Of a DNA stretch of 64,000 bases, positions 1 to 64,000 are shown in pieces. Both the position numbers and the translations under genes were made by a program. Positions within the stretch are counted from its first letter, which is position 1, and every line of letters begins with the position of its first letter. The notes below the pieces were generated by a model. It was not told where the DNA came from. It saw nothing but the letters and a program-made list of their open reading frames with translations, and searched no databases. Where the stretch lies: the NCBI RefSeq assembly GCF_029338295.1, contig NZ_CP119791.1, positions 186,001-250,000 on the forward strand. The letters run 5' to 3'. Source of the stretch: Haladaptatus sp. QDMS2 (GTDB lineage: Archaea; Halobacteriota; Halobacteria; Halobacteriales; Halococcaceae).

Positions 1-838
1 GCGACTTCTGGACGATGTTTCGGAACACGAGTTCCTCACCCGGGCCGATGACGAGCCACGAGAGCGGAATCAGGACGAGCAACAGCGTCGGGTTCCCCTC
101 TCTGGCTTGCTGTTCGATGCTGCTCTCTGCCCCGGAGAGACCGACCGACTCGAGGATGAGACCGATGACGATGGCCGCCCCGTAGAGGGCGACGATGCCG
201 CCCACCGCGTACGCGAGGTCGCGGCGAGAGGGCCGCCGAATGTCGATGTAGTCGAGGCCGATGTCGCGAATCTTCAGGTAGGCAATCGCCGAGAGGGCGA
301 GTCCGAGGCCGAAGAAGGTGGTGAACACGCCAAACTGGATGGCGAAGCCTGCATCCGCGACGATGGATGCCGGAATGACCGAGAGCGCCATCCCGACGAG
401 GAAGCTGATGAGACCGACCGCCGCGGCCGTCGAGACGTCCTGGACCATTCGCACGAGGTGTTTGGTGGAGACGCCCGCGCCGTCTGCCGCGGCCGCGCCG
501 ACCGAGACGAGACCCGCAATCGCCGCGATGGGGAGGCCGCGGCCCACGTCCGGGGTCGGCACGCCGGCCGTCGCTGGCGCGAGGAGGGCGTAGGCGGCTA
601 CGCCGACCACGGCGAAACTGGCGGTGCCGGCGAGGGGAGCGCCCCACGACCGGGGAATCACGTCGTGGCGGCGAAGGAGGAAGGCGAGCAACGCAAGCCC
701 GGCGAGGGCTGCACCGGCGACGCTGCCGACGGTCAGACTGGCGACGGAGACGCCGCTTCCCGTCCACGGGAGGAACGCGGCGGCGAGCGCGACGCCAGCG
801 AGCGCGAGGCCCACGCTGGCCGCAGGGCTCTTTGACAT
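1..838 (-). CDS. CPBP family intramembrane metalloprotease (3' end outside window)
   Basis: Integral membrane protease of the CPBP (CAAX-processing/bacteriocin-processing) family, cut by the left window edge. Reading from the ATG at 836-838 gives about 279 residues. Most of the visible part is hydrophobic helices, starting around residue 7. Close to the edge, at about residue 267, is E-E-L-V-F-R, which fits the family's first catalytic motif EExxxR. The later histidine motifs would lie outside the window. Family members process prenylated proteins or peptides in the membrane; the substrate here is unknown. It is transcribed away from pgi, whose 3' end lies 39 bp upstream. Confidence 0.8.
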   Translation of the reverse strand, partial: MSKSPAASVGLALAGVALAAAFLPWTGSGVSVASLTVGSVAGAALAGLALLAFLLRRHDVIPRSWGAPLAGTASFAVVGVAAYALLAPATAGVPTPDVGRGLPIAAIAGLVSVGAAAADGAGVSTKHLVRMVQDVSTAAAVGLISFLVGMALSVIPASIVADAGFAIQFGVFTTFFGLGLALSAIAYLKIRDIGLDYIDIRRPSRRDLAYAVGGIVALYGAAIVIGLILESVGLSGAESSIEQQAREGNPTLLLVLIPLSWLVIGPGEELVFRNIVQKS

Positions 839-877
839 ACCGGGAGGTAGGCGGGGACGGCTAAAATCGCTACGGTC

Positions 878-2167
878 TCAGCGAATCCACTTGGTCTCTT
901 TGTCGGCGACGGCCTGCGCTTCTGCGAAGTCGCCACCGCCGAGCAGTCCGCGTGCGGCGCGCTTGCCCCACTCGACGGCAGGTTGGGTGAACGTCTCGAC
1001 GGAGTAGAGTTCCCCCGCGAGGATGCACGCCGCTTCCATGCTGTAGAGCAGGTCGCCGATGCCCACGGCGTCGACGCGGCCGATTTCGATGCGGACGTTC
1101 GGCTGACTCGCGGCGGCGAGGGAGGCTTCCGTCGCGCGAAACTCTGCATCCAGCAGTTCACCGAGCGAATTCCCACTCAGGTAGGCGAGTTCCTCCGCAC
1201 CGGTCTCTGGAATCTCTCGGTCGTCGCGCTCCTGTGAGCGCACGAGCGTGACGAGTTTGTCGTTCGGGCCGGCCCGATAGAGCTGCAACTGCGAGTGCTG
1301 GTCGGTCGCGCCGAGGGCGCGCACCGGCGTCTGGCCCATGCCGTCCTTGCCGAGGCTCTCGGCCCAGAGCTGGGCGAACCACTCGGCGAACGGTTCGAGT
1401 GCCTCGGCGTAGGGCACCATCGCGTTGATGTGTGCGCCCCGGAGGTCGAGGGCGTAGGCAATCGCGCCGTAGGCGTAGGCCGGGGAGTCGAACAGCGACC
1501 CGGAGAGCGACTCCATCGCTCGCTCGCCGCCTTCGAGAACCGCTTCGATGTCGCCGCCAAGGATGGCCGCGGGCACGAGACCGACCGCAGAAAGCGCAGA
1601 GAAGCGACCCGGCACGCCGTCCGGAACCGTGAGCGTCGGCAGGTGGTGGGTGTCCGCGAGGTCACGGAGGGGGCCGGACTCGCCGGTGGTGACAATGGTC
1701 TGGTCAGTCCAATCGACGCCCGCGGCCTTCATCGCGTCGCGAACGACGAGGAACGTGGCGAGCGTCTCGGCCGTCGTGCCAGAGCGCGAGACGACGTTCA
1801 CGGCGGTGGTCGCCAGGTCGAGTTCGTCGAGGACGGCGCTCGTGTGCTCTGGGTCCACGTTATCGAGGACGTAGGCGTTCTCGATGCCGAGTGCCCGGGA
1901 GATGGTCGCCGCCCCGAGGGCGCTGCCGCCGATGCCGACGGTGAGCACCGACTCGGCGTCGGTGAGCGGAGCGATGGCATCACGAATCTCCGCGGCGTCC
2001 GTCTGCGCGGGGAGGTTGAGCGCCTCATACCCGTGTTCGTGCGTCTCTCTGCCGCGTTCGATTCGCTGGTGGGCGCTCTCGACGCGCTCGTCGAGGCGTT
2101 CCAGGGCCACTTCGGTCACGCCCGGTTTCGCGACCGAGGCGAGTGCGTTGCCGACGTCCAGTTGCAT
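878..2167 (-). CDS. pgi: Glucose-6-phosphate isomerase
   Basis: Cytosolic enzyme interconverting glucose-6-phosphate and fructose-6-phosphate; in haloarchaea it serves gluconeogenesis and supplies fructose-6-phosphate to GlmS. The 429-residue length is normal for the archaeal PGI superfamily form. Visible motifs are the phosphosugar-binding loop VGIGGSALGA, SRSGTTAET, the GKDG segment and the C-terminal QPAVEWGKRAARGLL signature. I start at the ATG at 2165-2167 (MQLDVGNAL). The frame stays open upstream to 2314, but that extension is basic and untypical. The upstream gene is divergent. Confidence 0.95.
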   Translation of the reverse strand: MQLDVGNALASVAKPGVTEVALERLDERVESAHQRIERGRETHEHGYEALNLPAQTDAAEIRDAIAPLTDAESVLTVGIGGSALGAATISRALGIENAYVLDNVDPEHTSAVLDELDLATTAVNVVSRSGTTAETLATFLVVRDAMKAAGVDWTDQTIVTTGESGPLRDLADTHHLPTLTVPDGVPGRFSALSAVGLVPAAILGGDIEAVLEGGERAMESLSGSLFDSPAYAYGAIAYALDLRGAHINAMVPYAEALEPFAEWFAQLWAESLGKDGMGQTPVRALGATDQHSQLQLYRAGPNDKLVTLVRSQERDDREIPETGAEELAYLSGNSLGELLDAEFRATEASLAAASQPNVRIEIGRVDAVGIGDLLYSMEAACILAGELYSVETFTQPAVEWGKRAARGLLGGGDFAEAQAVADKETKWIR

Positions 2168-2324
2168 AGATGGACGCTCGGGTGGAGGGGTAAAATGATT
2201 GGTGTAACGCCGTCGTGCGCTGCAGGTTACAACTTCCGGCAGCCCGACGTGCGAAATTTGGCGCGGACTGTCCGCAGGACCGATATCGCGTCGTTTAATC
2301 GGCTCCGCTCCCAACTCCCCGATA

Positions 2325-2882
2325 ATGACAGCCAGTGGGACGACCGACGGTGACGACGCCTACAAGGGCGTGTTCGGCGCGATTCCCTACGCGCTTCGCG
2401 CAAGCGATTCACTCCTGTTTCGAACCTACGTCGTCGTCGGGTCGCTCGCCGGGTTGTTGGTGACTATCACCATCACGCTCGCGCTGGTCGTCCTCATCGC
2501 CGCGACGTCGAACGTTCCCGGTGGGTCGCTCACCCTCTCGCGGGCGTTCTACGTCGTCATCGGCATTCTGGTGCTCGGACCGCTGCTCGCGCCCATCCTG
2601 TTCGTCGCCCGCCGCCACCGCCGTCGCTTGCCGGTGAGTGCCCGCTACGACACGCTACTCGCTGCCGCCGGCTACCTGTTCCTCCTGTCGTTGTACGTCG
2701 GCCTCGTCATCTCCATTCCGGAGTGTTTCGTCCTCGACGGCGAGACGACCTGCCGTAACTCGCCAACGGGCGTGTTCGGTCCGGTCATCAGCGTCCTCTA
2801 CGCGCTTCCGGCCATCACGAGTCCACTCCCGCCGCTGTTTGCGGCGTTGCTCATCTTTGCTATCCACCGCAAACTCCGGTAA
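2325..2882 (+). CDS. Haloarchaeal four-helix membrane protein, unknown function
   Basis: A 185-residue protein with about four transmembrane helices (near residues 38-62, 76-97, 110-130 and 150-178). The soluble N-terminus is acidic and a short basic stretch (RRHRRR) follows helix 2, which suggests a cytoplasmic loop. A TTTAAT box sits about 25 nt before the ATG, so the mRNA is probably leaderless. It is divergent from pgi. I do not recognise a family with known function. Confidence 0.75.
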   Translation: MTASGTTDGDDAYKGVFGAIPYALRASDSLLFRTYVVVGSLAGLLVTITITLALVVLIAATSNVPGGSLTLSRAFYVVIGILVLGPLLAPILFVARRHRRRLPVSARYDTLLAAAGYLFLLSLYVGLVISIPECFVLDGETTCRNSPTGVFGPVISVLYALPAITSPLPPLFAALLIFAIHRKLR

Positions 2883-2925
2883 ATTTTGTCGAAAACTTAA
2901 GTGTGGCCCTCTCTAGCATCCAGCT

Positions 2926-3720
2926 ATGGGCACTGCATTCGACGATCTCGCGTTCCTCGCTGGATCAGCGAATCGGGCCACCGTCCTCCTCTCGTTGTCG
3001 AATCAGCCACGCGACCGTCACGAACTCGAAGCCGAGACGGGTGCGTCGCGGGTCACGCTGGGACGCATCCTCGCCGACCTTACAGACAAGGGGTGGGTTC
3101 GAAAGCAGGGCCACACGTACGAGGTGACGGGCGTTGGCAAACTCGTCGCCACGGCGTTCGGCACCTTTCTCGAAACGATGGAGACCATCTCGCAGTTGGG
3201 ACCGATGGCCCCGTGGCTACCGGTTGAGAACTTCGGCTTCGACATCGAGCGCCTCGACGACGCCCTGGTCACCGTTCCAACGACGGCGGACCCGCTCGCC
3301 CCCTATCGGCGGGCGGCTCACACGCAGCGAAACGCGTCGTCGCTTTCGGTCCTCACGAACGCCACCGCCCCGCAGAACATCGAGGTCATTTGGCGGCGAA
3401 CCACCGCTGGCGACCTGAAAATCGAAGCAATCCTCACCGGCGACGTCATCGACACCATCCGCAGCGACGAACAGATGGCCGCCCAGTTTCGCGACATTCT
3501 GGCCTCTGGACAGGCAGAGATCCGTCGCTACTCCGGCGACATCCCGTTCATCGTGTCCATCGCCGACGAGACGGTGGACATCGCCATCGCCGACGAAACC
3601 GGGATGCCTCGGGGCCTCATTCAGGTCACAGACGACGCAGTTCGGTCGTGGGCCGAACAGACCATCGCCCGATATCGCGACCAATCGGACCCGCTCACGT
3701 GCGACGCTTTCTCTGCCTGA
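2926..3720 (+). CDS. Winged-helix transcriptional regulator with DUF1724-type sensor domain
   Basis: DNA-binding regulator of a type common in haloarchaea. Residues 5-75 form a winged helix (recognition segment ASRVTLGRILADL, wing around GWVRKQGHTYEVT). Residues 110-255 match the DUF1724/FilR1 middle-domain pattern, with an IEVIWRRT strand, GQAEIRRYSGD and FIVSIADETVDIAIAD. This is usually taken to be a ligand-sensing or dimerising part. Total length is 264 aa, normal for the family. An AACTTAAG box about 27 nt upstream of the ATG gives an almost leaderless transcript. Targets are unknown. Confidence 0.85.
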   Translation: MGTAFDDLAFLAGSANRATVLLSLSNQPRDRHELEAETGASRVTLGRILADLTDKGWVRKQGHTYEVTGVGKLVATAFGTFLETMETISQLGPMAPWLPVENFGFDIERLDDALVTVPTTADPLAPYRRAAHTQRNASSLSVLTNATAPQNIEVIWRRTTAGDLKIEAILTGDVIDTIRSDEQMAAQFRDILASGQAEIRRYSGDIPFIVSIADETVDIAIADETGMPRGLIQVTDDAVRSWAEQTIARYRDQSDPLTCDAFSA

Positions 3721-3765
3721 CCGGCACACGAAACGCAGAAAACGCACCCGCACCTAGCCACGGGC

Positions 3766-4227
3766 ATGAAAAAGACGGGCACGTTTCTCTGCACCCACGC
3801 AGAGGCCGACTCGGCAATTCTTCGAGACGTCACCGACGGCCAGGTTCACACGCTCGGGTCAAATCCCGGCGTCGAAGAGGGCGACGCCATCGAGGGTACC
3901 CTCGCGCCCGAACCGCCGATGGAGGTTTCGTGGCAACTCGTCTCCGTCGAGCGCCGTTGGCAAATCCCCGTCGAGCGAAGCGACGAATCGCCGACGAAGT
4001 TAGAACGCGACCTCGCCGCAGACCAGGAGGTGGGTGGCCTCACGACCCGCGAACGGGCCGGTATTGGCGAGATTCACGTCCTCACGGTCGAACCGGACAT
4101 GACCGACTCGGTGGTCGAAGATGTCCTCGAAGACGGCGCAACACTCGAACGCGCCGCTCGTCTCGGCGTCAACCGGGTCGAAATTCGCGCCGCATCCGGC
4201 GTCGTCGCGGTGCGCTATCTCCCCTGA
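3766..4227 (+). CDS. DUF5812 family protein
   Basis: A 153-residue acidic cytosolic protein found across haloarchaea. The order is a small beta-rich N-terminus (KKTGTFLCTHAEAD), a central helix (SPTKLERDLAADQEVG) and a C-terminal alpha/beta segment ending VAVRYLP. No catalytic motif is recognisable. Its stop codon overlaps the convergent gene at 4215 by 13 bp. The family assignment rests on remembered similarity, not a search. Confidence 0.8.
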   Translation: MKKTGTFLCTHAEADSAILRDVTDGQVHTLGSNPGVEEGDAIEGTLAPEPPMEVSWQLVSVERRWQIPVERSDESPTKLERDLAADQEVGGLTTRERAGIGEIHVLTVEPDMTDSVVEDVLEDGATLERAARLGVNRVEIRAASGVVAVRYLP

Positions 4228-4529
4228 GGTGCGCCCTCGCTCTGGACGAGCCAGCCACCTTCGATGCCACAGGCCTCGCGCTCCGTGTACTCGATTGTGG
4301 TCGTCTCGCCGACGCGCGTGCCGCCGTCTATCGCCTCGATTCTGAGCGGCACGTCGAGTGAACTCCCACAGCACCCCACGTCCACGAACTCCTCGAAAAC
4401 GTCGCCGACTGCGGGTTCGCCGAGCGTTTTCTTCAGGTAGGCGCGAAACCACGGCGTGTCGAGTTGGTCGCGGCCCCACCCGCTCAGGTCGGCCGGATAC
4501 GAGATGTTGACCCGCGTTGCGTCGCTCAT
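4215..4529 (-). CDS. Small haloarchaeal conserved protein (DUF7968-like)
   Basis: A 104-residue acidic protein starting at MSDATRVNISYP. Features are a YPADLSGWGRDQLDTPWFR segment and a Cys-Cys-Gly-Ser turn (VGCCGSSLDV) near residue 58, then EACGIEGGW near the end. The three cysteines could bind a metal, but no classical motif is complete. The open frame extends upstream to 4592, but that extension is basic and unlike haloarchaeal protein. The family name is tentative. Confidence 0.7.
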   Translation of the reverse strand: MSDATRVNISYPADLSGWGRDQLDTPWFRAYLKKTLGEPAVGDVFEEFVDVGCCGSSLDVPLRIEAIDGGTRVGETTTIEYTEREACGIEGGWLVQSEGAPQGR

Positions 4530-4640
4530 AGCATCCCCTTTGGGTGCCATTGCCAAGCAACTTGTGGGTTCCCTGCCGTTTCGTTCTCTCACGACAGAAG
4601 GATAAGAAGGCTTATTCGACGGGGATTAGGACCCACAGGT

Positions 4641-5513
4641 ATGGTCGAGTTCGAGGTACCGAAGGTCGATTACACCCGGTACTCCAACCGCCAGTTGGCC
4701 GCGGTGCCCCTCGGAGTGCTCGCCGTTGCACTCCTCATCATCGCTGGCTGGTTCGTGATGACGGGTGCGCCGGTCACCCCGGGCATCGCGTTCACTGGCG
4801 GCACCGAGTTACAGATACAGACTACTGATTCACCCGCCCAGATCGAGGCGACGTTCGACACGCCGGTCGAATCGATTCAGCCGATTCGGTCGAGTGACAA
4901 CAGCTACATCGTGACGTTCCAGGCGTCCGGCGAGGACACGTCAGCTGGGGCCATCGAGCAACAGGCCCGCGACGCTGGCTACACCGTCCAGTCCTCACAG
5001 AGTCGCTCGCCAAGCTTCGGCGCGGAGACCCAGCGCCTCGCGCTCATCGGCATCCTCATCGCGTTTGGTGGCATGAGCGCCATCGTCTTCCTGCTGTTTC
5101 GGTCGTTCGTCCCCTCCATCGCCGTCGTTCTCTCTGCATTTTCCGACATCGTCATTCCCATCGCGCTGATGAACATCTTCGGCATCAAACTCTCACTCGG
5201 GACGGTCGCCGCGCTGTTGATGCTCATCGGTTACAGCGTGGACTCAGACCTCCTGCTCAACAACCACATCCTGCGCCGCAGCGGTGACTTCTATGAGTCC
5301 ACCTACCGGGCGATGCGCACGGGTGTGACCATGACGCTCACGTCGCTCGCGGCGATGACCGTCATGACGATTACGGCGTTCCTCTTCGGGATTCCACTGC
5401 TCCCGTCTATCGGTATCGTCCTCGTCTTCGGGCTGACCGCTGACCTGATGAACACCTACATGTTAAATCTGAGCCTGCTTCGCTGGTACAAGTTCGAGGG
5501 GGTCGCCCGATGA
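4641..5513 (+). CDS. secF: Preprotein translocase subunit SecF
   Basis: Inner-membrane SecDF component that helps Sec-dependent export. The 290-residue length is normal for archaeal SecF. It has one N-terminal helix (about 20-42), an external P1-type domain beginning FTGGTELQIQT, and five C-terminal helices that include GTVAALLMLIGYSVDSDLLLNN. That last block carries the conserved Asp-rich loop of the RND-like fold. The ATG at 4641 was chosen over the upstream open frame; a TTATTC box lies about 30 nt before it. The 3' end overlaps secD by 4 bp (ATGA), so the two are translationally coupled. Confidence 0.95.
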   Translation: MVEFEVPKVDYTRYSNRQLAAVPLGVLAVALLIIAGWFVMTGAPVTPGIAFTGGTELQIQTTDSPAQIEATFDTPVESIQPIRSSDNSYIVTFQASGEDTSAGAIEQQARDAGYTVQSSQSRSPSFGAETQRLALIGILIAFGGMSAIVFLLFRSFVPSIAVVLSAFSDIVIPIALMNIFGIKLSLGTVAALLMLIGYSVDSDLLLNNHILRRSGDFYESTYRAMRTGVTMTLTSLAAMTVMTITAFLFGIPLLPSIGIVLVFGLTADLMNTYMLNLSLLRWYKFEGVAR

Positions 5514-7066
5514 GCGCCCTCCGCGAAAACTGGCGCATCGTCCTGTTGGTCATCTTCGTCGTGCTCTCTGGGGTGGCGCTGTTCGCGCCGACCGGGAGCG
5601 CAGACGACGGCGGCCAGGCCGGCACCGCAGACACGGGGCCGACGAACCTCAAGTACGGCCTCGAACTCTCTGGCGGGACGCGGATTCGCGCCCCGCTCGT
5701 CGGCATGACCGCAGAGGATGTCGACGTGACGCCCGACAACGATCGCGAGGTGGAAATCGCCGTCGCGAATCAGCTGAACATCTCGCGAACCGACGTTCGC
5801 GCCACGCCCCAGACCCGCACCGTTGAGGTGTTCACGGAGAACGTGACCCAAGCACAGTTCGCCCAGGCACTCCAGGCCGCAGGTCTCTCCGCGAGCGAGG
5901 AGAACATCCGCGACGGCGTCACCGACGAGACGCGCCAGACGGCTGTCTCTGTCCTCACGGAGAAAATCAACCGCATCGGCCTCTCTGGAGGGTCGGTCCA
6001 GCAGGTCCAGACCACCCAGGAGACGTTCATCCTCATCGAGGTGCCAAACCAGAATCGCACCGAGGTGTTGAACCTCATCGGTGACCGCGGGAAGGTCGAA
6101 ATCGTCGCCGAGTTCCCCACCGACGCGAACGGCACCACCGAGTATCGACAGGTGTCGATGCTGACGCAGGGTGACTTCGCCGAGATCGGCGCGCCACAGG
6201 CGGGCCAGGGCAACCAGCCGTCGTACGTCCCCGTGACGCTCACCGACGAAGCGGCGCAGAACTTCTCACAGGGGATGCAGAACTTCGGCTTCACCAGCCA
6301 GCAGGGCGTCCAGAGCTGCCGATACAGCGACACGCCTGACGACCCCGGCTACTGTCTCCACACCGTCGTTGACGGCGAAATCGTTTACTCGGCGTCGATG
6401 TCCACGGGCCTCGCGGGCACCATCGCGAACGGCGACTTCGTGAAGGACCCCGGCTTCCGGATGACGACGACGAACGCCTCCGACGCCCGCGCGCTGCAGG
6501 TCAACCTGCAGGCCGGCGCGCTCCCAACTTCCCTCGACATCGAGGGCGAGGGGACGACGTACTTCCTCGAACCGGCGCTCGCGTCTGAGTTCAAGCTGTT
6601 CAGCCTCATCACGGGCATCATCGCCGTGCTCGCCGTCGCCGGGATGACGTATCTGCGCTACGGCGAGGCGAAAATCGCCGCCCCGATGGTCGTGACCGCA
6701 CTCTCCGAGGTCGTCATCCTGCTCGGGTTCGCCGCGGCGGTCAACCTCGCGCTCGACCTCTCGCACATCGCGGGGCTCATCGCCGTCATCGGTACCGGGG
6801 TGGACGACCTGGTCATCATCGCAGACGAGATTAGCCAGTCAGGCGTGACGACGAGTCGCGTCTTCCGCGACCGCTTCCGCAAGGCGTTCTGGGTCATCGG
6901 CGCGGCCGCCGTGACCACCATCATCGCCATGAGTCCGCTCGCGGTGCTCAGCCTCGGCGACCTGCAAGGGTTCGCCATCATCACCATCGTCGGCGTGCTC
7001 ATCGGGGTGCTCGTCACCCGGCCGGCCTACGGTGACGTGCTCCGGAACCTGATGGACATCGACTGA
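5510..7066 (+). CDS. secD: Preprotein translocase subunit SecD
   Basis: Partner of SecF in the membrane translocase accessory complex. It is 518 residues, with one N-terminal helix (10-30), a large external P1 domain (YGLELSGGTRIRAP near 45) and five helices from about 365. The helices include the conserved AGLIAVIGTGVDDLVIIADE motif around 425-445. The order secF-secD with a 4-bp overlap is normal in archaea, the reverse of most bacteria. A T6 tract 12 bp after the stop probably ends transcription. Confidence 0.95.
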   Translation: MSALRENWRIVLLVIFVVLSGVALFAPTGSADDGGQAGTADTGPTNLKYGLELSGGTRIRAPLVGMTAEDVDVTPDNDREVEIAVANQLNISRTDVRATPQTRTVEVFTENVTQAQFAQALQAAGLSASEENIRDGVTDETRQTAVSVLTEKINRIGLSGGSVQQVQTTQETFILIEVPNQNRTEVLNLIGDRGKVEIVAEFPTDANGTTEYRQVSMLTQGDFAEIGAPQAGQGNQPSYVPVTLTDEAAQNFSQGMQNFGFTSQQGVQSCRYSDTPDDPGYCLHTVVDGEIVYSASMSTGLAGTIANGDFVKDPGFRMTTTNASDARALQVNLQAGALPTSLDIEGEGTTYFLEPALASEFKLFSLITGIIAVLAVAGMTYLRYGEAKIAAPMVVTALSEVVILLGFAAAVNLALDLSHIAGLIAVIGTGVDDLVIIADEISQSGVTTSRVFRDRFRKAFWVIGAAAVTTIIAMSPLAVLSLGDLQGFAIITIVGVLIGVLVTRPAYGDVLRNLMDID

Positions 7067-7077
7067 TTGGGCGACCG

Positions 7078-7083
7078 CTTTTT
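7078..7083 (+). terminator. T-tract terminator after secFD
   Basis: Six consecutive T residues follow a GC-rich stretch 12 bp downstream of the secD stop. This is the usual archaeal intrinsic termination signal; the next gene runs towards it. Confidence 0.5.
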
Positions 7084-7090
7084 TCGATTC

Positions 7091-7330
7091 TTACTCGATG
7101 CGCTCGTGTTCGAACGCAACACCAGCCGCGAGGCCGAACGACGCGAGGCCAAAGCCGAGTGCCGCTGCGCCGAACGTGGTCACGCCAGCGAACGCGCCGA
7201 CGCCGTACACTACCGCGATTGCCAGTAGGACAAACCACGAGGTGGTTGGCGGCGGGGAGACGAGAAACACGACTGCAGGAACGAGTGTGGCAACGAGGAC
7301 GGAGAGGACGGCGTACGCGGACCGATTCAT
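7091..7330 (-). CDS. Small two- to three-helix membrane protein
   Basis: A 79-residue hydrophobic protein. Helices lie at about residues 5-25 and 31-50, with a glycine/alanine-rich third helix at 52-72 and an acidic tail (EHERIE). Codon use matches neighbouring haloarchaeal genes. No function can be inferred. It is convergent with secD and lies downstream of the SMR exporter gene. Confidence 0.65.
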   Translation of the reverse strand: MNRSAYAVLSVLVATLVPAVVFLVSPPPTTSWFVLLAIAVVYGVGAFAGVTTFGAAALGFGLASFGLAAGVAFEHERIE

Positions 7331-7369
7331 GTCGAACCGTTCACCGCAGCGTCACTTAATTCACCGCAG

Positions 7370-7693
7370 TCAGTGGCCGCCGGAGACGAGATTCAGACCG
7401 ACGATACCCACCACAATCAGGCCGATGAAGCCGAGTCGCGCGACGGTCGCGGGCTCGTCGAACAGGTACATCCCGAGAATCGCCGTCCCCACCGCACCGA
7501 TGCCGGTCCAGACGGCGTAGGCGGTGCCAACGGGGAGGGTTTCGACGGCTTTCGCGAGGAGGACCATGCTGATGACGAGTGCGACGACGGTTCCGGCAGT
7601 TGGGAGTGGCTTCGTCAGCCCTTCAGAATAGCCGAGTCCGATGGCCCATGCGACTTCGAAGAGGCCGGCGACGAACAGCAGATTCCAAGACAT
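7370..7693 (-). CDS. sugE: SMR-family exporter, Gdx/SugE subtype
   Basis: Small multidrug resistance transporter of 107 residues with four transmembrane helices, working as a dual-topology dimer. The Gdx/SugE subtype exports guanidinium ion rather than bulky drugs. Glu13, the proton/substrate-coupling residue, is present in AGLFEVAWAIGLGYS. The block LPVGTAYAVWTGIGAVGT is almost identical to E. coli SugE. I chose the ATG at 7691-7693 because MSWNLLFVAG aligns with the SugE N-terminus; the frame upstream is not transporter-like. No guanidine riboswitch is visible. Confidence 0.9.
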   Translation of the reverse strand: MSWNLLFVAGLFEVAWAIGLGYSEGLTKPLPTAGTVVALVISMVLLAKAVETLPVGTAYAVWTGIGAVGTAILGMYLFDEPATVARLGFIGLIVVGIVGLNLVSGGH

Positions 7694-7734
7694 CGTCTCT
7701 GCGTTGGGAGTGCAGACGGCTATAGCTGCTGGAA

Positions 7735-7869
7735 TCAGCGCGTCGTGCCCTGTGAGGGCGACAGCTTCTGTACGGCTTTGAGGCCGCTGTACACCACTGG
7801 CGGGGCGACGACCAGCAACACCAGGAGCAGCGCGAAGAACCCCTCGGCACCTGCCTGAAGCGGAATCAT
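7735..7869 (-). CDS. 44-residue single-helix membrane protein
   Basis: Small ORF, starting MIPLQAGAEG. One strong hydrophobic helix at residues 11-28 is followed by a basic, polar tail (KAVQKLSPSQ). The layout (short exterior start, helix, positively charged cytoplasmic tail) is that of a real membrane microprotein. It lies between rnhB and the SMR exporter, 41 bp upstream of the latter on the same strand, so the two may be cotranscribed. Confidence 0.6.
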   Translation of the reverse strand: MIPLQAGAEGFFALLLVLLVVAPPVVYSGLKAVQKLSPSQGTTR

Positions 7870-7911
7870 ACCAGCAAATTCCCGTTCCAGTATGAGTGTC
7901 TTGTGGGCGGT

Positions 7912-8553
7912 TCAGAACTCGGTGAGTCCTGACTGCTCGCGGGCAGCGAGGACATCCTTGCTCGTCTGCCACGAGGCTCGAGCGCACGCGGGGAGTTCGC
8001 CATGCTGCGCAACGTATCCTTCGAGGAACGATTTGGTCGTCGGATCGCTTGGATAGCCGCTGCCGACCTCGCCGTACTCTGCAGCAAGTGTCGCGACGTG
8101 AGCGTCGCGGGCGACCTTGGCGACGATGCTGGCCGCGCCCACGACGGGGTGATTTTCGTCTGCATTGTGCTCCGCCCGCAGGGTGACATTCTTGTCCAAC
8201 TTTCCGGCCACCCGACGGGCGAACCGCGCTTCGTCGGTGTCACAGGCGTCCACGATGCCTTCCATATCGTCTTCGAGGATTTGTCGGAGGGCTTGCGCCT
8301 GGGCGCGGACGGTAAGGGTGTTCAGGTCCGTCTCGGGGTCGTCAATCTCGTCGACGCGCACCTCCGCGAGGCCAATACTGACTTTTGGCGACGCTCTGAG
8401 GGCTTCGTCCAGTTCCTCGCGGCGACCCGGCGTGAGGAACTTCGAGTCTCTGATTCCGGCCGGGAGGTCGCTCTCGTCGGGCACGCTCACGGCGGCGGCG
8501 AACATCGAACCGAGGACGGGACCGCGCCCAGCCTCGTCTGCACCAAAGTGCAT
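7912..8553 (-). CDS. rnhB: Ribonuclease HII
   Basis: Endonuclease removing RNA, including single ribonucleotides, from DNA-RNA hybrids. It is 213 residues, standard for archaeal RNase HII. The active-site acids are visible: Asp6 and Glu7 in GADEAGRG, Asp102 in IVDACDTDE and Asp132 in HNADENHPVVGAASIVAKV. The C-terminal GSGYPSDPTTKSFL segment is also typical. A TATA-like element about 30 nt upstream suggests a near-leaderless mRNA. Confidence 0.95.
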   Translation of the reverse strand: MHFGADEAGRGPVLGSMFAAAVSVPDESDLPAGIRDSKFLTPGRREELDEALRASPKVSIGLAEVRVDEIDDPETDLNTLTVRAQAQALRQILEDDMEGIVDACDTDEARFARRVAGKLDKNVTLRAEHNADENHPVVGAASIVAKVARDAHVATLAAEYGEVGSGYPSDPTTKSFLEGYVAQHGELPACARASWQTSKDVLAAREQSGLTEF

Positions 8554-8577
8554 CGCATGGCCATCAACGCCAGATGG

Positions 8578-8590
8578 TATAGTATTTTTC
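8578..8590 (-). promoter_or_regulatory. TATA region of rnhB
   Basis: On the minus strand this reads as AAAAATACTATA, centred about 30 nt before the rnhB ATG. That fits a haloarchaeal promoter with little or no leader. Confidence 0.45.
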
Positions 8591-8612
8591 GCCGCGATGT
8601 CGCGTCAATCCC

Positions 8613-8619
8613 AAAAAAA
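8613..8619 (-). terminator. T7 tract after the Tat-exported protein gene
   Basis: Seven T residues on the minus strand lie 16 bp beyond the stop of the gene at 8635-9159, between it and the rnhB promoter. Confidence 0.5.
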
Positions 8620-8634
8620 CCCAGCCACTGCTGC

Positions 8635-9159
8635 TCACAGGTCGAGGAACGTCCGCGAGAAGGTACCCTCGATGGATTCCGTTCCCGCCTCCGGTTCACT
8701 GACGGCGACGTTCGTGTAGGTGACCTCAGCAAGCACGTGGCGCTGGCCGGGTGGGCATTCGAGTGTCGATTCGGGCGGCGAGAGCGTCAACGAGCCGGTG
8801 ATTTGGCCGTTCCTCCCGGACGTGAACTCACCGGACGCCTCGACCCTGCCGGTCTCCTCGCGCTTGTTCGCCGCACTCGGGTTCTTCCCGCCGCCGTTGA
8901 TGCAGGCGTACAGTGCCGACGCGTCGGCACTCGCGGTGACCGTCGTCGTCACGTTCTGGCCCAGTCCGGCTATTTTGAAACTCACACGCAGGTCGCCCCG
9001 GTTGTCTGGACCGCTCGCGGACGCGCGGATGAAGTGCGGATTGGCGGCCGCGCCGGTCGTCGCGAAGGCGACGCTCGCGAGGAGCGTCGAACCGGTTACT
9101 TTGAGCACGGTGCGTCGTGTTGGTGTCACTCGATCTACGGGTGACGTGCTGGCTGTCAT
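8635..9159 (-). CDS. Tat-exported haloarchaeal protein, unknown function
   Basis: A 174-residue protein starting MTASTSPVDRVTP. It has a twin-arginine signal (TRRTVLKVTGSTLLA) ending near residue 40 with AAA-type cleavage and no lipobox cysteine. The mature part is beta-rich: RVSFKIAGLGQNVTTTVTAS, then VLAEVTYTNVAVSEPEAG. Two cysteines (YACINGG and LECPPGQ) could form an external disulfide. The frame is open upstream to 9261, but the Tat signal fixes the start. No family with known role is recognised. Confidence 0.75.
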   Translation of the reverse strand: MTASTSPVDRVTPTRRTVLKVTGSTLLASVAFATTGAAANPHFIRASASGPDNRGDLRVSFKIAGLGQNVTTTVTASADASALYACINGGGKNPSAANKREETGRVEASGEFTSGRNGQITGSLTLSPPESTLECPPGQRHVLAEVTYTNVAVSEPEAGTESIEGTFSRTFLDL

Positions 9160-9467
9160 ACTTCTTCCCCCGCTGGATTCGCCCCTCGGCAGAGCGGGCC
9201 CCTCCAGCACTAGTCCGGTTTCGTCCCCACCCGAAAAGTAATGCCTCACCTTTCGTGTCACTGACCGTCGGTGACGCGACTAATTTCAAATTAACCCGAT
9301 GGTATTCGTTCGGAGGTAGTACTAATTCGACGATACGTTCTGTCCGCCGCTGAATACTGTTCGAATTTGCTGAATTGGCATCGTGCCACGACTTGCGCGT
9401 CGGAGGCGGAGAGTGTCACTTCAACCGGTCCGTTAGCACGGACTTATCGGGTGGCTCAGGCGGACGT
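9160..9467. other. Gene-free interval upstream of the Tat-protein gene
   Basis: 308 bp between the start of the Tat-exported gene and the end of pus10. It should contain the promoter of the former. I see AT-rich patches near 9280-9330 but no ORF, repeat or RNA that I can support. Confidence 0.5.
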
Positions 9468-10751
9468 TCAGTCGAGGAAGAACTCCTCGCGTTCGAATGG
9501 TTCGTCCTCGCCTTCGACGGCGACCACATCGAGCGCCGTCACGACGGCGTTCACGCCGAGCAACTCGGTCAGGCTGGGTTCGGTGCGGCCGTCGTCACCG
9601 CTCACGAGTTCTTTGATGTAGAGGCCGCCCGCGCCGTGAATGGTGAGGTCGGCGTGGTACTCGTCTACCAGTTCGCCCTCGATGTCGTACACCGTGCGCT
9701 CGCGGGTCAGGTTCGCCCGGCGGTGGTCGACGCGTTTTGGGGTGTACTGTTCGATGGTCGCACCTTCGAGTTTCGAAATCGCCGCCTGCAAGTCCTCCAC
9801 CGTCACGGGATGGGCGAATTTCACGTCCATGCGGTAGGTCTTCGAGGCGTCGTGTTCTTTGACGCGCTCGACCATCTCGTAGGTGCACGCTCGCAGGCCC
9901 TCGACTTCGATTTTCCCGTCGGCTTGCTCGTTGATTTCTGCCTCGAGTGCGGCCATGTCCACGTGGCGCACCTTCGGGTTCGAGATTTCCATCACGAACG
10001 GGCGGCCCGTCCCGAGCATCAGGGCGTCTACGTCTTCTCGGCCCGCGCCGTGGAAGGTCGTTTCCTCGCCCTCCATCGCCGCGAGGAGGGGCGGGGCGGC
10101 GAGTTGTTCGACGCTCTCGGGATAGCGATAGCCCGACCCGGCACAGACGTGACACGGGTCGCCGCGGATGTAGCCCGTCTCGTTGCACTCAGAGCAGGGC
10201 CACTTCGTCTGCGGGATGTCGCGTTCGAGTTTGCGATAGCGCCCGTAGACGAACGTCGAGTGGTTGCGCATCTCGACTGCGTCGCCTTCCAAATCGAGCG
10301 TGAACATCACGTGCGGGCGGCCGAAATCGACCTCCGTCTCGGTCAGTCGGCCAATACGCTTGCCCACCTCGCGGTTGAACTCGGATTTGAACTGCTCGCC
10401 CGCGTCCTCGGGTAGGCCCGCGCTCTCGCGCAGGAGCAGTTCGTTCTCTTCGATGAGTGGTGGGGTGTGCGTGCCGACCTGGTAGGTGTCGAACTCGATG
10501 CCTGCGACCGTCTCGGCGGCGCGCTCGGCCCACTCGTCGAACGTCGCACAGAGCCCCTCACACACCCAGCACTCGGAGACAGCGGTCGGTTCGTAGGGTT
10601 CGTCGGCTGCCAATGCCACGGCGGTCCGCAGCGCGTTCCCGCGCTGGTCGTTGGTGAGGCCGAAACTCCGGTCGGCGAACACTCGGCCCAGGCAGGAATC
10701 GCAGACGGGGCCGTTCTCGATGACCGCTCGCGCATCGTCGAGAATCGTCAT
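9468..10751 (-). CDS. pus10: tRNA pseudouridine(54/55) synthase Pus10
   Basis: Modifies U54 and U55 in the tRNA T-loop; the archaeal equivalent of TruB for tRNA. The 427 residues hold an N-terminal zinc knuckle (Cys17, Cys20, Cys61, Cys64), a THUMP-like region, and the catalytic block GREDVDALMLGTGRPF at 237-252. The catalytic Asp is in the D240-V-D242 segment. An extra CxxC-x10-CxxC set (Cys186, 189, 200, 203) sits before the catalytic block. It is divergent from the gene at 10854 with about 100 bp between starts. Confidence 0.93.
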   Translation of the reverse strand: MTILDDARAVIENGPVCDSCLGRVFADRSFGLTNDQRGNALRTAVALAADEPYEPTAVSECWVCEGLCATFDEWAERAAETVAGIEFDTYQVGTHTPPLIEENELLLRESAGLPEDAGEQFKSEFNREVGKRIGRLTETEVDFGRPHVMFTLDLEGDAVEMRNHSTFVYGRYRKLERDIPQTKWPCSECNETGYIRGDPCHVCAGSGYRYPESVEQLAAPPLLAAMEGEETTFHGAGREDVDALMLGTGRPFVMEISNPKVRHVDMAALEAEINEQADGKIEVEGLRACTYEMVERVKEHDASKTYRMDVKFAHPVTVEDLQAAISKLEGATIEQYTPKRVDHRRANLTRERTVYDIEGELVDEYHADLTIHGAGGLYIKELVSGDDGRTEPSLTELLGVNAVVTALDVVAVEGEDEPFEREEFFLD

Positions 10752-10820
10752 TACACCTCCTGGGTCCCCCTCGAATTAACAGTCTTGGTTTTCCCCTCGG
10801 CGCGGACCTGCTGGCTGGAC

Positions 10821-10830
10821 AAAGTATTTA
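10821..10830 (+). promoter_or_regulatory. BRE/TATA element of the membrane protein gene at 10854
   Basis: AAAGTATTTA with its centre about 27 nt before the ATG, giving an essentially leaderless transcript. This is the typical haloarchaeal arrangement. Confidence 0.55.
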
Positions 10831-10853
10831 CCGATCATGTCGAAACGTCAACT

Positions 10854-11363
10854 ATGGCCCTCGCAGACCGCTCCCTCCCGACCACTGCCGCCGTCTGGCT
10901 TGGTGCAGTACTCCTGTTCACCGTCCCAGTCGCCTTCGTGCTGGTGCAGAGTGCGCTGCTCATCACCGACGCGTTCGGTGCGCGAGAGGTGCTCGCCGGA
11001 CCACTCTGGCTCGCCCTTCTCGCGTTCGCCTTCGTGAGCGGGGCGCAGGTCGCGTCGAACATCGCTGGCGTCCAACTCCACGGCACTGCTCACCTCGACC
11101 GCGGGAGTCGCGCCCGTCGCCTCGCACGCCACGGACTGTTCGTCCTCGTCGGCCTCGCGACGCTGCTCGTCGTCGGGTCGCTGTTGCTCGGTATCACCAC
11201 GTGGAGTCTCGCCACCGGTCGCGCCGTCTCGCTCGCGCTGGTCGGCGCAGTCGCGCTCGCATTGCTCTGGGCGCTTCGCCGGAGCCTCTCGGCGTTCACG
11301 AAGGGGCTCCGTGAGCCAGTCGGCAAGGATGGCGACTTGCTGCTCTCAACGACGAAAAAATAG
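10854..11363 (+). CDS. Four-helix haloarchaeal membrane protein, unknown function
   Basis: A 169-residue protein with hydrophobic segments near residues 10-37, 43-64, 83-106 and 113-134, then a basic/polar C-terminal tail ending in lysines (TTKK). The loop between helices 2 and 3 is arginine-rich (RGSRARRLARHG) and probably cytoplasmic. The ATG at 10854 is supported by a TATA box at the leaderless distance; an in-frame extension upstream runs antisense to pus10 and is rejected. It is convergent with the first propeller gene. Confidence 0.7.
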   Translation: MALADRSLPTTAAVWLGAVLLFTVPVAFVLVQSALLITDAFGAREVLAGPLWLALLAFAFVSGAQVASNIAGVQLHGTAHLDRGSRARRLARHGLFVLVGLATLLVVGSLLLGITTWSLATGRAVSLALVGAVALALLWALRRSLSAFTKGLREPVGKDGDLLLSTTKK

Positions 11364-11374
11364 GGAGTTCGGGG

Positions 11375-13060
11375 TCAGACTGTCGAGAGTCTGATTGTCT
11401 CGGTGTCGCGCTTGCCTGCTTCGTCTGTCACCCGAAGAGTCAACTCCAGAATGCCACAGTAATCCAGTTCGACGGCTACTGACTCGCCAGTCTTCTCGTA
11501 CTCGCCATCGCCGTCGATGTCCCACTCGAATGTGGTAATCGCGCCGTTCTCAGACGTTGACTGCTCTCCACTGAGTGTGACCGTTGTCCCCGAGTCAAAG
11601 TCCTTGTTCTCTGCATCCTGCGGGTCACTCGTAATCGTCGCAGTAATGTCCTCCTTCTCGGAGAAGTGGTCGACTGGGATGTGTGCCGCGTCTGGTGTCG
11701 TCTGGCTCGATTTGAAGACTTCTACCCAGCCTTTGGAGTCGGCGAGGCGGCCGTTTGAAAAGTCGGTGAGCGTCACGTACAGCCGGTCGTCGACGGGCAC
11801 ACAGCGCCCTGCATTCAGGTTGCCGTGGCCTTCAGACACAGCGTAACTCCACTGCTCTTCGCCAGACTCGGCATCGAGGGCGTAGACGGTCGGTATCGCA
11901 TTCGTCGAGGCAGACGGGTCTTTCGTCTCCTGTTTGGTTCCGACGTATACCGTGTCTTCGGTCGCCGACACCCGCATCGTCGGCCGAGGTGGGATGAAAT
12001 TTTCGACGTGCGTACTGAACGTCCACTGTTGCTCCCCTGTCTTCGCGTCGAAGGCGTTGAGCGTGTTGTACTCGCCGCCGTTGTTGTACGCACTCACGAA
12101 GACCAACCCATCCCCGACAGTCGGGTCGGTATTCGCCGTTGGCTGGCCGCTCTCGCTTTCGACGGTCGTCTCCGCCTCCCAGACGACCGACCCGTCCTCG
12201 GGCGAGAGCGCCCACACTTTGTCAGCATCTGCCGTCTCGGCAAACACTTCCGAGATGTACAGCAAGTCTTCTGTGGCGACGATTCCGCCCGATGCTCCGT
12301 CTGGTCTGTCGACGGTCCACTGTACGGTTCCATCCGGACTGAGTGCCATGACCTCGTCTCGCGTCGTCGTGTAGAGGGTGTCTCCCGCGAGGACTGGGCT
12401 ATCGATTCCGGCGTCCTCGCTTGACTTCTTCCATCGCTCGGTGCCAGTTTCCGCGTCGACGGCGTACAGGGAATCCTCCGTGTCTGTGACGGCGTAAACG
12501 GCGCCGTCGTGGACGAGCGCTCTTCCATCCCAGTACGCGCCCATCTTGAACTGCCAGTTGATTTCGCCCGTCTCCGCGTCGAGGGCGAACAGTCCACCGA
12601 CTTCTGGGTCGGGACCCATCTCGTAGGTCGCCTGCTCTGCACACGCAGTCGGGATGTAGAGCGTCCCGTCGTGGAACGTCGGAGCTGCGAACACCTCGCC
12701 AATCTCGTCTTCGTGGTCGCGCTTCCACAGTTGCTCGCCGGAGTCGGTGTCGTACGCGGCGATTGCGCCCTTCGAGTTGTTCGGTTCGCTCGTGGACATC
12801 GCGAGATACATCGTCCCGTCGACGACAGTCACTCCCGCGGGGTCTCGTGGGAGCCTGTCGGTCCGCCACGCACGATCCGCGTACGGGCTGGGGCCGGCTC
12901 CCGTCGTGAAGTTGGTTCCGCCTACAGTGCCATCGCTGATTGGCCAATCGCTTTCACCGTCGTCTGCCGATTCAGCAGCCATCGCGTTCGTGCCGATGAG
13001 GCCTGCTGCGCTTGCCGCGCCGATACCTTTGATGAACGTTCGTCTGGAGGGTCGTCGCAT
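11375..13060 (-). CDS. Tat-exported PQQ-type beta-propeller protein with C-terminal PKD domain (array copy A)
   Basis: First of six tandem paralogues. The 561 residues comprise a Tat signal (RRPSRRTFIKGIG, ending near AMAAE at 29), a propeller of repeated blades with the PQQ/BamB-like signature (A-x-D-x-x-T-G-E-x-x-W, e.g. ALDAETGEINWQF), and a PKD-like domain (about 470-561) with FEWDIDGDGEYEKTG. The exported, soluble design lacks a lipobox or a C-terminal anchor. BamB-like propellers usually mediate protein contacts, and PQQ binding is unproven. A lone-type Cys in LDYCGILEL is conserved in all copies; this copy has two more Cys. Confidence 0.88.
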   Translation of the reverse strand: MRRPSRRTFIKGIGAASAAGLIGTNAMAAESADDGESDWPISDGTVGGTNFTTGAGPSPYADRAWRTDRLPRDPAGVTVVDGTMYLAMSTSEPNNSKGAIAAYDTDSGEQLWKRDHEDEIGEVFAAPTFHDGTLYIPTACAEQATYEMGPDPEVGGLFALDAETGEINWQFKMGAYWDGRALVHDGAVYAVTDTEDSLYAVDAETGTERWKKSSEDAGIDSPVLAGDTLYTTTRDEVMALSPDGTVQWTVDRPDGASGGIVATEDLLYISEVFAETADADKVWALSPEDGSVVWEAETTVESESGQPTANTDPTVGDGLVFVSAYNNGGEYNTLNAFDAKTGEQQWTFSTHVENFIPPRPTMRVSATEDTVYVGTKQETKDPSASTNAIPTVYALDAESGEEQWSYAVSEGHGNLNAGRCVPVDDRLYVTLTDFSNGRLADSKGWVEVFKSSQTTPDAAHIPVDHFSEKEDITATITSDPQDAENKDFDSGTTVTLSGEQSTSENGAITTFEWDIDGDGEYEKTGESVAVELDYCGILELTLRVTDEAGKRDTETIRLSTV

Positions 13061-13081
13061 GCGACGAACACAACAAACTTC

Positions 13082-13112
13082 TAACTACTTACTATGCGGA
13101 GAATAATATCAC
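13082..13112 (-). promoter_or_regulatory. Array promoter element, copy A
   Basis: Minus strand reads GTGATATTATTCTCC then GCATAGTAAGTAG, 22-52 nt before the ATG. The GATATTATT part probably is the TATA box. The element recurs before all six propeller genes at the same distance. Confidence 0.6.
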
Positions 13113-13178
13113 AGTTTACGACGCTTCATCCGATTTCATTCCAGAGAAACCGGAAGAAATCGAAGTCGTGTGGGGGGT

Positions 13179-14861
13179 TTAGCTCACCAGGAGATCGACG
13201 CCGTCGGTCGCCGTTTTCCCGGCTTCGTCGGTGACCCGGAGGAAGACGGTGAGTCTCCCACAGTAGTCAAGCGTGATGTCGGTGCTCTCGCCGGTGCGCT
13301 CGTACTCGCCATCACCGTCGATGTCCCACTCGAATGTGGAAATCTCGCCGTTCACGGACGTGGATTCTGTGCCGTGGAGCGTGACTGTCGTCCCGGATTC
13401 GTGTTCCGTCTCGTTTGCGTCCTCCGGCGTGGTCGTAATCTTCGCGTGTGGTTTGGCTCGCTTTGGACTGTCATCGGCAAGTCGGTGCTCGTCGTCCGGT
13501 CTGGACTCACTCGATTCGAGGACTGCGACTGTGCCTTCTTCGCCGTCGGAAACCTGAACGTAGAGTCGGTCGTGGGCGGGGACTGCGGTCCTCACTAGTC
13601 GGCCATTCCGCTGTTCGAAGAATCCGTAGCTCCATTTTTCCTCACCCGATTCTGCATCGAGGGCGTATAAGGCGGCTGGACGGGTGTAGGCGACGTCGTC
13701 CTTCGTGCGGACGGTGTCGTGGCGACCGCCTGCGTAAACAGTCTCCGCAGTGACCGACGGCGTTCCTACGAGATGGGCTTCGGTCGTGGACTGCCACTGC
13801 TCTTCACCTGACTCGGCGGAGAGTGCGTGAATCGCGCTGACCTCGTTATCTCGGTCGTATGACGAGACGTAGACCAGGTCTTCACTCACTGCGGGACTGC
13901 TGAGATGGGTCGGTCTGCTGCCGTCGAAGTTGGCTGCTATCTCCGAATCGATTACAACGTCTCCGTCATCGGCTGAGACGCCAAAGACAGATTCTGTTGG
14001 CCCACTCCCCCTCTCTTCCTCTGAGAAGAAGAGCATGTCCTCTGTTGCGGCGATGGTACGGGCATCGGCGCTGATTGGGAGTTTTTCGCTCCATATCTCT
14101 GTCCCATCAGTTCCCACTTTCGTGAGAATGCCTGGACCTACTGTCCCGCGATAACGGCCGACATACAATGAATCGCCCACCCGTGCGAGTGCGCCTCCAT
14201 CAACCCCCAATCGCCACTTGACCGTCCCATCAGGATTGAGCGCGTAGAGGCCGCCCGTGTCCTGATAGACGTCGCTCACAGCGTAGATGGTCCCGTCGTG
14301 GACGACAGGGCTGCCTTCCCATCGGTAGGTCTTCTCAAATTCCCACTTCGTCTCGCCGGTTTTAGCGTCAATGGCGAGGAAACCACCCTTCTTTGGCTCC
14401 ATCGTCTCGTCGTCGCCATACTCGTTGTCTGCGGCTTGCGTGTTCACGTAGAGCGTCCCGTCGGCCACGGTCGGTGCACCGCGAATCGAGCCGAGTTTCT
14501 CATTTTTGAACCAGATCTGGTCCCCAGTGTTCGCATCGTAGGCGGCGATTTCTCCGTTCGTCTGCGCGGTTGTATCGTCATACGAACCAGCGACGAACAG
14601 CATCCCGTCCGCGACGACAGCTGGATGCGGTGCTTCGGAGATACGAGTTGCATCCTCGCCGTAGAAATCGTCGTCACCCGTGGCGTACGGACCGGGACCG
14701 CTCCCCGTCGTGAAACTCGTCCGCCCGTCTGTCCCGTAGGCGGTTGGCCAGTCCGTGCCTGTCTCTTCAGGCTCGGCCGCGATCGCGTTAGTTCCGACGA
14801 ATGCTGCTGCACTTGCAACACCGATACCTTTTATGAACGTCCGTCTGGAGGGTCGTCGCAT
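13179..14861 (-). CDS. Tat-exported PQQ-type beta-propeller/PKD protein (array copy B)
   Basis: 560 residues with the same plan as its neighbours: Tat signal RRPSRRTFIKGIG, a mature start with DWPTAYGTDGRTSF (the substrate-like DG-RT motif shared by the array), seven to eight propeller blades, and a C-terminal PKD domain with FEWDIDGDGEYERTG. The only cysteine I see in the mature protein is in LDYCGRLTV. It ends VDLLVS, unlike the LSTV ending of the other copies, so its 3' end is the most diverged. Confidence 0.88.
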   Translation of the reverse strand: MRRPSRRTFIKGIGVASAAAFVGTNAIAAEPEETGTDWPTAYGTDGRTSFTTGSGPGPYATGDDDFYGEDATRISEAPHPAVVADGMLFVAGSYDDTTAQTNGEIAAYDANTGDQIWFKNEKLGSIRGAPTVADGTLYVNTQAADNEYGDDETMEPKKGGFLAIDAKTGETKWEFEKTYRWEGSPVVHDGTIYAVSDVYQDTGGLYALNPDGTVKWRLGVDGGALARVGDSLYVGRYRGTVGPGILTKVGTDGTEIWSEKLPISADARTIAATEDMLFFSEEERGSGPTESVFGVSADDGDVVIDSEIAANFDGSRPTHLSSPAVSEDLVYVSSYDRDNEVSAIHALSAESGEEQWQSTTEAHLVGTPSVTAETVYAGGRHDTVRTKDDVAYTRPAALYALDAESGEEKWSYGFFEQRNGRLVRTAVPAHDRLYVQVSDGEEGTVAVLESSESRPDDEHRLADDSPKRAKPHAKITTTPEDANETEHESGTTVTLHGTESTSVNGEISTFEWDIDGDGEYERTGESTDITLDYCGRLTVFLRVTDEAGKTATDGVDLLVS

Positions 14862-14889
14862 GTGTTCTTACGCACATTGTCTTATCCCC

Positions 14890-14913
14890 TTACTATTGAG
14901 CGAATAACATCAC
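14890..14913 (-). promoter_or_regulatory. Array promoter element, copy B
   Basis: Minus strand GTGATGTTATTCGCTCAATA followed by GTAA, 29-52 nt before the ATG of copy B. Confidence 0.6.
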
Positions 14914-14940
14914 AATTGTTAACTTTTCATTTCAATTCAG

Positions 14941-15045
14941 GACTGTTCAACCGGCTACGCAGTCGATTTCGAGAAAAAGGGAGCGTACCTGTGGAGGGAG
15001 GGCCTGCGTCAGCGGGGACTTGCTTAGACCGTAGAGAGAGGGATG
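14941..15045. repeat. Duplicated intergenic/3'-end unit, copy 1
   Basis: GGACTGTTCAACCGG..., a TTTCGAGAAAAAG motif and the block GGAGGGAGGGCCTGCGTCAG running into the 3' end of copy C. Near-identical sequence recurs at about 16793-16893 and 18616-18722, showing that the array grew by duplication of gene plus spacer. Confidence 0.7.
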
Positions 15046-16715
15046 CTCTTAGTTGCGGTTTGGCCGGCCTCGTCGGTCACCTTCAGCGTCACGTCGAGAA
15101 CGCCACAGAAGTCGAGTTCGACGTCGATGGTTTCACCACGCTTTTCGAATTCACCATCGGCGTCGATATCCCACTCGAATTCCTCGATTGCACCATTCTT
15201 GGAGGTGGACTCAGACCCGTGAAGCGTCACCGTCGCGCCCGAATCGAAGTTTTTCTCTTCTGCATTCGGTGGCTCCGATGTAATCTTCGGCTCCGGTTTC
15301 GGGGCTTCTGGCTTCTGTGGCGTGTCGTCGGCCACGCGGTGGCGCTTGCCGGGTTCTGTGTCGCTCGGCTTGAGGACGCCAACGCTCCCTCGGGAGCCCC
15401 ACGGTGGAATACCCTCGGTCGAAAGCGTGACGTAGAGTCGACCGTCGGCTTGCGCCGCGGCCAGTGCTTTGAGATTATCGAATTGCGGTGCGAACGCGAA
15501 GGCCCACTGCTTCTCACCGGATTCAGCATCGAGGGCGAACTGTGTGGCGTTTCTACCCGTTCCGCCCTGTTTCTCTTGGACGGAGATGAAGCGCCCGCCG
15601 ACGTACACAGTGTCGTCAGTTACCGTCGGTCGGCTAATGTTGTTGGTCGCAGACGGTCGGCTCACGAGTTCGGCTTCGGTGACGTACTGCCACTGCTCCT
15701 CACCCGTCGCTACATTGAGTGCGTGGGCTGCACTCACGGTGTTCTCTTCGTCGTAGGAGGTCACGATCACCAGTCCGTTGCCCGTCGCTGGAGCGCTAAT
15801 TCGATTCGCCGTACTGTCCGCCATGTCCGGAGCGACCTGCGCTTCCCACGCCACGGAGCCGTCGTCCGTCGAGATGGCCCAGACCGTATCTTTGTCACCC
15901 GTCAGGTACAGGTGGTCTTCGGTGGCGACGAGTGTGTCTGCGCGAGCGCCCTCTGCGTCGTAGTCGAAGGTCTGTTTGACGGTTCCGTCCGTCCCGACAG
16001 CAGCACCTGCGGTGTAGAGCGTCTCTCCGACACGGGCGAGGGTGGACCCTCCACCGCTGATTTGCCATTTTTCAGTGCCGTCTGGATTGAGTGCATAGAG
16101 GCTTCCCTCATGGCGATATCCGCCCGACACGGCGTAGACGGTTCCGTCGTGGACGACGGGGCTTCCCTGCCAGTGTTCGCGCTTTTTGAAGGTCCACTTG
16201 CGCTCGCCCGTCTTCTTGTCGAAAGCGAGGAGACCGCCCTTGTTCGGTTCGTAATACGACCCGTCGCTCTGTGGTTCGGCCAGCGCAGACTGCGTCGTGA
16301 CGTACACGGTGTCGTCGGTCACCGTTGGCGGACCGGTGACCCAGCCGATGTCTTCGGTCTCGTACCAGACCATTCCCTCACCGGTCGCGTCGAACGCCAC
16401 GACTTCTCCGTGGGTTTCGAATGTGTCCTTGTACTGGGTCGTCACGAACACCGCGCCGTCTTTGACGACGGGTGGGTGGGGGTCGTACTGAAGGGACCCG
16501 TCTTGGTTCTCGTTGTGGATGTGGAAGTCGAGGGCAGCGTATGGGCCGAGTCCGCTCTCGCTCGTGTAACTCGTCCGGCCGTCGTCGCTGAACGCGGTTG
16601 GCCAGTCTGTCCCGCCCGCTGCCGTCTCGGTAGCCATCGCATTGGTCCCGATGAGACCTGCTGCACCTGCTACGCCGATGCCTTTGAGGAGCGTCCGTCT
16701 GGAGGTTCGTCGCAT
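15024..16715 (-). CDS. Tat-exported PQQ-type beta-propeller/PKD protein (array copy C)
   Basis: 563 residues. The Tat signal is RRTSRRTLLKGIG (note RRT in place of RRP); the mature protein starts near ATETAAGG, with DWPTAFSDDGRTSYTSE. Propeller blades show LYALNPDGTEKWQI and FALDAESGEKQWAF. The PKD domain carries EEFEWDIDADGEFEKRG and the conserved Cys as LDFCGVLDV, ending SIPLSTV. It is closely related to copy D: the HGSESTS and PNAEE blocks and the downstream spacer match almost base for base. Confidence 0.88.
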   Translation of the reverse strand: MRRTSRRTLLKGIGVAGAAGLIGTNAMATETAAGGTDWPTAFSDDGRTSYTSESGLGPYAALDFHIHNENQDGSLQYDPHPPVVKDGAVFVTTQYKDTFETHGEVVAFDATGEGMVWYETEDIGWVTGPPTVTDDTVYVTTQSALAEPQSDGSYYEPNKGGLLAFDKKTGERKWTFKKREHWQGSPVVHDGTVYAVSGGYRHEGSLYALNPDGTEKWQISGGGSTLARVGETLYTAGAAVGTDGTVKQTFDYDAEGARADTLVATEDHLYLTGDKDTVWAISTDDGSVAWEAQVAPDMADSTANRISAPATGNGLVIVTSYDEENTVSAAHALNVATGEEQWQYVTEAELVSRPSATNNISRPTVTDDTVYVGGRFISVQEKQGGTGRNATQFALDAESGEKQWAFAFAPQFDNLKALAAAQADGRLYVTLSTEGIPPWGSRGSVGVLKPSDTEPGKRHRVADDTPQKPEAPKPEPKITSEPPNAEEKNFDSGATVTLHGSESTSKNGAIEEFEWDIDADGEFEKRGETIDVELDFCGVLDVTLKVTDEAGQTATKSIPLSTV

Positions 16716-16740
16716 ACGACCCTACCCACAATTTATCAGC

Positions 16741-16767
16741 TACTAACTATTGAGCAAATAATATCAC
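16741..16767 (-). promoter_or_regulatory. Array promoter element, copy C
   Basis: Minus strand GTGATATTATTTGCTCAATA followed by GTTAGTA, 26-52 nt before the ATG of copy C. Confidence 0.6.
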
Positions 16768-16792
16768 AAATGCCGACTTTTTATCTCAGTTC

Positions 16793-16893
16793 AGGACTGT
16801 TCATCCGTCTAATCAGTCGGTTTCGAGAAAAAGAACGTACGAGTGGAGGGAGGGCCGGAGTCAGCGGGGACTTGCTTAGACCGTAGAGAGGGG
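16793..16893. repeat. Duplicated intergenic/3'-end unit, copy 2
   Basis: Second copy of the spacer unit (GGACTGTTCATCCG, TTTCGAGAAAAAG, GGAGGGAGGGCCGGAGTCAG, then the TTAGACCGTAGAGAG end of copy D). Confidence 0.7.
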
Positions 16894-18537
16894 GATGCTT
16901 TCGGTAGCTGTCTGTCCGGCTTCGTCGGTGACGCGGAGCGTCACGTCGAGCACACCACAGTAGTCCAGTTCGACGTCGATGGATTCGCCGGTCTTTTCGA
17001 ACTCACCGTCGGCGTCGATGTCCCATTCGTAGGACGAAATTGGACCGTTCTCAGAGGTGGATTCAGACCCGTGGAGCGTCACCGTCGCGCCGGAGTCGAA
17101 GTCGCGCTCTTCTGCGTTAGGCGGCTGGGTCGTGATTTTTGGTTCCGGTTTCGGCTTCTCCGGTTTCTCGGGTGTGTCGTCTGCGAGTTTGTGTTCACCG
17201 GCAGGTGGGGTCTCGCTTGGTTTGACGACACGAACGACTCCGGCTTCGGACCCGTGTGGCGGGTACCCCTCTCCCGAAAGTTGTATGTAGAGACGATCGT
17301 TCGCCTGCGCTGCCGTATTGACCGGAGAATAGCCGTATCCTTCTCGGAATCCGAAGCCCCACCGTTTCTCACCGGATTCAGCATCGAACGCGTATTGAGC
17401 AGCACCGGGAATCGGGTCTTTGACGCTCGTAATGTGCGTGCCGCCGGCGTACACGGTGTCTTCGGTGACTGTTGGTCTGCTCACCAGTTCTGCTCCAGAA
17501 GTGTACTGCCACACCTCTTCACCGTCCTCTACTGAGAGTGCGTGAAGCGCAGATGCGTTATTCCCAATCGAGGTGACGTACACCTTTTTGCCGTCTGTGG
17601 CTGGGGCACTGATTCGGTTCGCTCTACTGTCGCCGTTGTCGGGCGCAACCTGTGTCTTCCACACTACAGACCCATCATCGGGAGAGAGCGCCCACACTGT
17701 GTCGGAGAACTCGTTGCCTTTGTCGTAATGCGTTACGAAGAGATGCGTTCCGGTCGCGACAAGTGACTCATTATCCGTGTTTTCTGGAAGGGTTTTCGTC
17801 CATTTCTTCGTACCGTCAGTGCTGATAGCTGAGAGCGTCTTGTAGTCGAATGTGTAGAGTGTTTCTCCGACGCGGGCGAGAGTATACCCTCCATTCTCGG
17901 TACGCCACTTCACCGTACCATCGGGAGTGAGCGCGTAGAGGTGTTCTTTGCTTACCGCGTAAAGGGTGTCGTCATGGAAGATGGGACTTCCCTCCCACCG
18001 CGTGCGCTTTTTGAACTTCCACAAGAGGTCGCCAGTTTCGGCGTCGTAGGCACGAAGTCCACCTTTGTTCGGTTCTCGAACTGTATCGTCGCCAGCCTTC
18101 GGTCCATCCGGGTTCGTGCAGACGTACAGCGTACCCGCTGCGACAGTTGGCGGTCCTTCGACGAAGCCAATATCTTCGCCCCGATACCAGACCAAACCAT
18201 CTCCGGTTGCATCGTACGCGGCAATCTCGCCGTGAGTTTCAAACGAAGTCCAATACTGGGTCGTCACGAATAGTGTACCATCATTCACGACGAGCGGAAG
18301 CGGGTCGTTTTCCAGCGGTGGACTGGAGCCCCCATCGTCGATCTCGAAATCGAGGGCTGCGTGTGGGCCAAGTCCAGTCGTCGGAGCGTAACTCGTCCGG
18401 CCGTCGTCGTGGAACGCCGTCGGCCACTCCACGTCGTTTGCTTCACCTTCGGCAGCGAGCGCGTTCGAACCGAGGAGGGTTGCAGTGCCTGCAATACCGA
18501 TGCCTTTGAGTAACGTTCGTCTGGAGGGGCGTCGCAT
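16876..18537 (-). CDS. Tat-exported PQQ-type beta-propeller/PKD protein (array copy D)
   Basis: 553 residues from the ATG at 18535-18537. An in-frame ATG 24 nt upstream would put a basic stretch before the Tat signal and break the shared promoter spacing, so I reject it. The order is Tat signal RRPSRRTLLKGIG, DVEWPTAFHDDGRTSY, propeller blades (LYALTPDGTVKWRT, YAFDAESGEKRWGF) and a PKD domain with SYEWDIDADGEFEKTG and LDYCGVLDV. One additional Cys lies in LYVCTNPDG. Confidence 0.88.
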   Translation of the reverse strand: MRRPSRRTLLKGIGIAGTATLLGSNALAAEGEANDVEWPTAFHDDGRTSYAPTTGLGPHAALDFEIDDGGSSPPLENDPLPLVVNDGTLFVTTQYWTSFETHGEIAAYDATGDGLVWYRGEDIGFVEGPPTVAAGTLYVCTNPDGPKAGDDTVREPNKGGLRAYDAETGDLLWKFKKRTRWEGSPIFHDDTLYAVSKEHLYALTPDGTVKWRTENGGYTLARVGETLYTFDYKTLSAISTDGTKKWTKTLPENTDNESLVATGTHLFVTHYDKGNEFSDTVWALSPDDGSVVWKTQVAPDNGDSRANRISAPATDGKKVYVTSIGNNASALHALSVEDGEEVWQYTSGAELVSRPTVTEDTVYAGGTHITSVKDPIPGAAQYAFDAESGEKRWGFGFREGYGYSPVNTAAQANDRLYIQLSGEGYPPHGSEAGVVRVVKPSETPPAGEHKLADDTPEKPEKPKPEPKITTQPPNAEERDFDSGATVTLHGSESTSENGPISSYEWDIDADGEFEKTGESIDVELDYCGVLDVTLRVTDEAGQTATESIPLSTV

Positions 18538-18563
18538 ACGACCTGATCCACAATATCTCACCT

Positions 18564-18589
18564 ACTTACTATTGAGCAAATAACATCAC
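18564..18589 (-). promoter_or_regulatory. Array promoter element, copy D
   Basis: Minus strand GTGATGTTATTTGCTCAATA followed by GTAAGTA, 27-52 nt before the chosen ATG of copy D. Confidence 0.6.
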
Positions 18590-18615
18590 GTATGTTAACT
18601 ATTCACCTGAATTTA

Positions 18616-18722
18616 GGACCGTTCAATCGGCTCTCGTCTGTTGCTTTCGAAAAAGAGAAGAATATGCGAAGGCGGAGGGAGGGCCTGCGTCAGCGGGGAC
18701 GGGCTTAGACCGTAGAGAGGGA
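18616..18722. repeat. Duplicated intergenic/3'-end unit, copy 3
   Basis: Third copy of the spacer unit (GGACCGTTCAATCGG, TTTCGAAAAAGAG, GGAGGGAGGGCCTGCGTCAG, TTAGACCGTAGAGAG), running into the 3' end of copy E. Confidence 0.7.
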
Positions 18723-20444
18723 GATGGAGGTCGTCTGTGTCCTGTCGGAGTCGTCGGTCACGCGCAGGGTCATCTCCAGAATCCCACAGTAGTCCAGTTC
18801 GACCTCGATGGATTCGCCGGATTTCTCGAATTCACCGTCGGCGTCGATGTCCCATTCGTATGAGACGATTTCACCAGTGGGCGAACTGGAATCTCCGCCT
18901 GAGAGGGTGACTGTCGCGCCGGAGTCGAAGTCCAGTTCTTCGGCATTTTCAGGGTCGGAGGTGATGACTGCGCGTACGGGTTCTTCCTCCTTGTACGGCG
19001 TGTCGTCGACGAGCGTGTGCGTGGGACCGGGTTCGCTTTCGCTCGATTCGAGAACGTACACCCCACCAATGTATCCGTATGGGGGGAGCTCCGGTTCCAT
19101 CACCTGAACGTAGAGGTGGCCGTCTGCCACCGTCGTCGTGTTGACGTAGGTGTCGCTTGCAGTCTCGTCGATGCCGTAACTCCACTGCTCGCTCCCGTCT
19201 GCGCGGTTCAGCGCGTAAATCGCGGGCCGAGCGTAGACGGTGCCGACGTACGTAGAGCCGTGTTCGAAGTAGCCAGCATCTCGCTCGTACTTCACGGCAT
19301 CCTCGGTCGGGTACGTACCGCCGACGTAGACCGTGTTGTCGGTGACTGCGGGGGTGCTCATGAGCTGGGCGGCCGTCGTGAACTGCCACTGTTCCTCGCC
19401 AGTTTCGGCGGAGAGGGCGTGGAGGGCGCCAACCCGCTCGTCGTCGTCGTTCTGATAATCGTTATCCGGCGGGGCGGTCGAATCCTCGGAGGCGACGTAC
19501 ACCGTGCCGTCGGCGACGGCGGGTGCGCTCAGGTGGTTTGGCTCGCTGTCAGCGAAGTCGGCAGCGACCTGCGTCTCCCAGACCACGGAGCCGTCATCGG
19601 GCGAGAGCGCCCACACCGTGTCCGAGCGTGGATAGCTGTCCTCGGTCAGGTAGAGGTGGTCTCCGTCGGTGGCGAGTGAGGTGGCGTTGATGCCGTCCGG
19701 TGGGTCTGCCTTCCACTGGACCGTGCCATCGAGACTGATTTCGGCGACCGTCTCGCTCGTTGCGACGTAGATGGAATCCGCGCCGAGTGCCTGTGATTCG
19801 ACGGCGACGTCGTCGTCGATAGCGACGCGCCATTGTTCGTCGCCTGTTTCGAGGTCGACGGCGACCGGGCCGAGGTAGACTGTTCCGTCGCGGACGAGCG
19901 CGGCGTCGTTCGTCCCGACGTCTTTGTTCACCCAGAGGGTGTCGCCGGTCTCGGCGTCGAGCGCCATGAGGCCGCCGTTCGGTGGAGTTTCGTCCTGGCT
20001 ATCGCCAGCCGTGTACGCGACTGCGGGGGAGGTCGAGACGAGCACTCGCCCATCCGCTACCGTGACGGGGCCATCGACCGCGCCGATGCTGTCGTCGTTG
20101 CGAATCCAGCGTACGCCTTCGCCGGTGGCGTCGTAGGCGGCGACCTCGCCGCTGCTGTCGCCGTAATCGTAGTAGACGACGGTTCCAATGTACGCGGTGC
20201 CGTCTGCGACCGTCACCTCGGTCGGGTCCCCGGAGAGATCGTTGCCCGGAGACCAGCTCGGTGCGGCGTACGGACCGGGGCCACTCCCCTGCGTGTAGCC
20301 GGTGCGGGCGTCAGTTCCGCGACTCACTGGCCAGCCAGTCCCTTCGTCGGCTGGTGTTGCGGCCATCGCGTTCGAACCGATGAGGCCTGCGGCTCCGGCG
20401 ATGCCGATGCCTTTCAAAAACGTCCGTCTGGAGGGTCGGACCAT
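18705..20444 (-). CDS. Tat-exported PQQ-type beta-propeller/PKD protein (array copy E)
   Basis: 579 residues. Tat signal RPSRRTFLKGIG; mature start with GWPVSRGTDARTGYTQG. Blades include ALDAETGDTLWVN and ALNRADGSEQWSYG. The acidic linker TAPPDNDYQNDDDERVG near residue 320 is an insertion shared in spirit only with copy F. The PKD domain has SYEWDIDADGEFEKSG and LDYCGILEM, ending LSTV. Copies E and F form one subgroup (PVSRGT start, GIDE/GVDE block), A-D another. Confidence 0.88.
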   Translation of the reverse strand: MVRPSRRTFLKGIGIAGAAGLIGSNAMAATPADEGTGWPVSRGTDARTGYTQGSGPGPYAAPSWSPGNDLSGDPTEVTVADGTAYIGTVVYYDYGDSSGEVAAYDATGEGVRWIRNDDSIGAVDGPVTVADGRVLVSTSPAVAYTAGDSQDETPPNGGLMALDAETGDTLWVNKDVGTNDAALVRDGTVYLGPVAVDLETGDEQWRVAIDDDVAVESQALGADSIYVATSETVAEISLDGTVQWKADPPDGINATSLATDGDHLYLTEDSYPRSDTVWALSPDDGSVVWETQVAADFADSEPNHLSAPAVADGTVYVASEDSTAPPDNDYQNDDDERVGALHALSAETGEEQWQFTTAAQLMSTPAVTDNTVYVGGTYPTEDAVKYERDAGYFEHGSTYVGTVYARPAIYALNRADGSEQWSYGIDETASDTYVNTTTVADGHLYVQVMEPELPPYGYIGGVYVLESSESEPGPTHTLVDDTPYKEEEPVRAVITSDPENAEELDFDSGATVTLSGGDSSSPTGEIVSYEWDIDADGEFEKSGESIEVELDYCGILEMTLRVTDDSDRTQTTSISLSTV

Positions 20445-20470
20445 GTATTCGACCAGAGATGTGTCGGCAT

Positions 20471-20495
20471 ACTAACTATCGGGTGACTAATATCG
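20471..20495 (-). promoter_or_regulatory. Array promoter element, copy E
   Basis: Minus strand CGATATTAGTCACCCGATAG followed by TTAGT, 27-51 nt before the ATG. It is diverged in the middle but keeps the GATATTA and ATAGTTAGT ends. Confidence 0.5.
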
Positions 20496-20643
20496 AATTG
20501 GTTAACTTTTTCACATTCATGCTACCGTTTTATTCGAACTACAATGTGGGGTATTTATTGCGTTTGTCTGTGCACAATTCAGCATTTTTCGACGCGGTAG
20601 GCCGGATTTTCCGGCAATTAAAATGGCGAAAAGTGTACGCAAG

Positions 20644-22407
20644 TTATACCGTCGAAAGCGAGATACTGGTCGTTTGGGTAACCTCGGTTTCATCGGTCAC
20701 TCGCAGGGTCACTTCGAGGATGCCACAGTACTCGAGTTCCACGTCGATGGATTCGCCGGTTTCTTCGTAGTTACCGTCGCCATCGATGTCCCACTCATAG
20801 GAAACAATCTCGCCGTTTGGCGAACTCGATTCACTCCCGGAGAGGGTCACCACCGCGCCCGAGTCGAAATCGAGATTCTCTGCATTTTCCGGGTCAGTCG
20901 TAATTACTGCCTCGACGGGTGCGGTTTCCTGATACGGTGTATCGTCTACGAGCGTGTGTTCCGGGCCGGGGGCACTGTCGCTTGCGGCGAGCGCGTGGAT
21001 GCTTCCGACCTCGCCGTTCGGTGGCACTCCTGGACCAGTCACCTGCACGTAGAGGTGGTCGTTCGCCGGGACGGCGGTTCGCACGTAGCTGTCGTCTGCG
21101 TTCTCGTCTACGCCGTAGCTCCACTGCTCTGCGCCATCTTCGGTGTTGAGTGCGAACACCACCGGGCGGGCGTAACTCGACCCGACGTATGTCGAACCGT
21201 GCTCGAAGTAGCCCAGCTCTTTTTCGTCTTCGACGGATGCTTCGGTCGGGTAGGTTCCTCCGACGTACACCGTTCCGTTGCTGACCGACGGAATGCTTCG
21301 CAACTCGGCGGCCGTCGTGAACTGCCACCGCTCCTCGCCCGAGTCTGCGGAGAGCGCGTGGAGTGCGCCGACTCGCTCGTTGTCTTCCGGCGCGTCCGGC
21401 CCGTTTGCGGCGCGTTCGGTGCTGTCGTCGCTTGCGACGTACACCGTCCCGTCTGCCACGGCGGGTGCGCTCAGCCGATTTGGGACGCTGTCTTGGAACT
21501 CGGCGGCAACCTGTGTCTCCCAGACGACCGACCCATCCTCGACAGCCAGTGCCCAGACCGTGTCAGTGGTTGGTGCCGCGCCGTCGCTCATCGTCAGATA
21601 GAGGTGGGTTTCGGTCGCCACGAGGGATGCTGCGTCCGCGCCGTCTGGCATCGGCGTTTCCCACTGGACGGTGCCGTCGACGCCAACTGCGCCAATCGTC
21701 TGTGGCGTGGCGACGTAGAGTGCGGCCCCACTCGCCGCTTGGGCACGAATGCTGTTGTCGGTAGCTATCTCCGCCGTCCACTGCACGTCGCCCGTTTCCG
21801 TGTCGAGGGCGTAGATTGTCGCCTCTGAGACGGCGTAGGCCATCCCGTCGTGGACGAGCACCGCATCCTCTGGCTCTCGCGGTTCCATGCTCGTCCACAG
21901 CGTCTCGCCGGTCTCTGCTGAGAGCGCCATGACGCCGCCGTTCGGCGGAGTTTCGTCCTGTCGGTCGCCGCCCGTGTAGACGACTGCTGGTTTTGCGGCG
22001 ACGAACACGCGGCCGTCAGCCACGGTCGGGGCCGCCATCACCGCGCCAATCGAGTCGTCAGAGCGAATCCAGCGGACGCCGCCGCTGGTGGCATTGTACG
22101 CCGCGACCTCGCCGTGACTCTCGTCGATGTCGTAGGATGCGACCGTGCCGATGTAGGTGGTTCCGGAGGCCACCGTCACTTCGGTCGGGTCTCCGGAGAG
22201 GTCGTCGCCGGGTGACCAGCCGGGGGCTGCATACGGGTGTGGCCCCTGTCCTGTGGTGTATCCCGTCCGCCCGGCTGTGCCGCGGCTCACAGGCCAGTCA
22301 AGCTCCTCACCGGCCGGAGCGACTGCGAGTGCGTTCGTGCCAAGCAGGCCGGTTGCGGCGGTGATGCCGATACCTTTCAGGAACGTCCGTCTGGAGGGCC
22401 GGGACAT
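20644..22407 (-). CDS. Tat-exported PQQ-type beta-propeller/PKD protein (array copy F)
   Basis: 587 residues, the longest copy and first in the direction of transcription. Tat signal RPSRRTFLKGIG; mature start with DWPVSRGTAGRTGYTTG. Propeller blades include ALSAETGETLWTS and ALDTETGDVQWTA. The PKD domain has SYEWDIDGDGNYEETG and LEYCGILEV, ending LSTV. The spacer between copies E and F (20445-20643) is AT-richer than the others and lacks the duplicated spacer unit. Confidence 0.88.
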   Translation of the reverse strand: MSRPSRRTFLKGIGITAATGLLGTNALAVAPAGEELDWPVSRGTAGRTGYTTGQGPHPYAAPGWSPGDDLSGDPTEVTVASGTTYIGTVASYDIDESHGEVAAYNATSGGVRWIRSDDSIGAVMAAPTVADGRVFVAAKPAVVYTGGDRQDETPPNGGVMALSAETGETLWTSMEPREPEDAVLVHDGMAYAVSEATIYALDTETGDVQWTAEIATDNSIRAQAASGAALYVATPQTIGAVGVDGTVQWETPMPDGADAASLVATETHLYLTMSDGAAPTTDTVWALAVEDGSVVWETQVAAEFQDSVPNRLSAPAVADGTVYVASDDSTERAANGPDAPEDNERVGALHALSADSGEERWQFTTAAELRSIPSVSNGTVYVGGTYPTEASVEDEKELGYFEHGSTYVGSSYARPVVFALNTEDGAEQWSYGVDENADDSYVRTAVPANDHLYVQVTGPGVPPNGEVGSIHALAASDSAPGPEHTLVDDTPYQETAPVEAVITTDPENAENLDFDSGAVVTLSGSESSSPNGEIVSYEWDIDGDGNYEETGESIDVELEYCGILEVTLRVTDETEVTQTTSISLSTV

Positions 22408-22433
22408 GTGTTTGACAAAAGACGAATCTCACA

Positions 22434-22458
22434 CCTAACTATAGGTTAGCTAATATCA
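22434..22458 (-). promoter_or_regulatory. Array promoter element, copy F
   Basis: Minus strand GTTGATATTAGCTAACCTAT followed by AGTTAGG, 27-51 nt before the ATG of copy F. It keeps the same ends as the other copies. Confidence 0.5.
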
Positions 22459-22622
22459 ACTGGGCTGACTGTTTATCTGCGTTTCCGGTGTTTCAGCGCT
22501 CCCAGACGGCGAATTTCGGGTTATTATTCTGAACTATTCCATCGCAGTCGCATACGTCTCTCGGGAGGAAAAACAGCGGTCTCATCCGATTGGTGGCGCG
22601 TCGTGGCAGTATCCGTGCATGG

Positions 22623-22892
22623 TTAGGTGGCGATTTCGTCTCCAATTGACTGTACTCGCTCCATCTGTTCGACCATCAACACGCCGTAGATGCCGCGCTT
22701 GCTCTCGTCGAGTCGATGCGTCTTGAGATGGTTTCGAGCAAGTTCTTTCAACGTCGTTCGGTCTATTGCCTCCACCCCACTCCGGACGTAGCGTTGGTTA
22801 CAAACTGGACAGGTGATAATTCCGTACTCCCCCATAGCTTCCGTTTCCCCCGCCACAGCAAGAACCTTGCGGACATTATCGAACGGTGTCAT
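22623..22892 (-). CDS. Small zinc-finger-like protein
   Basis: 89 residues with a Cys2-His2-like set: ITCPVCNQRYV followed by NHLKTH about 28 residues later. This suggests a single zinc finger for nucleic-acid or protein contact. The true start may be the internal ATG at 22833-22835 (MGEYGIITCPVC), preceded by a G-rich stretch, which would give 70 residues. It is monocistronic between the propeller array and the MscS gene. Confidence 0.65.
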   Translation of the reverse strand: MTPFDNVRKVLAVAGETEAMGEYGIITCPVCNQRYVRSGVEAIDRTTLKELARNHLKTHRLDESKRGIYGVLMVEQMERVQSIGDEIAT

Positions 22893-22960
22893 ATGGAGAA
22901 CGCTATAGGGGCGAGTATATTGTCACGAATATCTCGAAAATCTGAGTTACCAGTGTCGAC

Positions 22961-24067
22961 TCATTCGCCGCCGTCACCGACGACGCTGTCGGGGGTGACG
23001 AATGCTGGCTGGTTTGCGTCGTCGGCCACGGTGACCACGCGCTGTGGGAACGGGATTTCGATGCCCTCACGCGCGAAGGCGTTGTAGATGCGCTTGTTCA
23101 TCTCGTGGGTCGCTCGTCCCCGGAGGACGGGGTCGCCAATCCAGCAGAGCAACTCGAAGTCGAGCGCCGAGTCTCCGAAATTGCGAAACCGCACTCGCGG
23201 GTGGGGGTCTGCGAGGACGAGTTGTTCGGCTTTCGCCTCCGCCAGCAACACCGCCTCGACCTGGTCTACGTCGGAACCGTAGGCTACCCCCACGGGCAGA
23301 CGAATCCGGCGTTCGCGCTCGGGCGTCGATTCGTTCACGATGCGCGCCGAATTCAACACGGCGTTCGGGACGGTGACGAGCATGTCGTCGCGCGTGCGGA
23401 TGACGGTACTCCGAATCGAGATGTCCTCGACGCGCCCGCGTTCGCCCGATTCGAGGACGATGTAGTCGCCGACGGCGTACGTGCCGTCGAAGTAGAGCGC
23501 GATGCCGCCGAAGAAGTTCGCGATGGTGTCGCGGGCGGCGAGACCCACGACGATGCCGATGATACCAGCGGAGGCGAGAAACGGCGTGATGTCGATGGCC
23601 CAGACGGTGAGCAGGAGGAAGATGGTCGCCCCGAGGATGAGGAAGGTCCAGACGTTCTGGAAGATGGGGACGACGGTCTGGTCGAACTCCCTGCCCGCGG
23701 TGACCTCCTTCGAAACCTTGCGCCCGAGACGGGTGAGCGTGAACGCCCAGAGGACCGTAATCACCGAGAGCGTGCCCGCGAGCAGTGGGGCGTCGGTTTC
23801 GGGGCCGAACCCGAGTGGAATCGTCGCGATGTACGCCCCGACGAGAACCACGGTGACGTAGAGGGGGGCGTGAATCGTCCGAACGATTACGTCGTCGACT
23901 TCGCCCTCGATGCTCCGGGTGAGTCGTGGAATGGCGACTTTCCCACCGAGCTCGACGAGTTTCGCGACGACGAGCGAGAGGGCGACGGTGAGGAGGACAC
24001 CTTGCCACGGTGGCACCGTGAGGAGCACCTCACGCAGCAACATCCAATATTCCGTCACCGTTGGCAT
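22961..24067 (-). CDS. MscS-family mechanosensitive channel
   Basis: Osmotic safety valve in the cytoplasmic membrane. 368 residues: several N-terminal helices, then the pore-lining helix and beta domain. The TM3-like region reads LASAGIIGIVVGLAARDTIA, followed by FFGGIALYFDGTYAVGDYI and the hallmark beta domain GRVEDISIRSTVIRTRDD with VTVPNAVL. The C-terminal alpha/beta domain includes FELLCWIGD. It starts at MPTVTEYWM. Confidence 0.93.
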   Translation of the reverse strand: MPTVTEYWMLLREVLLTVPPWQGVLLTVALSLVVAKLVELGGKVAIPRLTRSIEGEVDDVIVRTIHAPLYVTVVLVGAYIATIPLGFGPETDAPLLAGTLSVITVLWAFTLTRLGRKVSKEVTAGREFDQTVVPIFQNVWTFLILGATIFLLLTVWAIDITPFLASAGIIGIVVGLAARDTIANFFGGIALYFDGTYAVGDYIVLESGERGRVEDISIRSTVIRTRDDMLVTVPNAVLNSARIVNESTPERERRIRLPVGVAYGSDVDQVEAVLLAEAKAEQLVLADPHPRVRFRNFGDSALDFELLCWIGDPVLRGRATHEMNKRIYNAFAREGIEIPFPQRVVTVADDANQPAFVTPDSVVGDGGE

Positions 24068-24110
24068 AGCTGACAGTTGGAGAGCGTCGGGATAAAACGT
24101 GGTGTCGCCG

Positions 24111-24410
24111 TCACTCCATCTCGATGAAGATACGGGCGATGTCTTCGAGATTCCCGACGGGCGTAACGTGCGCCGTGTGGTCGGTCAGCAATGGTGGTCC
24201 GAGAAACGCAGAAACGGCCCCAAAGTCGTCTGCCTCAATGACGAAGTAGAAGGTGTGTTCGTTGGTCGCGACGTACGCGCCGTGGAGGTGGATGCCCTGT
24301 TCCTCTGCGCGGGTGTGCATCGTCGAAATCCAGTCGCGGGCGTCGTCGGCCCGGTCTTCGCGTGCCCAGCAATGGTCTGGGCTGTGTGTGAGTGTTGCAA
24401 TGAATTGCAT
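24111..24410 (-). CDS. Small alpha/beta-barrel-like protein (DUF3303-like)
   Basis: 99 residues from MQFIATLTHSP. The pattern of strand, helix (DDARDWISTMHTRAEEQG), strand (GAYVATNEHTFYFVIEADD), helix (GAVSAFLG) and strand (HTAHVTPVG) resembles dimeric ferredoxin-like folds such as DUF3303/GYD proteins. No catalytic residues can be named. An in-frame start at 24443 is possible but adds an untypical methionine-rich start. Confidence 0.6.
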   Translation of the reverse strand: MQFIATLTHSPDHCWAREDRADDARDWISTMHTRAEEQGIHLHGAYVATNEHTFYFVIEADDFGAVSAFLGPPLLTDHTAHVTPVGNLEDIARIFIEME

Positions 24411-24561
24411 GATCGTATTCACGGTTGTCATCATTCGATTCACCCCCTTCCTTCCATTCCCTCTCCCATTTCACCTCTCTGTAGAGGTACGGTTCGCTGG
24501 GCGATAATCTCCCGCTCAGGAAATCCGAACCACCTTTGTACTCACGCGAATCTGTCAGGAT

Positions 24562-25377
24562 ATGGATTCCTGGCTCCTCGCGCTCGTCGTCGGCATCCTC
24601 CAGGGTATCTTCGAGTGGTTGCCCATCTCGAGTGAGGGGAACATCACCCTCTTTCTCACGGCGTTTCAGGGCGTCTCCCCGCACGTCGCCGTCCAGTTCT
24701 CGCTGTTCTTACACGCGGGTACGGCCTTCTCCGCACTCGCCTACTATCGCGGTGAAGTCGTCGCTGTGCTCGCCTCGCTTCCGCAGTGGCGACCTGGCGA
24801 CGCTTTCGACAGCGAGACCGCAGACCTCTCCTTTCTCGTCCTCGCGACGCTCGCCTCCGGCGTCGTCGGCCTCGTCGCTTACGCAGGCCTCATGGACCTC
24901 GCGTCTGCGCTCACGGGGAGTGCGTTCGTCGCGCTCATCGGCGTCCTGCTCGTGGTGACGGGCCTCGTCCTGCGCGGGGCAGACCGCCTCTCGCTCGGCG
25001 ACCGCGAACAACCGTCTCTGCTGGACGCCGTGCTCGTCGGCAGCCTCCAGGGCCTCGCCATCCTGCCCGGTGTCTCGCGCTCTGGTACCACCGCGAGCGC
25101 ACTCCTCCTGCGGGGCCACGACGGTCCCTCCGCGCTCAGACTCTCGTTTCTGCTCTCCATCCCGGCCGCGTTCGCCGCCGGGGCGCTCACGGTGCTCACG
25201 GAGGGCGTTCCCGCCATCGACCCGGGACCGGCGCTGTTCGCCCTCGCCGTCGCCGCCGTCGTCGGTTATCTGACCATCGACGCGCTGATGCGACTGGTCC
25301 ACCGGGTAGCGTTCTGGGCGGTTTGTGTCGGCCTCGGCGGACTCGCAATAATTGGCGGAATTTTTACACTGGCGTGA
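24562..25377 (+). CDS. uppP: Undecaprenyl-diphosphate phosphatase (UppP/BacA)
   Basis: Membrane phosphatase that recycles polyprenyl-diphosphate carriers to the monophosphate form for surface glycan assembly. In archaea the substrate is likely dolichyl or undecaprenyl diphosphate. 271 residues with about eight helices. Catalytic features are visible: GIFEWLPISSEGN near residues 16-28 (the (E/Q)xxxE motif region) and LPGVSRSGTT near 173-182. It lies just before the amino-sugar genes, which use the same lipid-linked pathway. Confidence 0.93.
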   Translation: MDSWLLALVVGILQGIFEWLPISSEGNITLFLTAFQGVSPHVAVQFSLFLHAGTAFSALAYYRGEVVAVLASLPQWRPGDAFDSETADLSFLVLATLASGVVGLVAYAGLMDLASALTGSAFVALIGVLLVVTGLVLRGADRLSLGDREQPSLLDAVLVGSLQGLAILPGVSRSGTTASALLLRGHDGPSALRLSFLLSIPAAFAAGALTVLTEGVPAIDPGPALFALAVAAVVGYLTIDALMRLVHRVAFWAVCVGLGGLAIIGGIFTLA

Positions 25378-25391
25378 CCTGTCGCAATATT

Positions 25392-25414
25392 GTTCTTAGG
25401 ACAGAACGTTCTTA
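25392..25414. promoter_or_regulatory. Direct/inverted repeat upstream of the GlmU-like gene
   Basis: Two GTTCTTA copies 16 bp apart (25392 and 25408), with the perfect palindrome AGAACGTTCT at 25403-25412. It lies 20-40 nt before the start of the sugar nucleotidyltransferase gene, where an operator would be expected. Confidence 0.4.
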
Positions 25415-25432
25415 CTCTCTGATGTCAATGGT

Positions 25433-26632
25433 ATGTACATGGGTGTTAGGACAGCCGTCGTGCTGGCGGCAGGGGAGGGGACGCGATTACATCCGTTGAC
25501 GCGAAACCGTCCCAAGCCAATGCTTCCGGCGGCGAACCGTCCGGTGTTAGCCTACGTCTTTGACGCGCTCATTGACGCAGGAATCGAACAGATTCACGTG
25601 GTCGTCGGCTACAAACGCGACCGCGTCCAGGAGTACTTCGGTCACTCCTACCGGAACGTGCCACTATCGTACCACGTTCAGGAGAAACAACTCGGTAGTG
25701 GCCACGCCCTCCTTCAAGTTCAAGAGGCGGTCACGGAGTCGATGATCGTCGTAAACGGCGACCGGGCAATCGAACCCGGCATCGTCAAAGACGTCATGGA
25801 CGCCTACGAGCAGTACGGCACGGCGACGCTCGCCGTCCTCGAACGCGACCACCCGAACCGCTACGGGACGGTCGTCTTAGACGGTGGACGCATTCAGCAA
25901 CTCGTCGAGAAACCGGATGTGGCCATGTCTCGGCTCATCAACGCCGGCGTGTACGCGTTTGACGCCTCGATTTTCGACGCTATCGACCAGACGCCTCGCG
26001 AAGACGGCGAACTCGCGCTCACCGCGACCATCTCCCGCCTCATCGACGAGGGGACGGTGGTTCGCGGCGTGCGCACCGAGGGCATGTGGGTCGACGCGAC
26101 GTTCCCGTGGGACTTACTCCACATGAACCGCGAACTCCTCTCGCGTGGACGCGTCGAGGAACCCAACCGCAACGGTGAGGTCTGGATCGCAGAGAGCGCG
26201 CTCGTCCACGAGGACGCGACGCTCGTCGGGCCCGTCGTCATCGGGCCGGACTGCGTCATCGGGCCGGGGTCGGTCATCGGGCCGAACGTCGCGCTCGGGC
26301 GCAACGTCACGATTGGCGCGAACGCGACCATCGAACAGTCGGTCATCGACGCGGACACCCGGGTCGGTCCGGGGAGCATCCTCATCGATACCGTAACTGG
26401 ACAGGACGTCCACCTCGGGGCGAGCACGATCGTCCCCGGTGGGCCGGCAGACGTGCGCATCAACGCACAGATCTACCAGGACGAAGATCTCGGTGCGGTG
26501 TTCGCAGACCGCGTCCGGGCAGAGGGAGCGGTGAGCGTCGCGCCCGGGACGCTCGTCGGCCCGAAAGCCCACCTCCACACGGGGGTGCGGATTTCTGGCT
26601 ACATCGTCGAAGGGGCAGAGGTGATGAGATAA
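25433..26632 (+). CDS. GlmU-like sugar-1-phosphate nucleotidylyltransferase with left-handed beta-helix domain
   Basis: Makes a nucleotide sugar, most likely UDP-GlcNAc given its neighbour glmS. Residues 5-235 are the NTP-transferase fold (VLAAGEGTRLHPLTRNRPKP, then the VVGYKRDRV strand). From about residue 260 there are hexapeptide repeats (VIGPDCVIGPGSVIGPN) forming a left-handed beta helix, seen in bifunctional uridylyl/acetyltransferases. Two starts are possible: MYMGVRT at 25433 or MGVRT at 25439. The TAA stop overlaps the glmS ATG (TAATG), indicating coupled translation. Confidence 0.88.
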   Translation: MYMGVRTAVVLAAGEGTRLHPLTRNRPKPMLPAANRPVLAYVFDALIDAGIEQIHVVVGYKRDRVQEYFGHSYRNVPLSYHVQEKQLGSGHALLQVQEAVTESMIVVNGDRAIEPGIVKDVMDAYEQYGTATLAVLERDHPNRYGTVVLDGGRIQQLVEKPDVAMSRLINAGVYAFDASIFDAIDQTPREDGELALTATISRLIDEGTVVRGVRTEGMWVDATFPWDLLHMNRELLSRGRVEEPNRNGEVWIAESALVHEDATLVGPVVIGPDCVIGPGSVIGPNVALGRNVTIGANATIEQSVIDADTRVGPGSILIDTVTGQDVHLGASTIVPGGPADVRINAQIYQDEDLGAVFADRVRAEGAVSVAPGTLVGPKAHLHTGVRISGYIVEGAEVMR

Positions 26633-28431
26633 TGTGTGGAATTATCGGCTGCGTTGGCCGTGAGGGGGAAACGTTAGACGTACTGATGAACGGGCTCTCG
26701 AAGCTCGAATACCGTGGCTACGACTCGGCAGGTGTCGCGCTCGTGAGCGACGACATCTCCGTCGTCAAGCGCCAGGGCGAACTCGTCAACTTAGAGAACG
26801 CCCTACAGGGGACGGACTTGGGCGGGATGATTGGCATCGGCCACACCCGCTGGTCGACCCACGGGCCGCCAAACGACCGCAACGCCCACCCACACCAGGA
26901 CTGCACGGGCGACGTCGCGGTGATTCATAACGGCATCATCGAGAACTACCAGCCACTGCGCGACGAACTCGTCGAACAGGGCCACGAGTTCAACAGTGAC
27001 ACCGACACGGAAGTCGTCGCTCACCTCATCGAGCGCAACCTGGACGCCGGCATGGCACAGAAGGAGGCGTTCTACGACGCCATCAAGACCATCGAGGGGA
27101 GCTACGCAATCCTCGCCGTGTTCGCCGGCCACGACACCATCTACGCCGCGCGCCAGGACTCGCCGCTCGTCCTCGGCATTGCAGAGGACGCGACGTACTT
27201 CGGCAGCGACGTGCCCGCGTTCCGCGACCACACGGACAAGGTGGTCTACTTAGAAGACGGTGAAATCGCCGTCATCAACGAACGCGAATGGTACGTCACC
27301 GACCACTCGGGGACGCGCCACGAGAAGGAGATTCACACCGTCGAGTGGAACGCAGAGGAGACGGGCAAGAGTGGCTACGACCACTTCATGATAAAGGAGA
27401 TTCACGAACAGCCCCGCGCCCTGCGCCAGTGTCTCCGCGGCCGGATGAACGAACTCACCGGCGAGATTACCATCGAGGAACTCGGCGAGTTACAGCCCAC
27501 GGGCGTCCAGTTCGTCGCCTGTGGGACCTCGTATCACGCGGCGATGTACGGCGCGGAACTGTTCCGCGAAGCCGGTATCCCGGCCCAGGCGTTCCTCGCG
27601 AGCGAGTTCACCACGTCGCCGCCGCCGACGGGCACCGACCTCGTCATCGGCGTGACGCAGAGTGGTGAGACGGCCGACACGCTCTCTGCGCTGCGCGAGG
27701 CGAAACGCCGCGGCGCGACCACGCTCGGGGTTACGAACGTCATCGGGAGCACGGTCTCGCGTGAGTGCGACCACGTCTTCTACATCCGCGCCGGCCCCGA
27801 AATCGGGGTCGCCGCCTCGAAGACGTTCGCCTCGCAACTGGCCGCGCTGACGCTGCTGGTCATGGCAACCGCGCCGATGAAATCGACCGAGAAGCGCGAC
27901 GTCATCGCCGCGCTACGCGACCTGCCAAGCGCCGTCCAGGCAATCCTCGACGAAGCGCCGCTCACCGAGGACATCGCAGCGGAGTACCTCGATGCGGATG
28001 CGTACTTCTTCATCGGGCGGGGGCTCAACTACCCCGTCGCGCTCGAAGGCGCGCTCAAGATGAAGGAAATCACGTACAAGCACGCGGAGGGCTTCGCGGC
28101 GGGCGAACTCAAACACGGCCCGCTCGCGCTCGTCTCCAGCCAGACGCCGGTCATCGCCGTCGTCACCGGCGACGACGAGATCGCGCGAAAGACCATCGGC
28201 AACGTCAAAGAGGTCGAGGCGCGCGACGCACCCGTCATCGCGGTTACCGACGGCCAGTCTGACGTCGAACGCTACGCAGACCACGTCATCCGCATCCCAG
28301 AGAGTCACGCGCGCACCGCGCCGATTCTCGCGAACGTCCCACTACAGTTGCTCGCCTACTACACGGCCGCCCAACTCGGGCGCTCTATCGACAAGCCGCG
28401 CAACTTAGCGAAGAGTGTGACCGTCGAATAG
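26632..28431 (+). CDS. glmS: Glutamine--fructose-6-phosphate aminotransferase (isomerising)
   Basis: Converts fructose-6-phosphate and glutamine to glucosamine-6-phosphate, the first step of amino-sugar synthesis. 599 residues. The N-terminal class II glutamine amidotransferase domain has the nucleophile Cys2 (MCGIIGCVG), GHTRWSTHG and HNGIIENY. Two SIS domains follow, with VACGTSYHA, GVTQSGETADT and AASKTFASQLA. The C-terminus DKPRNLAKSVTVE is the classic GlmS ending. It overlaps the GlmU-like gene by 1 bp. Confidence 0.97.
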   Translation: MCGIIGCVGREGETLDVLMNGLSKLEYRGYDSAGVALVSDDISVVKRQGELVNLENALQGTDLGGMIGIGHTRWSTHGPPNDRNAHPHQDCTGDVAVIHNGIIENYQPLRDELVEQGHEFNSDTDTEVVAHLIERNLDAGMAQKEAFYDAIKTIEGSYAILAVFAGHDTIYAARQDSPLVLGIAEDATYFGSDVPAFRDHTDKVVYLEDGEIAVINEREWYVTDHSGTRHEKEIHTVEWNAEETGKSGYDHFMIKEIHEQPRALRQCLRGRMNELTGEITIEELGELQPTGVQFVACGTSYHAAMYGAELFREAGIPAQAFLASEFTTSPPPTGTDLVIGVTQSGETADTLSALREAKRRGATTLGVTNVIGSTVSRECDHVFYIRAGPEIGVAASKTFASQLAALTLLVMATAPMKSTEKRDVIAALRDLPSAVQAILDEAPLTEDIAAEYLDADAYFFIGRGLNYPVALEGALKMKEITYKHAEGFAAGELKHGPLALVSSQTPVIAVVTGDDEIARKTIGNVKEVEARDAPVIAVTDGQSDVERYADHVIRIPESHARTAPILANVPLQLLAYYTAAQLGRSIDKPRNLAKSVTVE

Positions 28432-28980
28432 TCAGTCGCGCTCGTCGTACGCGGGCGGCTCGAACGCCGCGACAACTGCTTTTCCGATTTTCGTCTCACC
28501 GAGCTCTCGCCACGTCAGGTCCACCCGCGAGGTGGCGAGCGCGAGCGAGACGACGAGTCCGTAGCCGACGAACCCCGCGGCTGTGAGCGTCCCTGCGAGC
28601 GCCGTGGCGAGCAGGCTCGCCGCGAACGCTGTCGCCACCGCGATGCCGCCCAGGCGCAACGGCGCGCGCACGACGGCTTTGTGGGCGGCCTCGATGCCCG
28701 TCCGAAGTCCAGAGGACGCAACCGCTGGTGCGAGGCGCTCGGTCAGCCAGTCGAGCGCGGCGATAGCGGGCCCGACAGTCCACGTCTCGCGCAGGTCGAT
28801 GACGATAACTTCTGGGTCCGGCTCCGCGGTGAGCCAGCGATACAGGGACGACTTGCGGACCGTCTTCTCAATGCCTCGACCTGCGCGAGCGACGAGCGAG
28901 TCGTCCAAGGCGCGACCGGTTCGTGTGGCGACCCGAACCAATCGCGACTGCTCGCTCGCGACACGCAATCGTTCGGTCAT
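28432..28980 (-). CDS. Haloarchaeal membrane-associated protein, unknown function
   Basis: 182 residues from the ATG at 28978-28980. That start is preceded by a strong GGAGGAG ribosome-binding site 6 nt upstream, so I prefer it over the ATG at 29013. The order is a basic N-terminal part, an EPDPEVIVIDLRETWTVGP segment near 55-73, and two hydrophobic helices near 112-150 (IAVATAFAASLLATALAG, FVGYGLVVSLALATS). The layout suggests a peripheral signalling or shape protein, but I cannot name a family. It is convergent with glmS, with no gap. Confidence 0.65.
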   Translation of the reverse strand: MTERLRVASEQSRLVRVATRTGRALDDSLVARAGRGIEKTVRKSSLYRWLTAEPDPEVIVIDLRETWTVGPAIAALDWLTERLAPAVASSGLRTGIEAAHKAVVRAPLRLGGIAVATAFAASLLATALAGTLTAAGFVGYGLVVSLALATSRVDLTWRELGETKIGKAVVAAFEPPAYDERD

Positions 28981-29180
28981 CGAGTTCTCCTCCAGTAACG
29001 ATTCAGAATTCATGAATATTTGCCATATTGGGGTGTGTCCTGTTCGTGCGCTATGTCATCTTTACGCGGTCAAAAGAACTTTGGTGTCGCTTATCGAACC
29101 AATTCGTATGTGTCATTTGTTAGCGGAGGCAATCATGTTTATAGACTGATTTTTTTACATTAATTTAATGCTAGATATAT

Positions 29181-29200
29181 TAGAATACTTATATATTCTA
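29181..29200 (+). promoter_or_regulatory. Inverted repeat over the TATA box of the microprotein gene
   Basis: TAGAATA, six bases (CTTATA), TATTCTA: perfect 7-bp arms enclosing the likely TATA element about 32 nt before the ATG at 29223. The surrounding 60 bp are very AT-rich. A repressor bound here would block TBP. Confidence 0.5.
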
Positions 29201-29222
29201 GTCGCGCTATTAGAAGGTTGTA

Positions 29223-29357
29223 ATGTCCGAAAGCTCAATCAAAGCATACCTGGCAGAGAACCCAAAGATGACCGGCGCGCTGTTCATGCTGATGCTCCTG
29301 CTCAGCTCGGTTGGTAACGCGGCAGCGGGTGTCGCGGGCTCGGTTGCTGGCCCCTGA
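29223..29357 (+). CDS. 44-residue membrane microprotein (DUF7503-like) beside CHAT protease gene
   Basis: Short ORF starting MSESSIKAYLAENPKM. The polar, amphipathic N-terminus is followed by one hydrophobic helix (about residues 17-32, ALFMLMLLLSSVG) and a small-residue Ala/Gly tail ending in GP. I recall similar haloarchaeal 44-45 residue proteins annotated as DUF7503, often near CHAT-domain genes. It converges on the CHAT gene with a 9-bp gap. Function is unknown; it could be a membrane-active peptide or a protease substrate. The promoter has a TATA box inside an inverted repeat. Confidence 0.7.
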   Translation: MSESSIKAYLAENPKMTGALFMLMLLLSSVGNAAAGVAGSVAGP

Positions 29358-29366
29358 AAACGAAAG

Positions 29367-31442
29367 TTACAGTTCGCTGTGCGTGATGTCGCTGGACCAC
29401 CGAAGTTGACCGTCTATTCTAACCGGGAAATCCTCGAGCAAGAAGAGTTGCAAGAGCTCAGACCGGTGGACCTCGAACGGGTCGATTCGCCCAGAGCCGA
29501 GGAAGTACTGACCGTTCTCCTGAATGTATGGAACGACGAGACTTCCCATCCCACGGTCCGTCGTCGGGAAGGTCTTCATCGTGACCGTGTAGGTCTCATC
29601 GTCGACCCGCTCCAGGTCCCAGAGGAGTGGAATTCCACTCTCAGCCTGCGCAACTGCGAGACTCCCGTCACCCACGACAGCGTACTGGCCACCGACGATG
29701 CTCTCGCCTTTGGCGACTTCGAGTGCGGAGGCGAGCGGGAACCCGCCGTTGAGCAGGCGGGCGACCGTCCCACCGATCTTCACCGCGCCGCTGTTGATGA
29801 CGTCAGAGAGCGTGACGATACCGCCGATGGCTCCCTTCTCGATGAGCGCCATTCCTTGTTCGTAGGACGAACAGGCGTTGAGGAAGAAGGCGTCTACGCC
29901 CACCTCGTCGAGGGTGGTCACGTCGAGTTTACCGTCTACGCACTCGAAGCCCTCGGAATCGATGTGGCCGATGTAGTGGAGGAACTCCGTCGGCGTCTGG
30001 AGGACGGCTGCGAGTTCCTCGGTCGTGAGGTTGTGCTTGATTTCGATGTCGAACAGTAACTCAGAGCGAGAGCCGTAGACGCGGTCGACGATGTCCCGCT
30101 CTTCGTCCATTTGCGGGTCGTTACAGACGACGGTGATGTCGATATCGCCGTCTGAGAGGTCCCGCGCGAGGCGGTTGTGGAACGCCTGCGTGGTGGTCTT
30201 GCTCGCACCGAGCGGTGCGCCTTCGCCAATCCAGGCCTGTTCGAGCGACCTGGCTGTCTGTGGCTTTACGTACGACGACGGCGCGGCAGAGGCCGCGGTC
30301 CCGCTGCGCATGAAGTTACCGTCGCGCAGGAACTCGTCTACGAGCGCCATTTGCGCCGCGTCCTGTTCGACGCGCTCTGCCTGAGGTGTGCGGACGATTG
30401 CGAGGTCGTCGACGAGGAACGGGAGCGTCTCGATGCTCGTCGCTGAGAGCGAGACGTGCGAGGTGAGTTTCCACTCGGGCAAGAACGGGTCGAGCGTCTC
30501 GAACGGGATCGAAAGGTACGCTTCGAGTTGGACGGCGAGTGGCTGGTCGTACAACGCCGCGAAGTCGATATCGACGACTGACTCCACTTCGTGGCGCTCG
30601 TGGAGGTTCAGTTTGTAGAACCCCTCCGTGCGCGTGATGCAGTCGAGGAAGAACACGTGCTGGAGGAGCGCCTCCACCGTGTTCTCGAAGTCGAAGAGCG
30701 TGTCTCCGAGTGGGTACTCGAAGCCGGTGTCCGTGAGGATGCGCGCCGCTACGTCGGGGACGAGTTCAGCACCGAGGTAGTACGCCAGCGGTGCGGCCAC
30801 GAAGATGTAGCCGGGCTCGGGTGGAATTTCGATGGAGATGCCCGTGTCCGGACGGACGAGTCCCTCTGGAATGTGAAGTTCGTCGCCGAGTTCGACGAGT
30901 GGTGGGTGGCCGCGGAGCGTTGGGTACGAGCGTTCCGCGCTCGTCGTTTTGAGCGCAGAGCCGAACGCGGAGATGGCGGCCATCATGTCGAACGGGTCTT
31001 CGGTGGTGGTGATGGTCGCAGCGGGGTGCTTGTGGTGTGAGCGCGCGCCGACGAGCACCTCGGTCGGCTGGGCGAAGGAGATGTGGAGTTGTTGGGCGTC
31101 GCCGGTGATGGTGAGCGGACCGGTCGTGCGCAGGTAGATTTTCATCGGCGCGCACAGTTCGAGGCTGTAGTCGCCCGCGGGCAGGTCCTCGTTTGCGAAG
31201 TGTTCGGCTTCCGCGAGCATCTGGCCGGCTGCATCGCGGACGTATACCGGAATGACAGTCGGCAGGGTGACCTGTGTGGTCGTAATCGAGACGGCCTCGT
31301 CGACCGGGAACAGAAACTGCTCTGCGTCCGTCGCGCGCGGCGTGACTGGCGTATCCGTCAACAACGAATAGTGTCGCCGCTCGATGGTGTCTGAAATCTC
31401 CAGGCCCGTCCCGCCATCCGTTTTCCGATACGTTATGTACAC
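29367..31442 (-). CDS. CHAT-domain (caspase-like) cysteine protease
   Basis: 691 residues. The C-terminal CHAT peptidase domain spans about 420-620. It has the catalytic His in LHYIGHIDSEG (His493) and the catalytic Cys in FFLNACSSYEQG (Cys524), in the spacing typical of CHAT/separase-caspase clan CD. The N-terminal 400 residues are beta-rich and I do not recognise them; they may sense the trigger. There is no signal peptide, so it acts in the cytoplasm. The next gene upstream on the same strand is the RecA-like protein (115-bp spacer with its own TATA box). CHAT proteases in bacteria activate partner proteins by cleavage in immune or death pathways. Confidence 0.88.
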   Translation of the reverse strand: MYITYRKTDGGTGLEISDTIERRHYSLLTDTPVTPRATDAEQFLFPVDEAVSITTTQVTLPTVIPVYVRDAAGQMLAEAEHFANEDLPAGDYSLELCAPMKIYLRTTGPLTITGDAQQLHISFAQPTEVLVGARSHHKHPAATITTTEDPFDMMAAISAFGSALKTTSAERSYPTLRGHPPLVELGDELHIPEGLVRPDTGISIEIPPEPGYIFVAAPLAYYLGAELVPDVAARILTDTGFEYPLGDTLFDFENTVEALLQHVFFLDCITRTEGFYKLNLHERHEVESVVDIDFAALYDQPLAVQLEAYLSIPFETLDPFLPEWKLTSHVSLSATSIETLPFLVDDLAIVRTPQAERVEQDAAQMALVDEFLRDGNFMRSGTAASAAPSSYVKPQTARSLEQAWIGEGAPLGASKTTTQAFHNRLARDLSDGDIDITVVCNDPQMDEERDIVDRVYGSRSELLFDIEIKHNLTTEELAAVLQTPTEFLHYIGHIDSEGFECVDGKLDVTTLDEVGVDAFFLNACSSYEQGMALIEKGAIGGIVTLSDVINSGAVKIGGTVARLLNGGFPLASALEVAKGESIVGGQYAVVGDGSLAVAQAESGIPLLWDLERVDDETYTVTMKTFPTTDRGMGSLVVPYIQENGQYFLGSGRIDPFEVHRSELLQLFLLEDFPVRIDGQLRWSSDITHSEL

Positions 31443-31508
31443 GTGCGCTCACCTGTCCGATTGCCGGATAGTCCCACACTCCTGACAGTCGTTGTTACCA
31501 TACTGTTG

Positions 31509-31514
31509 TATAAA
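31509..31514 (-). promoter_or_regulatory. TATA box of the CHAT gene
   Basis: TTTATA on the minus strand, 67-72 nt before the CHAT start. It predicts a leader of about 40 nt, unlike the leaderless neighbours. Confidence 0.45.
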
Positions 31515-31557
31515 GGTAAAAGTGTATCTACTAACATAGAAACCACGAGAAGCCTCG

Positions 31558-32244
31558 CTACCCCTCCTCCACAGCATCGAGCGTTAGCCAATCTGTTGTC
31601 ACGTTTTCGTCCCGGAGATGCCACCGCTGTTGAAAGGTTCCGGCCCGATCGCGGAGTTCGATATGTGCGTCGAACAACTCGGTGTAGAGTTCCACCTCGG
31701 TCGGGTCGTCCGTCTGGAGGTAGGCGTGTCCGAGCGCCCGTGCGTGACGGACCCGCCAGCACAGGGCGTGGAGTGCGGCGAAGGTCGCTTTCCGGCCGTG
31801 GTACTCGACGAGGGGCGTGAGCGAGTCGATGCAGACGCGCAACTCTGCCGGTTCCGCACCCACTTCGAGGTCGGCGATTGCCTCGAAGGTGGCTGAGATG
31901 AGGTCTGCGAGGTCATCACTGTAGACGTACTGGTGGGTCCCGTCAGTAGTGTTCGCCGTCGCGGTTGCTCCTCGCAGGAACGTACAGTGTTCGATGATTC
32001 GTGTTTGTCCCGGGTCTGCTGCAACCGGCAGGCGAGCGTCGACGCTCTCTGCGGTGGCGTCGGTCAGGACGAACAATCGTCGCCGCGACAATCCCGGGTC
32101 CCCGAGCATCTGACGAGAGACAGCAGTAAAGGCAGCTCGAGGGACACTCCCAGTCACGAGAACCGTGCTTCCCGACTGTTTCAGTCGCGAGAGCGCCCGC
32201 CCGAACGCCAGTACGTCCGTCTCCGTTAGCGCACTGGGGTTCAT
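31558..32244 (-). CDS. RecA/Rad55-like protein lacking a P-loop (DUF7504-like)
   Basis: 228 residues laid out like a KaiC/Rad55 core. There is a first strand STVLVTGSV where Walker A should be but with no GK[S/T], a Walker-B-like strand RVCIDSLTPLVEYHG near 136-150, and then strands HAYLQTDD and AHIELRDRAG. It is probably a non-ATP-binding regulatory or scaffold protein. I recall haloarchaeal DUF7504 proteins beside CHAT genes. It is on the same strand as, and upstream of, the CHAT gene, so it may be its partner. Confidence 0.65.
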   Translation of the reverse strand: MNPSALTETDVLAFGRALSRLKQSGSTVLVTGSVPRAAFTAVSRQMLGDPGLSRRRLFVLTDATAESVDARLPVAADPGQTRIIEHCTFLRGATATANTTDGTHQYVYSDDLADLISATFEAIADLEVGAEPAELRVCIDSLTPLVEYHGRKATFAALHALCWRVRHARALGHAYLQTDDPTEVELYTELFDAHIELRDRAGTFQQRWHLRDENVTTDWLTLDAVEEG

Positions 32245-32349
32245 GTATGATACGCACTTTCTGACACCATAATTGTTTCTAAAATTATGATTGTCCGACG
32301 AGTGGCTGACATTCCTGTGTCATGTTACCGTTGCACACTCTTTCAACGG

Positions 32350-32360
32350 GAAAGTATTTA
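32350..32360 (+). promoter_or_regulatory. BRE/TATA of the sqdB operon
   Basis: GAAAGTATTTA with its centre about 40 nt before the ATG. It predicts transcription start near 32383, inside the inverted repeat that follows. Confidence 0.5.
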
Positions 32361-32372
32361 GTGACATGTATA

Positions 32373-32393
32373 GTTACTCAGAAGTAGAGTAAC
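32373..32393 (+). promoter_or_regulatory. TrmB-like operator before sqdB
   Basis: GTTACT, nine bases, AGTAAC, covering the predicted start site and ending 2 nt before the ATG. The same arms and spacing occur before the TrmB-family gene (57914-57934). The form TACT-N8-GAGTA fits the binding motif reported for Halobacterium TrmB. Confidence 0.6.
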
Positions 32394-32395
32394 AC

Positions 32396-33565
32396 ATGTC
32401 CATTCTCATCACTGGTGGCGACGGCTATCTTGGCTGGCCAACTGCACTCCGCATCGCAGACCGCACCGACGAACGCGTCATTCTCGTCGACAACTTCGCC
32501 CGGCGCGGCTGGGTCGAAGAGGTTGGCGCGACGAGCGCCGTGCCCATCATGGGTATCGACCAGCGCCTCGCTGCGGCAGAAGAATCGCTCGGCATCTCGA
32601 ACCTCTCGTTCGTCGAGGGCGACCTCACGGAGAAGTCGTTCGTCGACCAGCTCCTGTCGGTCCACGAACCGCGCGTCGTCGTCCACACGGCGGCCCAGCC
32701 CTCCGCGCCGTATTCGCAAATCAACGGCGAGCGGGCGAACTATACCCAGCACAACAACATGCAGGCGACCCGGAACCTCGTCTGGGGCCTGAAAGAGAAC
32801 GACCTCACGGACACCCACTTCATCGAGACGACGACGACGGGCGTCTACGGCGCACCGAAGTTCCCCATCCCCGAAGGGTTCGCGACGATGGAGAACGAAG
32901 GCGAGCGTGACGAGGTTCCATTCCCGGCGATGGCGGGCAGTTGGTACCACCTCACCAAGGCCCACGACGCGGCCAACCTGCGCCTCGCGAACAAGCAGTT
33001 CGGCATCCCCGTCTCTGACGTGCGCACGGCCATCGTTTACGGGACCGAAACCGACGAAACCCGCGAAGACGGCCGTCTCAAGACGCGCTTTGACTTCGAT
33101 TACTACTTCGGCGTCGTCGCCCACCGCTTCGCCGCCCAGGCAGTTGCCGGCTACCCGCTCACGGTCTATGGCAAGGGCGAACAGCGAAAGCCGTTCATCA
33201 GCTTAGAGGACGCCGTCGAAGGTCTCGCACAGCTCGCGCTCACCGACGTCGACGAGCGCCCCGACGACCTTTCCGTCTACAACCAGGTCACGCGCGCAAT
33301 CAGCATCGTCGAGATGGCAAACACCATCTCCGACGTCGCCCAGGACTTCGGCCACGACGCCGCAGTCGAGCACTTCGAGAACCCGCGCGACGAAGACGAG
33401 ACCCACCAGATGGAGATTCAGAACGCGAACTACATGGCCCTCATCGGCGAGCAGGCCCAGGACTTCGAGAGCGGCACGCGCGACATCTTCACTTCGCTCA
33501 CCCGCTACGAGGACACGGTCAAAGCCTACCAAGACCGCTTCCTCCCGAGCGTCTTAGAGGACTGA
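32396..33565 (+). CDS. sqdB: UDP-sulfoquinovose synthase (SqdB/Agl3-like)
   Basis: Converts UDP-glucose and sulfite to UDP-sulfoquinovose, donor of the sulfonated sugar in sulfolipids and, in archaea such as Sulfolobus, N-glycans. 389 residues. The extended SDR has the NAD loop GGDGYLGW (7-14) and the catalytic set Thr145-148 (ETTTTGVYG), Tyr184 and Lys188 (WYHLTKAHD). Blocks characteristic of plant SQD1 are present: RSAPYS-like QPSAPYSQI, YTQHNN, VYGTETDETR and LTVYGKGEQRKPF. It is first of three epimerase genes; the next starts 3 bp after its stop. Confidence 0.9.
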   Translation: MSILITGGDGYLGWPTALRIADRTDERVILVDNFARRGWVEEVGATSAVPIMGIDQRLAAAEESLGISNLSFVEGDLTEKSFVDQLLSVHEPRVVVHTAAQPSAPYSQINGERANYTQHNNMQATRNLVWGLKENDLTDTHFIETTTTGVYGAPKFPIPEGFATMENEGERDEVPFPAMAGSWYHLTKAHDAANLRLANKQFGIPVSDVRTAIVYGTETDETREDGRLKTRFDFDYYFGVVAHRFAAQAVAGYPLTVYGKGEQRKPFISLEDAVEGLAQLALTDVDERPDDLSVYNQVTRAISIVEMANTISDVAQDFGHDAAVEHFENPRDEDETHQMEIQNANYMALIGEQAQDFESGTRDIFTSLTRYEDTVKAYQDRFLPSVLED

Positions 33566-33568
33566 GCC

Positions 33569-34501
33569 ATGAACGTGCTCGTCACGGGCGGTTGTGGCTA
33601 CATCGGCAGCGCCCTCATCCCGCTGTTACAGCAACACGACGACATCGAGGAAATCGTCATCCTCGACAACTACTCGCTCGGGTCGCCTCGCAACCTCATG
33701 GGCGCACGGCTAGACGAGTCCATCGACTTCCGGCGTGGCGACGTCCGCGAATACGGCGACGTCGAGAGCGCCATGCGCGACGTGGAGACGGTGATTCACC
33801 TCGCCGCCATCACGGGCGCAGACAGCACCCACGACCGCCGCGCGGAGACCTTCGACGTGAACTTAGAGGGGACGAAGAACGTCCTCACTGCGGCGCGCAA
33901 ACTCGCCGTCGAGAACGTCGTGTTCGCCTCCTCGTGTAACAACTACGGACGGGCGACGAGCATGGACTTAGACGAGGAGACGAAGACCGACCCGCTCAAT
34001 CCCTACGCCGAGTCCAAACAGGCCGCAGAGGAACTGCTGAAGCGAACCATCGAGCAGTCAGACCTTCAGGGCACGGCCCTCCGGATGAGCACGAACTACG
34101 GCTACGCGCCCGGCGTCCGATTCAACCTCGTCGTGAATCACTTCGTCTTCCGCGCGCTCACGCGCCGACCGCTCACCGTCTACGGCGACGGCAGCAACTG
34201 GCGGCCGTTCATTCACGTCAAAGACGCCGCCCGCGCCTACCTCCACGCCGCGCTCAACCCCGACGACTGGGACCAGTTCGTCTACAACGTCGGGTCGAAC
34301 GACCAGAACTTCCGCATCGCGGAGGTTGCAGAGGTCGTGAGCGAGGAGGTCGGCGAAGTGGACATCACCTATCTCGAGGACAAACACCCCGGCCCGTCGT
34401 ACCACGTCAACTTCGACCGGCTCGCGGGCACGGGATTCGAGACCGAGTGGACGCTCCGCGAGGGCGTCCGCGAACTCGCAGACAAATTCAGACAATCATG
34501 A
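33569..34501 (+). CDS. NAD-dependent sugar-nucleotide epimerase/dehydratase (extended SDR)
   Basis: 310 residues. NAD-binding loop GGCGYIGS (7-14), HLAAITG, an SSCNNYG block in place of the usual SSxxYG, and the catalytic pair Tyr146/Lys150 (YAESK). The C-terminal substrate domain has RPLTVYGDGSNWRPFIHVKD, typical of GalE/UDP-sugar epimerases. The exact sugar is unknown. It sits 3 bp after sqdB and overlaps the next gene by 4 bp (ATGA), so it is part of one operon and probably the same sulfosugar or surface-glycan route. Confidence 0.88.
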   Translation: MNVLVTGGCGYIGSALIPLLQQHDDIEEIVILDNYSLGSPRNLMGARLDESIDFRRGDVREYGDVESAMRDVETVIHLAAITGADSTHDRRAETFDVNLEGTKNVLTAARKLAVENVVFASSCNNYGRATSMDLDEETKTDPLNPYAESKQAAEELLKRTIEQSDLQGTALRMSTNYGYAPGVRFNLVVNHFVFRALTRRPLTVYGDGSNWRPFIHVKDAARAYLHAALNPDDWDQFVYNVGSNDQNFRIAEVAEVVSEEVGEVDITYLEDKHPGPSYHVNFDRLAGTGFETEWTLREGVRELADKFRQS

Positions 34502-35472
34502 GTACGGAATCGCCGCGCGTCGCCATCACCGGTGCCGCGGGCTATATCGGCAGTCGCGTCGTCTCCAAACTACAGGAAGAACACCCAGACTGGGACATCG
34601 TCGCACTCGACAACTTCTACCTCGGGCAGGTTCGGGAAGTTGGCGACGTGCGCGTCTCCCACCTCGACATCAGGCATCGCGACCGGCTCGAGGAGAAACT
34701 CGAGGGCGCAGACGTGGTCATCCACCTCGCCGCGGTTTCGGGGGTCAAAGACTGCGACCAGAATTCGGATTTAGCCTTCGAAGTAAACGTCCACGGCACG
34801 AACAACGTCGCGTGGTTCTGCAAGAAAACGGGCGCGGCGCTCGTCTTCCCGTTCAGCATGGCCGTCCTCGGCGACCCGCAGGCGTTCCCCATCACGGTCG
34901 ACCAGCCACGCGCCCCGCTCAACTGGTACGGGCGGACGAAACTCCTCGGCGAACGCGCTATCGAGACGCTCGCTGAGGGGGCGTTCCCCGCCCATCTGTT
35001 CATGATCTCGAACGTCTACGGCGAACACGACATCGCGGGGACGACCATCTCGAAGAACACGGTCATCAACTTCTTCGTCAATCGCGCGCTCGCCGGCGAG
35101 GACCTGACGGTGTACAAGCCGGGGACGCAGGCGCGAAACTACGTCCACGTAAAGGACGTGGCGAACGCCTACCTCCGCAGCGCAGAGCGGCTGGTCGAAC
35201 TGCGCGAGCGCGGCGAGACGGGCACAGAGAAGTTCGAAATCGCGAGCGACGAGGACCCGAGCGTCCTCGACGTCGCCGAACTGGTCCAAGCGGAGGCCGC
35301 CGAGCTGCTCGGGACAGACCTCGACATCAAACTGCTCGACAATCCACGCAGCGAGACGCTCGTCGAATCGTTCACCGTGGATACCACCCAGGCCCACGAC
35401 GTGCTCGGCTGGGAAGTCCAGCACTCGACCGAAGAGAGCGTGCGCGACTTGTTGTCGGAAGCCGCACACTGA
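34498..35472 (+). CDS. NAD-dependent sugar-nucleotide epimerase/dehydratase (extended SDR)
   Basis: 324 residues from the ATG at 34498, which overlaps the previous stop. NAD loop GAAGYIGS (12-19), HLAAVSG, then PFSMAVLG where other members have SSxxVYG, and Tyr144/Lys148 (WYGRTK). The C-terminal part has LTVYKPGTQARNYVHVKD. A decayed relative of its C-terminal third is found at 42477-42903. Third and last gene of the sqdB operon. The substrate is unknown. Confidence 0.88.
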   Translation: MSTESPRVAITGAAGYIGSRVVSKLQEEHPDWDIVALDNFYLGQVREVGDVRVSHLDIRHRDRLEEKLEGADVVIHLAAVSGVKDCDQNSDLAFEVNVHGTNNVAWFCKKTGAALVFPFSMAVLGDPQAFPITVDQPRAPLNWYGRTKLLGERAIETLAEGAFPAHLFMISNVYGEHDIAGTTISKNTVINFFVNRALAGEDLTVYKPGTQARNYVHVKDVANAYLRSAERLVELRERGETGTEKFEIASDEDPSVLDVAELVQAEAAELLGTDLDIKLLDNPRSETLVESFTVDTTQAHDVLGWEVQHSTEESVRDLLSEAAH

Positions 35473-35556
35473 CCAGACACTACAGTCGGATTCTCTCCGA
35501 CACATCAATCTCCGTGTGTGTCTAGTATTTTATCAACTAGTGTTGTAGGTGTCGCT

Positions 35557-36510
35557 ATGACGTTCCACCAGTTCACTCGGAGACAGTTTCTGAGCACCGG
35601 AGCAGCGTCACTGTTTGCCGGGTGTGTGGGTGGTGCTGAGCTGACTGCCGAGAAGACTGAAACCGAGACGCCACTGACAATCGCCGTTGGCGACCTCGTC
35701 GAAACGCCCTCGTTCAGTTTCGTAGTGAGAGCCGTAACGAAGACGAAGGCACTCACCGACTCCACTCGGGCAGACCGTGGCAACACGTTCGTCGTCATTC
35801 GGCTTGCCGCAAAGAACACGGACGACGAGGTCGTCCACTGGCTCCCGAGTAAAGAGCCATACATCGCCGACAGTAACGGCAACGAGTACTATCTGACCGA
35901 CTCGACGACGACGAACGCCCTCCCGAAAAATCACGATCTTCTCCCGGGTGAGGTTTCTCGGGGCGACGTCGTGTACGAGGTTCCAATGGACGCGGCGGGC
36001 CTCACCTACTCTCTCGATTTCACCAACCGTTCGGAGGTAGCGCTTTCAAATGTTACAATCGACCTCGAATCAACGGTAGCATCCGTCACTGATCTCGAAC
36101 AGTCCCTGGAGACGGTTCATCCCCTGGGCGAACCGGTGTCCAACAATGACGTGCGCGTGACTGTCACAGAGGTTCGTACTGCAACCGAACTCGGTGACGG
36201 TATCACGGCAACCGAGGGCCACGAGTTCGTGCTTCCAACCCTCGAAATCACGAACGACCGAACTGACTCGATTCCCATCTCGTCGTTCTGGAACATGCGA
36301 CTGAAACGTGAGACGGGATTGGTGTACACCGCAGACCTCTGGGCGTGGGAGTCGCTCAGCAATGGATTCGAAGTGGGGAGTCTCGACGTAGGCGAGACCG
36401 AACGGGGTGAACTCGCCTTTCACATCTCAATCGACAGCAAAGCGCGTTATTTCATGTTTGACTGGTACAACCTCGATGCCGACTACGCCAAAGCGTTCTG
36501 GGCACTCTGA
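35557..36510 (+). CDS. Tat-exported DUF4352-type lipoprotein
   Basis: 317 residues. N-terminal Tat signal TRRQFLSTGAASL with lipobox LFAGC, so it is likely anchored on the outside of the membrane through a modified Cys. Two immunoglobulin-like DUF4352 modules follow: one with SFSFVVRAVTKTK and FVVIRLAAKNTDDE, the second with VRVTVTEVRTA and PTLEITNDRTDSIP. Start chosen at the ATG 24-30 nt after a TATTTTAT box. Such proteins are surface binding or immunity-like modules; no partner is evident. Confidence 0.8.
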   Translation: MTFHQFTRRQFLSTGAASLFAGCVGGAELTAEKTETETPLTIAVGDLVETPSFSFVVRAVTKTKALTDSTRADRGNTFVVIRLAAKNTDDEVVHWLPSKEPYIADSNGNEYYLTDSTTTNALPKNHDLLPGEVSRGDVVYEVPMDAAGLTYSLDFTNRSEVALSNVTIDLESTVASVTDLEQSLETVHPLGEPVSNNDVRVTVTEVRTATELGDGITATEGHEFVLPTLEITNDRTDSIPISSFWNMRLKRETGLVYTADLWAWESLSNGFEVGSLDVGETERGELAFHISIDSKARYFMFDWYNLDADYAKAFWAL

Positions 36511-36522
36511 CGCGGCTCCTCG

Positions 36523-37242
36523 TTACGATTCATCGGCGTGCTTGCTTCCCGAGGCAACCGTCTCCACGCCTGGACTGTAGAGATACACCGGGTCGCTCGT
36601 CGGGGAGGCAAACCCGTTCGCTCGAAACAGACTGTTCGCACTCCATTCGACGGCCGCTTCCGTGAGCGGCCAGCGTTCGTGACTCACCGCCGCATACCGG
36701 AGCGTTCCGTCGATGGCTTCCGTGTAGTAGCGATAGCGTTCGGTCAGGAATGCTTCAAGTGAACCCGGAACAGCGTGGAACTGCTCGCCTCTCGGGCCGT
36801 ATGTCGCGTGGAAACGTACCGGACGCGCACCCGGATGGACGCGCCGACTCGAAAACTCGACGCGGTCGTTTTTCGCTGAGAGGGAAATCCGGGCGTAATA
36901 GTAGGGGAGGTGATGAAACAGGCGCGCCCCGACAACGCCGAGGACGCCCTGTGCGTCGAGGCTGAAAAAGTAGACGCCCGGTTCCCCGTCGTGGGTGACG
37001 TAGGTGCGCAAATTGAGCTCTGGGAGTCGAAATCCTGCGAAGTGCGGCGTGCCCGCCGGGCGCACCGCGACGTTCGTAAACGGAACCGCAGAGAGCCACG
37101 CCTGTCCGTCGAACGTGTCCACTGAGAGCGAGTCAGGGAGATGGGCCGCGACGAGTTCAGGCCCTACCGGCCAGTTTACGAACAGCACGTGTCGCCACCC
37201 CATCGAGACAGGAAGCTGGAGGCGAGAGCGCAGGGCCGTCAT
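36523..37242 (-). CDS. DUF2071 (YqjF-like) protein
   Basis: 239 residues starting MTALRSRLQLPV. The family pattern is clear: MGWRHVLFVNWPV, LPDSLSVDTFDGQAWLSAVP, FRLPELNLRTYV, GVYFFSLDA and the HHLPYYYA block. The biochemical role of YqjF/DUF2071 proteins is not established; the fold is acetoacetate-decarboxylase-like. It converges with the lipoprotein gene with a 12-bp gap. The ORF could start 54 nt upstream, but that extension is basic. Confidence 0.85.
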   Translation of the reverse strand: MTALRSRLQLPVSMGWRHVLFVNWPVGPELVAAHLPDSLSVDTFDGQAWLSAVPFTNVAVRPAGTPHFAGFRLPELNLRTYVTHDGEPGVYFFSLDAQGVLGVVGARLFHHLPYYYARISLSAKNDRVEFSSRRVHPGARPVRFHATYGPRGEQFHAVPGSLEAFLTERYRYYTEAIDGTLRYAAVSHERWPLTEAAVEWSANSLFRANGFASPTSDPVYLYSPGVETVASGSKHADES

Positions 37243-37333
37243 CTGTCGAATGATACAGCGGCCGAGGGGATAGCCCTTGGCGCGCGCTCGTGGCACGGGA
37301 AGGTGCCGTCACAATGTGGGGACGGTTGGTTGT

Positions 37334-37362
37334 TTCACAACGATTTAATCGCTGGTTCACAA
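37334..37362 (+). promoter_or_regulatory. Direct repeats around the TATA box of the ZIP gene
   Basis: TTCACAA occurs at 37334-37340 and 37356-37362, exactly two helical turns apart, on both sides of a TTTAAT box. This could be a metal-responsive operator. Confidence 0.35.
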
Positions 37363-37387
37363 TGCTCCCGTATGACCAGGAGTGGCC

Positions 37388-38218
37388 ATGGTGCTCGCTG
37401 ACGAATTTATCCGCCTTTTTGGGTCGAATCCCGTCGTCCACGGCCTCGTCGGCGGCCTCGTCATCGCCACGCTCAATCTCTTTGGCGCGTCGCTCGTGCT
37501 CGTCTGGCGCAACCCCTCAGAGCGCGCGCTCGACGCCGCACTCGGGTTCGCCGCGGGCGTGATGCTCGCGGCGAGTTTCACGAGCCTTATTCTCCCCGGT
37601 ATCGAGCAGTACTCGGGAGGCAATCCCATCCCTGTGCTCGTCGGCCTCGCGCTCGGCGCGCTGTTTTTAGATCGCGCAGACGTGCTCGTCCCGCACGCCC
37701 ACTACCTGCTTTCGGGCCGGTCGCGCCCGGACGCGGCCCACCCTTCGGACAAACTCCCCGTCACGGACGAGCGACTGACGGGCGTCGTGTTGTTCATCCT
37801 CGCGATTACGCTCCACAACATGCCAGAAGGCCTCGCCGTCGGCGTCGGCTTCGGGAGCGGGAACGTGGACACGGCCATTCCACTGATGCTCGCCATCGGC
37901 ATTCAGAACATCCCCGAGGGCCTCGCCGTCTCCGTCGCGGCCATCAACGCAGGCCTCGACCGGCGATTCTACGCGGCGTTCGCGGGGGTTCGCTCTGGAG
38001 TGGTCGAGATTCCACTCGCCGTCATCGGGGCGTACGCCGTCCAGACCGTCGCCGAGTTGCTCCCCTACGCGATGGGCTTCGCCGCGGGCGCGATGCTGTT
38101 CGTCATCAGCGACGAAATTATCCCCGAGACGCACACGGGCGGAAACGAGCGCATCGCGACGCTTGGCGTAATCGTCGGCGTCATCGTGATGCTCTACCTC
38201 GACATCTCGCTTGCGTAA
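37388..38218 (+). CDS. ZIP-family divalent metal transporter
   Basis: 276 residues with eight hydrophobic helices, taking up zinc or related divalent cations. The metal-binding helices are visible: LHNMPEGLAVGVGFGSG (TM4) and GIQNIPEGLAVSVAAIN (TM5). The intracellular loop between TM3 and TM4 is histidine-containing (VPHAHYLLSG). Start at the ATG of MVLADEF; a GTG 6 nt upstream is also in frame. Confidence 0.92.
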   Translation: MVLADEFIRLFGSNPVVHGLVGGLVIATLNLFGASLVLVWRNPSERALDAALGFAAGVMLAASFTSLILPGIEQYSGGNPIPVLVGLALGALFLDRADVLVPHAHYLLSGRSRPDAAHPSDKLPVTDERLTGVVLFILAITLHNMPEGLAVGVGFGSGNVDTAIPLMLAIGIQNIPEGLAVSVAAINAGLDRRFYAAFAGVRSGVVEIPLAVIGAYAVQTVAELLPYAMGFAAGAMLFVISDEIIPETHTGGNERIATLGVIVGVIVMLYLDISLA

Positions 38219-38236
38219 TCGTTCTGTGCGACGCGG

Positions 38237-38686
38237 TCAGTCTGCGTGCCTGACGATGTGCACGTCGTAGCGGGGGTCTGCGGAGACTGGCGCGCCGACG
38301 CTCGAAAGCGGCTGTGACACCCGGCCTGCGTTCTCGCTGCCGATGAAGATGATGTCCGCGTCGACTTCTGTGGCCACCTTTCTGACGGTGCGGACGATGT
38401 TCATCGTCACCGACGAGTAGGGTTCGTCATCGGGGTCACTCGCGTGTTCGACCCGGAACTTCGCCTCTGGCGCGATGGCTTCGACCCGCTCACGGAGCGT
38501 CTCTGCGAACTGTGCTTTATCGAAGCCGTCACCGTTCGCCCACCCGCGTTCCTGGGCGTACGCCTCGTCATCGGGGAGGACGACCAGCGCGACGAGGTCG
38601 CGGTCGAGTACCCGGGCGAACTGGGCGCCACGGCGCAACGCAGTCTCTGCGAGCGCAGACCCGTCGAAGGGAACCAGTAGTACCAT
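38237..38686 (-). CDS. Universal stress protein (UspA family)
   Basis: 149-residue single-domain Usp. The N-terminal strand VLLVPFDGSALAETALRRG is canonical, and the C-terminal nucleotide-loop region reads DIIFIGSENAGRVSQPLSSVGAPV. The classical G-2x-G-9x-G(S/T) ATP motif is changed here (GSENAGRVSQPLSS), so ATP binding is uncertain. It is convergent with the ZIP gene, 18 bp apart. Confidence 0.88.
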   Translation of the reverse strand: MVLLVPFDGSALAETALRRGAQFARVLDRDLVALVVLPDDEAYAQERGWANGDGFDKAQFAETLRERVEAIAPEAKFRVEHASDPDDEPYSSVTMNIVRTVRKVATEVDADIIFIGSENAGRVSQPLSSVGAPVSADPRYDVHIVRHAD

Positions 38687-38921
38687 GTGTTAATCGATGG
38701 ACGGGTCTGTAATGATTCTTGTTGTGGATTGTTCGCAGATGGTGGGAGTCGATGCCGGGTGATTCTTCAGTCAAGCGTGATGTTCCCTACCTAAAAACGA
38801 TTCAGCCAGCGTTCAATCCTGGCTTTATCGCGCTGAAATCACCATCAGGCGGCAGTGTCAGACGCCGCTGTGCGCAGGGAGCGCAGACCCTCCTGAAACG
38901 GTCGGTAACGAACGTCGAAGG

Positions 38922-38931
38922 TTATTATAGC
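38922..38931 (+). promoter_or_regulatory. TATA region of the secreted protein gene at 38967
   Basis: GTTATTATAG about 40 nt before the ATG. The 280 bp between uspA and this gene hold no ORF that I would support. Confidence 0.45.
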
Positions 38932-38966
38932 CGCCGAGAGAGGGCCTGTTGCGGAGACTCAGGACA

Positions 38967-39338
38967 ATGAATGTATCCAAAGCCGCACTGTTCGGCATGT
39001 TGGTCGTTGCGAGCGTCCTCGTCGCGGGGACGACGGGCGTCGCCGCCCAGTCGAACAGCCCTGAAGACAGCACCACAGACGCTTCGGTCGTCGAACTCGG
39101 CAGCCACGACATCGTAATTCAAGATCTCACCGTCACGATTCGCGATACCCACGTCCGCGGCACGGGCCTGCCGAGTGAGTCCGTAGACGACGCAACCTAC
39201 ACGATTCAGGAGTCACACGTCTCGACCGACGGCTTCCTCGTGACCGTCGACGGAACGACCTACCGCATCTGCGCGATCGACGTCACCATCGACGACGTCG
39301 GCGTCGAACTGCAGAACGTCTCGGTCGGCGAGGCATAA
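38967..39338 (+). CDS. Secreted small haloarchaeal protein (Sec signal)
   Basis: 123 residues starting MNVSKAALFG. A Sec-type signal peptide (hydrophobic core 7-27) ends near GVAAQS. The mature part is acidic and beta-rich, with repeated Val/Ile-Asp alternation (HDIVIQDLTVTIRDTHV, IDVTIDDVGVELQNVSV) typical of an exported beta sandwich. One Cys. Unknown function. Transcription probably ends at the T6 run 20 bp after the stop. Confidence 0.7.
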   Translation: MNVSKAALFGMLVVASVLVAGTTGVAAQSNSPEDSTTDASVVELGSHDIVIQDLTVTIRDTHVRGTGLPSESVDDATYTIQESHVSTDGFLVTVDGTTYRICAIDVTIDDVGVELQNVSVGEA

Positions 39339-39358
39339 GCTGTCGTTCTCGAAGGTCG

Positions 39359-39364
39359 TTTTTT
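39359..39364 (+). terminator. T6 terminator
   Basis: Six T residues 21 bp past the stop of the secreted protein gene, before the convergent zinc-finger gene. Confidence 0.45.
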
Positions 39365-39382
39365 GGTGGGCAACGGCGCTGA

Positions 39383-39559
39383 CTACCCGGCCCACCCACC
39401 CGTGATGTCCTCGTTGATGCAGTCGCGCCACGTCTCGAAGGCGGACTCGCAGTCCGGCGTTTCGTCGATGTGGGTGATGAATCCCTCGCCGGGCGAGGCG
39501 AGTTGCGCTCTACAGAACGGGCATACATATGGGTCGGTCCACGTTTCACTGGCTGCCAT
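39383..39559 (-). CDS. 58-residue zinc-finger-like protein (DUF7501-like)
   Basis: Short gene starting MAASETWTDPYVCPFCRAQL. The metal ligands are probably CPFC near the start, a His (FITHIDETPDC) and the following Cys residues (DCESAF, DCINED). The pattern CPFC-x(~15)-H-x(5)-C, with an FETW motif, recurs in haloarchaeal microproteins that I recall as DUF7501. It is convergent with the secreted-protein gene. Function unknown. Confidence 0.7.
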   Translation of the reverse strand: MAASETWTDPYVCPFCRAQLASPGEGFITHIDETPDCESAFETWRDCINEDITGGWAG

Positions 39560-39660
39560 GACTGGTCGTGCTCGAAGTGAGTGTATAAGGTTTTCCGGTA
39601 AATAATTAATTTGTACTAGTGGTATAAAATGTGCCTAAAATATCGGTCGTAGGTTGATGT

Positions 39661-40124
39661 TGAATCTCCACACTCGGGTGAAATCCCCGGAAGAGACGTG
39701 GTTGTGGAGATTCGAATCTGAGTGTGGAGAGTGGGGACTGCGTAGCATTTTGAGAGTAGTTTATTTCTGAAACTGGCGTATTTCGGTGTTTGCGGTGGGT
39801 TACACCCACAAATCTGAGTGTGGAAATCCACCTGAAACACGGCCTTTCAGACCGAAATCGGGGTGTTTTTCCGCTATAGAAACTCCACAATCGGTTTGCG
39901 TCTGGCGGTTTTCGATTTGCGGTGTTTTCTGGCACTGATGGCCACCTGTTCTCACTGAACCCCTGATTCGCGCAATCCTGCTTATCAGGGGATAGACGGC
40001 ACAGAGCGCACTATCTGTGATTCCAATTCGCTTCGCGAAACTCACACCTGTCCCCTCCACACTCAGATTCACAAACACAATAGACGCGTTCTTCCGGGGA
40101 AGCAACCCGATTGTGGAGATTCAG
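39661..40124. repeat. Dispersed GTGGA-core repeats in both orientations
   Basis: Six sites. GAATCTCCACACTC (39663), TTGTGGAGATTC plus AATCTGAGTGTGGAGA (39702-39730), AATCTGAGTGTGGA (39811), AACTCCACAATCGG (39881), CTCCACACTCAGATT (40055) and CCGATTGTGGAGATTC (40108). Two flavours alternate (GAGTGTGGA and GATTGTGGAG), and several form inverted pairs about 230 bp apart. Confidence 0.6.
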
Positions 40125-40344
40125 TCTCTGATTCTAGAGAGGTGTGGTTAGTGTTGGTGGGGCGTTGGGTGTTTCACGCCGCGTCAAGGGTGGGAGTCAA
40201 AATTCGAAATCGTTCGATAGAGCTGCTCAAACCCGAGATGGGCCTGGATTCAGGAGTCAGGTTCTTTCTCCACGTTGGCGCGGAGCTATGTGGTCGTGTC
40301 CATCGTAATGAGGTCGACAGAGTGGATTCTAAATCGGTCTCGTA

Positions 40345-40500
40345 GAGAATATTCCACACACGTCTTCTGTATGCGGGTTTTGCCGACAGGAGGGTTGTTC
40401 AATACGCCCAGGACGGTGTCCCTCGGATTGGACCAGCACGACTCAGATTGCTTCTGCGGGGGCACAGGCAGCCATTTTGCATCGATCTTCAGGAATGACG
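40345..40500 (-). pseudogene. Remnant of an unidentified gene, copy 1
   Basis: The minus strand contains MAACAPAEAI then an in-frame stop, and further on VLNNPPVGKT in another frame. It aligns over about 140 bp with 43625-43790, where the same reading is MAACDPAEAIWVVMAQAGG and then VLDVLNNPS. Both copies are broken, so the original protein cannot be named. Confidence 0.5.
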
Positions 40501-40980
40501 GTTCGGTAATCGTGGTCGATGCGGTCTGTTTCGCCCACAATCAGAATATCGCCCGCGGCGTCGATGTCGACGCAGTCGGGTCACCGTCTGTCATACACAA
40601 CGAGAAGGTCTGCGGTGTCTCGCTCGATTCGTGAGGCGAGTAGGTCGAGTTCTGCGCCCCCGTTTACGACCGAGGGTATTCTATCATCACCGCTTCTCCT
40701 CTCGTGAGAATAATTCTATTGATTATCTAAATCGTGATTTTACTATTTGGGCGTTTATTGGCCCCAAAGGGATGTGGGGCCACCCACCGATTCCACTGAA
40801 TCCCAATGTCGACACATCTCCTCGACCGACTATAGTACACGAATCGGTCACTGAAACGCGCCCAGTACGAAGCCTTCGAATTCTCGCTCACTGAATGCGA
40901 TGTCCTCGTTCGTAATGGGGCGACCTCTCTTCGGGTGACCCCGACTTCGAAGGCCTCGAAGCAGTCGAGACGGGTGTCCG

Positions 40981-41148
40981 CTACCTCGTTTCGACTTGTT
41001 GTGCCCCACACTCCGGGCACTGGTCGTGATCGGTGTGGAATCGCGCGCCACACGCCCGACATTCGTAGTCTGCGTCCTCCTCGGCTGCCTGCGTGGCGGT
41101 TTGCTTGAACTCCTCTACCGTCCGTCCGACCCGTTTGAAGAAACCCAT
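40981..41148 (-). CDS. 55-residue zinc-ribbon protein
   Basis: Starts MGFFKRVGRTVEEF. A helical N-terminal half is followed by a zinc ribbon with two knuckles: YECRACGARF and DQCPECGAQQ. A GAGGAG ribosome-binding site lies 6 nt before the ATG. A sister microprotein with the same plan is at 58917-59045, also next to an IS605-type hairpin. Such small zinc ribbons may act as adaptors; the function is unknown. Confidence 0.72.
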   Translation of the reverse strand: MGFFKRVGRTVEEFKQTATQAAEEDADYECRACGARFHTDHDQCPECGAQQVETR

Positions 41149-41176
41149 GTGTTCTCCTCATAGAGGGAAACGGGAA

Positions 41177-41192
41177 GGATAAGAGTTTATCC
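41177..41192. promoter_or_regulatory. Palindrome upstream of the zinc-ribbon gene
   Basis: GGATAA, four bases, TTATCC, 28-44 nt before the ATG at 41148; possible operator overlapping the promoter. Confidence 0.35.
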
Positions 41193-41228
41193 GCGAGAGT
41201 ATGACTTATCTTTAAACAGTGAGAGAAT

Positions 41229-41256
41229 CCCGCCGTTTACGGCGGGGAGGATGTCA
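41229..41256 (+). mobile_element. IS200/IS605-type right-end hairpin without transposase
   Basis: CCCGCCG-TTTA-CGGCGGG stem-loop followed by GAGGATGTCAC. From memory, this is how many haloarchaeal TnpB (IS1341-type) elements end. No tnpA or tnpB is present nearby, so it is a solo end or a remnant. Confidence 0.4.
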
Positions 41257-41328
41257 CGTAGCCCCTGTATCAGTGGAACGCGACCCGCCTCATCACGACT
41301 TGGCAGACCACGTCAGTTCGTCGAGCAC

Positions 41329-41778
41329 TCACTCGCTCCGACATCGAAGAACCTCCTCAAGGCGTTCCAGACTCTCCCACAGCACTCGCACAGGCTGGAT
41401 GCTCCCGAACGATATTCCCTCGTACGTGTACTCCTCACTTGGCGACTCCCGCTCCTGGTAGTGTGCCCAGCTATCGACATGTGGATTCGGCTCATGGTGC
41501 CATCCGCAGTCAAACCCAGATTCGTCGCTATAATGTATCGCAAATTCCGGTCGAGCTTCACGAGTTTCGCCCGCAAACCACCGAATCGTTACTGTCCCCG
41601 TGCTCGTTGATCCACCAAACACTGTCGGGGTACAGTCAGCTCGCACCCGAGTAAACAGCCCGGGTGGGTACCCTTGTGCCTCATTTACGCCAGGATGTCG
41701 CTCCGCGGTTCGCCGTAACTCAAGTAACACCGCATGCGACGCTTCGCCAGCATTATACCCGCTATCAGAGTCGAACAC
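41329..41778 (-). CDS. Partner protein of the DUF7342 regulator (toxin-like position)
   Basis: 149 residues, GTG start 2 nt after the stop of the regulator gene. The order is LLELRRTAERHPGV, a TSTGTVTIRWFAGE strand pair, and the FAIHYSDESGFDCGWHHEPNPH block, then a helix ending LWESLERLEEVL. The compact alpha/beta shape with several conserved His and Trp, and strict pairing downstream of a DNA-binding gene, resemble haloarchaeal toxin-antitoxin or regulator-effector pairs. No catalytic family is recognised. Confidence 0.68.
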   Translation of the reverse strand: MFDSDSGYNAGEASHAVLLELRRTAERHPGVNEAQGYPPGLFTRVRADCTPTVFGGSTSTGTVTIRWFAGETREARPEFAIHYSDESGFDCGWHHEPNPHVDSWAHYQERESPSEEYTYEGISFGSIQPVRVLWESLERLEEVLRCRSE

Positions 41779-41780
41779 AA

Positions 41781-42308
41781 CTACGCAGGTGCAGGTGCTG
41801 GCCCGGAGTATTCCGAGTAGTGTTCGATAGCATCCTCAACCAGACTGAGACGGTAGCAAACAAGCTCCCAATCACTCGCAACTTCCCGATACGCTCGAGT
41901 TTCCGCAGCCGAGCCCGTCTGTGCGGCCTGCTCCCATAGCTCACTCGACGACGAGACACCATACTGCTCACGCCACGTCTCTACTTGTTCCTGCAGATCA
42001 GCACGTAATGCAACCAGGTCATCGCGGTCACGCCCATCAAGCAAGTCCCTGAGCACTCGCATTCGCGTGTAGAGTGGATCAGGCCGATACACCGTTGCCT
42101 GCCCCCTCGAAATGGATTGGAGGGCGTTCATCTCGACGAGCCGTGCGAGGTGACCGCGAGCAGTATTCCCGGCGACGAGCGCTTGGTCTGCTATCCAGTC
42201 CGCAGTGCGAGGTTGGTCGAGTGTAACGGCTACCGAGCGGACACGGTCGAACGCGCTGGTATGCTTTTTCCACGCGGTTGCTCCGGGCGCGTCGCCAGTC
42301 ATACGCAT
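41781..42308 (-). CDS. DUF7342-family winged-helix regulator
   Basis: 175 residues. Residues 20-75 are an HTH/winged helix (SAFDRVRSVAVTLDQP, then VAGNTARGHLARLVEM and TVYRPDP). The C-terminal part is a long coiled helix (DDLVALRADLQEQVETW) followed by WELVCYRLSLVEDAIEHY. This is characteristic of haloarchaeal DUF7342 proteins, which usually precede a small partner gene. Alternative start 6 nt downstream (MTGDAP) is equally good. The 12-bp palindrome in its promoter suggests autorepression. Confidence 0.78.
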   Translation of the reverse strand: MRMTGDAPGATAWKKHTSAFDRVRSVAVTLDQPRTADWIADQALVAGNTARGHLARLVEMNALQSISRGQATVYRPDPLYTRMRVLRDLLDGRDRDDLVALRADLQEQVETWREQYGVSSSSELWEQAAQTGSAAETRAYREVASDWELVCYRLSLVEDAIEHYSEYSGPAPAPA

Positions 42309-42310
42309 TA

Positions 42311-42322
42311 CTTGCTGGCAAG
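42311..42322. promoter_or_regulatory. Palindromic operator of the DUF7342 pair
   Basis: CTTGC, two bases, GCAAG, directly before the start codon and next to a TTATTAC TATA-like box on the minus strand. The arms are perfectly complementary. Confidence 0.5.
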
Positions 42323-42476
42323 CTGTAATAATCCTATCGGAGATTCAATTATTTGCACACCCTTGTGCTGAGGTGGAGGTTCTGACAATACCGGTGCGCT
42401 CCGTTACCTGGACTGCGTCCGCTCTCGATTGGATCGAATCCACTGACGGCTGGTAGGCTGACTACGCTGTTCTTGA

Positions 42477-42903
42477 AAACGAATCTTCGTCGAGAAGGCG
42501 CTTGCTGGAGCGGCTGTGACAGTGCACACGCCGGGGACGCAGGCTCGAAATTTTGTACACGTGACAGACTGGCGCGAGCGTCTATTCTGCGTGCGGAGTG
42601 ACTCCTAGAGATACTCAAAGCCAACGAGACGGGAGTCTCAACGGTCGAGCTCATTGGGACCGAACCCTCCTCAGTTGCTGAGATTGCAAACCTCGTTCAA
42701 CAGCACGCTGAGGCCCTCTTAGGCAAAAACTGTCTCGTCGCTTGCTCGAAACCCCCGAACCAAGACGCTCGTTGCGCGCTTCGACGTCGATACAGCCCGG
42801 ACTGCCGAGGTACGTAGCTGGGAACAGCCACCACTCAGTCGAAGAGGCAATCAGAGACGGGCTCCGCCGAACTGACAGGCACGAATTGCCGACGTCGCAG
42901 TAA
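42477..42903 (+). pseudogene. Decayed C-terminal fragment of a sugar-nucleotide epimerase
   Basis: Reading frames joined by frameshifts give FVEKALAGAAVTVHTPGTQA, RNFVHVTD, TVELIGTEPSSVAEIANLVQ, then SHHSVEEAIRDGLRRTD and a TAA. These match in order the C-terminal third of the epimerase at 34498-35472 (NRALAGEDLTVYKPGTQARN, HVKD, LDVAELVQ, HSTEESVRDLL). There is no N-terminal domain. It is probably left over from another surface-glycan cluster. Confidence 0.7.
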
Positions 42904-42948
42904 CTCGAATTTTGCCGTCAGTCTATTTTTCAAAAAACGGTGTGTCAG

Positions 42949-43218
42949 TCAGAGTGACACGGCATCGCAATGCCAGCCAGGGTCGTGGCCGGTGTCGGCG
43001 ATGAGCTCTGCTCGACACGCCGGACAGTAGTCGGGGACGGTCGCTTCGGCTCGGGGAACGTACACTCCACCGCCGCACGCTACGCACGCATCAGCCACGA
43101 TGACCACACAGTCCGCACAGATGTTGAAATCGTCTACGGTGAGGTCACGGAGGGGTTCGAGTTGTTTGTCCAAGTAGTACTCGTCGATGACCGACTGACA
43201 ACTGTGGCACGGTTTCAT
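42949..43218 (-). CDS. Zinc-finger protein (DUF7571-like)
   Basis: 89 residues from the ATG of MKPCHSCQSVIDEYYLD. Four CxxC knuckles: CHSC, CADC, CVAC and CPAC, with a closing HDPGWHCDAV. The eight cysteines predict two structural zinc sites. I recall near-identical haloarchaeal proteins as DUF7571. The 33-nt upstream extension is discarded because the first knuckle normally starts at residue 4. Confidence 0.78.
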   Translation of the reverse strand: MKPCHSCQSVIDEYYLDKQLEPLRDLTVDDFNICADCVVIVADACVACGGGVYVPRAEATVPDYCPACRAELIADTGHDPGWHCDAVSL

Positions 43219-44033
43219 AGCGGTACATGCTGGCGGATGTGACCATGGCACAAATAGTTATTCCCCATGATTGGACGTCCCTCACCATCTATTGGTTGCC
43301 AGAATCGTGCAAAAGCAAGTATTGACATCTTCAATGAGTGCCCTTGCCTCTTGCAACTCAGTACCTCGCGGAAAATCCCATCCGATCGTGGCAGCGTCGG
43401 ATTGCAATAGAAACTCACTAAGAACCTCGGGCGATTGGCTTCGCGATACGTTCTTTCGTCAGTAAACTCGTCCCGAAGCAGGACCAATTAAATCTGGCTC
43501 TTAGCACCGGTAGTGCTTCTGACACTCACAATTTGGTTATTTCATCTACTTTTCACCTTCTCGCGTAACCACGAAACAGAATACACCTGCGCCAACCTAT
43601 GTGTCTCTAACCGGAACTGATTCGACGATTTAGATTCCACATGCGTCTCTTGTATGCAGGTTTTGCCGTCAGGAGGGGTTGTTCAAGACGTCGAGGACGG
43701 TGTGGCCTCCGGCTTGGGCCATCACGACCCAAATTGCCTCTGCAGGGTCACAGGCGGCCATTTTGGTTCACTTCAATCTTCTAAACGAGTGAAGAACCTT
43801 GTATGGGGTGTCTCGTTAGATATGTCCGTAGCTGACCATGTCTGTGTTGAGAAACCTGGATTCGAGAACTTCTTCAAAGGTGGCTTCTATCAGCACAAAC
43901 TTCCTGAAGAAGTGAGGAAACTCTCTAACTTCCTACGAGGATTTATTTAATAATTATTATAAAGGGGGTTCGAATTCTCTCATCGTAACTCCAACCCTTA
44001 ATGCGTCTCATCAGTAAGTGAGAAGCAGAACCA
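43219..44033. other. Gene-poor interval before the glycosyltransferase cluster
   Basis: No complete gene. The minus strand at 43282-43460 contains a short reading that ends at a stop and looks like a protein C-terminus (SPEVLSEFLLQSDAATIGWD, then ELQEARALIEDVNTCFCTIL) without a start. The second copy of the remnant lies at 43625-43790. AT-rich TATA-like sequence near 43940-43965 probably belongs to the promoter of the glycosyltransferase gene. Confidence 0.5.
43625..43790 (-). pseudogene. Remnant of an unidentified gene, copy 2
   Basis: Minus-strand reading MAACDPAEAIWVVMAQAGG then HTVLDVLNNPS and a stop; homologous to 40345-40500 at the DNA level (roughly four in five bases by eye). This copy keeps the longer open stretch. 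Confidence 0.5.
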
Positions 44034-44840
44034 ATGGCTGCTCTCTCCGTGTTGCTCCCTGTCGCCGCTGACACTGCCTCTTCAGATTTCTCACGAGCCT
44101 TCAAGAGCATTCAGGAGCAAACTATCGAGCCTGCGGAGATATTACTCGTCACCAACCAGTCGCTTCCTCGTCCCCTCGAGGCGAGCATTAAGGAAGTGGT
44201 CGATGCCAACAATCCAGTCCGTCACGAACATTTTCCCAATGCTCCTGGGCTTGGAGGGGTACTCCAAGCTGGCCTCAAGGTGTGTTCAGAACCGATCGTT
44301 GCTAGGATGGATGCGGACGATATTTGTCAGCCGACGCGCTTCGAAGTCCAACTGGAGGTACTTTCGACCACCGACGTGGACGTCGTCGGGTCACACCTAG
44401 CGGAGTTCGAAACTGACCCTAACCACCCAATGCGAACTCGAACGGTTCCGCTTACCCATGAGGGGGTCGCGGAGTGGATGCCCTGGCGGTGTCCGCTCAA
44501 CCATCCCACCGTGATGTTCGACCGGGAGGCCGTCTTGGGGGCGGGTGGATATCGTGACTTTCCGATGATGGAAGACTGGGACATCTGGGCACGGTGTCTC
44601 GCGGCGGGGCTTCACTTCTGGAATCTCGATCAGGCACTCGTGCGCGCACAGGTGAGTGACCTCAGCGGCCGTCGCGGCGGACTTGACTATGCGCTCTCGG
44701 AGGTGCGGATGGCTCGCCAGCTTCGCGAATTAGGCATCGCCAAGCGTCGAGACACGCTCAAGCACCTGTCCCTCAGAGTCCCTCCTCGGCTCTTCCCCGC
44801 GAGCGTGCGCGGAGCGATTTACGCTCGATTCGCTCGCTAG
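44034..44840 (+). CDS. Glycosyltransferase family 2
   Basis: 268 residues, GT-A fold, inverting. The N-terminal strand is LSVLLPVA; nucleotide-sugar binding DxD-type motif VARMDADDICQP near 90-100; the acceptor part has NHPTVMFDRE and MMEDWDIWAR, the ED dyad region of small GT2 enzymes. It has no membrane helices, so it acts at the cytoplasmic face on a lipid-linked glycan. First gene of the polysaccharide cluster. Confidence 0.9.
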   Translation: MAALSVLLPVAADTASSDFSRAFKSIQEQTIEPAEILLVTNQSLPRPLEASIKEVVDANNPVRHEHFPNAPGLGGVLQAGLKVCSEPIVARMDADDICQPTRFEVQLEVLSTTDVDVVGSHLAEFETDPNHPMRTRTVPLTHEGVAEWMPWRCPLNHPTVMFDREAVLGAGGYRDFPMMEDWDIWARCLAAGLHFWNLDQALVRAQVSDLSGRRGGLDYALSEVRMARQLRELGIAKRRDTLKHLSLRVPPRLFPASVRGAIYARFAR

Positions 44841-44904
44841 TCAGGACGCGGCTTCCTGTTATTCAACCCGAAAGTAGTAAACGAAGGTTGGCCAATCAAT
44901 TTGT

Positions 44905-45726
44905 ATGTTGAGCCACCTCGATGACGTCATCACGAAACATCGATCGCTCCTTCAGCGGATGCCGTTCACCCAGGTGGTTGACAAGGCGCGCTATCGGGTA
45001 CTGGTCGATGAGACAACCGTCATCGATACGGTTCACGGCTATCAGATGTACGTCGATCCCGAGGACACGAGTGTGTCACGCCGCCTATGGAGAGATGGTG
45101 ACTTCCAGCCTACCCTGACCGAGTATTTCAAGTCGGTCATCGAACCCGGGATGACCGTTGTTGACGTCGGGGCACATATCGGTTACTTCTCGCTTCTGTT
45201 CGGTAAACTGGTCGGAACCGGGGGGTGGGTTCGGTCGTTCGAACCGATGCCGCGTAATTTCAGCCTACTTTCTCGCAACATCACGCTGAACGAGTACGAC
45301 CACATCACTGCAGATCGGCTCGCCATTGCCACAGACATCGGTGAGCAACACCTAGCAGTGAAACGTGGCAACACGGGTGGCCACTCCATCGTTGAGCAGA
45401 AACAACAGGACTCAGATACGGTGAGTCAGATTACAGTTGAGACGAAACCACTTGACAGCGTGGTTGATGCCGTGGACGTACTCAAGGTGGATGTCGAAGG
45501 AGCCGAAGACCAAGTGCTTCGAGGGGGGATCGCCGTCATCGAAGCTCATCGACCGCTCATAGTCATTGAGTGGAATCCGGACGACTGGCACGTAGATGCC
45601 AAGACGACACTTGCTCCACTGTTCGACCTGGGATATGGGATGTACGACCCGGCGACGAACCGCGAACTCACAATACGAGATGCTAACACGAAGGCAGTGA
45701 GTGACGTCGTCTTGAACTGTAAGTAG
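44905..45726 (+). CDS. FkbM-family SAM-dependent methyltransferase
   Basis: 273 residues. SAM-binding motif MTVVDVGAHIGYFSLLFGKL near 80-100, RSFEPMPRNFSLLSRNI as motif II, and the FkbM hallmark VDVEGAEDQVLRGG near 200. It likely O-methylates a sugar hydroxyl on the surface polysaccharide. 64 bp separate it from the GT2 gene. A paralogue is at 62099-62920. Confidence 0.9.
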   Translation: MLSHLDDVITKHRSLLQRMPFTQVVDKARYRVLVDETTVIDTVHGYQMYVDPEDTSVSRRLWRDGDFQPTLTEYFKSVIEPGMTVVDVGAHIGYFSLLFGKLVGTGGWVRSFEPMPRNFSLLSRNITLNEYDHITADRLAIATDIGEQHLAVKRGNTGGHSIVEQKQQDSDTVSQITVETKPLDSVVDAVDVLKVDVEGAEDQVLRGGIAVIEAHRPLIVIEWNPDDWHVDAKTTLAPLFDLGYGMYDPATNRELTIRDANTKAVSDVVLNCK

Positions 45727-45861
45727 TCACACTCAAACCACGCGGACTCCACTCGACCCGCTTCCTCGCGAATCAATCTGAATTCCAGCCTCTTTGTTAA
45801 CGAAAGAGTCCGACGAAACCAATAAAGTAAGGTATCTGACTGCGGTAATATAAATCAACAT

Positions 45862-47523
45862 ATGTTCATCTCGGAGATGCTGTCCTCTCTCCGGCGCACC
45901 GATGGGTCGGTTGACCCGCTTCGACTTGCGCTCTCACTCCTCGTTGCGCTTACGGTGTTTGTCCCGGCCATCGGGATTGGCTTGCAAACAGCACTGGCGG
46001 TGCCGTATCCACTGTTACTTCTCACAGGTCTCGTCGGTGCGAGCTACACGGTGGTGGTGTGGTACAAGGGTGAACTCGTGGTTGGGAGTGCTGTCGCCGT
46101 CGTCATCCTCTCTATGTTCAACGCAGAAGTACCATTGACGCGACCAGCGGCGCTCTATCCGGGGAACGTTGTCGGTGACGTCGTCCTCGTGCAAGTGCCA
46201 CTCGCTCTCCTCACGTGCCTCATCCTCTGGAAGGGCACTTCGCGATCCATGCTCGTCGCTCCCACGCTCACGTTTGGCGCGTTCACAGTTTGGAGCCTAA
46301 TGAGTGCGCTGCTGGGTGCGGGTCCGAACACCGCTATCGCGCTTTCGTTCGCGCTCTACCTCTCGTTCGGTGTCGCGACGCTGGTTACGTTCTCGTGGGT
46401 CGTCCGCGATGGACAGCTACCGTTTCGAACTCTATTAATCATCTTTGTCGGGAGCGTAATGGCCCACGTCGGTGTCGCCATCGCCCAACTACTAAATCAG
46501 GGCACGTTCGGTCTCACCCGCCTTGGCGAGGGGGCTGATGCCATCATCGCTACCGCAACCGTCCCGCTCGTCGGCGAGGTTGGCTTCGGCACGTTCGTGA
46601 GCGGCTTCACTGGCATGTCGTTCCATCTTGCGAACCTCATCGTCCTCATGGTTCCGATGTTCATTGCGCTGGCCTACCGGACGTTCGGCTTCCGGCTGAG
46701 CCTCGGAGTTTTCGTCTTAGTCGCGTTCGGGCTGGTTCGCGCCACCACCACAGACGCTGGACGTGGCGGGCTGATGGTCGCCGTCGTCGGCTTCACACTG
46801 TTCGTCGCGTGGGCGTATTTCGACGTCATCAAACAGCATGCCCGAGCGCCTGCGTCCAAACACCTGGTGAAGCCAGTATTCGGGTGGGTGGGAGCGATAC
46901 TCGCGAGCATCCCACTGCTGGTATATCCCTCGTCTGCGACGAGCCAATCATCACACACCAAGGTTGAGAACCCCGTAAAAGGGAACCCGAGCAATGGTGG
47001 GGTGGGTGGCGAGACGACTCGCCTCGACGTGCTGTTAGAGCAACTATCTTCGATGTCGATTCCGTTCTTCGATCTTTCGAACCTCGGGGTTCGCGTCCAG
47101 CAGTATCTCGTGGGTTTCGACCTGTTCTTTCAATATCCGTTGTTCGGAATTGGCGGCATGAACTACGTCTTGATGGCGAACGAATATGGAGTCCCATCGC
47201 GACCAGGGGCGGATCTCCCCTACCCGATTCACAATATCTATATCACCGTTCTGGTCGAGACTGGCTTCATTGGCTTCGCCTTCTACACGCTCACTATTGG
47301 CCTCGTCATGCTGTATGGACTTAGACTGTTGCGTGACCCAGCCACTGACCGCCTGCTGGTCGCAGGTGTGATGGGAGGCCTGCTCGGGTCGCTCGGTTTC
47401 GCCTTTTGGGACATCTTCCAGTTGTATTCAGTCGTCGGCTTCATCCCGTTCTGGCTGCTCGCAGGCGGATTAGTTGGAGAATACCTGCGAGTTCAGCCCT
47501 CAAGCTCGGTTTCAACGAGCTGA
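45862..47523 (+). CDS. O-antigen ligase/polymerase-like membrane protein
   Basis: 553 residues with about twelve hydrophobic helices. The Wzy_C/O-antigen ligase hallmark is a large loop (about 355-445) followed by YPIHNIYITVLVETGFIGFA, where HN-x-Y and the E-x-G-F/I block are typical. It probably polymerises or ligates lipid-linked repeat units outside the membrane. The 3' end overlaps the convergent glycosyltransferase by 31 bp. Confidence 0.85.
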   Translation: MFISEMLSSLRRTDGSVDPLRLALSLLVALTVFVPAIGIGLQTALAVPYPLLLLTGLVGASYTVVVWYKGELVVGSAVAVVILSMFNAEVPLTRPAALYPGNVVGDVVLVQVPLALLTCLILWKGTSRSMLVAPTLTFGAFTVWSLMSALLGAGPNTAIALSFALYLSFGVATLVTFSWVVRDGQLPFRTLLIIFVGSVMAHVGVAIAQLLNQGTFGLTRLGEGADAIIATATVPLVGEVGFGTFVSGFTGMSFHLANLIVLMVPMFIALAYRTFGFRLSLGVFVLVAFGLVRATTTDAGRGGLMVAVVGFTLFVAWAYFDVIKQHARAPASKHLVKPVFGWVGAILASIPLLVYPSSATSQSSHTKVENPVKGNPSNGGVGGETTRLDVLLEQLSSMSIPFFDLSNLGVRVQQYLVGFDLFFQYPLFGIGGMNYVLMANEYGVPSRPGADLPYPIHNIYITVLVETGFIGFAFYTLTIGLVMLYGLRLLRDPATDRLLVAGVMGGLLGSLGFAFWDIFQLYSVVGFIPFWLLAGGLVGEYLRVQPSSSVSTS

Positions 47524-48647
47524 TCTACCGTCTGTTTGAAGCGTTCCTTACCGAACGCATCTTCGACGTTGGTGAGATCCTTCCTGAGTCGCGCTTGTTC
47601 TTTGTCATTGCTGAGAACGCGGTCTATCTTGTTGACTGCGTCGGACACTGAGGTGTAACGAAGCAATTCCTCTTGTCCAACAATCTCTCGTTGGCCACCG
47701 CTATCATGGACGAACGGGATTGCCCCGCCTGCGACGAATTCGGCGACTGCGATGCCGAAGTGCTCGTTTCGCATCCCATGGATGCCATACCGGTAGGTGC
47801 AGACGAACTCAATGAGTTGCTCGCGACTGACGGAGCCTTCGAGAATCACACAGTTAGTTTCCGCGACGCGCTCGCGTATTTGTTCGTAGTATTCCTCGTC
47901 TTCAGGTGGGCCGAGGATGTGGAGGGGGACGTCGTGACCCATCTCGTTGAGCCGCGCGACGATTTCGATGATGACCTTGATGCGCTTGCTTGCGTCGATG
48001 CGCCCGATTGCAACGAAGCCAGCCTCGCGCTCGTCCCACGGGTGAGGGTCGAAACCGGTCGTATCCACAGGCGGGTAAACGGGGGTTGGTTTGATTCCGT
48101 GGACGATCTCTGTTAGATTCGCCGTCCACTCTGAGTTCGCAAGCAGCGTCGCGTTCTCGGGCGTGTGTCGGTAGTGGCCACTCACGATGTCGGAGATGTC
48201 GTCGTAGACCCGGCGAAAGAAACCGCGCGATTCGATGTCGTCGGGGATGGCCCGTCGGTTGAACATCGGGTAGTGAATGTACTGGAGCGAGCAAGTCCCG
48301 AAGTTGAACTCGCCGAAGGTACTCACGACAAGGTCGTATTCGGCGAACTCATCACGTAAGGTGGCTCCGAAGATGCTGGCGTGCAATCGCCCGAGACCGC
48401 TTTCTGTGATAGCGTCCCAGAACTGGTATGATTTCTTGAGGGCTGTGCCAGCGAGCCCACCATCAGTGATTGCGAGTGGGATTCGAACTGTGGTGTTGAA
48501 GTACTGGTTAAGGAAGTCGACGTCGACGTCCGAGAGGGTGTAGAGTGTGAGGTCGTGGTTGTCCTGGAGGGCTTCTATGACGTTCATGCAAACGGCTTCG
48601 CCGCCACCAGTTCTGATGATTGGATGGTAAATCGCGATGTTCGCCAT
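47493..48647 (-). CDS. Glycosyltransferase family 4
   Basis: 384 residues, GT-B fold. The N-terminal glycine loop is IIRTGGGEAVCMNV; the donor-site region has VYPPVDTTGF, FVAIGRIDASKRIKVII and the C-terminal acidic motif around EHFGIAVAEFVAGGAIPFV (E-x7-E). It adds a sugar to the growing oligosaccharide at the cytoplasmic face. Its ATG touches the stop of the flippase gene (no gap), so the two are cotranscribed. Confidence 0.9.
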   Translation of the reverse strand: MANIAIYHPIIRTGGGEAVCMNVIEALQDNHDLTLYTLSDVDVDFLNQYFNTTVRIPLAITDGGLAGTALKKSYQFWDAITESGLGRLHASIFGATLRDEFAEYDLVVSTFGEFNFGTCSLQYIHYPMFNRRAIPDDIESRGFFRRVYDDISDIVSGHYRHTPENATLLANSEWTANLTEIVHGIKPTPVYPPVDTTGFDPHPWDEREAGFVAIGRIDASKRIKVIIEIVARLNEMGHDVPLHILGPPEDEEYYEQIRERVAETNCVILEGSVSREQLIEFVCTYRYGIHGMRNEHFGIAVAEFVAGGAIPFVHDSGGQREIVGQEELLRYTSVSDAVNKIDRVLSNDKEQARLRKDLTNVEDAFGKERFKQTVDQLVETELEG

Positions 48648-50108
48648 CTATCCGAAGTACTCCAGTGTCGCTTTAAGCGTTTTCCGCTCTTGGTGAGAGA
48701 ATTCTCCGATAGCGAATAGCGAGAGCAGGTAGGCCGTGCCCGCGAGGACTCCCGCGGTGAGTAACCCGACGAGTGAATAACCAATCACGTGATACACGAA
48801 GATGGCGACTCCACTAAGTATTGCTGTCCCCACGCACACGTTTCGAATCGTGTCGATTGGCGGTCGCCACGGGATGTGCCGCTCGGTCACGGCGGTCGCG
48901 AACATTAAGTAGAAGCCGAAACTGACTAGCGTCGCACCCGCAGCCCCCTCAAAGCCGTATCGGGGAATCGCAAGGAAGTTGAGACCGACGTTCAATAGCG
49001 TGGCAACCAACACACCAAAGAACATAGTCCCCGTCTTTTCTTTGACCTCGAGACCCTTGTGGGCGAGCATCGCGAGGTGGAAGAGAAACACGCTGATGGC
49101 GATGATCGGAATGATGGTGTGGCCCTCGAAGTAGGCTTTATCGAGCAAGATTCCACTTAGTGCGCGACTCGAAACGGCTACAAGGGCGGTCACTGGAACG
49201 CCGACGATGAGGAGATAGCGCGTCATCTCACTCACGGCCGATTGGACCGAGGAAGGGTTGTTACCTTCCCACGTGTTCATGATGATGGAGTGTGATGCCT
49301 GGATGACCGGTGCGAGCGCGAGTGGGAGTGCCTTGTTCGCGAGTTCGTAGTTCGAAGCGTACAGTCCAACGGCGCGGCTGTTCATTAGAAACTGGAGGAG
49401 GACACGGTCGATGAACGATAGCAGCGTAAATCCCAGCAACCAGCCAATCATCGGGAATCCAAAGGTAACCATCCGCTTCAGGACGGTGCGTTGGACGGCG
49501 AAACGGGGGCGTTCGAGCCCCCAATTCCAGATGAGCGAAACGCTCACGACCGTTCCAATCGCCGCGCCAACCATCCACCCGACGGGGTGGTCAAAGACGA
49601 GGATTGCGAGTGGGAGGCCGAGCAACAAGTGGCTCCCCGAGTTGCACATCTTGAGGAGTGCCGCGCGCTTGGAGTCAAGGCGTGCCTGCAGGAGCGATTT
49701 CGTGACGCTGAAAAGCGACTGGGCGATGACGAGCATCAAGCCACCGGCGAATAGCCAGCGGAATGTCTCATCATCGAACGGTCGGGCGAGATACACCAAG
49801 ATGCCGACCATGAGTGCCACACCGATTACACTAGCAAGTGAAACGAGTGCGTTCGCTATCAATGGGGCCGTCTCAAGTTCGGGTTCAAGACGGAGGATAG
49901 ACTGGCCGATCCAGCCTGCGGCGATGGTTGAGGCAACCATCACGAACACCATCGCAAGGGCGTACTGTCCGTATAGGTCGGGTGAGAACGCCCGCGTCAA
50001 CACGACGATAGCGGCGGTGCCAACCATCGCTGGGAGGATAGCGCCAACGGCGTAGTGGCCGAAATCTTGGAAGAACTGGGTCGTGAGGTTGTCGATTCTT
50101 CGATTCAC
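48648..50108 (-). CDS. Polysaccharide flippase (Wzx/MATE-like)
   Basis: 486 residues with about 14 transmembrane helices of the MOP superfamily. It starts FFQDFGHYAVGAILPAMVG and has the family block FGFPMIGWLLGFTLLSFIDR near 215-235. It would move lipid-linked repeat units across the membrane, linking the cytoplasmic glycosyltransferases with the O-antigen-ligase-like protein. A second, diverged flippase is at 63125. Confidence 0.88.
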   Translation of the reverse strand: MNRRIDNLTTQFFQDFGHYAVGAILPAMVGTAAIVVLTRAFSPDLYGQYALAMVFVMVASTIAAGWIGQSILRLEPELETAPLIANALVSLASVIGVALMVGILVYLARPFDDETFRWLFAGGLMLVIAQSLFSVTKSLLQARLDSKRAALLKMCNSGSHLLLGLPLAILVFDHPVGWMVGAAIGTVVSVSLIWNWGLERPRFAVQRTVLKRMVTFGFPMIGWLLGFTLLSFIDRVLLQFLMNSRAVGLYASNYELANKALPLALAPVIQASHSIIMNTWEGNNPSSVQSAVSEMTRYLLIVGVPVTALVAVSSRALSGILLDKAYFEGHTIIPIIAISVFLFHLAMLAHKGLEVKEKTGTMFFGVLVATLLNVGLNFLAIPRYGFEGAAGATLVSFGFYLMFATAVTERHIPWRPPIDTIRNVCVGTAILSGVAIFVYHVIGYSLVGLLTAGVLAGTAYLLSLFAIGEFSHQERKTLKATLEYFG

Positions 50109-50260
50109 TTAGTCTCTCACCATGTTTATGTTAACTCCGATACTCATACGATCACTTTAGGGCACCTCACACTGGACGGTCGAATATACTTCTCGACTAT
50201 CCACCAACATCTTAGTACCGCTTTCAGTCGTGACTTCTGGACCAATCGGGTTTTGTGTAG

Positions 50261-51238
50261 CTACTCGTGATAGCCAAGCGCACGGAGGCGGTTGGTGACG
50301 GCTTCGTGGTTCACCTGCTGGGTGCTGTCGTATTCTGTAGGAGTATACGTATCTTTATCTTCGGCTGCGGTTCGAATCCAAGGGACGTGCTTGACCGACT
50401 TGAGCGGGACGTTGCCGTGGCCGTAGTAACCACCTTCCCCGAATGCGTTGCCATGGTCTGCGGAGATGACGACAGTCTCTGCGTCTATGTTCGAGAGGAG
50501 AACGTCCTCTAAGTGATTCAGTACGTATTTGAGGTTGCTCTTGTAGGCGGCCCACAACTCCGCCTTCGATGCGTCTAGGTCGCCATCGCGATAGCGTTCC
50601 CAGAGATCCTTCGGTTGCTCTTCGGTTCCCCAGGAGCCAGCGTTTGGGTCGAATCCTTCGTGCCAGTCACCGCGAATCTCGCCGACGAACGGGATGTGAG
50701 GCTGCATGTAGTGGACGATCATGCGTTCTGTGTCGCTTTCCCGCCAAGTCTGAATCGCCCGGTCAGAAATGATTTCCGGGTGAATCGTTCCTTCGGTGTC
50801 GTCCCAGCCGTATTTCCAAACCTCATCGAGCGTTATGAAGGGATGGTCGTCGCTGAACACGGTGTCCGTGAACGGATTACCCGTGATATACGCTGTCGAT
50901 TCGATGTCGTCACGATGTTGGGAAAGTTGTTCACCCGTGAAGTTGCGCACCAACCATTCTTTCGAGTAGCCAGCAAGCGATGGGAACGAGGGAATGCAAC
51001 TGGGAAGGAAGTCGTAGTCGGCTTTGACCTCGTCCATCAAGTCCACGCGACAGGCGTCGAGAATCAAAAGAACGTCCCAGTCCTCAGTATATATCGACCG
51101 TCCCTGTGGGCCGAATCGCTCGAATTTCGGTAGCAGACCCGCCCAGAACTGCCGACCGAACGTCGTCGTGCCTCCCACTTTGCCGCGTCGACGAACCTCG
51201 CTCGCGAATTGCGCTCCCCAATACCGGATGTCGACCAT
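50261..51238 (-). CDS. Sulfatase/alkaline-phosphatase-fold protein
   Basis: 325 residues. Metal-site strand WDVLLILDACRVDLMDEV near 55-70 and the second site VVISADHGNAFGEGG near 265. The Asp-Ala-Cys-Arg order resembles the Cys-type nucleophile region of sulfatases, but the full C-x-P-x-R signature is absent, so it may be a phosphotransferase or a phosphodiesterase acting on the polysaccharide. No signal peptide is visible. It lies between the flippase and the initiating sugar transferase. Confidence 0.8.
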   Translation of the reverse strand: MVDIRYWGAQFASEVRRRGKVGGTTTFGRQFWAGLLPKFERFGPQGRSIYTEDWDVLLILDACRVDLMDEVKADYDFLPSCIPSFPSLAGYSKEWLVRNFTGEQLSQHRDDIESTAYITGNPFTDTVFSDDHPFITLDEVWKYGWDDTEGTIHPEIISDRAIQTWRESDTERMIVHYMQPHIPFVGEIRGDWHEGFDPNAGSWGTEEQPKDLWERYRDGDLDASKAELWAAYKSNLKYVLNHLEDVLLSNIDAETVVISADHGNAFGEGGYYGHGNVPLKSVKHVPWIRTAAEDKDTYTPTEYDSTQQVNHEAVTNRLRALGYHE

Positions 51239-51316
51239 TATTGCGGATATTCTTTGAAAAGCCGTTTAGTGTTTGTGTTCAGCAATCGACGTGTCACGTA
51301 CAGAACCGTGGGCTGA

Positions 51317-52726
51317 TTATTTCGCGTCCACAATTGACTCGATGACAACCCAGAACTGACGGACGACAATTTTCATATCGAACCAAAACGACTGCTTTTG
51401 AATATATTCCATATCATACCTTAGCTTAGCCCTTGGTGACGTACTCGAAACCCCATTTATTTGAGCGAGCCCAGTCAACCCCGGCTTCACAAACCATCGC
51501 TTACGCCACGCTCCCATCCCATCCTCCAAGTGCAACTCCTCGTTTGTCCAGACAGCTCGTGGTCCGATCACGCTCATATCTCCCTTCAGTATCGACCAGA
51601 GTTGTGGAATCTCATCAAGATGCGTGATACGAAGTATTCGACCAATTCGTGTAATTCGCGTATTTTCAGCATCACTGATGGGCGTTGAATCCTCACTTTC
51701 CGGGAGCATTGTCCGGAACTTATACACTTGAAATGTCTCCCCGCGCTCTGCAGTCCGCTCTTGACTGTAGAAAATTGGCCCCTTACTATCCAGTTTCACT
51801 GCGAGAGCAAGCAATACCATCACTGGCGCTAACACCACCAATCCAACCAGCGAAAACACCACGTCAAACGCCCGTTTGACCATGTAGTCCTGCCAGTCCC
51901 AGGGCTCGATATCCACCGCTCGAATCGTTTCGTGGTTCGATCCTTTGGTCAGCACGCCGTCTGCGTGGCGTTCGTGAATCTTTGCGTTCACACCCGTCGC
52001 ATGGCACGTTTCAAGCGTCCCAAAGAACTCAGCTCTGTCCGTACTCGAAAACGCCAACAAGACAGTATCCACGTCGTACTCGACGAGAATACTCTCCAAC
52101 CGAGACAATCCTCCGAGACACGGTAGTTCCTCAAAGCTCATACCACCGTCTGCCATCGCCCCGCCCGGTATCCCCGACTGCTTTCGTGCATGATCAATCC
52201 CGCGGTCGGGCATCGGCGGCGCGACGTATCCCAACACTGGGAGCTCCGTCTCCTCGAACATCTCCATCATGCCGTGCAGGTCGTCTCCCACCAGAATTGC
52301 CTGCTCTCCGACATCCGGAGATTTCCGTATCCCGACGAACCATGCGGGGAGCAGCCCGAACAGCAAACCGACCACCAACAGTAGCGTCGTCCGCGGCAGC
52401 CGATAGGTGTAGTCAAAGTAGCCAATCGCCGCGAGCGCCAGCCCAGCGATCAGGACGCGCTTGTGGGTCGTCGCAATCACGTCGAGAATACGCCGTGGCT
52501 GGGGCTTGAACAGGGGAAACATCGCGCCGAGCACGACGGCGGTCGTCGTGAGCACTGCCAACGCGAGCGCGCCGCCCGTCAACGTCGTCGCTGGCAGGCG
52601 CTCTACCACGGGGAGCATCGTCAGCCCGCGCTGGGCGAGTGGATGGTTGGCCACTTGTACGGCTAACACGGTCAGCAGCGACGTCCCCACGACGCTCGCG
52701 ATGCGATACGCCCACCCAGAGACCAT
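51317..52726 (-). CDS. Polyprenyl-phosphate sugar-1-phosphate transferase (exopolysaccharide type)
   Basis: Starts polysaccharide assembly by moving a sugar phosphate to the lipid carrier. 469 residues from the ATG at 52724-52726. Several N-terminal helices are followed by a Rossmann-like middle part (AILVGDDLHGMMEM), then from about residue 282 the bacterial sugar transferase domain: KRAFDVVFSLVGLVVLAPVM, then DSKGPIFYSQERTAERGETF and KFRTM. The C-terminal block has TRIGRILRITHLDEIPQLWS and KPGLTGLAQI. The longer open frame to 52948 is not helical and is rejected. Confidence 0.92.
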   Translation of the reverse strand: MVSGWAYRIASVVGTSLLTVLAVQVANHPLAQRGLTMLPVVERLPATTLTGGALALAVLTTTAVVLGAMFPLFKPQPRRILDVIATTHKRVLIAGLALAAIGYFDYTYRLPRTTLLLVVGLLFGLLPAWFVGIRKSPDVGEQAILVGDDLHGMMEMFEETELPVLGYVAPPMPDRGIDHARKQSGIPGGAMADGGMSFEELPCLGGLSRLESILVEYDVDTVLLAFSSTDRAEFFGTLETCHATGVNAKIHERHADGVLTKGSNHETIRAVDIEPWDWQDYMVKRAFDVVFSLVGLVVLAPVMVLLALAVKLDSKGPIFYSQERTAERGETFQVYKFRTMLPESEDSTPISDAENTRITRIGRILRITHLDEIPQLWSILKGDMSVIGPRAVWTNEELHLEDGMGAWRKRWFVKPGLTGLAQINGVSSTSPRAKLRYDMEYIQKQSFWFDMKIVVRQFWVVIESIVDAK

Positions 52727-52941
52727 TGAGAAAATAACTGCACGGAACCAGCATAAATTCTGTGTATGTGACCTAACCGCCAGATGGACAGATGATTGCG
52801 GTGACAAAACGCCATCCAGCGTAGGATGACTTCCTGCCTGCAGCCGCCAGACCGTCCTTGACGAACTGTCTCCGTCGCTCGGTCTCACCAAGTGAGACTC
52901 AGCGAACCCCTCTATCCACCCTCTCAGCGTCTGTTTACTCG

Positions 52942-53424
52942 ATGACAATCGACGAACTCACAGACGCGGGCATGGCGCAGATGACCGACGACGAGATTCG
53001 CGGATTCCTGTCGAGCCAGCACGTGGGCGTGCTTGCGTTGCCGACCGACGGCGCGCCGAGCATGCGACCGTTGTCGTTCTGGTACGACGGAGACCACGGG
53101 CTCTACTTCCTGTACATCCTCGGGGACTCGAGCCGTAAGGCGTTGTTGAGCGACGAGGCAGCAGCCGCCCGCTTCCTCGTCTACCGTGCGGAGGCGCTGT
53201 TCAACTGGCGCAGCGTGTTGCTCACGGGGACCATCGACGCGGTTCCCGAAACAGAACGCGCCGCATTGGACGCGAAGACAGCCAGCCAGCGCCGTCCCGA
53301 CCTGTTCAAGCAAGCGCTCGCCACGGCGGAGACGGCGCTCTACCGGTTCGACATCACGGAGTGGACGGGCGTCGAGCACCTCGGGCTCCCGGCTGGGTTT
53401 GAAGAACCCACGTCTACCGACTGA
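52942..53424 (+). CDS. Pyridoxamine-5'-phosphate-oxidase-like flavin protein
   Basis: 160 residues of the split-barrel PNPOx-like superfamily (FMN or F420 binding). The N-terminal helix MTDDEIRGFLSSQHVGVLA leads into strands TDGAPSMRPLSFWYDGD and LYFLYILGDSSRKALL, then RFLVYRAEALFNWRSVLLTG. The substrate is unknown; many haloarchaeal members are annotated only as PNPOx family. The start is the ATG of MTIDELTD. It is divergent from the sugar transferase gene. Confidence 0.85.
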   Translation: MTIDELTDAGMAQMTDDEIRGFLSSQHVGVLALPTDGAPSMRPLSFWYDGDHGLYFLYILGDSSRKALLSDEAAAARFLVYRAEALFNWRSVLLTGTIDAVPETERAALDAKTASQRRPDLFKQALATAETALYRFDITEWTGVEHLGLPAGFEEPTSTD

Positions 53425-53429
53425 GGGGG

Positions 53430-53875
53430 TCACTCCGAACTACTCGCTTCGAGAGTATTGCGGAATTTCACGTAGAGTGGTCGAGCACAGTACCACCCCG
53501 TATCGATCATCGAATCGAAGATTAGTCGTGCTTTTTCGGGGTAAAGTCGTCCTCGCTTCACCAATACTACGAGGAGATACGCTGTTCCTCGTGTTTGCAT
53601 ACCTTCTGTCTCTGCGACGTCTCTCCCATACCGTTCGTCCATTACCGCGATACCGTTTTTCCGACTCGGCTATGTCGAGGACGGCGGTGTCGGCGGCACG
53701 TAAATTCGAATTCTGTTGTAATCGTTCGATAAACGGTGTTTGAGTAGCCGAAGAAGCCTCAAAAATGCCCGATTCGATACATTGTTCGACACGTCGAGCA
53801 TCTTGGTAACCGTTCGGCGCGGCTGAATCGCTATGCTGCACTCGGGTTGGAACATCGGTGGGTCTCTCGGCGGCG
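53430..53875 (-). pseudogene. Frameshifted PIN-domain (DUF3368/VapC-like) toxin gene
   Basis: Two frames on the minus strand join into a PIN domain. Frame 1 reads YQDARRVEQCIESGIFEA, FIERLQQNSNL, AADTAVLDIAES; frame 2 continues GIAVMDERYGRDVAETEGM, GTAYLLVVLVKRGRLYPEKA, FDSMIDTGWYCARPLYV. The shift lies at an A5 run near 53655-53660. The N-terminal strand with the first catalytic Asp is missing. No antitoxin gene is recognisable next to it. Confidence 0.7.
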
Positions 53876-53877
53876 TC

Positions 53878-54246
53878 TCAATTCGGGAGGCGGGTGACGC
53901 GGAAGACGTAGTCATCGTAGGCGGCATCGAGGTTCGTTGGGCTCTCCTCGTCGGTGTGAGCTTCGCAGAGATACGCAACGGCTTCGACTGGCCCGTGTCC
54001 GGTCTCTTCTAAGTAGCGTTCGAGGACGAGAAACGTGGCGCGTTCAGTGCATCCACGGCGGTGGCACTCGCGAGGCGAATCCGAATACTCGAACACGTCG
54101 CCGTTGGCTTCCGTGTACTCTTCGCGGACGACGTCGGGCGGTTCTGATTCGTCCCTGCGAGCCTGTGCCTCTGCGAGGTCTCGCTCGCGCTGTCGTCGCT
54201 CCTGGTTGTCGGCCTGCTTCTCACGCCCCTCTTTGGTATCTGCCAT
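53878..54246 (-). CDS. Haloarchaeal protein with Cys-His cluster, unknown function
   Basis: 122 residues. A highly charged N-terminal helix (REKQADNQERRQRERDLAEA) is followed by RECHRRGCTERATFLVLERY and YLCEAHTDEE. Cys-His-x-x-Gly-Cys and a later Cys-x2-His could bind one zinc ion. The C-terminus ends DYVFRVTRLPN. The gene lies next to the broken PIN gene, but nothing shows it is its antitoxin. Confidence 0.68.
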   Translation of the reverse strand: MADTKEGREKQADNQERRQRERDLAEAQARRDESEPPDVVREEYTEANGDVFEYSDSPRECHRRGCTERATFLVLERYLEETGHGPVEAVAYLCEAHTDEESPTNLDAAYDDYVFRVTRLPN

Positions 54247-54391
54247 CGTTCAACAAATGACCGCTCGGGGGATAACGTTGCGGACGTGCTGCATCGCGGT
54301 CGACGAATAACGCCACGACCGCGGTAGCTGGGAGGCGTTCACAACGATACCAAGAAAACGCCCACGGCCGTACGTGGAAACGTGAGGGAGT

Positions 54392-55249
54392 TCAGCCTTC
54401 CCTATCTACGAAGTCACGCATCAATTCCACGCACAGGTCTGGCTTTTCGCGTGGCAGCCAGTGGGCGACGTCGTCGATGACCTGGCACTCCCCGTTCGGC
54501 AATCGCACGGCGGCGCGTTCGCTCCATTTCGGGGGGAAGAGTTCGTCCTCTGCGCCGTGTAAGAGGAGCGTCGGCGTCTCGACGTCGCCAAGCCTGTCTG
54601 TGTAGACAGTTCGATACCCGGCGCGCGTCACCTCGTGTTTGCGCCAGCTTCGAAATGCCGTCGCGACGCCCGGGCGCTGCAGTTGGTCGTAGAAGGCGTC
54701 GACCACGTCCTCGGTGATGGTGTCCATGTCGTGGACGATGCTTCCGAGGCTGGCGCGGGCGAGCGACCGACTGCGCTTCAGCAGGCCAATCGAGACGCGG
54801 TTGAACACGGGGGCCTGTGCGAGGACGTAGGTAAGCAGTCCGTTTGGCAACTCTCGGCCGAGGCCGTAGCTGTCGACGAGCACGAGTCGGTCCACGCGGT
54901 CCGGGTCACGGAGTGTAAAGCCGAGTGCCACCCCACCCCCGAGCGAGATGCCCGCGAGGGTCGTGTGGTCGAGGCCGACGGCGTCGAGGAAGCCACCGAG
55001 CAACTCGACGTGACGGTCGGTCGTGTACTCGATGTCTGGAATATCACTCCGGCCGTAGCCGAGCATATCGAGGGCGTAGACGTGATGCGTCTCCGCGAGC
55101 GGTTCGATGACGGCTCCCCACGAGAGGTGTGCGGCGTCTACGATGCCGCCGTGAAGCAGAACGACGGGTGGGCCGCTGTCGCCGGCTTCGAGGTAGTGGA
55201 GGTCGTGGCCGGCGACCGAGATGGTGTGACTCTGGACGGCGGTGCTCAT
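54392..55249 (-). CDS. Alpha/beta hydrolase
   Basis: 285 residues. The oxyanion strand is VVLLHGGIVDAAHLSW near 30-45; nucleophile elbow LAGISLGGGVALG (Ser in G-x-S-x-G) near 115; acid in HGAEDELFPP; His in DDVAHWLPREKP. The cap region between 160 and 210 is helical. The substrate is unknown; the set suggests an esterase or C-C hydrolase. It is divergent from another alpha/beta hydrolase, with about 130 bp between starts. Confidence 0.9.
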   Translation of the reverse strand: MSTAVQSHTISVAGHDLHYLEAGDSGPPVVLLHGGIVDAAHLSWGAVIEPLAETHHVYALDMLGYGRSDIPDIEYTTDRHVELLGGFLDAVGLDHTTLAGISLGGGVALGFTLRDPDRVDRLVLVDSYGLGRELPNGLLTYVLAQAPVFNRVSIGLLKRSRSLARASLGSIVHDMDTITEDVVDAFYDQLQRPGVATAFRSWRKHEVTRAGYRTVYTDRLGDVETPTLLLHGAEDELFPPKWSERAAVRLPNGECQVIDDVAHWLPREKPDLCVELMRDFVDREG

Positions 55250-55382
55250 GTCGATTTACTTGTCCTTCAGTGTGAAAGGTTCTTGCCCGCTTCGATGCCG
55301 GACAATGCTAACTGTTAACGATTCTCGCATCGATGTGCTCTCCATGGCCCAGTCGAATCGGGCCTGTCACGGGGAGGGGGCT

Positions 55383-56192
55383 ATGACATCATCAAGCGAC
55401 CTAGAGACGATTGCATCGGCGGACGGAACGCAAATCGCATACAAGCGCACGGGACGGGGGCCGCCGCTCGTCCTCGTTCACGGAACGAGTGCGGACCACA
55501 CGAGTTGGAACGCAATCACGCCCCACCTCGCAGACCACGTCACCCTGTACGCGATGGTTCGACGTGGTCGTGGCAAGAGCGGTGACACAGACGAATACGC
55601 TCTCGACCGAGAGGCAGAAGACGTCGCCTCGCTCGTCGAAACTATCGGCGAGACGGTAGTGCTGTTCGGTCACTCCTTTGGGGCGCTTTGTGCACTGGAG
55701 GCCGCCTTGCGAACGAACACTCTTCGGGGCCTCGTTCTCTACGAACCGGTGATTCCGGTCGATGGTCACGACCTCTACGACGACCACGTGCTCGCTGAGA
55801 TGCAATCCCTACTCGACGAGGGAGAGACCGAAGCAATGTTGCTTCTGTTCTTACGCGAGGTCGTGGACCTCTCAGCCGACCAAATCGACGCGCTCCGCGC
55901 CTCACCTGCGTGGCCGTCTCGCGTGAACGCGGCCCACACGGTACTGCGCGAGGCGGCGGTAGAGGAGGGGTATGTGTTCGACCCGCGACGGTTTGCCGAG
56001 TTGACGACGCCGACGCTCTTGCTCACGGGGAGCGAGAGTGCGGCGTCGATTACCGACGCGACGACGGCAATCGCGAAAGCGCTTCCGAACAGTCGAATCG
56101 TCACGCTAGAGGGTCAGGAGCACGTCGCCTACTACACTGCGCCAGAACTGTTTGCCGAGACGGTGCTCGAATTCGCTCGCGAGGTTTCGTAG
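55383..56192 (+). CDS. Alpha/beta hydrolase
   Basis: 269 residues from the ATG at 55383, which is preceded by a G-rich ribosome-binding-like stretch (GGGGAGGGGG). HG strand LVLVHGTSADHTSW, nucleophile elbow VLFGHSFGALCAL, catalytic His in EGQEHVAYYTAPELF. The charge-relay acid is probably the Asp in SITDATTAI. An earlier in-frame start at 55242 is not supported. The substrate is unknown. Confidence 0.88.
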   Translation: MTSSSDLETIASADGTQIAYKRTGRGPPLVLVHGTSADHTSWNAITPHLADHVTLYAMVRRGRGKSGDTDEYALDREAEDVASLVETIGETVVLFGHSFGALCALEAALRTNTLRGLVLYEPVIPVDGHDLYDDHVLAEMQSLLDEGETEAMLLLFLREVVDLSADQIDALRASPAWPSRVNAAHTVLREAAVEEGYVFDPRRFAELTTPTLLLTGSESAASITDATTAIAKALPNSRIVTLEGQEHVAYYTAPELFAETVLEFAREVS

Positions 56193-56225
56193 CGAATATC
56201 GGCACGTAGGTGTCCCCTCGTCGAA

Positions 56226-57575
56226 TCAAAAATCTGCGTCTGACAACGCAAACCGATTCGCGTGCGTGAGCGTCGTCCACCCGAGAATCCGCCGGTCGTT
56301 CACGGGTCGGCCCACCGACTCGATGGCGTCGAGATACGCGTCGTCGGCCCACTGCGAGTAGGCGAGTTCGTACACCGACGCCCCCTCCTCTCGTTCGGTG
56401 TCGGTGTAGCCGTCCTCGCCGAGGCCCCACGCCCAGCCGTCGCTGCTCGCGACGAAGCGTGCGTAGAAGGCAAACGCCTGTCGGAGTGCGCTTTCTGTGC
56501 CGCCTTTCGTCCGGAACTCATAGAGGTTCTCGTCGTAGTGGCGGGCGAGTTCTGCGGTCAGGGCGAGGGCTTTCAGGCCGTACAGTGAGTACGAGAGGCC
56601 GTCGTCGCGCTGGCGTTCGTATTCGAGGATGCCGTTCGCCTGGAGTTGTTCTACGGCGTACTCGCGCCAGTCGCGGAAGGCAATGCGAAGGGTATTCTGG
56701 TCGCCGAGGTACGCGGCGGCGACGGCGCGGGCGAGAATCCACCAGGCGTAGATGTTGTTGCGGATGACGCCCGTATAGCGGTCGAGGCCGCGCCCGGCGT
56801 TCATGTCGTCGAGGTACGCCCGCACCCATTCGCGGAAGGTAGCTTCACCGCCGTCGACGGCCTCCCACGCGAGGTGACCCGACACGAAGGAAGCGCCGTA
56901 AATCATCGCCGGGATGGTGATGTGGAGTTCGATGGAGAAGTACGCCTCCCCGTTGTTTCGCCCGGAGGGAACCATCCCCGTGCGCGAGTCGAGACACCAG
57001 TGGTCGAGCAGCGCGACGGCCTGCTCCGCGTAGCGGTCGTCCTCGGTGAAGGCGTAGGCCAGTCCGAGGTCGCGAATCGCGTGGCTCGTCGTCATCGCGA
57101 GGAGGTAGTCGCCGCGGTCTACGCCGCTGGTGGCGAACTGGCGGGCATCGACGCCGGGGGGTGCACCGTTCTCGACGACGCTTCGCGGAGCCACGTCGAG
57201 CGCCCGGTCTGCGTCCCGCATGAGCGCGAGGAAGCCGGCGTACCAGGGGTCAGCGCGCGCGGTGACTTTCTCTCTGATACTGGCGAGTTCCCCGATGTCG
57301 AGCAACCCGGCATAGAGGACGCGATTCACGTCTGGGGCGGGCGTCGTCGGTGAGGGCGTCTGCGTCGGGGTTTCGTCGTCAGTCGGTGGCTGTGGCGACG
57401 GGTCGGGTACGGTGCTCGGCTCTGTTGGCGGCGTGTCACACCCGGCGAGGGCGAGTGCGCCTGCGCCAAGCGCGGTTCGTAACACGTTCCGGCGGGTCCA
57501 CGGAGCGGGCGCTCGTCGCGCGTCCGTCCTCGGCCGCCCGGGGGAGGTACGTTCCCGTGTGTTCACTCCTGCCAC
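56226..57575 (-). CDS. Tat-exported alginate-lyase-like lipoprotein
   Basis: 449 residues. Tat signal TRRNVLRTALGAG with lipobox LALAGC, then a Pro/Thr-rich linker (to about 90) and an (alpha/alpha)-toroid. The alginate lyase (PF05426-like) features are VPSGRNNGEAYFSIELHITI, GVIRNNIYAWWILARAVAAA (the Asn-Asn-x-x-x-W segment) and YSLYGLKAL. It would depolymerise uronate-containing polysaccharide at the cell surface, possibly the product of the neighbouring cluster. It is convergent with the second hydrolase gene. Confidence 0.82.
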   Translation of the reverse strand: MAGVNTRERTSPGRPRTDARRAPAPWTRRNVLRTALGAGALALAGCDTPPTEPSTVPDPSPQPPTDDETPTQTPSPTTPAPDVNRVLYAGLLDIGELASIREKVTARADPWYAGFLALMRDADRALDVAPRSVVENGAPPGVDARQFATSGVDRGDYLLAMTTSHAIRDLGLAYAFTEDDRYAEQAVALLDHWCLDSRTGMVPSGRNNGEAYFSIELHITIPAMIYGASFVSGHLAWEAVDGGEATFREWVRAYLDDMNAGRGLDRYTGVIRNNIYAWWILARAVAAAYLGDQNTLRIAFRDWREYAVEQLQANGILEYERQRDDGLSYSLYGLKALALTAELARHYDENLYEFRTKGGTESALRQAFAFYARFVASSDGWAWGLGEDGYTDTEREEGASVYELAYSQWADDAYLDAIESVGRPVNDRRILGWTTLTHANRFALSDADF

Positions 57576-57650
57576 CTCGTTCCTTGCGTGAGTTACCTCA
57601 CTCGTGTGAGAGAAGGGCAGCCACGAATTTATCTTGAACGCAGGCGCAAA

Positions 57651-57695
57651 AACCCCGTCCTCAACGAGCGAAGCGCGTATGGTGGGGTAGTCACC
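57651..57695 (+). mobile_element. IS200/IS605-type end remnant
   Basis: Imperfect stem CCCCGTCC...TGGTGGGG around ACGAGCGAAGCGCG, followed by TAGT. This form is often seen at ends of haloarchaeal TnpB elements. No transposase is adjacent. Confidence 0.35.
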
Positions 57696-57913
57696 AAATT
57701 AGGCGAGAAAACCACTGAACTCGTGGGACGAATCGTCGCACAGTGTGTGACCAACTACGATTCGCGTGCCTCAGCTACCAGCTCGCCGTCCGTCTCTGTG
57801 CCTTCGTCCCCCGCACTTCGTCGTTCGCTCAGCCGTTCCCAAATCTCGACACATCCTGCACCGGGTTCGATATCCTGTAGGTGCGCTCGGTCAGTCTCCC
57901 GAGACTTTTTTAT

Positions 57914-57934
57914 GTTACTCACAATCCTAGTAAC
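57914..57934 (+). promoter_or_regulatory. TrmB-like operator before the TrmB-family gene
   Basis: GTTACT, nine bases, AGTAAC, just downstream of a TTTTTTATG TATA-like box. It has identical arms and spacing to the site before sqdB. Confidence 0.6.
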
Positions 57935-57975
57935 GCCGTCTCCGTGATGGATGATAAACGTTTCTCAAAACCCCA

Positions 57976-58863
57976 ATGACTGTTACGGAACGCGACAGAT
58001 GGTACACAATGATCGACGACGATGCCACGCGGTTGCTCAATCGGCTCGATTTGAAGGAGTATGAACTGACGTCGCTCTACCACCTGCTGTCGCTCGGCCG
58101 GACGACCGCGCCGAACCTCGCCGAGGCGACCGGCATTCCCCGGGCGAGAATCTACAGCGTCTTAGAGGAACTCGGTGACAAGGGGTTCATCAAAATCATC
58201 CCGGGTCATCCAAAACAGTATCAACCGAAGTCACCACAGGAAATCCTCGCACGGGCAGAAGAGAACGAACGTCAGCGGTTCGAGTCGTATCGAACCTCCC
58301 TCGACGAAATTCGTGACGAATTTCTCGAAACATTCGAGCCACGCTATGAGCGTTCCAGTCAGGACATCCGACCTACTGAGGAACTGTTCTGGGCCGTCGA
58401 CGTGGGCGACCCGAGCGAGACGGAAACACGGTTGCTCTATCAGGATGCCCGCGAAACGGTTTCTGTCCTGACGAAGAGTTTTGAGTACTTCCCCAGTATC
58501 GAACCCGCGTTCACCGCTGCTCTCGACCGTGGCGTCACCATCCGCGTACTGTTCTTGCATCCGGACCACCTTACCGACGAGAACAAGCTGGTTCAGCAAG
58601 AACGCGTTTCCACGCTAAAGGAGTCGTACCCGGAGGTCTCGGTCCGCTTCAGCAGTGAAAAGCTTCCGTGGCGCGGGACGTTCATCGACCCGAGCATGGC
58701 GTACGACTCGGGGCGCGCAATCTTGCTCGTCGAAGAAGTCGACGTCCCCCTCCACATGCGACAGGCTGCCGTCACCGAGAACGCCTCGTTCGTCGCTGGT
58801 CTCGACCGCTACTTCGAGCTTATCTGGACCCACGACAGCGTCGACGACCCTGTGCGTCACTAA
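57976..58863 (+). CDS. TrmB-family transcriptional regulator
   Basis: 295 residues. The winged helix is at about 25-85 (LKEYELTSLYHLLSLGRTTA, EATGIPRARIYSVLEELGDK, wing HPKQYQPKSPQEILARAE). A coiled linker (NERQRFESYRTSLDEIRDEF) follows, and then a C-terminal phospholipase-D-like effector domain (VSVLTKSFEYFPSIEPAF, RGVTIRVLFLHPDHL). TrmB proteins sense sugars and control sugar metabolism. The gene has its own copy of the inverted repeat also found before sqdB, suggesting autoregulation. It is bracketed by two IS605-like ends. Confidence 0.9.
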   Translation: MTVTERDRWYTMIDDDATRLLNRLDLKEYELTSLYHLLSLGRTTAPNLAEATGIPRARIYSVLEELGDKGFIKIIPGHPKQYQPKSPQEILARAEENERQRFESYRTSLDEIRDEFLETFEPRYERSSQDIRPTEELFWAVDVGDPSETETRLLYQDARETVSVLTKSFEYFPSIEPAFTAALDRGVTIRVLFLHPDHLTDENKLVQQERVSTLKESYPEVSVRFSSEKLPWRGTFIDPSMAYDSGRAILLVEEVDVPLHMRQAAVTENASFVAGLDRYFELIWTHDSVDDPVRH

Positions 58864-58875
58864 CCGCATGTGTCC

Positions 58876-58903
58876 CCTCGTTTACGGCGAGGAGGATGTC
58901 ATT
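58876..58903 (+). mobile_element. IS200/IS605-type right-end hairpin remnant
   Basis: CCTCG-TTTACGG-CGAGG followed by AGGATGTCA. It has the same TTTACGGCG and GAGGATGTCA core as 41229-41256, again without transposase, 12 bp after the TrmB gene. Confidence 0.4.
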
Positions 58904-58916
58904 GCGTTTCCACCCG

Positions 58917-59045
58917 TCAGTCCGTTCGAACCCGATTGTACACCGTGTGGCCACACCGAGAACACTGCCGTGGAGCCGTTCGATACTCCTTTTGGCAGTT
59001 CGCACATTCCCAATTCGCCCCGAAGAGTTTGGTGAGAAGACTCAT
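58917..59045 (-). CDS. 42-residue zinc-ribbon protein
   Basis: Starts MSLLTKLFGANWECANCQKE; the second knuckle is RQCSRCGH. The plan (hydrophobic or basic N-terminus, CxxC-x11-CxxC ribbon) matches the 55-residue protein at 40981-41148. It is divergent from the iron-box microprotein, with 81 bp between starts. Confidence 0.6.
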   Translation of the reverse strand: MSLLTKLFGANWECANCQKEYRTAPRQCSRCGHTVYNRVRTD

Positions 59046-59109
59046 TGGGCAGTGCTTAGCGCACATCACTTATCCACATTTCGGCGCCAAAGATTTTTTA
59101 CCGTCCCTG

Positions 59110-59127
59110 TTTTAGGCTTACCTAAAA
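59110..59127 (+). promoter_or_regulatory. DtxR-type iron box overlapping a start codon
   Basis: TTTTAGGCTTACCTAAAA: perfect 7-bp arms around CTTA. The last A is the A of the ATG at 59127. A TTTTTTACC box lies about 30 nt upstream, so the operator would cover the transcription start of a leaderless mRNA. The TTAGG/CCTAA arms are those of DtxR/IdeR/SirR-type metal regulators. Confidence 0.6.
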
Positions 59128-59243
59128 TGGGTGTCCGAAACCTGCTCACATCGCTCCAACCGAAATATCGGCGTGCAGATATTTCTGTCGCGTTGTACGT
59201 TGCGGCCTTCGAATCTGCGTCGGCTGACGACGAGGTAGCCTGA
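59127..59243 (+). CDS. 38-residue microprotein behind an iron box
   Basis: Starts MGVRNLLTSLQPKYRRADIS. A basic amphipathic start is followed by VALYVAAFESASADD. There is no transmembrane helix or Cys. The ORF is supported mainly by its promoter: a TATA box at the leaderless distance and a metal-regulator operator on the start site. It could be an iron-responsive regulatory peptide or a truncated gene. Confidence 0.5.
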   Translation: MGVRNLLTSLQPKYRRADISVALYVAAFESASADDEVA

Positions 59244-59362
59244 GCGGTGGGCTGTGAGCGGCGATGGTGTCTCTCTGGCTCCTCACAGTATGTGTCGAAT
59301 ACGTGACTGTTACGGTATTAGGACGTTCATTCTTAATTCAATATCTGACGAAGAGCAGGTGT

Positions 59363-60505
59363 ATGTCGACACACAGGGGGTTGGAATTTGCAGACCAACC
59401 GAGGGAGGATTACACCATTCGATGGTACGACGAATCTGACCGGTCTGCAGTTATCGAGTTGTGCAATCTCGTCTCAAGTAACTGCAGTGAGGCGTGGTTT
59501 TCGTGGAAATACGAACAGCTCCCGTATGCAACGCATGTTCCCATTATCGTTGCCGAGAAAGCGGGTGAAATTGCCGCCATTCGCCCGTACATTTCACTGC
59601 CCCTCCAGTTGGGTGAGCAGACCGTCCCTGTAGCACAGCTCGTCGACTTAATCGTTCACCCGGACCACCGCCGACAGGGGCTGATGACGACCCTTTCTCG
59701 CTCGCTCAAAACCAGTTGCTGGAATGAGTTCGCAGCGACGTTCACGTTCGCGACATCGGCCGCGCGTGACGGCATTCTCAAGATGCAAAACGAACGCTGG
59801 ACCGACCACGACCTCGGCTCGTTCGTGAAATACGAGCGCATCAACAACATGGCTGCGTTCACCGGGTCCGACACCTCGCCCTCCGTTCGCCTCGGGGCAG
59901 CGGTTGCGACGCCAGTCATCAAATTATCACACCATCTCCAAGAGCACTTTTTCACCGTTGACCCAACGATTCGCGTCGACCGCTACGAGTTCGTCCCGGT
60001 TTCAACCCTTTCGAGTCTCTATGCGCAGGCACCACCTGCTGGCGCCCACATTCGGCGCGATGACGACTTCTATCGGTGGCGGTTCATGGAACCTGGACAA
60101 GAGTTCATCACCTACGTCGCCTCCCGTGAGGAGACGCCGCTCGCAGCCATTGTCGTCGGCACAAAGCGGTCCCCAGACACGCCATCAACTGCCACCCTCG
60201 TCGAAGTGCTTCCATCGACGGGTGAGACCGCACTGGATGGGGCGTTTTCTTCGCTCCTTTCGCACATCACCAGCGACTTCGCGACGTACGACCATCTTTG
60301 TGCGACCGGTGGCGCGCTTTCCCACCAACTGCTCTCTACGTACGGATTCACACGAAGCGATATCTTCCCCCTCTCTAAATTCACTCACTCAGCGTATCTC
60401 CTCGTCTGTCCACTCGGCAGACTCGCATCCGACTCAGCCGCGATAGAACGCCTCACTCACGAAGCGGGATGGGCGACAACGCTCTGTGTCAGATCGCTTG
60501 GCTAG
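59363..60505 (+). CDS. GNAT-family N-acetyltransferase, two-domain
   Basis: 380 residues from the ATG of MSTHRGLEFADQP. The N-terminal GNAT domain is at about 20-150, with AWFSWKYEQLPYATHVP and the acetyl-CoA loop VDLIVHPDHRRQGLMTTL. A second, less conserved half follows (RDDDFYRWRFMEPGQEFI repeats the F-x-W-[KR]-[YF] pattern), typical of GNATs in polysaccharide clusters. It could acylate an amino sugar. Unlike its neighbours it begins a separate transcription unit. Confidence 0.82.
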   Translation: MSTHRGLEFADQPREDYTIRWYDESDRSAVIELCNLVSSNCSEAWFSWKYEQLPYATHVPIIVAEKAGEIAAIRPYISLPLQLGEQTVPVAQLVDLIVHPDHRRQGLMTTLSRSLKTSCWNEFAATFTFATSAARDGILKMQNERWTDHDLGSFVKYERINNMAAFTGSDTSPSVRLGAAVATPVIKLSHHLQEHFFTVDPTIRVDRYEFVPVSTLSSLYAQAPPAGAHIRRDDDFYRWRFMEPGQEFITYVASREETPLAAIVVGTKRSPDTPSTATLVEVLPSTGETALDGAFSSLLSHITSDFATYDHLCATGGALSHQLLSTYGFTRSDIFPLSKFTHSAYLLVCPLGRLASDSAAIERLTHEAGWATTLCVRSLG

Positions 60506-60808
60506 CGCGAGAGCGAGGAAATGGCGCGAGCTCGATGGACGCAACGCTGAAATCTCTTCCTACTCAGCCTGGACGCTATCTGACGTGAACTGTCTCCCGT
60601 GTTCCGTTAAGAAGCACTTTAATCCCCTTCTCTGCGTATATCGTTGGATCTGCAATGGGGGTATCGAACCCCGACTCCCGACCCAACGGTATCTGAAAGC
60701 CGAAGTACTGGGATTCGAACGTGTTCACGCCATTAAAATTCTCACTGACATGGGTTAACTACGTGTAACTCGCGAATACTTATTGAGTATAGTCCCGAGT
60801 TGCTGCGT
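60506..60808. other. 303-bp interval before the ATP-grasp gene
   Basis: No ORF supported. ATACT-TATTG-AGTAT at about 60777-60791 is an inverted repeat 18 nt before the ATP-grasp start and may be an operator. A tRNA-T-loop-like stretch near 60655-60675 does not form a full tRNA. Confidence 0.45.
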
Positions 60809-62089
60809 ATGAAAGGGGGGAAAGTGCTTGTTCTCGATAGCCAGGGGCCGAATTCGTTAGCCCTGTGTCGAACACTTGGTAAAAAAGGATTGTCCGTGAC
60901 CGCAGGGGGGTACACACGGTATCTACCTGGAATGCTCTCTAAGTACACTGATGGATGGTACGTCCACCCGGACGTCACGTCAGACCAGACCGCGTTTGTG
61001 AACCATCTCTACGACCATCTCGAACAAAACGAGTATGCGGCGGTGTTTCCGGTCATCGACTCGACGACGACGGTTCTGTCGCGGCACAAAACGATGCTCG
61101 AGGAGACGGGGACGAAAGTTGGGACCGAAGACTGGGAGACGCACCTCAATGCGAACGACAAAAAACGGTTGTTCGAGTTGGCCGACGGAATTGACGTGCC
61201 GAGCCCAGAGACGTTCTCACCACAATCGATTGACGATGTCGCACAAATCGACGAAGCACGAACGTACACCGTCGTTATCAAACCTCGTCGGACGACGTAC
61301 ACGGACGTACGCGGACAGAGTTCCACAAATCGACTTTCGGGCCCAAATTACGTTCGTCCAGACGAGAATCTCGTCGAACGATTCGAGTCGATTATCGGGA
61401 AAAAACCGGCGCTCCAGTCTGAGTTCCCACTCATCCAGGAGTATATCGACGGGGTAGAGACGATGGCGACGGTCGGCCTCGCTGATAAGGGGAAACTCCT
61501 CACGTTCTTCCAGCACAAGAAATTCCGTGTGTATCCACCGTCTGGCGGCATCGGAGCGGTCCGACAAGGCACCTGGGAGCCACGGATGAAAGAGTACACA
61601 GAACGGGTGGTCGAAGCACTCGAGTGGAGCGGTCCGGTGCACGTAGAGTTCATGAAGATGCCGGACGGCGATTTCTACCTCATGGAGGTGAACGGACGGT
61701 ACTGGGGGTCGCTTGCGTTGACGATCAATAGCGGTGTCGACATCCCATGGCTCCATTATAACCAACTCATCGAGAACCTCTCTATCAAGCGCCGAACACC
61801 GATTCGAACCCCAGCGCTTGATGGAGGTGTAGATATCACCAGAACCCAGCCGGTTGCGCCGAACTATCGGACCGATATCAAACAGCGAAAGCTGTTCTAT
61901 ACAGACATCCTCTGGCTTCAAGAACAGCTGTCACGCAATCAATACCAGGCGCTCGTCCCGTTCACCGCCTCGTTTTTCACGACGAAAGAAGAGTTCCTCA
62001 ATCTAGACGACCCGCTCCCCTTCCTCGGTCTCATCCCTCGTTCGAGGAAGGTCCGGTCTAATCGGAAAAAAGGAATCTCTATGTACTGA
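60809..62089 (+). CDS. ATP-grasp protein (carboxylate-amine ligase type)
   Basis: 426 residues starting MKGGKVLVLDSQG. A Rossmann-like N-terminal domain precedes the ATP-grasp core: YTVVIKPRRTTYTDV (lysine strand), EFPLIQEYIDGVE and, near residue 293, LMEVNGRYWGS with the Mg-binding Glu293/Asn295 pair. It links a carboxylate with an amine or similar nucleophile; in a glycan cluster this often means decorating a sugar with an amino acid. The next gene follows after 9 bp. Confidence 0.85.
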   Translation: MKGGKVLVLDSQGPNSLALCRTLGKKGLSVTAGGYTRYLPGMLSKYTDGWYVHPDVTSDQTAFVNHLYDHLEQNEYAAVFPVIDSTTTVLSRHKTMLEETGTKVGTEDWETHLNANDKKRLFELADGIDVPSPETFSPQSIDDVAQIDEARTYTVVIKPRRTTYTDVRGQSSTNRLSGPNYVRPDENLVERFESIIGKKPALQSEFPLIQEYIDGVETMATVGLADKGKLLTFFQHKKFRVYPPSGGIGAVRQGTWEPRMKEYTERVVEALEWSGPVHVEFMKMPDGDFYLMEVNGRYWGSLALTINSGVDIPWLHYNQLIENLSIKRRTPIRTPALDGGVDITRTQPVAPNYRTDIKQRKLFYTDILWLQEQLSRNQYQALVPFTASFFTTKEEFLNLDDPLPFLGLIPRSRKVRSNRKKGISMY

Positions 62090-62098
62090 GGCACATCG

Positions 62099-62920
62099 AT
62101 GAGTTCTCTCTGGCAATTCATTAACGCGGTTGGCCTCGCGCCTCTCGTTCGGAAAAGTTACCTGCTGGTGCGAGCAGCCCCTAAGGGATGGCGCCACCGC
62201 GGTCGAATCGGGGACGTCACCGCCGAGTTTGCGACGACCTCGCTGCTCGAATATCAACGGGTGACGACCCTGTTTGGCGAGGAGCGAATCATCGAAGCGC
62301 TCTTAGACGACCTGGACGGGAGTGAAATCGTGTGGGACGTCGGCGCGAATGTGGGAATCTACGCCTGTTTCATCGCGAAAAAACTCACGTCGGGGGTTGT
62401 CATCGGATTTGAGCCGGAACCGGTTAACGAAACTCGGCTGCAACGCAATCTACAGGCAAACGCACCGCCCGAGAGATGGCAAACGGCCGCGATTGCCCTC
62501 TCGAACGTCGATGGGCCCGGCATGTTAGCCTCCGCAGATGACCGAGCGAGGGAAACCGAAGCAGGCGCGGGTCATCACTATCTCTCTGCGACCGATGGCT
62601 GGCTCCCTGTTGCGTGTAAACGCGGGGAGACTGTCATCGACGAGGGCCTGCCAGCGCCAACGATCTTGAAAATCGACGTGCAGGGTGCAGAGTTACAGGT
62701 CTTAGAGGGGATGGGAGACGCGCTGTCAACCGTCGAGCGCATCTACGCCGAACTCCACACAGAAAAGTGCCCACAACGGTACGGGACGTCCGTCGCGGAA
62801 GTCGAACAGTTCCTCCGCGATGCAGGGTTCACGCTTGAAAATCTCGGCACGCCGACCGGGGACCGACATGGCGTCTATTACATTCGTGCCAGCCGTCACA
62901 CACCGTCTACCGTGTCCTAA
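62099..62920 (+). CDS. FkbM-family SAM-dependent methyltransferase
   Basis: 273 residues. SAM motif IVWDVGANVGIYACFIAKKL near 80-100, GFEPEPVNETRLQRNL and the FkbM signature KIDVQGAELQVLEGMGDAL near 195. The N-terminal 60 residues hold a short hydrophobic/basic stretch (RKSYLLVRAAPKGWRHRG). It sits 9 bp after the ATP-grasp gene. It likely methylates a sugar of the surface glycan. Confidence 0.9.
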   Translation: MSSLWQFINAVGLAPLVRKSYLLVRAAPKGWRHRGRIGDVTAEFATTSLLEYQRVTTLFGEERIIEALLDDLDGSEIVWDVGANVGIYACFIAKKLTSGVVIGFEPEPVNETRLQRNLQANAPPERWQTAAIALSNVDGPGMLASADDRARETEAGAGHHYLSATDGWLPVACKRGETVIDEGLPAPTILKIDVQGAELQVLEGMGDALSTVERIYAELHTEKCPQRYGTSVAEVEQFLRDAGFTLENLGTPTGDRHGVYYIRASRHTPSTVS

Positions 62921-63124
62921 TGCGTGCTTGCGCTGGCGTTTGCGGACATCGCCGTCACCGTGACCCACCGATGAACAGTGCATGGCTCGAAGCGAGTAGC
63001 CGACGTATAACGAAGTCTCGAATTGGCGTGTATCACTCATACAACGCATCGCACTACGCCACCACTGTTGCAATCGATACTCGATTGCGAGACGCTGGAA
63101 CGATAGTGTTGCACCTGTTCACAT

Positions 63125-64000
63125 ATGTCTGCACGCAACGATAACCTCCTCGCACTCCTTGCAAGCTCTGCGCTCGTCTTCCTCGGAGTTGGGCTCTCCT
63201 CTGTGTCTCGGTTCGCAGAACGCATCATCATCGCCCGCGCATTTACTCCCGCGGTGTACGGTGAGGTGACCCTCGGCCTCGCCATCATGTCTATCGGTAT
63301 TACTATTGCGCTCGTTGGCCTGAACCATGGGATGCCGCGGTTCGTCTCGCGCTACGACGACGACCGTGACATCCGGGGTGTCTGGCTCGTTGGCTTTTGT
63401 TTTTCGTTGCTTACCAGTTTGGTTTTGGCTGGTCTCATCTTCCTGAACCTCGATTTCATCACCACGTACCTTTTCGACGACGCTGTGTCGACCGACCTGC
63501 TCACCATCTTCATCTTGCTTATTCCGGTGAACGTCGCGGTAAACATCGGGGTTGGCTTCCTGCGTGGGATGGAGAACACGAAGTACAAATTCTACGCAGA
63601 AGACCTCATCCGCCCTGGCGTTCGGTTGCTATTGCTCATCGTCATTCTTGGTGCGGGGTTCTCTATCATCGCCGTTGGCTACGCCTACGCCATCGCCTCG
63701 GTGCTCGGACTGTTCGTCGTCCACTACTTCGCAAACCGTCTCGTCCCCCTGTTCGGGCCGGTCAAAACGCATACACGAGAGATCGTTGTCTATTCACTCC
63801 CGCTCACGCTCGCGATGTTCCTCACCGTGTTGCTCACGCAGATGGACACGCTCATGGTGGGCTTTTTCCGCTCTTCGACCGAGGTCGGCCTCTACAACGC
63901 CGCCTACCCGCTCGCCAGCAGCCTCCTGCTGTTTATCTCCGCGTTTGGCTACCTGTATCTCCCTATCGTCTCCCGACTCGACGCCGATGGAAACTATGCG
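63125..64000 (+). CDS. Polysaccharide flippase (3' end outside window)
   Basis: 292 codons to the right edge, starting MSARNDNLLALLASSALVFL. MOP-superfamily membrane protein: first helix with GVGLSSVSRFAERIIIARAF, a YGEVTLGLAIM segment, and TLAMFLTVLLTQMDTLMVGF near 240, where the Asp in a helix is typical of Wzx-like flippases. About eight helices are visible. Divergent in sequence from the flippase at 48648-50108, so the region may assemble two different glycans. Confidence 0.88.
   Translation, partial: MSARNDNLLALLASSALVFLGVGLSSVSRFAERIIIARAFTPAVYGEVTLGLAIMSIGITIALVGLNHGMPRFVSRYDDDRDIRGVWLVGFCFSLLTSLVLAGLIFLNLDFITTYLFDDAVSTDLLTIFILLIPVNVAVNIGVGFLRGMENTKYKFYAEDLIRPGVRLLLLIVILGAGFSIIAVGYAYAIASVLGLFVVHYFANRLVPLFGPVKTHTREIVVYSLPLTLAMFLTVLLTQMDTLMVGFFRSSTEVGLYNAAYPLASSLLLFISAFGYLYLPIVSRLDADGNYA

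What the first reader, a model, noticed from the sequence alone, without database searches (positions are those of the whole stretch)
29181..32244. CHAT protease + membrane microprotein + P-loop-less RecA-like protein: a candidate undescribed protease-activated system
Seen: a 44-residue hydrophobic microprotein converges with 9 bp spacing on a gene for a CHAT protease (His493/Cys524 present). A Rad55/KaiC-like protein without Walker A lies directly upstream on the same strand. The microprotein promoter has its TATA box inside a perfect 7-bp inverted repeat (29181-29200). Known: CHAT/caspase-like proteases in bacteria activate effectors by cleavage, including membrane-pore proteins (gasdermins). 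Inference: the RecA-like protein senses or scaffolds, the CHAT protease is switched on, and the microprotein is a membrane-active effector or substrate.
Basis: partly seen in the sequence, partly recalled or inferred. Interest (0 to 1): 0.85.

Follow-up and report, generated by a model that had tools for sequence, protein, structure and literature searches.

The report
Haloarchaeal caspase-like protease with partner microprotein
Almost every salt-loving archaeon carries a caspase-like protease gene facing, tail to tail, a tiny membrane-protein gene whose last residues (usually glycine-proline) appear to co-evolve with one residue of the protease, which points to an undescribed protease-control module and gives a testable gene for the unexplained 'caspase activity' of these archaea.

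Summary
The microprotein is Pfam DUF7503; the RecA-like protein is DUF7504 (profile closest to KaiC, Walker A lost). The protease is a clan-CD caspase-fold enzyme (AlphaFold pLDDT 90; Z 19 to SAVED-CHAT). Of 58 DUF7503 copies whose flanks I read, all face a CHAT gene, mostly within 0-20 bp. DUF7503 occurs in 250 of 292 haloarchaeal genomes, CHAT in 271; none of the 20 listed CHAT-less genomes has DUF7503. So it is a near-core module, not an island gene.

The microprotein's C-terminal tail looks like the functional element: a hypervariable heptapeptide plus Gly-Pro. It recurs on otherwise different proteins, is tandemly repeated in one genus, and uses 16 codon pairs. Across 683 CHAT columns, residue T175 (motif ERSxPTLRGHPP) changes on 6 of the 7 branches where the partner's GP changes (P=1e-7). 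A prediction written beforehand held for 15 of 18 new loci (P=0.008). All 119 CHATs with a partner keep His/Cys; 11 of 39 without one do not.

Best reading: a regulated protease that recognises its own microprotein's tail, with DUF7504 as input.

The parts
29223..29357 (+). microprotein gene, 44 aa, DUF7503
   Evidence: Pfam PF24335 E 2.7e-19; conserved class-wide
29268..29327 (+). hydrophobic helix of the microprotein, residues 16-35, ending in an AxA-like stretch
   Evidence: alignment and hydrophobicity
29328..29354 (+). C-terminal tail GVAGSVAGP (residues 36-44) with terminal Gly-Pro at 29349-29354
   Evidence: tail hypervariable, GP conserved
29367..31442 (-). CHAT-type caspase-fold protease gene, 691 aa
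   Evidence: AF2 model and structural matches; 63 relatives
29871..29873 (-). codon of catalytic Cys524
   Evidence: invariant in 63 relatives
29964..29966 (-). codon of catalytic His493
   Evidence: invariant in 63 relatives
30900..30935 (-). motif ERSYPTLRGHPP (residues 170-181) with T175 at 30918-30920, candidate tail-recognition segment
   Evidence: co-variation of T175 with the partner's terminal GP
31558..32244 (-). KaiC-like protein without Walker A, DUF7504, 228 aa
   Evidence: Pfam PF24336; no P-loop in 47/47 linked copies; KaiC profile match
29181..29200 (+). AT-rich promoter region of the microprotein with a 7-bp inverted repeat; repeat conserved only within the genus

Best explanation
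A haloarchaeal protease-control module. A clan-CD CHAT protease recognises the C-terminal tail (usually ending Gly-Pro) of a dedicated, convergently encoded microprotein, which in most lineages sits in the membrane through a conserved single helix. Recognition involves the ERSxPTLRGHPP segment around T175. The microprotein is the protease's dedicated client: its tail positions, restrains or feeds the active site. The KaiC-like DUF7504 protein, which lacks the nucleotide-binding loop, passes on the upstream signal. Shown here: family identities, caspase fold, conserved dyad, obligate pairing, tail conservation across otherwise different proteins, tail/T175 co-variation. Inferred: physical binding, proteolytic activity, whether the client is cut or inhibits, the signal and the outcome.
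For: 58/58 sampled DUF7503 copies face a CHAT gene; none of the 20 listed CHAT-less genomes has DUF7503. GP-ended convergent ORFs at 51/78 CHAT genes against 1/573 controls and 5/458 in a second control. GP selected at protein level (16 codon pairs). Tail kept on different N-termini and amplified as tandem repeats. T175 changes with the partner's GP: rank 1 of 683 columns, 6 of 7 branches, P 1.1e-7; prediction noted beforehand held in 15/18 new loci. 119/119 partner-bearing CHATs keep His/Cys, 28/39 partnerless ones do. DUF7504 is the only gene recurring upstream across many families and is sometimes fused to HalOD1.
Against: No biochemical evidence of activity or binding. 39/158 CHATs have no recognisable partner. 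The T175 rule has exceptions (5 GP partners with Ser, 4 non-GP partners with Thr). Charge distribution favours an outside tail, whereas the protease has no evident signal peptide. Trees are quick ones, and hold-out loci share ancestry with the first set.
Confidence: 0.52

Rival explanations
1. Peptide signalling. The microprotein is a Sec-exported propeptide cut at its AxA site; the released 7-10-residue peptide (...GP) is a signal that re-enters cells and is sensed by the CHAT protein, by analogy with RRNPP receptor/propeptide pairs.
For: All 111 distinct DUF7503 proteins analysed have Ala at the -1 and a small residue at the -3 position before a 7-10-residue hypervariable tail; tail co-varies with the protease; many paralogous pairs with different tails in one genome; repeat precursors.
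Against: N-terminal segment and helix are far more conserved than a signal peptide needs; repeat and soluble forms have no signal-like segment; no importer in the module.
Confidence: 0.17
2. Cleavage-activated membrane effector: the protease cuts the microprotein, which then damages or remodels the membrane.
For: Conserved membrane helix with invariant small residues; protease dyad kept whenever the partner is present; gasdermin systems as precedent (own knowledge).
Against: Variants without any membrane segment keep only the tail; near-universal presence is unusual for a suicide effector; no defence-system match.
Confidence: 0.13
3. Dedicated inhibitor. The tail occupies the protease and keeps it off until DUF7504 signals; repeats raise the dose.
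For: Tail-only and tandem-repeat partners; separate promoter and transcription unit; partner lost where the dyad is lost.
Against: 28 of 39 partnerless CHATs keep the dyad, so an inhibitor of this kind is not always needed.
Confidence: 0.12
4. Only an RNA-level or positional link: convergent genes that regulate each other by overlapping transcripts, without protein contact.
For: Stops are 0-20 bp apart or overlap by 4 bp in most loci, so transcripts probably overlap.
Against: GP is conserved at protein level with free codon choice and co-varies with T175; the pair duplicates and sits on plasmids as a unit.
Confidence: 0.06

Closest known systems
SAVED-CHAT (type III CRISPR protease) and Craspase TPR-CHAT
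   Same: Caspase-fold CHAT catalytic domain (Z 19.0 and about 14); protease acting with separate input and dedicated partners
   Different: No SAVED or TPR domain, no Cas7-11 or CRISPR genes in the module; a 44-aa GP-tailed partner encoded tail to tail; near-core distribution
Separase and gingipains
   Same: Clan-CD fold, Z 17.3 and 17.6
   Different: Different N-terminal architecture, no securin or secretion features; cleavage specificity unknown
Bacterial gasdermin-protease pairs
   Same: A caspase-like protease next to a small or membrane-associated partner (own knowledge)
   Different: Partner is a single short helix plus tail, convergent rather than in an operon, and dispensable of its helix in some lineages
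KaiC / Rad55 family ATPases (for DUF7504)
   Same: Profile match to KaiC only (best E 5e-4)
   Different: Walker A lost in 47/47 CHAT-linked copies; C-terminal RWHL-type motif absent from the unlinked P-loop-like paralogs aligned
RRNPP receptor-propeptide quorum systems
   Same: Short precursor with hydrophobic segment and variable C-terminal peptide that co-varies with the neighbouring gene product
   Different: Partner is a protease, not a TPR receptor; variants without signal-like segment; export not shown

Membership tests
Clan CD (caspase-fold) cysteine proteases, CHAT type | Caspase-like catalytic fold | tested here: met
   AF2 pLDDT 90; Z 19.0 to SAVED-CHAT, 17.6 RgpB, 17.3 separase
Clan CD (caspase-fold) cysteine proteases, CHAT type | His-Cys dyad | tested here: met
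   H493 and C524 invariant in 63 relatives; 147/158 in the wider set, all 119 with partner
Clan CD (caspase-fold) cysteine proteases, CHAT type | Score above Pfam PF12770 gathering cut-off | tested here: not met
   14.4 bits against 24; so filed by fold and dyad, not as a formal Pfam CHAT member
Clan CD (caspase-fold) cysteine proteases, CHAT type | Proteolytic activity | not testable with these tools
   no assay
DUF7503 | Match above Pfam cut-off | tested here: met
   68.9 bits against 27
DUF7504 | Match above Pfam cut-off | tested here: met
   148.2 bits against 27
KaiC/Rad55 ATPases | Walker A P-loop | tested here: not met
   absent in 47/47 CHAT-linked copies
Gasdermin-protease pairs | Partner is a gasdermin-size pore-forming protein | tested here: not met
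   partner is 44 aa and a different Pfam family
Craspase (type III-E CRISPR) | TPR-CHAT with gRAMP in a CRISPR locus | tested here: not met
   no such genes recur beside the module; N-terminal region is not TPR in the model
Known anti-phage defence systems | Match in PADLOC-DB | tested here: not met
   no match
RRNPP-like peptide signalling | Signal-peptide precursor releasing a C-terminal peptide | tested here: inconclusive
   AxA site and short variable tail but conserved N-terminus and signal-less variants
Haloferax caspase-like activity (PMC3615174) | LEVD/VEID/IETD cleavage blocked by zVAD-FMK by this protein | not testable with these tools
   paper names no gene and asks for one; H. volcanii has DUF7503 and DUF7504 (controls)

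The most novel reading that the evidence does not exclude
The C-terminal 7-10 residues of the microprotein are a processed peptide signal or ligand that gates a caspase-like protease through the T175 motif. That would be an archaeal peptide-signalling system in which each protease paralog reads its own variable peptide, and perhaps the class-wide source of the unexplained haloarchaeal caspase-like activity.
Probability: 0.17. Interest if true: 0.92.

Novelty: new variant of a known kind. Interest (0 to 1): 0.73.

Why it matters
A near-universal haloarchaeal gene pair, annotated mostly as 'hypothetical protein' and under DUF numbers that no paper in the held library mentions, turns out to be a caspase-fold protease with an obligate microprotein partner and evidence of co-evolving recognition. 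It gives genes, residues and tail peptides to test in a genetically tractable group. It also offers candidate genes for the strong caspase-like activity of Haloferax volcanii, whose discoverers wrote that the protein had still to be identified (PMC3615174), and bears on the early history of caspase-like regulation.

Tried and rejected
(1) Defence island or known defence system: rejected on distribution and PADLOC. (2) Promoter inverted repeat as a regulatory element of the module: core conserved only within the genus; 17/114 upstream regions have some 7-bp repeat. (3) Chance Gly-Pro ends: 1/573 and 5/458 among control genes. (4) GP as a DNA-level signal: 16 codon pairs are used. (5) DUF7503 truly absent where the model misses it: many such loci carry a divergent, repeat or soluble GP-tailed ORF instead; a real remainder of 39/158 has none, including paralogs beside a DUF5821/TbsP-like gene, Haladaptatus copies and distant relatives outside the class. 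Some soluble cases (L098, L101, L152) overlap CHAT codons and may be chance; one 'absence' (L085) is a masked stretch of N. (6) N-terminal domain identity: residues 1-136 look like a generic beta-sandwich (best Z 8.5), residues 137-320 gave no useful match; inconclusive. (7) PDB by sequence: no hit for the protease profile. (8) Literature: nothing on DUF7503/DUF7504, nothing joining 'CHAT domain' with Haloferax volcanii or with haloarchaea and protease. (10) No match of the microprotein in phage records. (11) Protease-microprotein docking was not possible: the structure tool takes single natural chains and gives no coordinates to scripts.

Full report
WHAT IS THERE. The window is haloarchaeal chromosome (own assembly G000:C1:186001-250000). 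The three genes are as described: a 44-aa ORF at 29223-29357 (+), a 691-aa ORF at 29367-31442 (-) with 9 bp between the stop codons, and a 228-aa ORF at 31558-32244 (-) upstream of it. Pfam identifies the small protein as DUF7503 (E 2.7e-19) and the upstream one as DUF7504 (E 4.7e-43); the protease only brushes the CHAT model (E 0.027). NCBIfam and PADLOC add nothing useful. Public plasmid annotation calls relatives of the protease mostly 'hypothetical protein'.

THE PROTEASE IS A CASPASE-FOLD ENZYME. An AlphaFold2 model from 63 natural relatives has mean pLDDT 90.1 and pTM 0.89. Its best structural matches are SAVED-CHAT (Z 19.0), gingipain RgpB (17.6), separase (17.3) and the Craspase TPR-CHAT (about 14). 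His493 and Cys524 are invariant in all 63. Residues 1-136 form a beta-sandwich without an informative match, and 137-320 gave no useful match.

THE PAIRING IS OBLIGATE FOR THE MICROPROTEIN. In 292 haloarchaeal genomes DUF7503 occurs in 250 and the protease in 271; none of the 20 listed protease-less genomes has DUF7503 (P 1e-19). I read the flanks of 58 DUF7503 copies: 57 are cleanly convergent with a CHAT gene, and the 58th (L252) also faces one but with an ORF call that overlaps it by 88 bp. The stops overlap by 4 bp or lie within about 20 bp in most cases. The own genome has a second pair (protease 52% identical) and a third, partnerless protease. Pairs occur on plasmids and in several copies per genome, for example in Haladaptatus. 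DUF7504 stands directly upstream of the protease in 46/80 loci from public genomes; with the window that makes 47 linked copies, and every one lacks Walker A. Its profile matches KaiC and nothing else in the PDB (best E 5e-4), and in Haladaptatus and Natrialba it is fused to the HalOD1 output domain. In a neighbour census it is the only gene recurring beside the protease across many families. A search of the phylum found the protease outside the class only in four genomes of one family, without a microprotein.

THE TAIL IS THE COMMON DENOMINATOR. In 108 aligned DUF7503 proteins the [HN]P[RK]M motif, the helix and an AxA stretch are conserved. The tail is hypervariable over seven residues and then ends in Gly-Pro in most lineages. 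GP is written with 16 codon pairs, so it is selected as protein. A convergent ORF ending in GP follows 51/78 protease genes but 1/573 other genes. Where the DUF7503 model finds nothing, other small proteins with the same ending often take its place. One genus has a protein without the helix but with 4-14 tandem copies of ADGNxGGISGP. Genome G124 has many protease paralogs, eight of which face a single-helix microprotein with its own tail, ending in GP or with GP a few residues before the end. Another group has soluble ORFs ending KRVSTYGGP or similar. A tree of 158 proteases shows DUF7503 partners clustered in one large clade and GP-tailed partners on both sides of the deepest split (midpoint root, quick tree).

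CO-VARIATION WITH ONE PROTEASE RESIDUE. Some partners lost the terminal GP (for example ...GGTIS). I asked, for every protease column, whether substitutions fall on the branches where GP was lost. T175, inside an otherwise near-invariant ERSxPTLRGHPP motif, came first of 682 columns: 5 of 6 losses, 10 changes on 212 branches, P=4e-7; the next column had P=1e-3. I wrote a prediction into the notebook, then fetched 20 new loci. Two were set aside: one was already in the set, one has a disrupted tail. Of the remaining 18, 8/10 non-GP partners go with a non-Thr residue and 7/8 GP partners with Thr (one-sided P 0.008). With all 125 proteases, 6 of 7 GP-change branches coincide with a change at 175 (P=1.1e-7, rank 1 of 683, under both tie-break rules), including an inferred return to Thr together with GP. 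Five GP partners have Ser and four non-GP partners have Thr, so the rule is strong but not absolute. New loci share ancestry with old ones, so the hold-out is not fully independent.

CATALYSIS MATTERS TO THE PARTNER. All 119 proteases with a partner keep the His/Cys pair; 11 of 39 without a partner do not (10 changed, 1 gapped; P 6e-8, not corrected for relatedness).

HOW IT MOST LIKELY WORKS. The simplest reading is that the microprotein is a dedicated client of the protease, recognised by its C-terminus. Because helix and N-terminal segment are so conserved, the usual form probably acts at the membrane; because some lineages keep only the tail, the tail is what the protease reads. DUF7504, a KaiC-like protein without P-loop and sometimes fused to a signalling domain, is the likely input. 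The sequence data do not say whether the client is cut, inhibits, or is a ligand. The AxA site and short variable tail would fit an exported peptide signal, but the conservation of the N-terminal part and the variants without any signal-like segment speak against it. The topology is unresolved: charges favour a tail outside the cell, the co-variation favours a tail that meets the protease.

RELATION TO KNOWN SYSTEMS. It works like other protease modules with a separate input and a dedicated partner (Craspase, SAVED-CHAT, gasdermin pairs), but none of their accessory parts was seen, and the near-core distribution differs from defence systems. I found no paper on DUF7503, DUF7504 or a haloarchaeal CHAT protease in the held library; most subscription papers are not held, so this is not proof of absence. 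Haloferax volcanii, which has both DUF families (controls), shows a strong caspase-like activity whose gene was unknown to its discoverers, who also raised the proteasome as a possible source (PMC3615174). The protease described here is a natural candidate; that link is inference.

Noticed in passing
L017:4322-6403 (-); L098, L101, L153-L155, L215, L216: A CHAT paralog lineage (third copy of the own genome and relatives), mostly without DUF7503, often sits beside a gene resembling the DUF5821/TbsP regulator (family named from memory, not tested).
   Followed up: partly
L175, L194, L196-L199, L207, L210, L213: CHAT paralogs that lost the His/Cys dyad (probable pseudo-proteases); none has a convergent GP-tailed partner.
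   Followed up: partly
L060, L064, L067, L070, L074, L202, L204: Tandem-repeat protein in place of DUF7503; in L204 a 39-bp unit repeated 13 times at 83% match.
   Followed up: yes
L112-L123 (Haladaptatus), gene two upstream of CHAT: A small HTH-like regulator gene recurs divergently upstream of HalOD1-DUF7504 in nine loci.
   Followed up: no
L176, L184 (G048); L175, L186 (G072): In two genomes without DUF7503 the CHAT gene is in broken reading frames, as if partner and protease were lost together.
   Followed up: partly
L085 near 5579-5680: A run of N masks exactly the DUF7503 helix next to CHAT in this record, giving a false absence.
   Followed up: yes
window 28432-29013 (-): A 193-aa protein with hydrophobic stretches next to the microprotein promoter; no family match above cut-off.
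   Followed up: no
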